A stretch of 10,915 nt of DNA. Source: an uncultured Faecalibacterium sp. GTDB taxonomy: Bacteria > Bacillota > Clostridia > Oscillospirales > Ruminococcaceae. This document shows, piece by piece, positions 1-10,915 of the stretch. The number at the start of each line of letters is the position of its first letter. Position 1 is the first letter of the stretch. Location: NCBI GenBank assembly GCA_934518555.1, contig CAKSXW010000065.1, positions 1 to 10,915 of the forward strand. Direction: 5' to 3'. The notes beneath the pieces are model-generated. The model was not told where the DNA came from. It ran no database searches and saw only the letters and a list, made by a program, of their open reading frames with translations. A program made the position numbers and the translations under genes.

Positions 1-1277
1 GGGATAGCAAGGCTGATGTCGGGGACGTAGGTCAGCAGCAGCAGTGCAATGAACATGCACAGGTAGAACGGCAGGGTGGCCTTGACCACCTTTTCCATGG
101 GGCGCTTTGCCACGGCAGAGCCGATGAACAGAACGGCGCCAACGGGAGGAGTCAGCAGGCCGATGCCGCAGTTCAGCACCACGATGATACCAAACTGGAT
201 GGGGTCGATGCCGATGGAGGTGGCGATGGGCAGCAGGATGGGGGTAGCGATCAGGATGATGGGAGCCATATCCATGATCATGCCCAGCACCAGCAGGATC
301 AGATCGATGAGCAGTGCGATGATGTAGGGGTTGTCGGTGAGGTCGGTGATGGCGTTAGCAGCCAGATCGGGCACGTGCAGGATGGTCAGGCAGTTGCCGA
401 ACACAGCAGAGGTGGCGATGAGGATCAGCACGATGGACAGGGTGTTGACGCACTCGTCCAGGGCGTGCCACACGCCCTTCCAGTCCAGGCCCTTGTAGAT
501 GAACACGGACACGAACAGGGAGTAGATAACAGCGATAGCAGCGGACTCGGTGGCGGTAAACACGCCGCCGACCACGCCGAACACCACGATGATAACAGCG
601 GCCAGAGCCCAGATAGAGGTGCCCAGCTGCTTGATGAAGCGCTTGATGCTGAAGGGATCACCCTTGGGGTAGTTGCGCTTTACAGAGATGATGTAGGAGC
701 CGATCATCAGCACGATGGCCAGCAGTGCGCCGGGCAGGTAACCTGCCAGGAACAGGCTGCCCACGGAGATACCACCGGCGGTGGTAGCGTAGATGACCAT
801 GTTGTGGCTGGGAGGAACCAGCAGGCCCTCGCAGGAGGAGGTGATGGTAACAGCGGTGGAGAAGTCGGCACCGTAGCCCTGGTCCACCATCATGGGGATC
901 ATGATGGAACCGATGGAAGCGGTATCGGCAGAGGCGGAACCGGAAATGCCGCCAAAGAAGTAGGAAGCCACGATGTTGACCATGGCCATGCCGCCCCGCA
1001 TCCAGCCCACGCAGGCGTCAGCCAGAGCGATGAGCTTTTCAGAGATGCCGCCGGAGCCCATGAGCACGCCCATGGTGATGAAGAAGGGAACTGCCATCAG
1101 GCTGAAGGAAGAAATGCCCTTGACCATCAGTCGGCAAACGTCGGTCAGTGCCTGGCCCTGCACCAGCATACACAGCACGCTGGACAGGCCAACGGCGTAG
1201 GCGATGGGGAAGCGCAGGAAGATCATGACGAAGAAGCTGACAAGAAGGACAATGATAGCCAGTGTCTGAGCTGTCAT
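1..1277 (-). CDS. dctM: TRAP transporter large permease (DctM family), 3' end cut by window
   Basis: Large membrane subunit of a tripartite ATP-independent periplasmic (TRAP) transporter; in this family it is the ion-coupled transport channel that accepts substrate from the binding protein. About 425 residues are visible from MTAQTLAIIV. The stop lies just outside the window, and families of this type are about 425-430 residues long, so only a few codons are missing. Family stretches seen: AVPFFITMG (about residues 62-70), GGISGSASADTASIGSIMIP (about 109-128), VPPSHNMVIYA, TATESAAIAV, LGMIMDMAPIIL and GLLTPPVGAVLF. The hydrophobic profile fits many membrane spans. The start is one base after the dctQ stop; its AAAGGAGG site lies inside the last dctQ codons, suggesting translational coupling. 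The neighbouring genes imply an acidic sugar as substrate, but that is inference. Confidence 0.95.
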   Translation of the reverse strand, partial: MTAQTLAIIVLLVSFFVMIFLRFPIAYAVGLSSVLCMLVQGQALTDVCRLMVKGISSFSLMAVPFFITMGVLMGSGGISEKLIALADACVGWMRGGMAMVNIVASYFFGGISGSASADTASIGSIMIPMMVDQGYGADFSTAVTITSSCEGLLVPPSHNMVIYATTAGGISVGSLFLAGYLPGALLAIVLMIGSYIISVKRNYPKGDPFSIKRFIKQLGTSIWALAAVIIVVFGVVGGVFTATESAAIAVIYSLFVSVFIYKGLDWKGVWHALDECVNTLSIVLILIATSAVFGNCLTILHVPDLAANAITDLTDNPYIIALLIDLILLVLGMIMDMAPIILIATPILLPIATSIGIDPIQFGIIVVLNCGIGLLTPPVGAVLFIGSAVAKRPMEKVVKATLPFYLCMFIALLLLTYVPDISLAI

Positions 1278-1278
1278 A

Positions 1279-1800
1279 TTACATTTCCTCCTTTACAAAA
1301 ATGCTCTTGATATGGTTGTACAGAGACTCGATCTCAAAGATGATCATGGCAACACCGGCCAGAGGCACCGGGAAGTACATCCAGAAGCGGCTCAGCCAGG
1401 GCATGGACACGTAGAAGCCACGGCCGCCCAGGGTGGTGGCGTAGTTCCAACCTATCACCATCATCACCACACCCAGGACCATCACGGCTACATCGGACAG
1501 GATGTCCAACACCTTGACCACTTTCTTGGGCAGGTACATATCAAAGGCAGTCATGCGGATGTGAGCACCACGGCGGATGGCCAGAGCGGCACTCAGCACT
1601 GCCATGTAGCTCATGCAGGTCAGGACGACCTCCTCAGACCAGGAGGGGTCCGGGATAAAGGGGACGTAACGGCCAATGACCGACATGGTGGTGATGAGGA
1701 TATCTGCGATCAGCAGGATCTTGCAGATAAACAGGACCACCTTGTAGGTAATGTCGTACGCCGGCTTGATCTTATCCAGAGTGGTAAAGATTTTCGGCAT
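1279..1800 (-). CDS. dctQ: TRAP transporter small permease (DctQ family)
   Basis: Small membrane subunit (173 residues) that pairs with DctM and helps dock the binding protein. Four hydrophobic segments are visible, at about residues 18-40, 57-76, 98-122 and 138-158, the standard DctQ topology. The family signature is present: a tryptophan followed by acidic residues before the second span (DPSWSEEVVL, W54, E56, E57), then a charged loop with RRGAHIR (R76, R77, H80). Length is normal for the family. The ATG has a GGAGG site (1808-1812) 7 bases upstream. The gene follows dctP after a 98-base gap that contains a terminator-like hairpin, and its stop is one base before the dctM start. Confidence 0.93.
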   Translation of the reverse strand: MPKIFTTLDKIKPAYDITYKVVLFICKILLIADILITTMSVIGRYVPFIPDPSWSEEVVLTCMSYMAVLSAALAIRRGAHIRMTAFDMYLPKKVVKVLDILSDVAVMVLGVVMMVIGWNYATTLGGRGFYVSMPWLSRFWMYFPVPLAGVAMIIFEIESLYNHIKSIFVKEEM

Positions 1801-1816
1801 AGAAATTCCTCCATAC

Positions 1817-1865
1817 TAAAAACCCGGCGAGACCTGCGGGCGTATTCCCGTGGGCCCCCGCCGGG
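1817..1865 (-). terminator. Attenuator-like hairpin between dctP and dctQ
   Basis: Read on the minus strand, CCCGGCG (1865-1859) pairs with CGCCGGG (1829-1823). Inside is a shorter stem, CGGG/CCCG around a 6-base loop (1850-1837). The outer stem is followed directly by TTTTT (1822-1818), which gives an intrinsic-terminator layout. It sits 33 bases after the dctP stop and about 10 bases before the dctQ ribosome site. Because dctQM has no other visible promoter, partial read-through is the likely mode, giving more binding protein than membrane subunits. Shielding of the dctP 3' end from exonucleases is an alternative or additional role. Confidence 0.75.
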
Positions 1866-1898
1866 CAATGTACTACTTATTGAAATGGAAGGGCTGGA

Positions 1899-2987
1899 TT
1901 ATGCCTTCATGTCCAGCAGCTTCTGGTACAGCTCAGCCTGATCGGAGGTGTTGTCGCTGATGACCTTGGCGCAAGCTTCCTGCCAGGGAGTCTTGTCGTC
2001 CACGTCCACCACGTTGCAGCCGGAAGAACGCAGCTCGTCCAGGACCTTGTTCTCAGCGGTCTCAGACAGCTCAGCGTTGAACTTCTGGGTGTCGGCAGCA
2101 GCAGCCATGACGGCAGCCTGCTGGTTAGCAGTCAGCTTGCCCCATGCGTTGTCGGTGATGACAGCCTGAACAGCACCCAGGGTGTGGCCGTCCAGGATCA
2201 GGTTGTTGGCAACCTCGGGGAAGGCGTTGGACTTGTAGTTTGCGATGGGCTGCTCAGCACCATCCACAACGCCGGTCTGCAGTGCGCTGTACAGCTCACC
2301 GAAGGAAACGACGGTGGGGTTAGCGCCCAGACCCTCGACCATGCCGTTCATAACGGGGTCGTTGGACACACGCAGCTTCAGGCCCTTGAAATCAGCGATG
2401 CCGGAAACAGGGTTGACCGTGAAGAAGTGACGGAAGCCCTCTTCGCCGTAGAAGACACCACGAACGGGCAGGCCCAGCTCCTGGGGCTCGTTCAGGAACT
2501 CAGGTGCCAGATCGCTGTTGGCAAAGTTCCAGAAGTGTGCACGGTTCTCAAAGGTGAAGGGGATGGACAGCAGCTTAGACTTGTTGCAGCCGTAGCTGGT
2601 CAGAGCGAAAGCAGAGATACGGCTGATGTCGATGGAGGTAGAGCCGCCCAGGATAGCGTCCAGAACGTCGTTCTCAGAGCCCAGCACGCCGGAAGCCTGC
2701 ACGTCAACCACAACAGAACCGCCGCTCAGCTCCTCGACCTTCTCCTTGAAGTGAGAACCGGTCTGGCCCACGATGGTGTCCAGGGGGTTGACCTCGGCGT
2801 AGACCAGGGTCACCTTGGGATCGTTGGCAGCAGCAGCGGCATCACCGGCAGCGGTGGAAGCGGTGGAAGCAGCAGCAGAGCTGGCAGGGGTGCTGGCGGC
2901 CTTGTCACCGCCGCAAGCGGTCAGAGCAACAGCTGCGGTAGCTGCGCCGGCAACAGCGAGAAAGCTACGACGAGAGATCTTCTTCAT
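1899..2987 (-). CDS. dctP: TRAP transporter solute-binding lipoprotein (DctP family)
   Basis: Extracytoplasmic binding protein (362 residues) that captures substrate for DctQM. The N-terminus has a twin-arginine-like SRRSFL (residues 5-10) and a lipobox LTAC with Cys25, so it is probably a Tat-type lipoprotein anchored to the membrane face. A low-complexity Ala/Ser/Thr linker (about 30-54) precedes the mature domain. DctP features: LVYAEVNPLD at the start of the domain, GVLGSENDV, GFRHFFT (R186), and GLKLRV with R206 at the position that in DctP proteins normally binds the ligand carboxylate, then VDGAEQPIANY (E245, N250). The ATG has an AAGGAGGA site (2996-3003) 8 bases upstream. It is the first gene of the dctPQM operon and has its own promoter and operator-like repeats. 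The carboxylate arginine supports an organic-acid or uronate ligand, but the exact ligand cannot be read from sequence. Confidence 0.94.
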   Translation of the reverse strand: MKKISRRSFLAVAGAATAAVALTACGGDKAASTPASSAAASTASTAAGDAAAAANDPKVTLVYAEVNPLDTIVGQTGSHFKEKVEELSGGSVVVDVQASGVLGSENDVLDAILGGSTSIDISRISAFALTSYGCNKSKLLSIPFTFENRAHFWNFANSDLAPEFLNEPQELGLPVRGVFYGEEGFRHFFTVNPVSGIADFKGLKLRVSNDPVMNGMVEGLGANPTVVSFGELYSALQTGVVDGAEQPIANYKSNAFPEVANNLILDGHTLGAVQAVITDNAWGKLTANQQAAVMAAAADTQKFNAELSETAENKVLDELRSSGCNVVDVDDKTPWQEACAKVISDNTSDQAELYQKLLDMKA

Positions 2988-3075
2988 AATTTGTGTCCTC
3001 CTTGATGTTCAGGTGGTTCTTTTTTTCAGGCAGCCGGGTTTCACAGGAGCCAGCTGTCATTCATGCACTATTCAC

Positions 3076-3104
3076 ACTTTAACAAATTTTTGAATTTTAC
3101 ACAA
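3076..3104 (-). promoter_or_regulatory. Predicted promoter of dctPQM
   Basis: On the minus strand, -35 TTGTGT (3104-3099), a 17-base spacer, and -10 TAAAGT (3081-3076) preceded by TG one base upstream (extended -10). The start of transcription would be near 3069, giving a leader of about 80 bases. The -35 is a poor match to TTGACA, as expected for a promoter needing an activator. Its spacing matches the promoter at 6106-6134, which raises confidence in both. Confidence 0.65.
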
Positions 3105-3108
3105 GGGA

Positions 3109-3142
3109 TTTCAAAAAATGTCCTGTTTTTTGAAAGAATGTC
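3109..3142 (-). promoter_or_regulatory. Tandem direct-repeat operator upstream of dctPQM
   Basis: Two half-sites read on the minus strand: GACATTCTTTCAAA (3142-3129) and GACATTTTTTGAAA (3122-3109). They match at 12 of 14 positions and repeat with a 20-bp period, about two helical turns on one face of the DNA. The proximal copy ends 4 bp before the -35 box. This is the usual placement of an AraC-type activator dimer, so the YesN-type regulator at 7318-8118 is the leading candidate. The same arrangement occurs at 6139-6172. Confidence 0.7.
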
Positions 3143-3161
3143 AAAAAAGTTATTGTGTAAG

Positions 3162-3191
3162 TGCACAAAGACTTTAAGTTCCATTTGTGCA
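3162..3191. repeat. Inverted repeat TGCACAAA / TTTGTGCA
   Basis: Perfect 8-bp arms, TGCACAAA at 3162-3169 and TTTGTGCA at 3184-3191, with a 14-base spacer. It lies about 20 bp upstream of the tandem repeats of the dctP promoter. No T-run follows on either strand, so an operator for a second regulator is more plausible than a terminator. A weaker GCAC...GTGC dyad sits in the comparable place at 6186-6204. Confidence 0.4.
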
Positions 3192-3238
3192 ACACTAACG
3201 TACAGATGGATACAACTTGCGGTCCAAGTGGCCCGGAA

Positions 3239-3294
3239 CTGCTCAGGCCCCGGCCGGTCTGCTGTGGGAGAGACCAACCGGGGCCCATGAGCAG
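3239..3294 (-). terminator. Large compound hairpin after the GH28-like gene, no U-tract
   Basis: Three nested stems: CTGCTCA/TGAGCAG (3239-3245 with 3288-3294), GGCCCCGG/CCGGGGCC (3246-3253 with 3278-3285) and GGTCT/AGACC (3256-3260 with 3271-3275), separated by a 2-base bulge and a 2-base internal loop. It begins 17 bases after the stop of the 900-residue gene. Neither strand has a T-run behind it, so it is not a canonical intrinsic terminator. A 3'-end stabiliser or a U-less terminator are the likely roles. Confidence 0.5.
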
Positions 3295-3311
3295 GCAGAA
3301 AACCGACAGGA

Positions 3312-6014
3312 TCACGCCACGGTGATCTTAACGGTCTTGCTTACGGGGATGACACCGTCGTCCAGGGTAAAGGTGACCTTGTAGGTGCCCTTGGCCTTGG
3401 GGGTGAAGGTGAGGGTGTGAGAGCCGGCGTCAAAGGATGCGCCCAGGGGCAGCAGACCTGCGGTGCCGTAGGTCAGGCCGCCGTCCAGTGCCTCGATAAC
3501 GGCAGCAGGCTGGGGCTGGGTGGTACGGACGCCGTTGGCCGGGTTCCGGCCCGAGACCGTCAGGGTCAGGGTCTGGCCCAGCTGGACGGTCTGGTCCCCG
3601 ATGTAGCTGAAGTAGGGGCGGTGCACCGTCAGAGGCAGGGGGTACTCCTGGGTCGGAATGGCGAACTGATAGCCATTCTCCGGGATAGGCAGGCGGATAT
3701 CGCCATAGAGGCTGTCTGCCGGGGTGCCGGGGGCCGGGGTGTCCACGGTGACCTGTTCACGGCTCAGCAGGCCCAGCTTCAGGTTCTCGCAGGTGGTGGT
3801 GAAATAAGGCTCATCGGGCACATACTCGTTGCCCACATGACGCTTGTAGTGGTTGGTCACGGTGACCACCGTCTTGACGCCCAGGGCGGTCTTGGCTGCC
3901 ACGGTACGCAGGTCGGCGTTGGAAACGTCATCCAGCACGATGGCCGGGCGCTTATCCTGGATCACATAGTTCAGGGCCACATTCTGCAGCACCAGACCCT
4001 CTACGTGACGGGCGTAGATGCCGTAGGCCGGCAGGATGCCCAGGATGGAGGGCTCGGGGTACTCGGCTACCATCTCCGGCACATTGTAGGGGTCGTCTAC
4101 CCAGGTGCCGTTCTTCCAGGCCACACGGGGCAGCAGGCCTTCGCACTTGCTGAAGAAGGTGTTCACCAGCCAGGGCAGCTTCTGCACAGTGGGGGCAGAA
4201 CCGCTCTGGGAGTAGACCCAGTAGGTGCCCAGCTGCCGCTGCTCCACGGCCTCCTGGAGGGACAGGCCGCCACGGTACTGCACCGAGATGTTCCGCAGGA
4301 TCACGTTCTTCACCTTGCTGTCCACCAGGCCCTCCAGCAGGATGGGGTACCGGGGATCCACGTTGGTGATGCGGATGTTGCTGATCTCCACGTTGCTGAC
4401 GCTGGCCAGGTCCTTGGCAGCGGTGGCATTGGCGTAGTAGACAGCGTCCTTCTGGCTGATTTCCCGGGTCATATCCGGCACATACTGGTGCTGGGCATCA
4501 TCCCAGCGGTAGAGGTACAGCTTGCCGTCGATCTGTGCCAGGTTGGCGTTGTTGATGCGGGTGGGGTTGGCAGGGTCTACCACCTTAAAGGAGGAGATAC
4601 CGTCGATGGAAACGGTCTTGCTCTTATTATAGGAGGGGCTGTAGCGGGCCACGGGGTACAGCTGATACTCGGCACGGTTGGGCAGCACCCAGCCGGAATT
4701 GTCCAGACGCACATCGTTGGCGGCGTTGATGGCCTGCTCGGTGGTGTGGCCGGTGACAGGGTACCGGGCACGATCGCCCACCCGGATAAAGATGGGAGAG
4801 GAGGAGACGGTGTCCATGGTGCAGTCGGTCATCACGATGTTGGTGAGGGAGCTGCCGTCCACGGCCTCCATGCAGAAGCCACGGGAACGCTCGAACCGCA
4901 CCCGGGTGATGGTGACGGTGTGGTAGCCGCAGGTGGACTCGGTGCCAAACTTGACACGGGCGGTGGGGCCGCAGGCGTCGGTGGCCACGATCTTATCGGT
5001 GGTGCAGGCTCCGGTGATCACAGACCCGGCATCGTAGCCGCTGACCACACAGTCCTCGATCAGGACGTTCTGGGTGGGCATGAACACCCCGGCACCGTAG
5101 GAGGCCTTCATGACGATGGCGTCGTCGGTAAGGGAGTTGAAGTGGCTGTTGCGGACGGTAACGTCCTGGGTGCAGTCGATGTTGTAGGCGTCCCGGTTGG
5201 TGTCCACGATCAGGTCGTTGACGGTCATGTTCCGGGTGCCCTCGGCGATAATGGCAAAGTGGCCGCCGTTCAGGATGCGGATGCCGTCCAGCACCACGTT
5301 CTCGCAGCGCACCAGTGCAATGGCCTTGTTGCCGTACCAGGTGGCGCTGTGGCCCCGGTCGGTGCGGTTCTTGGGGTTGGAGGGGTCGTTGCCGGACAGC
5401 ACATTGATAAGGGTGCCGGTGTCGTCCATGTAGCTGCCGTCGATGAGGCCCTCGCCGTAGATCATGATATCGTGCTTGTCGGCGGCGTAGAACAGGCTGT
5501 TGGCAAAGTAGGTGTGGCCGTGGTCCTGGAGACCGGCGTAGAGGTTCACTTCCGGCTCATCGTAGTTTCCGCCCTCGCCTACCATGGTCTGGTTGCCATA
5601 CCAGTCGTACAGGTCTGCCCGGGCAGCCCGGATGATGCCGTTGGCGTCGATGCGGAGGTTGACGCCGCTCTGGAGCCGGATGGTGTAGCTCTTAAAGTCA
5701 CCTGCCGGCACCACCACGGTGCCGCCGCCGGCCTCACTGGCAGCCTGGATGGCGGCGTTGATGGCCTTGGTGTTCTGGATGGGGTCCCCCTCCGAAACAG
5801 CACCAAAATCTGTAATGAGGTACAGGCGGCTCTCGTTCAGCAGGACGCTTTTGTCCACGGTGCTGCCGGTGGCCCGGGGGATGTTCAGGGTCTGGAAGCA
5901 GTTCTCCTCTGCCGTATCCTCTGCGGCAAAGGCAGGCAGGCCCATGGCGGCCATGGCGGTGGTCACAGCACTGACCTTCAGAAAGCTGCGGCGCGAAATC
6001 TTTTTGGAAAGCAT
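3312..6014 (-). CDS. Secreted GH28-like right-handed beta-helix glycosidase with C-terminal Ig-like domain
   Basis: Predicted exported polysaccharide-active enzyme of 900 residues, probably acting on pectin or rhamnogalacturonan. The N-terminus has twin-arginine SRRSFLK (7-13), a hydrophobic stretch and a likely cleavage after AFA (residue 30); there is no lipobox. Then follow a pectin-lyase-like start (ITDFGAVSEGDPIQNTKAIN, about 67-86), YGEGLIDG (186-193) and beta-helix coils. Counterparts of GH28 catalytic aspartates are NRDAYNID (D275, D280) and TDDAIVMK (D297, D298). The usual GHG histidine is replaced by GYDAG (326-330); I recall this variant in a rhamnogalacturonidase-like GH28 branch. 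Further on are PEPSILGILPAYG and RPAIVLDDV, also typical of that branch. Residues about 800-900 resemble a putative Ig (He_PIG) domain with LPLGASFD and GTYKVTFTLDDG. The start at 6014 is chosen because AAGGAGG lies 9 bases upstream; a longer reading to 6134 would run through the promoter. Substrate is inferred. Confidence 0.85.
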   Translation of the reverse strand: MLSKKISRRSFLKVSAVTTAMAAMGLPAFAAEDTAEENCFQTLNIPRATGSTVDKSVLLNESRLYLITDFGAVSEGDPIQNTKAINAAIQAASEAGGGTVVVPAGDFKSYTIRLQSGVNLRIDANGIIRAARADLYDWYGNQTMVGEGGNYDEPEVNLYAGLQDHGHTYFANSLFYAADKHDIMIYGEGLIDGSYMDDTGTLINVLSGNDPSNPKNRTDRGHSATWYGNKAIALVRCENVVLDGIRILNGGHFAIIAEGTRNMTVNDLIVDTNRDAYNIDCTQDVTVRNSHFNSLTDDAIVMKASYGAGVFMPTQNVLIEDCVVSGYDAGSVITGACTTDKIVATDACGPTARVKFGTESTCGYHTVTITRVRFERSRGFCMEAVDGSSLTNIVMTDCTMDTVSSSPIFIRVGDRARYPVTGHTTEQAINAANDVRLDNSGWVLPNRAEYQLYPVARYSPSYNKSKTVSIDGISSFKVVDPANPTRINNANLAQIDGKLYLYRWDDAQHQYVPDMTREISQKDAVYYANATAAKDLASVSNVEISNIRITNVDPRYPILLEGLVDSKVKNVILRNISVQYRGGLSLQEAVEQRQLGTYWVYSQSGSAPTVQKLPWLVNTFFSKCEGLLPRVAWKNGTWVDDPYNVPEMVAEYPEPSILGILPAYGIYARHVEGLVLQNVALNYVIQDKRPAIVLDDVSNADLRTVAAKTALGVKTVVTVTNHYKRHVGNEYVPDEPYFTTTCENLKLGLLSREQVTVDTPAPGTPADSLYGDIRLPIPENGYQFAIPTQEYPLPLTVHRPYFSYIGDQTVQLGQTLTLTVSGRNPANGVRTTQPQPAAVIEALDGGLTYGTAGLLPLGASFDAGSHTLTFTPKAKGTYKVTFTLDDGVIPVSKTVKITVA

Positions 6015-6105
6015 TTCAATTTTCCTCCTTCTTGCTTGGCACGATCTGAATTTTGATGGGGTACAGTTTGGGTGGTTTTGCACGGCCCGATTGTTTGGTA
6101 GCTTG

Positions 6106-6134
6106 ATTGTAGTGCAAAAAAATTTAGCCAGCAA
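6106..6134 (-). promoter_or_regulatory. Predicted promoter of the GH28-like gene
   Basis: On the minus strand, -35 TTGCTG (6134-6129), a 17-base spacer and -10 TACAAT (6111-6106). Transcription would start near 6099, leaving a leader of about 85 bases before the ATG at 6014. The spacer length and the 4-bp distance from the upstream direct repeat equal those of the dctP promoter. Confidence 0.68.
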
Positions 6135-6138
6135 GAGG

Positions 6139-6172
6139 ATTGATAAAATGTCCTAATTTTTGTAAAAAAGTG
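6139..6172 (-). promoter_or_regulatory. Tandem direct-repeat operator upstream of the GH28-like gene
   Basis: Proximal half-site GACATTTTATCAAT (6152-6139) and a weaker distal half-site CACTTTTTTACAAA (6172-6159), 20 bp apart, read on the minus strand. The proximal copy shares AGGACATTTT with the dctP site. The 35-base blocks 3102-3136 and 6132-6166 agree at about 26 positions without gaps by eye. The element lies 4 bp before the -35 box, as at dctP. It suggests common control of the two units by one AraC-type activator. Confidence 0.68.
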
Positions 6173-6241
6173 AAAAAATGGCTGTGCACTTTCCATGAAT
6201 GTGCCTGGGGAGAATTAGCGGTTCTGCCGAAAAAAGGCTGC

Positions 6242-6283
6242 AAAAAAACTCGCCTCTAAACTGATATATCACATAGAGGCGAG
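6242..6283 (-). terminator. Intrinsic terminator of the kinase-regulator-binding protein operon
   Basis: On the minus strand CTCGCCTCTA (6283-6274) pairs perfectly with TAGAGGCGAG (6258-6249), and TTTTTTT (6248-6242) follows at once. It lies 21 bases after the stop of the solute-binding gene. It separates the signalling operon from the promoter region of the GH28-like gene. Confidence 0.93.
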
Positions 6284-6304
6284 CTATTTCGTATATTCTG
6301 TTCT

Positions 6305-7321
6305 TCAGCTCTCCCGGATCCGCTGGATCAGGTCTGCCTGGCTGCGGAATCGGTCGTACATGGGCTGCACCGCCTGGCGGAATTTCTCCTTTTCTTCCTC
6401 CGACAAGGTGGTCACATCCACCCCCCAGGCCCGGAGGCTGGCCTCGGACTGGGCCTCCTGCTGGGCCCACAGGCGGCGCTCGGTACGGGCAGAGGCCCGG
6501 GCACACTCCCGGAGGATCTCCGGGAAGCTCTGGTCCAGGGCCGCCAGCTTTTCCAGGGCTGCCGGGCTGGCCAGCTGCACCTCCGGCACCCGGGTGTGCT
6601 CGTCCTGCAAAAAGTAGGGGGCTACCTCGTAGTGGCCCATGGTGTCGTAGCTGGGCCAGTTGTTTTCGGCCCCGTCGATCTGGGCATTGTGGAGGGCGGC
6701 GTAGACCTGGCTGTACACGATCTGCACCGGGTCTGCCCCCAGGGAGGTGATCAACTCGCTCATCAGGTCCGATTCCTGGACCCGGAGGCTCAGGCCCTGG
6801 AGGTCTGCCAGGCAGGTGACCTTTTGCCGGGTGTAGAAGCTCCGGACCCCGGCGTCGAACCAGGAAAGGCCCGTAAGGCCCAAAGTGTCCAGTTGGGCCA
6901 GAAATTCGTCCCCAATGTCCCCGTCCAGCACACGCCACATCTGGGCGGCGTCCTTGTACAGGTAAGGCAGCTGCAATACGCTGAGGCTGGGGATGTACTC
7001 TGCCAGGGGGCTCAGGGATACCCGGCTGAAGTCGATGCCCCCAAACTGCATCTGCTGCAGCACGCTTTGTTCGGCCCCCAGCTCACCGCCGCTGTACACC
7101 ACGATCTTTACCCGGCCCTGGGTCTTTTCGTTCACCTGCTGGGCAAAGGCCAGGGCGGCCTGGGTGGTGGGGTAGTCCTCCGGCTGGTTTTCGGCGTACC
7201 GCAGGATCAGCTCCGGCCCGGTGTCCGTTTCCGGCTCCGGGCTGGCGTTACAGCTGCAAAGGCCCAGGGCGGCTCCGGCAGCGGCCAGCAGCACCTGCCG
7301 CCGGGTCACCCGGCGGCTCAC
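6305..7321 (-). CDS. DctP-like solute-binding lipoprotein, probable ligand sensor partner of the YesM-type kinase
   Basis: Extracytoplasmic TRAP-family binding protein (338 residues). Signal: two Arg pairs (RR at 3-4 and 7-8, TRRQVLL), a hydrophobic core and a lipobox-like LCSC with Cys24. DctP features: LRYAENQPEDYP near residue 40, SGGELGAEQSVLQQ, GVRSFYT (R160), GLSLRV with the carboxylate-binding arginine R180, and IDGAENNWPSY (E219, N220, N221). It aligns along its length with the DctP at 1899-2987 but is clearly divergent. The ATG overlaps the stop of the response regulator by 4 bases, a terminator follows it, and no permease genes are attached. That context suggests a sensing role, presenting ligand to the kinase ectodomain, as XylFII does for LytS. 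It could also feed the DctQM at 1-1800; sequence alone cannot exclude this. Confidence 0.88.
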   Translation of the reverse strand: MSRRVTRRQVLLAAAGAALGLCSCNASPEPETDTGPELILRYAENQPEDYPTTQAALAFAQQVNEKTQGRVKIVVYSGGELGAEQSVLQQMQFGGIDFSRVSLSPLAEYIPSLSVLQLPYLYKDAAQMWRVLDGDIGDEFLAQLDTLGLTGLSWFDAGVRSFYTRQKVTCLADLQGLSLRVQESDLMSELITSLGADPVQIVYSQVYAALHNAQIDGAENNWPSYDTMGHYEVAPYFLQDEHTRVPEVQLASPAALEKLAALDQSFPEILRECARASARTERRLWAQQEAQSEASLRAWGVDVTTLSEEEKEKFRQAVQPMYDRFRSQADLIQRIRES

Positions 7322-8118
7322 AGCAGCCCCTCCGGGGGCTGCTCCCGGCTCACCCGGCGCCGGTACTGGGTAGGGGTCTCTCCGGTGCGCTTTTTAAAGG
7401 CCCGGGCAAAGTAGCTGGCGTCCTCGTAGCCCACCATGGAGGCTACCTCTGCCGAGGAGCGGAAGGGGTCCGTCAGCAGCTCCTTGGCGGCGTTGATCCG
7501 CAGCTCCGTGAGGCAATCCAAAAAGTTCATCTTCTGGTATTTTTTGAACTGGGCCGACAGGTAGGCAGGGCTGATGTGGAGGATGGCGCTGACGCTGTCC
7601 AGGGAAAGGTCGAACATATAGTTGTCCTCCAGGTAGCGGCGCACATGGGCCATGACCAGGGCGTTCTGGTCGCTTTCCTTTTCCTCTGCGGCAGGGGTGG
7701 CAGGCTCCGGCTCCACCGGGGCCAGGGACTCCAGCCGCCGCTCGGTCTCCAGCTGCCGTATGGCCCGGCGGATGGAGGCCTCCAGCTCGTCGGGGTCCAC
7801 AGGCTTCAGCAGGTAATCGCAGGCCCCCAGGTGCACCGCCTCGTGGGCGTACTGGAACAGGCTGTAGGCGGTGACAAAGATCACCCGGCAGCCGGGGCGC
7901 TGGGCCAGCACAGCCCGGGCGGCATCCAGGCCGCTCATGCCGGGCATCTCGATGTCCATCAGGATCAGGTCGGCTCCCCACAGAATGGCCTTGTCGGCGG
8001 CCTGGCGGCCGTTTTCCGCTGTTTCCACCGCCACTTCGTGCTCAAACCGATGGGTGACGATGTCCGTCAGGGCAATGCGCTCCAACCGCTCGTCATCGGC
8101 GATCAACAGGCGTATCAT
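7318..8118 (-). CDS. Response regulator, receiver plus AraC-type DNA-binding domain (YesN-like)
   Basis: Cytoplasmic transcription regulator of 266 residues. The receiver domain is about residues 1-120: acidic pocket D8-D9 (LIADDE), phosphoacceptor D55 in LILMDIEMPG, T83 in FVTAY and K105 in YLLKPVDP. A short linker rich in Glu, Pro and Ala (about 128-150) leads to an AraC-type double helix-turn-helix at about 155-258, with LSLDSVSAILHISPAYLSAQ as the first helix-turn-helix and SSAEVASMVGYEDASYFARA as the second. All expected receiver residues are present. The gene overlaps the kinase stop by 4 bases (ATGA) and its own stop overlaps the binding-protein start in the same way, so the three are co-translated. 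Probable targets are the tandem repeats at 3109-3142 and 6139-6172; this is inferred from site geometry and proximity. Confidence 0.95.
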   Translation of the reverse strand: MIRLLIADDERLERIALTDIVTHRFEHEVAVETAENGRQAADKAILWGADLILMDIEMPGMSGLDAARAVLAQRPGCRVIFVTAYSLFQYAHEAVHLGACDYLLKPVDPDELEASIRRAIRQLETERRLESLAPVEPEPATPAAEEKESDQNALVMAHVRRYLEDNYMFDLSLDSVSAILHISPAYLSAQFKKYQKMNFLDCLTELRINAAKELLTDPFRSSAEVASMVGYEDASYFARAFKKRTGETPTQYRRRVSREQPPEGLL

Positions 8119-9629
8119 TCCTCAAATTCCTCCTCTTCCTCAAGCTCCACCAGGGGCAGATACAGGCTTACGGCAGTGCCCAGCCCCGGCCGGGAGCGGA
8201 TCTCGAACCGACAGCGCTTATCCAGCAGCTTCAGCCGGGCTGCCACGTTGTACACGCCGATGTGCTCCCAGCGGTCCCCGGGGCTGGCCAGACCGGCTTG
8301 CAGCTGGGCCAGCTGCTCCGGGGCGATGCCCTGGCCGTTATCACAGACATTGATCCGCAGCAGCTTTTGCTGCCGCAAGGGGGTGATGCGGATCCGCACG
8401 GCACCCCCTTCTTCCTTGGGGCCGATGCCGTGCTTGAAGGCGTTTTCCACAATGGGCTGCAGGATGAACGAGGGCACCATGGTCTCGGTCAGGTCCAGGG
8501 AATCGGAGATGCGCCACCGCATCCGGATCCGGGCCCCAAAGCGCACATGGTAGATGGAGTAATACTCGTCCACGATCCGCACCTCCCGGGCCAGGGGCAC
8601 CTGCTCGTCGTTGCTCATGAGGCTGTAGCGCAGCAGGTGGCTCAGGGCGGTGATCAGGGCCTGGGTGCGGTAGGCGGCCTCCTGGCCGGCGGTCTGCAGG
8701 ATCACGTTCAGGGTGTTGAACAAAAAGTGGGGGTCGATCTGGCTGCGGAGCTGCTGCAACCGGCTGCGCTCCATACGGGTCTGCAGCTCCAGGGCCTGGG
8801 TCTTTTGCTGGTGCAGCTCCCGTTCCATCTCGTTTTTCTCACGCAGGGTGCTCATCTGCTGGGCCATGGAGTGCTTCATCCGGTTAAAGGCGTCGGTGAG
8901 CTGGCCGATCTCGTCACCCTGGTGAGGCAGGGGCACATCCGGGGTGTCGTAATGGCCGCTGATGATGGCCCGGGAAGCCACGATCATCTGCTGCACCGGC
9001 CCCAAAAGCCGCAGCACCAGCCAGGCCATGATGCAGCCCAGGGCCAGGCACACGGTGGTCACCACGGTCTGGGCCCATTTGACCCGGGTACTGCGGACCG
9101 AGATCTCGGTGTAGATGCTCTGGGCGTCGGCAATGGCAATGTTCAGCAGCTGCTGGGTGTACTGGCTCAGGTAGCTGCCGCAGGGCTTTACCTGGCTGTA
9201 ATACAGCTGGGATGCCTGGGCGTCGTCCCCGGCCCGTACCGCCGCCTCCAGCTGCTCCACCAGGCCGGTGTAGCTTTTGTAGGTGGTGCACACGGCATTG
9301 TACAGCAGGTATTCCTCCTGGCTCACGGTGTGGATGTCTCCGTTGATGCGCCACAGCCAGGCGTTGGTGACGGAAAAAGCCCCCTCCAGCCCGGAAAGGA
9401 ACTCCTGGGTGTCGCCGTACTCCCAGCGGTAGCTGTTCAGTACCGTAAGGCTCTTTTCTACGCCGCCCTGGAACCGGCTGATGGCGTTGAAGTTGCCCAA
9501 TTGGTCATCCAGCTGCCGCAGCACGGTGCCGGACTGGTAAAAGCTGAGAAAGATCTGGGCGGCCAACGCCAGCAGAAAAGCGGCCAGCCCCAGGCTGATC
9601 CGCTGCTTCAGGGTCATGGTTCGGGCCAC
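8115..9629 (-). CDS. Membrane sensor histidine kinase (YesM/LytS type)
   Basis: Sensor kinase of 504 residues that should phosphorylate the regulator encoded just downstream. Domains in order: membrane span 1 (about 11-31), an extracytoplasmic region of about 150 residues (32-185) without a domain I recognise, span 2 (about 186-208), HAMP-like linker (about 209-262), a helical segment likely to be coiled coil (about 262-296), the His_kinase domain with phosphoacceptor H301 in QIDPHFLFNTLN, and an HATPase domain with the N-box QPIVENAFKHG (N396), VCDNGQGI (D430) and GVYNVAARL. The tail is strongly acidic (VELEEEEEFEE). The start is GTG at 9629, because AAGGAGGG (9636-9643) is 6-7 bases upstream; the ATG at 9617 would be 19 bases away. 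The ectodomain is the likely docking surface for the binding protein of the same operon. Confidence 0.95.
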   Translation of the reverse strand: MARTMTLKQRISLGLAAFLLALAAQIFLSFYQSGTVLRQLDDQLGNFNAISRFQGGVEKSLTVLNSYRWEYGDTQEFLSGLEGAFSVTNAWLWRINGDIHTVSQEEYLLYNAVCTTYKSYTGLVEQLEAAVRAGDDAQASQLYYSQVKPCGSYLSQYTQQLLNIAIADAQSIYTEISVRSTRVKWAQTVVTTVCLALGCIMAWLVLRLLGPVQQMIVASRAIISGHYDTPDVPLPHQGDEIGQLTDAFNRMKHSMAQQMSTLREKNEMERELHQQKTQALELQTRMERSRLQQLRSQIDPHFLFNTLNVILQTAGQEAAYRTQALITALSHLLRYSLMSNDEQVPLAREVRIVDEYYSIYHVRFGARIRMRWRISDSLDLTETMVPSFILQPIVENAFKHGIGPKEEGGAVRIRITPLRQQKLLRINVCDNGQGIAPEQLAQLQAGLASPGDRWEHIGVYNVAARLKLLDKRCRFEIRSRPGLGTAVSLYLPLVELEEEEEFEE

Positions 9630-9635
9630 GGTGCT

Positions 9636-9643
9636 CCCTCCTT
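9636..9643 (-). promoter_or_regulatory. Ribosome binding site that fixes the GTG start of the sensor kinase
   Basis: AAGGAGGG on the minus strand, 6 bases before the GTG at 9629-9627. The only competing start, the in-frame ATG at 9617, is too far from this site, and I see no other purine-rich site closer to it. Confidence 0.8.
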
Positions 9644-9689
9644 GCCATGGTAGCAGGCATATAGACGAACTGCATTACTATAATAATGT

Positions 9690-9719
9690 ATTGTAACACG
9701 GTCTGCGGCGGTTTGGCAA
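9690..9719 (-). promoter_or_regulatory. Predicted promoter of the signalling operon
   Basis: On the minus strand, -35 TTGCCA (9719-9714), an 18-base spacer and -10 TACAAT (9695-9690) with an extended TG one base upstream. The leader would be about 55 bases. The tandem half-sites seen at the other two promoters are not present here. A short dyad GGAAA/TTTCC (9741-9755) lies about 22 bp upstream, of unknown meaning. Confidence 0.6.
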
Positions 9720-9756
9720 GGTCTATTTCCGCTGCCCTGTGGAAATCAATTTTCCG

Positions 9757-9887
9757 AAAAGGCTTCCCCCGGTCGGGGGAAGCTGTCACCGCAGGTGACT
9801 GATGAGGGCGCAGGACAGCAGCGTGTTACCCTAAATACCCCTCATCCGGCGCTATGCGCCACCTTCCCCCCAAGGGGTGAAGGCTTT
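9757..9887. repeat. MITE-like palindromic repeat element
   Basis: A 131-base element with long imperfect terminal inverted repeats of about 50 bases: the left end (AAAAGGCTTCCCCC...) is mirrored by the right end (...AAGGGGTGAAGGCTTT), and the inner borders are GATGAGGG and CCCCTCATC. Each arm folds on its own: GCTTCCCCC/GGGGGAAGC (9762-9783) and GTCACC/GGTGAC (9785-9799) on the left, GGCGC/GCGCC (9848-9860) on the right. No open reading frame is inside. I recall similar elements scattered between genes in Faecalibacterium-like Clostridia; that is memory, not a search. It lies between the kinase promoter and the pckA terminator. Confidence 0.7.
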
Positions 9888-9921
9888 AGCTCTGGGTCAA
9901 GCTGCAAAAGTTGATTGCTAT

Positions 9922-9966
9922 AAAAAAGCCTGCCCCGGGCTCTTTGCAGAGCACCGGGGCAGGCTT
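9922..9966 (-). terminator. Intrinsic terminator of pckA
   Basis: On the minus strand a perfect 13-bp stem, AAGCCTGCCCCGG (9966-9954) with CCGGGGCAGGCTT (9938-9926), is extended by GCTCT/AGAGC around a 4-base loop. A run of six T (9927-9922) overlaps the end of the stem and follows it. It begins 28 bases after the pckA stop. Confidence 0.95.
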
Positions 9967-9994
9967 AAATGCTAGAAGGGATCAGAAGGGCAGC

Positions 9995-10915
9995 TTACAG
10001 CTGGGGGCCGGCAGAGACCAGAGCCTTGCCGTGCTCGTTGCCTTCGTACTTCTTGAAGTTCTTGATGAAGCGGCTGGCCAGATCCTTAGCCTTCTCGTCC
10101 CACTGGGCAGCGTCGGCGTAGGTATCACGAGGATCCAGGATGCCGGTGTCCACGCCGTTCAGCACGGTGGGGACCTCCAGGTCAAAGTAGGGGATCTTCT
10201 TGGTGGGCACGTTGTTGATGTCACCGTTCAGGATGGCGTCGATGATGCCACGGGTGTCCTTGATGGAGATGCGCTTGCCGGTGCCGTTCCAGCCGGTGTT
10301 CACCAGGTAAGCCTTGGCGCCGCTGGCCTTCATCTTCTTCACCAGCTCCTCAGCGTACTTGGTGGGGTGCAGCTCCAGGAAGGCCTGGCCGAAGCAAGCA
10401 GAGAAGGTGGGGGTGGGCTCGGTGATGCCGCGCTCGGTGCCTGCCAGCTTTGCGGTAAAGCCGGACAGGAAGTAGTACTGGGTCTGCTCCGGGGTCAGGA
10501 TGGAGACCGGGGGCAGAACGCCGAAGGCGTCAGCAGACAGGAAGATCACGTTCTTTGCTGCGGGAGCAGAAGAAACGGGACGCACGATGTTCTGGATGTG
10601 GTTGATGGGGTAGGACACACGGGTGTTCTCGGTGACAGACTTGTCAGCGAAGTCGATGTGGCCCTCAGCGTCCAGGGTAACGTTCTCCAGCAGAGCGTTG
10701 CGCTTGATGGCGTTGTAGATATCGGGCTCAGAGTCCTTATCCAGGTTGATGACCTTGGCGTAGCAGCCGCCCTCAAAGTTGAACACGCCGTTGTCGTCCC
10801 AGCCGTGCTCGTCGTCACCGATCAGCAGACGCTTGGGGTCGGTGGACAGGGTGGTCTTGCCGGTGCCGGACAGACCGAAGAAGATGGCGGTGTTCTCGCC
10901 GTTCAGGTCGGTGTT
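9995..10915 (-). CDS. pckA: Phosphoenolpyruvate carboxykinase (ATP), 5' end outside window
   Basis: Cytoplasmic enzyme that interconverts oxaloacetate + ATP with phosphoenolpyruvate + CO2 + ADP; it serves gluconeogenesis or, in many anaerobes, CO2 fixation toward succinate. The visible part is the last 306 residues. The ATP-type P-loop is [10 protein letters not shown] (14-23 of this fragment), followed by the metal-binding stretch LIGDDEHGW (31-39), [10 protein letters not shown] (45-54), [11 protein letters not shown] and [14 protein letters not shown], all typical of the ATP-dependent family. PckA is usually about 530-540 residues, so about 230 N-terminal residues lie beyond the right edge. 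The reading frame is intact. It has its own terminator and no evident functional tie to the downstream operon. Codons look well optimised, as expected for an abundant enzyme. Confidence 0.97.

Follow-up and report, generated by a model that had tools for sequence, protein, structure and literature searches.

The window, i.e. the whole stretch of 10,915 nucleotides analysed here, comes from an uncultured Faecalibacterium sp. and carries the following genes and gene-flanking features, all on the reverse strand:

8115..9629, minus strand, YesM-type sensor histidine kinase (Pfam His_kinase, HAMP, HATPase_c)
7318..8118, minus strand, YesN-type response regulator, the proposed binder of the sites described below, with a receiver and an AraC-type double HTH (Pfam Response_reg, HTH_18, HTH_AraC)
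6305..7321, minus strand, DctP2, TRAP solute-binding lipoprotein (Pfam DctP; lipobox found by eye), proposed uronate sensor
6250..6286, minus strand, hairpin resembling a terminator, with a T-run behind it, after dctP2 (-24.7 kcal/mol for the fold of 6236-6300, z -5.6)
3312..6014, minus strand, Tat-signal beta-helix enzyme of the GH28/rhamnogalacturonidase kind (Pfam TAT_signal, Beta_helix and Pect-lyase_RHGA_epim above cut-off)
3031..3056, minus strand, 5'-leader hairpin with CCTGTG in the loop (single-sequence folds and stem search)
1899..2987, minus strand, DctP transport solute-binding protein (Pfam)
1279..1800, minus strand, DctQ small permease (Pfam)
3..1277, minus strand, DctM large permease, running off the window (Pfam, NCBIfam)

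The enzyme scores 19.9 bits against Pfam GH28, just below the cut-off of 22.9, and 427 bits against the NCBIfam BT4146-type rhamnogalacturonidase, below the cut-off of 500. The two solute-binding genes, dctP2 and dctP, are 27-36% identical in local alignments.

Two promoters, one ahead of dctPQM and one ahead of the GH28 gene, are each preceded by a pair of direct half-sites, as read from the letters:

3129..3142, minus strand, distal half-site of the TRAP promoter, GACATTCTTTCAAA (87% mean pairwise identity, 14 loci)
3109..3122, minus strand, proximal half-site of the TRAP promoter, GACATTTTTTGAAA (91% mean pairwise identity, 14 loci)
3076..3104, minus strand, TRAP promoter: -35 TTGTGT (3104-3099), 17-bp spacer, -10 TAAAGT (3081-3076; invariant in 14 loci)
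6159..6172, minus strand, weak distal half-site of the GH28 promoter, CACTTTTTTACAAA (CACTTTTTTG(T/C)AAA in two relatives)
6139..6152, minus strand, proximal half-site of the GH28 promoter, GACATTTTATCAAT (identical in two relatives)
6106..6134, minus strand, GH28 promoter: -35 TTGCTG (6134-6129), 17-bp spacer, -10 TACAAT (6111-6106)

The half-site positions, the 20-bp period, the 4-base gap between the inner half-site and the -35 box (TCCC in the TRAP promoter, CCTC in the GH28 promoter) and the 17-bp spacers had been given in an earlier note and are all borne out by the letters, as is its placement of the AGGACAT core, which ends 131 bases ahead of the ATG of dctP (at 2987) and 134 bases ahead of that of the GH28 gene (at 6014). 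The half-site consensus written there, GACATTYTTTNNAAA, is one letter too long, because the half-site has 14 bases. Both promoters have a class II layout, with a pair of direct half-sites spaced by about two helix turns and the inner one beside the -35 box. No other tandem sites were found in the window at up to 6 substitutions, a simple promoter scan listed neither promoter, and a repeat finder run on both promoter regions reported no repeats.

The two repeats differ in how they stand against chance. The 20-bp self-match of the TRAP intergenic region is 12/14, the top value among periods 15-30; that of the GH28 region is only 9/14, a score that six of the 16 periods, including 20, equal or exceed, and taken alone the internal repeat of the GH28 promoter is no better than chance. 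The match between the two promoters (24/30, 31/40 and 36/48 positions) was equalled by none of 1000 dinucleotide shuffles at each length.

Comparison of the promoter regions across relatives, as proposed in the earlier note, covered 31 genomes of the genus. The two half-sites and the distance between them are kept in all 14 TRAP loci (the window and 13 genomes with exact sites) and in all three loci possessing the window's GH28 gene (the window, G001 and G002), and the 20-bp period is present in 17 TRAP or linked GH28 promoters (two in the window, 15 elsewhere) as well as in one unlinked site in G005. The mean pairwise identity over the 14 TRAP loci is 87 and 91% for the half-sites and 98% for the linker, against 53% for the upstream stretch and 58% for the first 11 spacer bases, i.e. 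the half-sites are kept far more closely than the drifting flanks and spacer. As to the different threshold that the earlier note predicted for the glycosidase gene, the distal half-site reads ACATT in 14/14 TRAP promoters and ACTTT in the 4/4 GH28 promoters examined. Runs of A and T abound in the sites and the genomes all belong to one genus, so that A+T-rich, UP-element-like promoter tracts kept by strain kinship, with no regulator involved, might be considered; this is highly improbable, as all 14 TRAP promoters have AGGACAT unchanged despite the drift of neighbouring stretches to 53-58% identity, and the same core recurs ahead of GH28 genes whose products are only 27% identical.

Scanning the 31 genomes with the site pattern, likewise proposed in the earlier note, at up to 3 mismatches and with the -35 register included, gave 17 hits against one for the control. 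Sixteen of them lie ahead of dctPQM (13), the linked GH28 gene (2) or another, unlinked GH28 gene (1), with TTG at the same register in each, and all belong to the 13 site-bearing genomes, each of which has only one or two target promoters at this threshold. The remaining hit (G012, 3 mismatches), upstream of a phosphoglycerate-mutase-like gene recognised by eye, was rejected as chance. An earlier scan of the genus without the -35 register had yielded 35 rows, 19 of them at 3 mismatches, and its reversed-pattern control gave 25 hits, so the three-mismatch rows were taken as chance; none of the 14 that were read had TTG at the right distance, nor was a TRAP or GH28 gene recognised by eye in their short frames, and the other 5, which lacked a locus, were left unread. 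In a family sample, 13 of 247 genomes gave 14 rows (43 hits for the reversed control); among the 11 rows at 1-2 mismatches that were read, TTG never stood in the right register and neither a TRAP nor a GH28 gene could be recognised, the script having found no downstream reading frame for 4 of them.

The exact sites occur in precisely those 13 of the 31 genomes whose YesN orthologue is at least 82% identical (82-88%) and in none of the other 18. The site stands at dctPQM in 13/13 of these genomes; in the two with diverged orthologues, G018 (66%) and G012 (56%), the TRAP promoter has no match at up to 3 mismatches, and only the position before the -35 box can be aligned, with 5-6 mismatches of 19. 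The gene order yesMN-dctP2-dctPQM is kept in the 13 site-bearing genomes and in G018. Two further loci were unusable for the operator, as the dctP2-dctP junction is damaged in one (L097, G079) and no dctPQM match follows in the other (L098, G089). No site was detected ahead of yesM in the window and six other loci, the best candidates having 7-9 mismatches.

It is therefore probable, judging from sequence comparison, that the tandem repeats at both promoters serve as operators for YesN, the response regulator encoded next to them, as the earlier note had suggested, although site and regulator share one locus and their co-occurrence is hence not independent evidence, with the exception of the single unlinked G005 site. 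The sites could instead be bound by another regulator, either a second YesN-like protein (35-37% identical) or a general sugar regulator, with yesN nearby by chance. AraC-type sites are hard to distinguish by sequence, and a YesN paralogue is found at E 1e-40 in 7 of the 13 site-bearing genomes; nevertheless, G006 and G026 have the paralogue and no exact site, G001, G005, G015, G016, G019 and G029 have sites and no paralogue at that threshold, and it is the yesN orthologue that the exact sites follow (13/13, and 0 of the other 18), which makes this alternative unlikely.

The other half of the earlier proposal, a small regulon coupling depolymerisation to uptake, is likewise supported by the sequence comparisons, within limits. 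Sites precede dctPQM in 13 genomes and GH28 genes at three places within the same genomes, but most of the GH28 genes there have none: a GH28 family search of the 13 genomes found 20 places, two with a site, or 3/21 if the sited enzyme of G001, missed by the search, is counted. The notion of a general GH28 regulon is weakened accordingly. The window-type enzyme was found in only 2/31 genomes. The unlinked G005 site, the only such target among the 31 genomes, precedes a different Tat-signal enzyme, 27% identical to that of the window and passing Pfam GH28 at 98.2 bits, and is laid out in the same way (20-bp period, 19 bp from GG to TTG, 17-bp spacer, TATACT). A second relative in G005 itself (31%) has no site (best 8 mismatches), nor have relatives of the G005 enzyme in three genomes devoid of YesN, G008, G010 and G013 (best 4-5 mismatches of 19 fixed bases). 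A Tat-type signal was seen on the sited enzymes (window type and G005); the common site-less GH28 enzyme begins MNLSLIRSMTRSAV, without one (by eye, the start of the L141 enzyme being left out of this reading). The inventory fits a putative GH28 regulon restricted to exported enzymes, and the GH28 branch is accessory. On the best reading, YesN would act on the TRAP operon wherever a close orthologue is present and, in a few genomes, on exported GH28 enzymes as well.

The comparison with related genomes suggests that one nearby sensor-regulator pair may switch on both the GH28 gene and the TRAP pump. Phosphorylated YesN would bind the half-sites as a head-to-tail pair, its inner subunit would contact sigma at the -35 box, and dctPQM would be turned on, together with an exported pectin-type GH28 enzyme in genomes that have one. 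We infer activation rather than repression. A repressor operator, with YesN or another factor at the -35 box blocking RNA polymerase until a signal arrives, is quite unlikely: the inner half-site is near enough to interfere, only 4 bp away, yet apart from the TTG both -35 boxes are poor (TTGTGT, TTGCTG), as expected of activated promoters, and the AraC-type response regulators CuaR and XydR are described as activating carbohydrate targets (PMC10384115, PMC3572039).

The signal itself would reach YesN by a route that is less certain than the steps above. The best PDB matches of DctP2 are 4n8y, 4x8r, 4ovr and 4mhf/4mij (203-229 bits), and 4MHF (Bpro_3107) is described as a binder of D-glucuronate and D-galacturonate (PMC7660916). 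Since DctP2 is encoded together with yesMN and resembles uronate-binding TRAP proteins, a three-component uronate sensor resembling CuaDSR is likely, in which DctP2 would be the sensing binding protein, loading a galacturonate-like uronate and signalling via YesM, and products of pectin breakdown would thereby induce more depolymerase and more uptake. A reading that is possible, though less than probable, is that DctP2, which has the full length of a TRAP solute-binding protein and is encoded near a permease, instead serves DctQM as a second receptor for transport, with YesM sensing the signal directly. We infer a sensor rather than a transporter, given that dctP2 shares 4 bases with yesN, that the terminator-like hairpin behind it stands between the yesMN-dctP2 operon and the GH28 gene, and that the window scan gave no further tandem site. 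Furthermore, the N-terminal third of YesM was modelled as long plain helices (pLDDT about 70-92 over residues 31-180, pTM 0.37) with no mixed sheet-helix ligand domain, which in this single-chain model of middling confidence would fit a kinase reading a binding protein.

The z-scores of the TRAP leader hairpin range from -0.1 (L064) to -2.8 in single-sequence folds with stem search, RNAalifold predicted no pairs on the MAFFT alignment of 13 leader hairpins, and Rfam gave no match at the gathering score for five sources (the window, L064, L066, L070 and L074). A conserved upstream ORF in the leader was rejected because the frames differ between species (by eye). We offer only tentatively, as rather doubtful in its entirety, the wider picture of a TRAP-type (not ABC or TTT) uronate-binding protein as a dedicated YesM-YesN sensor, a TRAP uptake core, exported GH28 depolymerases as operator-carrying add-ons coming and going between species, and a conserved leader hairpin (loop CCYGTG) adding post-transcriptional control of the TRAP operon.

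Faecalibacterium, a butyrate producer common in the gut, is difficult to work with genetically. An operator that is so clearly delimited, and for which a candidate regulator can be named, provides a testable handle on how uronate uptake and an exported pectin-type enzyme are switched on and, if the sensing step is true, possibly a uronate-responsive promoter. It is carried by two GH28 genes that are only distantly related and lie in separate locations.

Class II activation in the AraC family involves tandem direct half-sites about two helix turns apart with the inner one at the -35 box; the period there is about 21 bp and AraC itself binds sugar, whereas here the period is 20 bp and the protein is a response regulator. 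The best PDB fold match of YesM is the kinase domain of GanS from Geobacillus stearothermophilus (36-38% identity). In that species the GanPST and AraPST systems, each consisting of a sugar-binding protein, a kinase and an AraC-type regulator, control the use of pectin side chains, though they are not of the TRAP kind and respond to other sugars. As in the systems CuaDSR and XylFII-LytS-YesN, the gene for a solute-binding protein distinct from the transport one adjoins the two-component genes here. XydS/R of Clostridium cellulolyticum is similar in that an AraC-type response regulator acts on plant-wall enzymes at two separate loci and no site was found ahead of the regulator's own operon; its two described targets include no importer, the available text mentions no solute-binding protein, and a consensus site could not be derived (PMC3572039). 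In CuaDSR of Ruminiclostridium cellulolyticum, which comprises the sensing protein CuaD, the kinase CuaS and the YesN/AraC regulator CuaR, the sensing protein is likewise separate from the transport one, its gene adjoins the two-component genes, and an AraC-type response regulator targets the cognate importer operon, as is proposed here for YesN (PMC10384115). The terms "binding site" and "promoter" are absent from the main text of that paper, so there is no operator to compare (PMC10384115). CuaR has 538 aa with a long middle part and YesN 266 aa, and CuaDSR serves an ABC importer of cellobiose, whereas the system described here would serve a TRAP importer, probably of uronate (PMC10384115).

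The genes concerned lie on the minus strand of the window in the order pckA (cut), yesM, yesN, dctP2, GH28-type enzyme, dctP, dctQ, dctM, and the features discussed are as follows:

8115..9629 (-), yesM, sensor kinase
7318..8118 (-), yesN, AraC-type response regulator
6305..7321 (-), dctP2, TRAP solute-binding protein
6172-6139 (-), tandem half-sites before the GH28-type enzyme gene
3312..6014 (-), GH28-type enzyme, beta-helix protein with a Tat signal
3142-3109 (-), tandem half-sites before the TRAP operon dctPQM, dctP being the transport solute-binding protein

The coordinates and distances claimed for the tandem sites in the earlier note were all reproduced from the letters. Its half-sites were correctly placed although not of the right length, which is 14 bases, and the 20-bp repeat that it had reported at both promoters stands out at the TRAP promoter (12/14, best of the periods 15-30) but not at the GH28 promoter alone (9/14), where five other periods equal or beat this self-match. 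The part of the observation that is beyond chance is the likeness between the two promoters, which share 31 of 40 bases ungapped, the maximum in 1000 dinucleotide-shuffled pairs being 26.

The site pattern ACNTTNTTNNNAAAANNAGGACATTTT was searched in 31 genomes of the genus (handles G001 etc.) with the reversed pattern as a control. Exact matches numbered 16, spread over 13 genomes; there were 19 with three mismatches and none with one or two. The control gave 25 matches at up to three mismatches. YesN orthologues at 82-88% identity were detected in exactly the 13 exact-site genomes, with more distant ones in G018 (66%) and G012 (56%), only a paralogue in G006 and G026 (35-37%), and no match at E 1e-40 in the remaining 14. 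Stretches of the locus were compared from 15 genomes, that of G012 stopping at the contig end. The order yesM-yesN-dctP2-dctP-dctQ-dctM is present in the 13 exact-site genomes and G018, and in all 13 the dctP2-dctP interval contains the tandem site. The window-type GH28 enzyme, present in 2 of the 31 genomes, is inserted there with its own site only in G001 and G002. Conservation of half-sites and spacing in related genomes, which the earlier note had proposed to examine, is evident at the TRAP promoters: mean pairwise identity among the 14, the window's included, is 87% in the distal half, 98% in the linker, 91% in the proximal half and 100% in the -10, while the flanks drift, the 68 bases ahead of the distal half reaching 53% and the spacer, over its first 11 bases, 58%.

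An extended pattern that includes the -35 at its fixed distance, allowing up to three mismatches so that weaker sites would escape, gave 17 matches in the 31 genomes and one for its reversed control. They comprise 13 TRAP promoters with no mismatch, two linked GH28 promoters with one and two, an unlinked GH28 promoter with two, and a match in G012 with three before a different gene, so the suggested genome scan placed 16 of 17 before TRAP or GH28 genes. Within a 247-genome family sample, G001 and G017 alone have exact sites, and each has the YesN orthologue. At the stringency used, the predicted regulon comprises one promoter or two in a given genome.

The unlinked site, a second exact one in G005, lies 39 kb away from the first and precedes a reading frame whose product carries a Tat-type signal and scores 98 bits for a GH28 domain. 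The nearest NCBIfam model of this enzyme is alpha-D-galacturonidase BT4155, with a score below the cut-off, and it is 27% identical to the window enzyme over 380 alignment columns. The promoter has the geometry seen in the window, with a 20-bp period, a distance of 19 bp between GG and the -35 TTG and a 17-bp spacer, and its -10 reads TATACT. Since linkage does not explain this site, no other single observation supports the putative regulon as strongly, but it is one case. Relatives of the enzyme in G008, G010 and G013, genomes without a YesN orthologue, have no site (best 4-5 mismatches of 19 fixed bases). These homologues (loci L081, L082, L080) have a different conserved upstream sequence in common, AAAATGTTATGAA...GACTTTTTGTGTATCGAA, to which a different regulator may bind. 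Loci L009, L013 and L026, from three genomes, carry CCACANTNTGNNNAAAATGTGGACATTTTG, possibly another regulator's operator, just before what we take to be a murQ-like gene, its reading frame being seen in L009 and L026.

A Pfam GH28 search of the 13 genomes found 20 places, two with a site, or 3 of 21 with the G001 enzyme, which it did not list; GH28 genes in general are not predicted targets. In the site-less starts that were read, the common GH28 protein starts MNLSLIRSMTRSAV and has no export signal by eye, while the sited enzymes seen, the window type and that of G005, have Tat-type signals. Thus the site goes with exported GH28 enzymes, as the proposed coupling to extracellular depolymerisation needs, although the numbers are small. 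Locus L061 of G014 holds a further GH28 gene past dctM in the opposite direction (C4:999-1502; about 900-1400 of the locus, +), for which neither pattern scan found a site.

The general model of AraC-family class II promoters suggests how YesN may act. The gene of this AraC-type response regulator adjoins and the tandem direct half-sites abut a poor -35; YesN would bind head to tail on one DNA face and, once bound, recruit polymerase. Nine aligned YesN proteins with canonical sites, the window's among them, share the first recognition-helix stretch, SPAYLSAQFKKYQK, one of them showing a change directly behind it; the stretch is altered in the G018, G012 and G079 proteins. The core before the -35 is also altered in G018 and G012 (GTATATT and GCATATATT, respectively) at an unchanged distance, which fits co-change, the site match there being weak (5-6 mismatches of 19). 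The distal half-site reads ACATT in 14/14 TRAP promoters and ACTTT in all GH28 promoters seen, the four being those of the window, G001, G002 and G005, a consistent difference between target classes that is suggestive for the idea of different thresholds, with only two independent GH28 lineages.

The TRAP leader contains a hairpin at 3031-3056 (-), matching leaders in L061-L073, with a stem that varies by species (6-11 pairs) and a kept loop, CC[C/T]GTG. It is formable in 12/12 leaders tested (of 14) with at most one mismatch, and a strict scan of 325,577 bases found it in 11/14 leaders and at 5 places elsewhere; RNAalifold gave no consensus pairs on the leaders, nor was there an Rfam match in 5 sources searched. 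The stretch TTTGCTAAAGTGTGNACAGTNAATGAAC (about 3055-3085, -, and relatives), which begins shortly ahead of the -10 and extends to around +20, occurs at up to three mismatches once per genome in the 13 with yesN and is absent from the remaining 18; it is conserved beyond what a plain leader would need.

The window GH28-type protein is 98-99% identical to those of two Faecalibacterium prausnitzii strains, which places the window in Faecalibacterium. Its gene has its own promoter and a terminator-like hairpin upstream (z -5.6). A G+C-rich, very stable hairpin without a T-run lies past the stop codon (3239-3294, -; -47.7 kcal/mol, z -4.0 for 3225-3310). DNA identity of the window to G001 and G002 is 96-97% in the GH28 CDS (3312-6014), 75-83% in yesM, yesN and dctP2 as well as in those parts of the two intergenic regions that align, and 91-94% in dctP, dctQ and dctM; interspecies recombination may have exchanged this CDS.

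As for the signal, the closest solved relatives of DctP2 are TRAP proteins (203-229 bits), the three best of which share an ENNWPSY stretch with it, while the transport DctP reaches at most 129 bits with any solved chain. Among these relatives is 4mhf, which PMC7660916 names as a binder of glucuronate and galacturonate. The N-terminal third of YesM has long helices in a predicted structure of low overall confidence (pTM 0.37), and among solved folds YesM is best matched by the kinase domain of Geobacillus GanS. A search of open-access titles and abstract starts, with most subscription literature outside it, found no paper on this YesN regulator, its site or a pectin regulon in Faecalibacterium. 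In CuaDSR, as described in PMC10384115, a kinase and a YesN/AraC regulator work together with a sensing solute-binding protein distinct from the transport one; systems with two solute-binding proteins are also mentioned there in C. beijerinckii and G. stearothermophilus. Because dctP2 is encoded with yesMN and resembles uronate binders, and given the YesM model, its GanS match and the CuaDSR precedent, we favour, as somewhat the likelier reading, a putative three-component uronate sensor formed by dctP2-yesMN. The elements are of known kinds, and a sensing protein of the TRAP type may be a hitherto undescribed variant.
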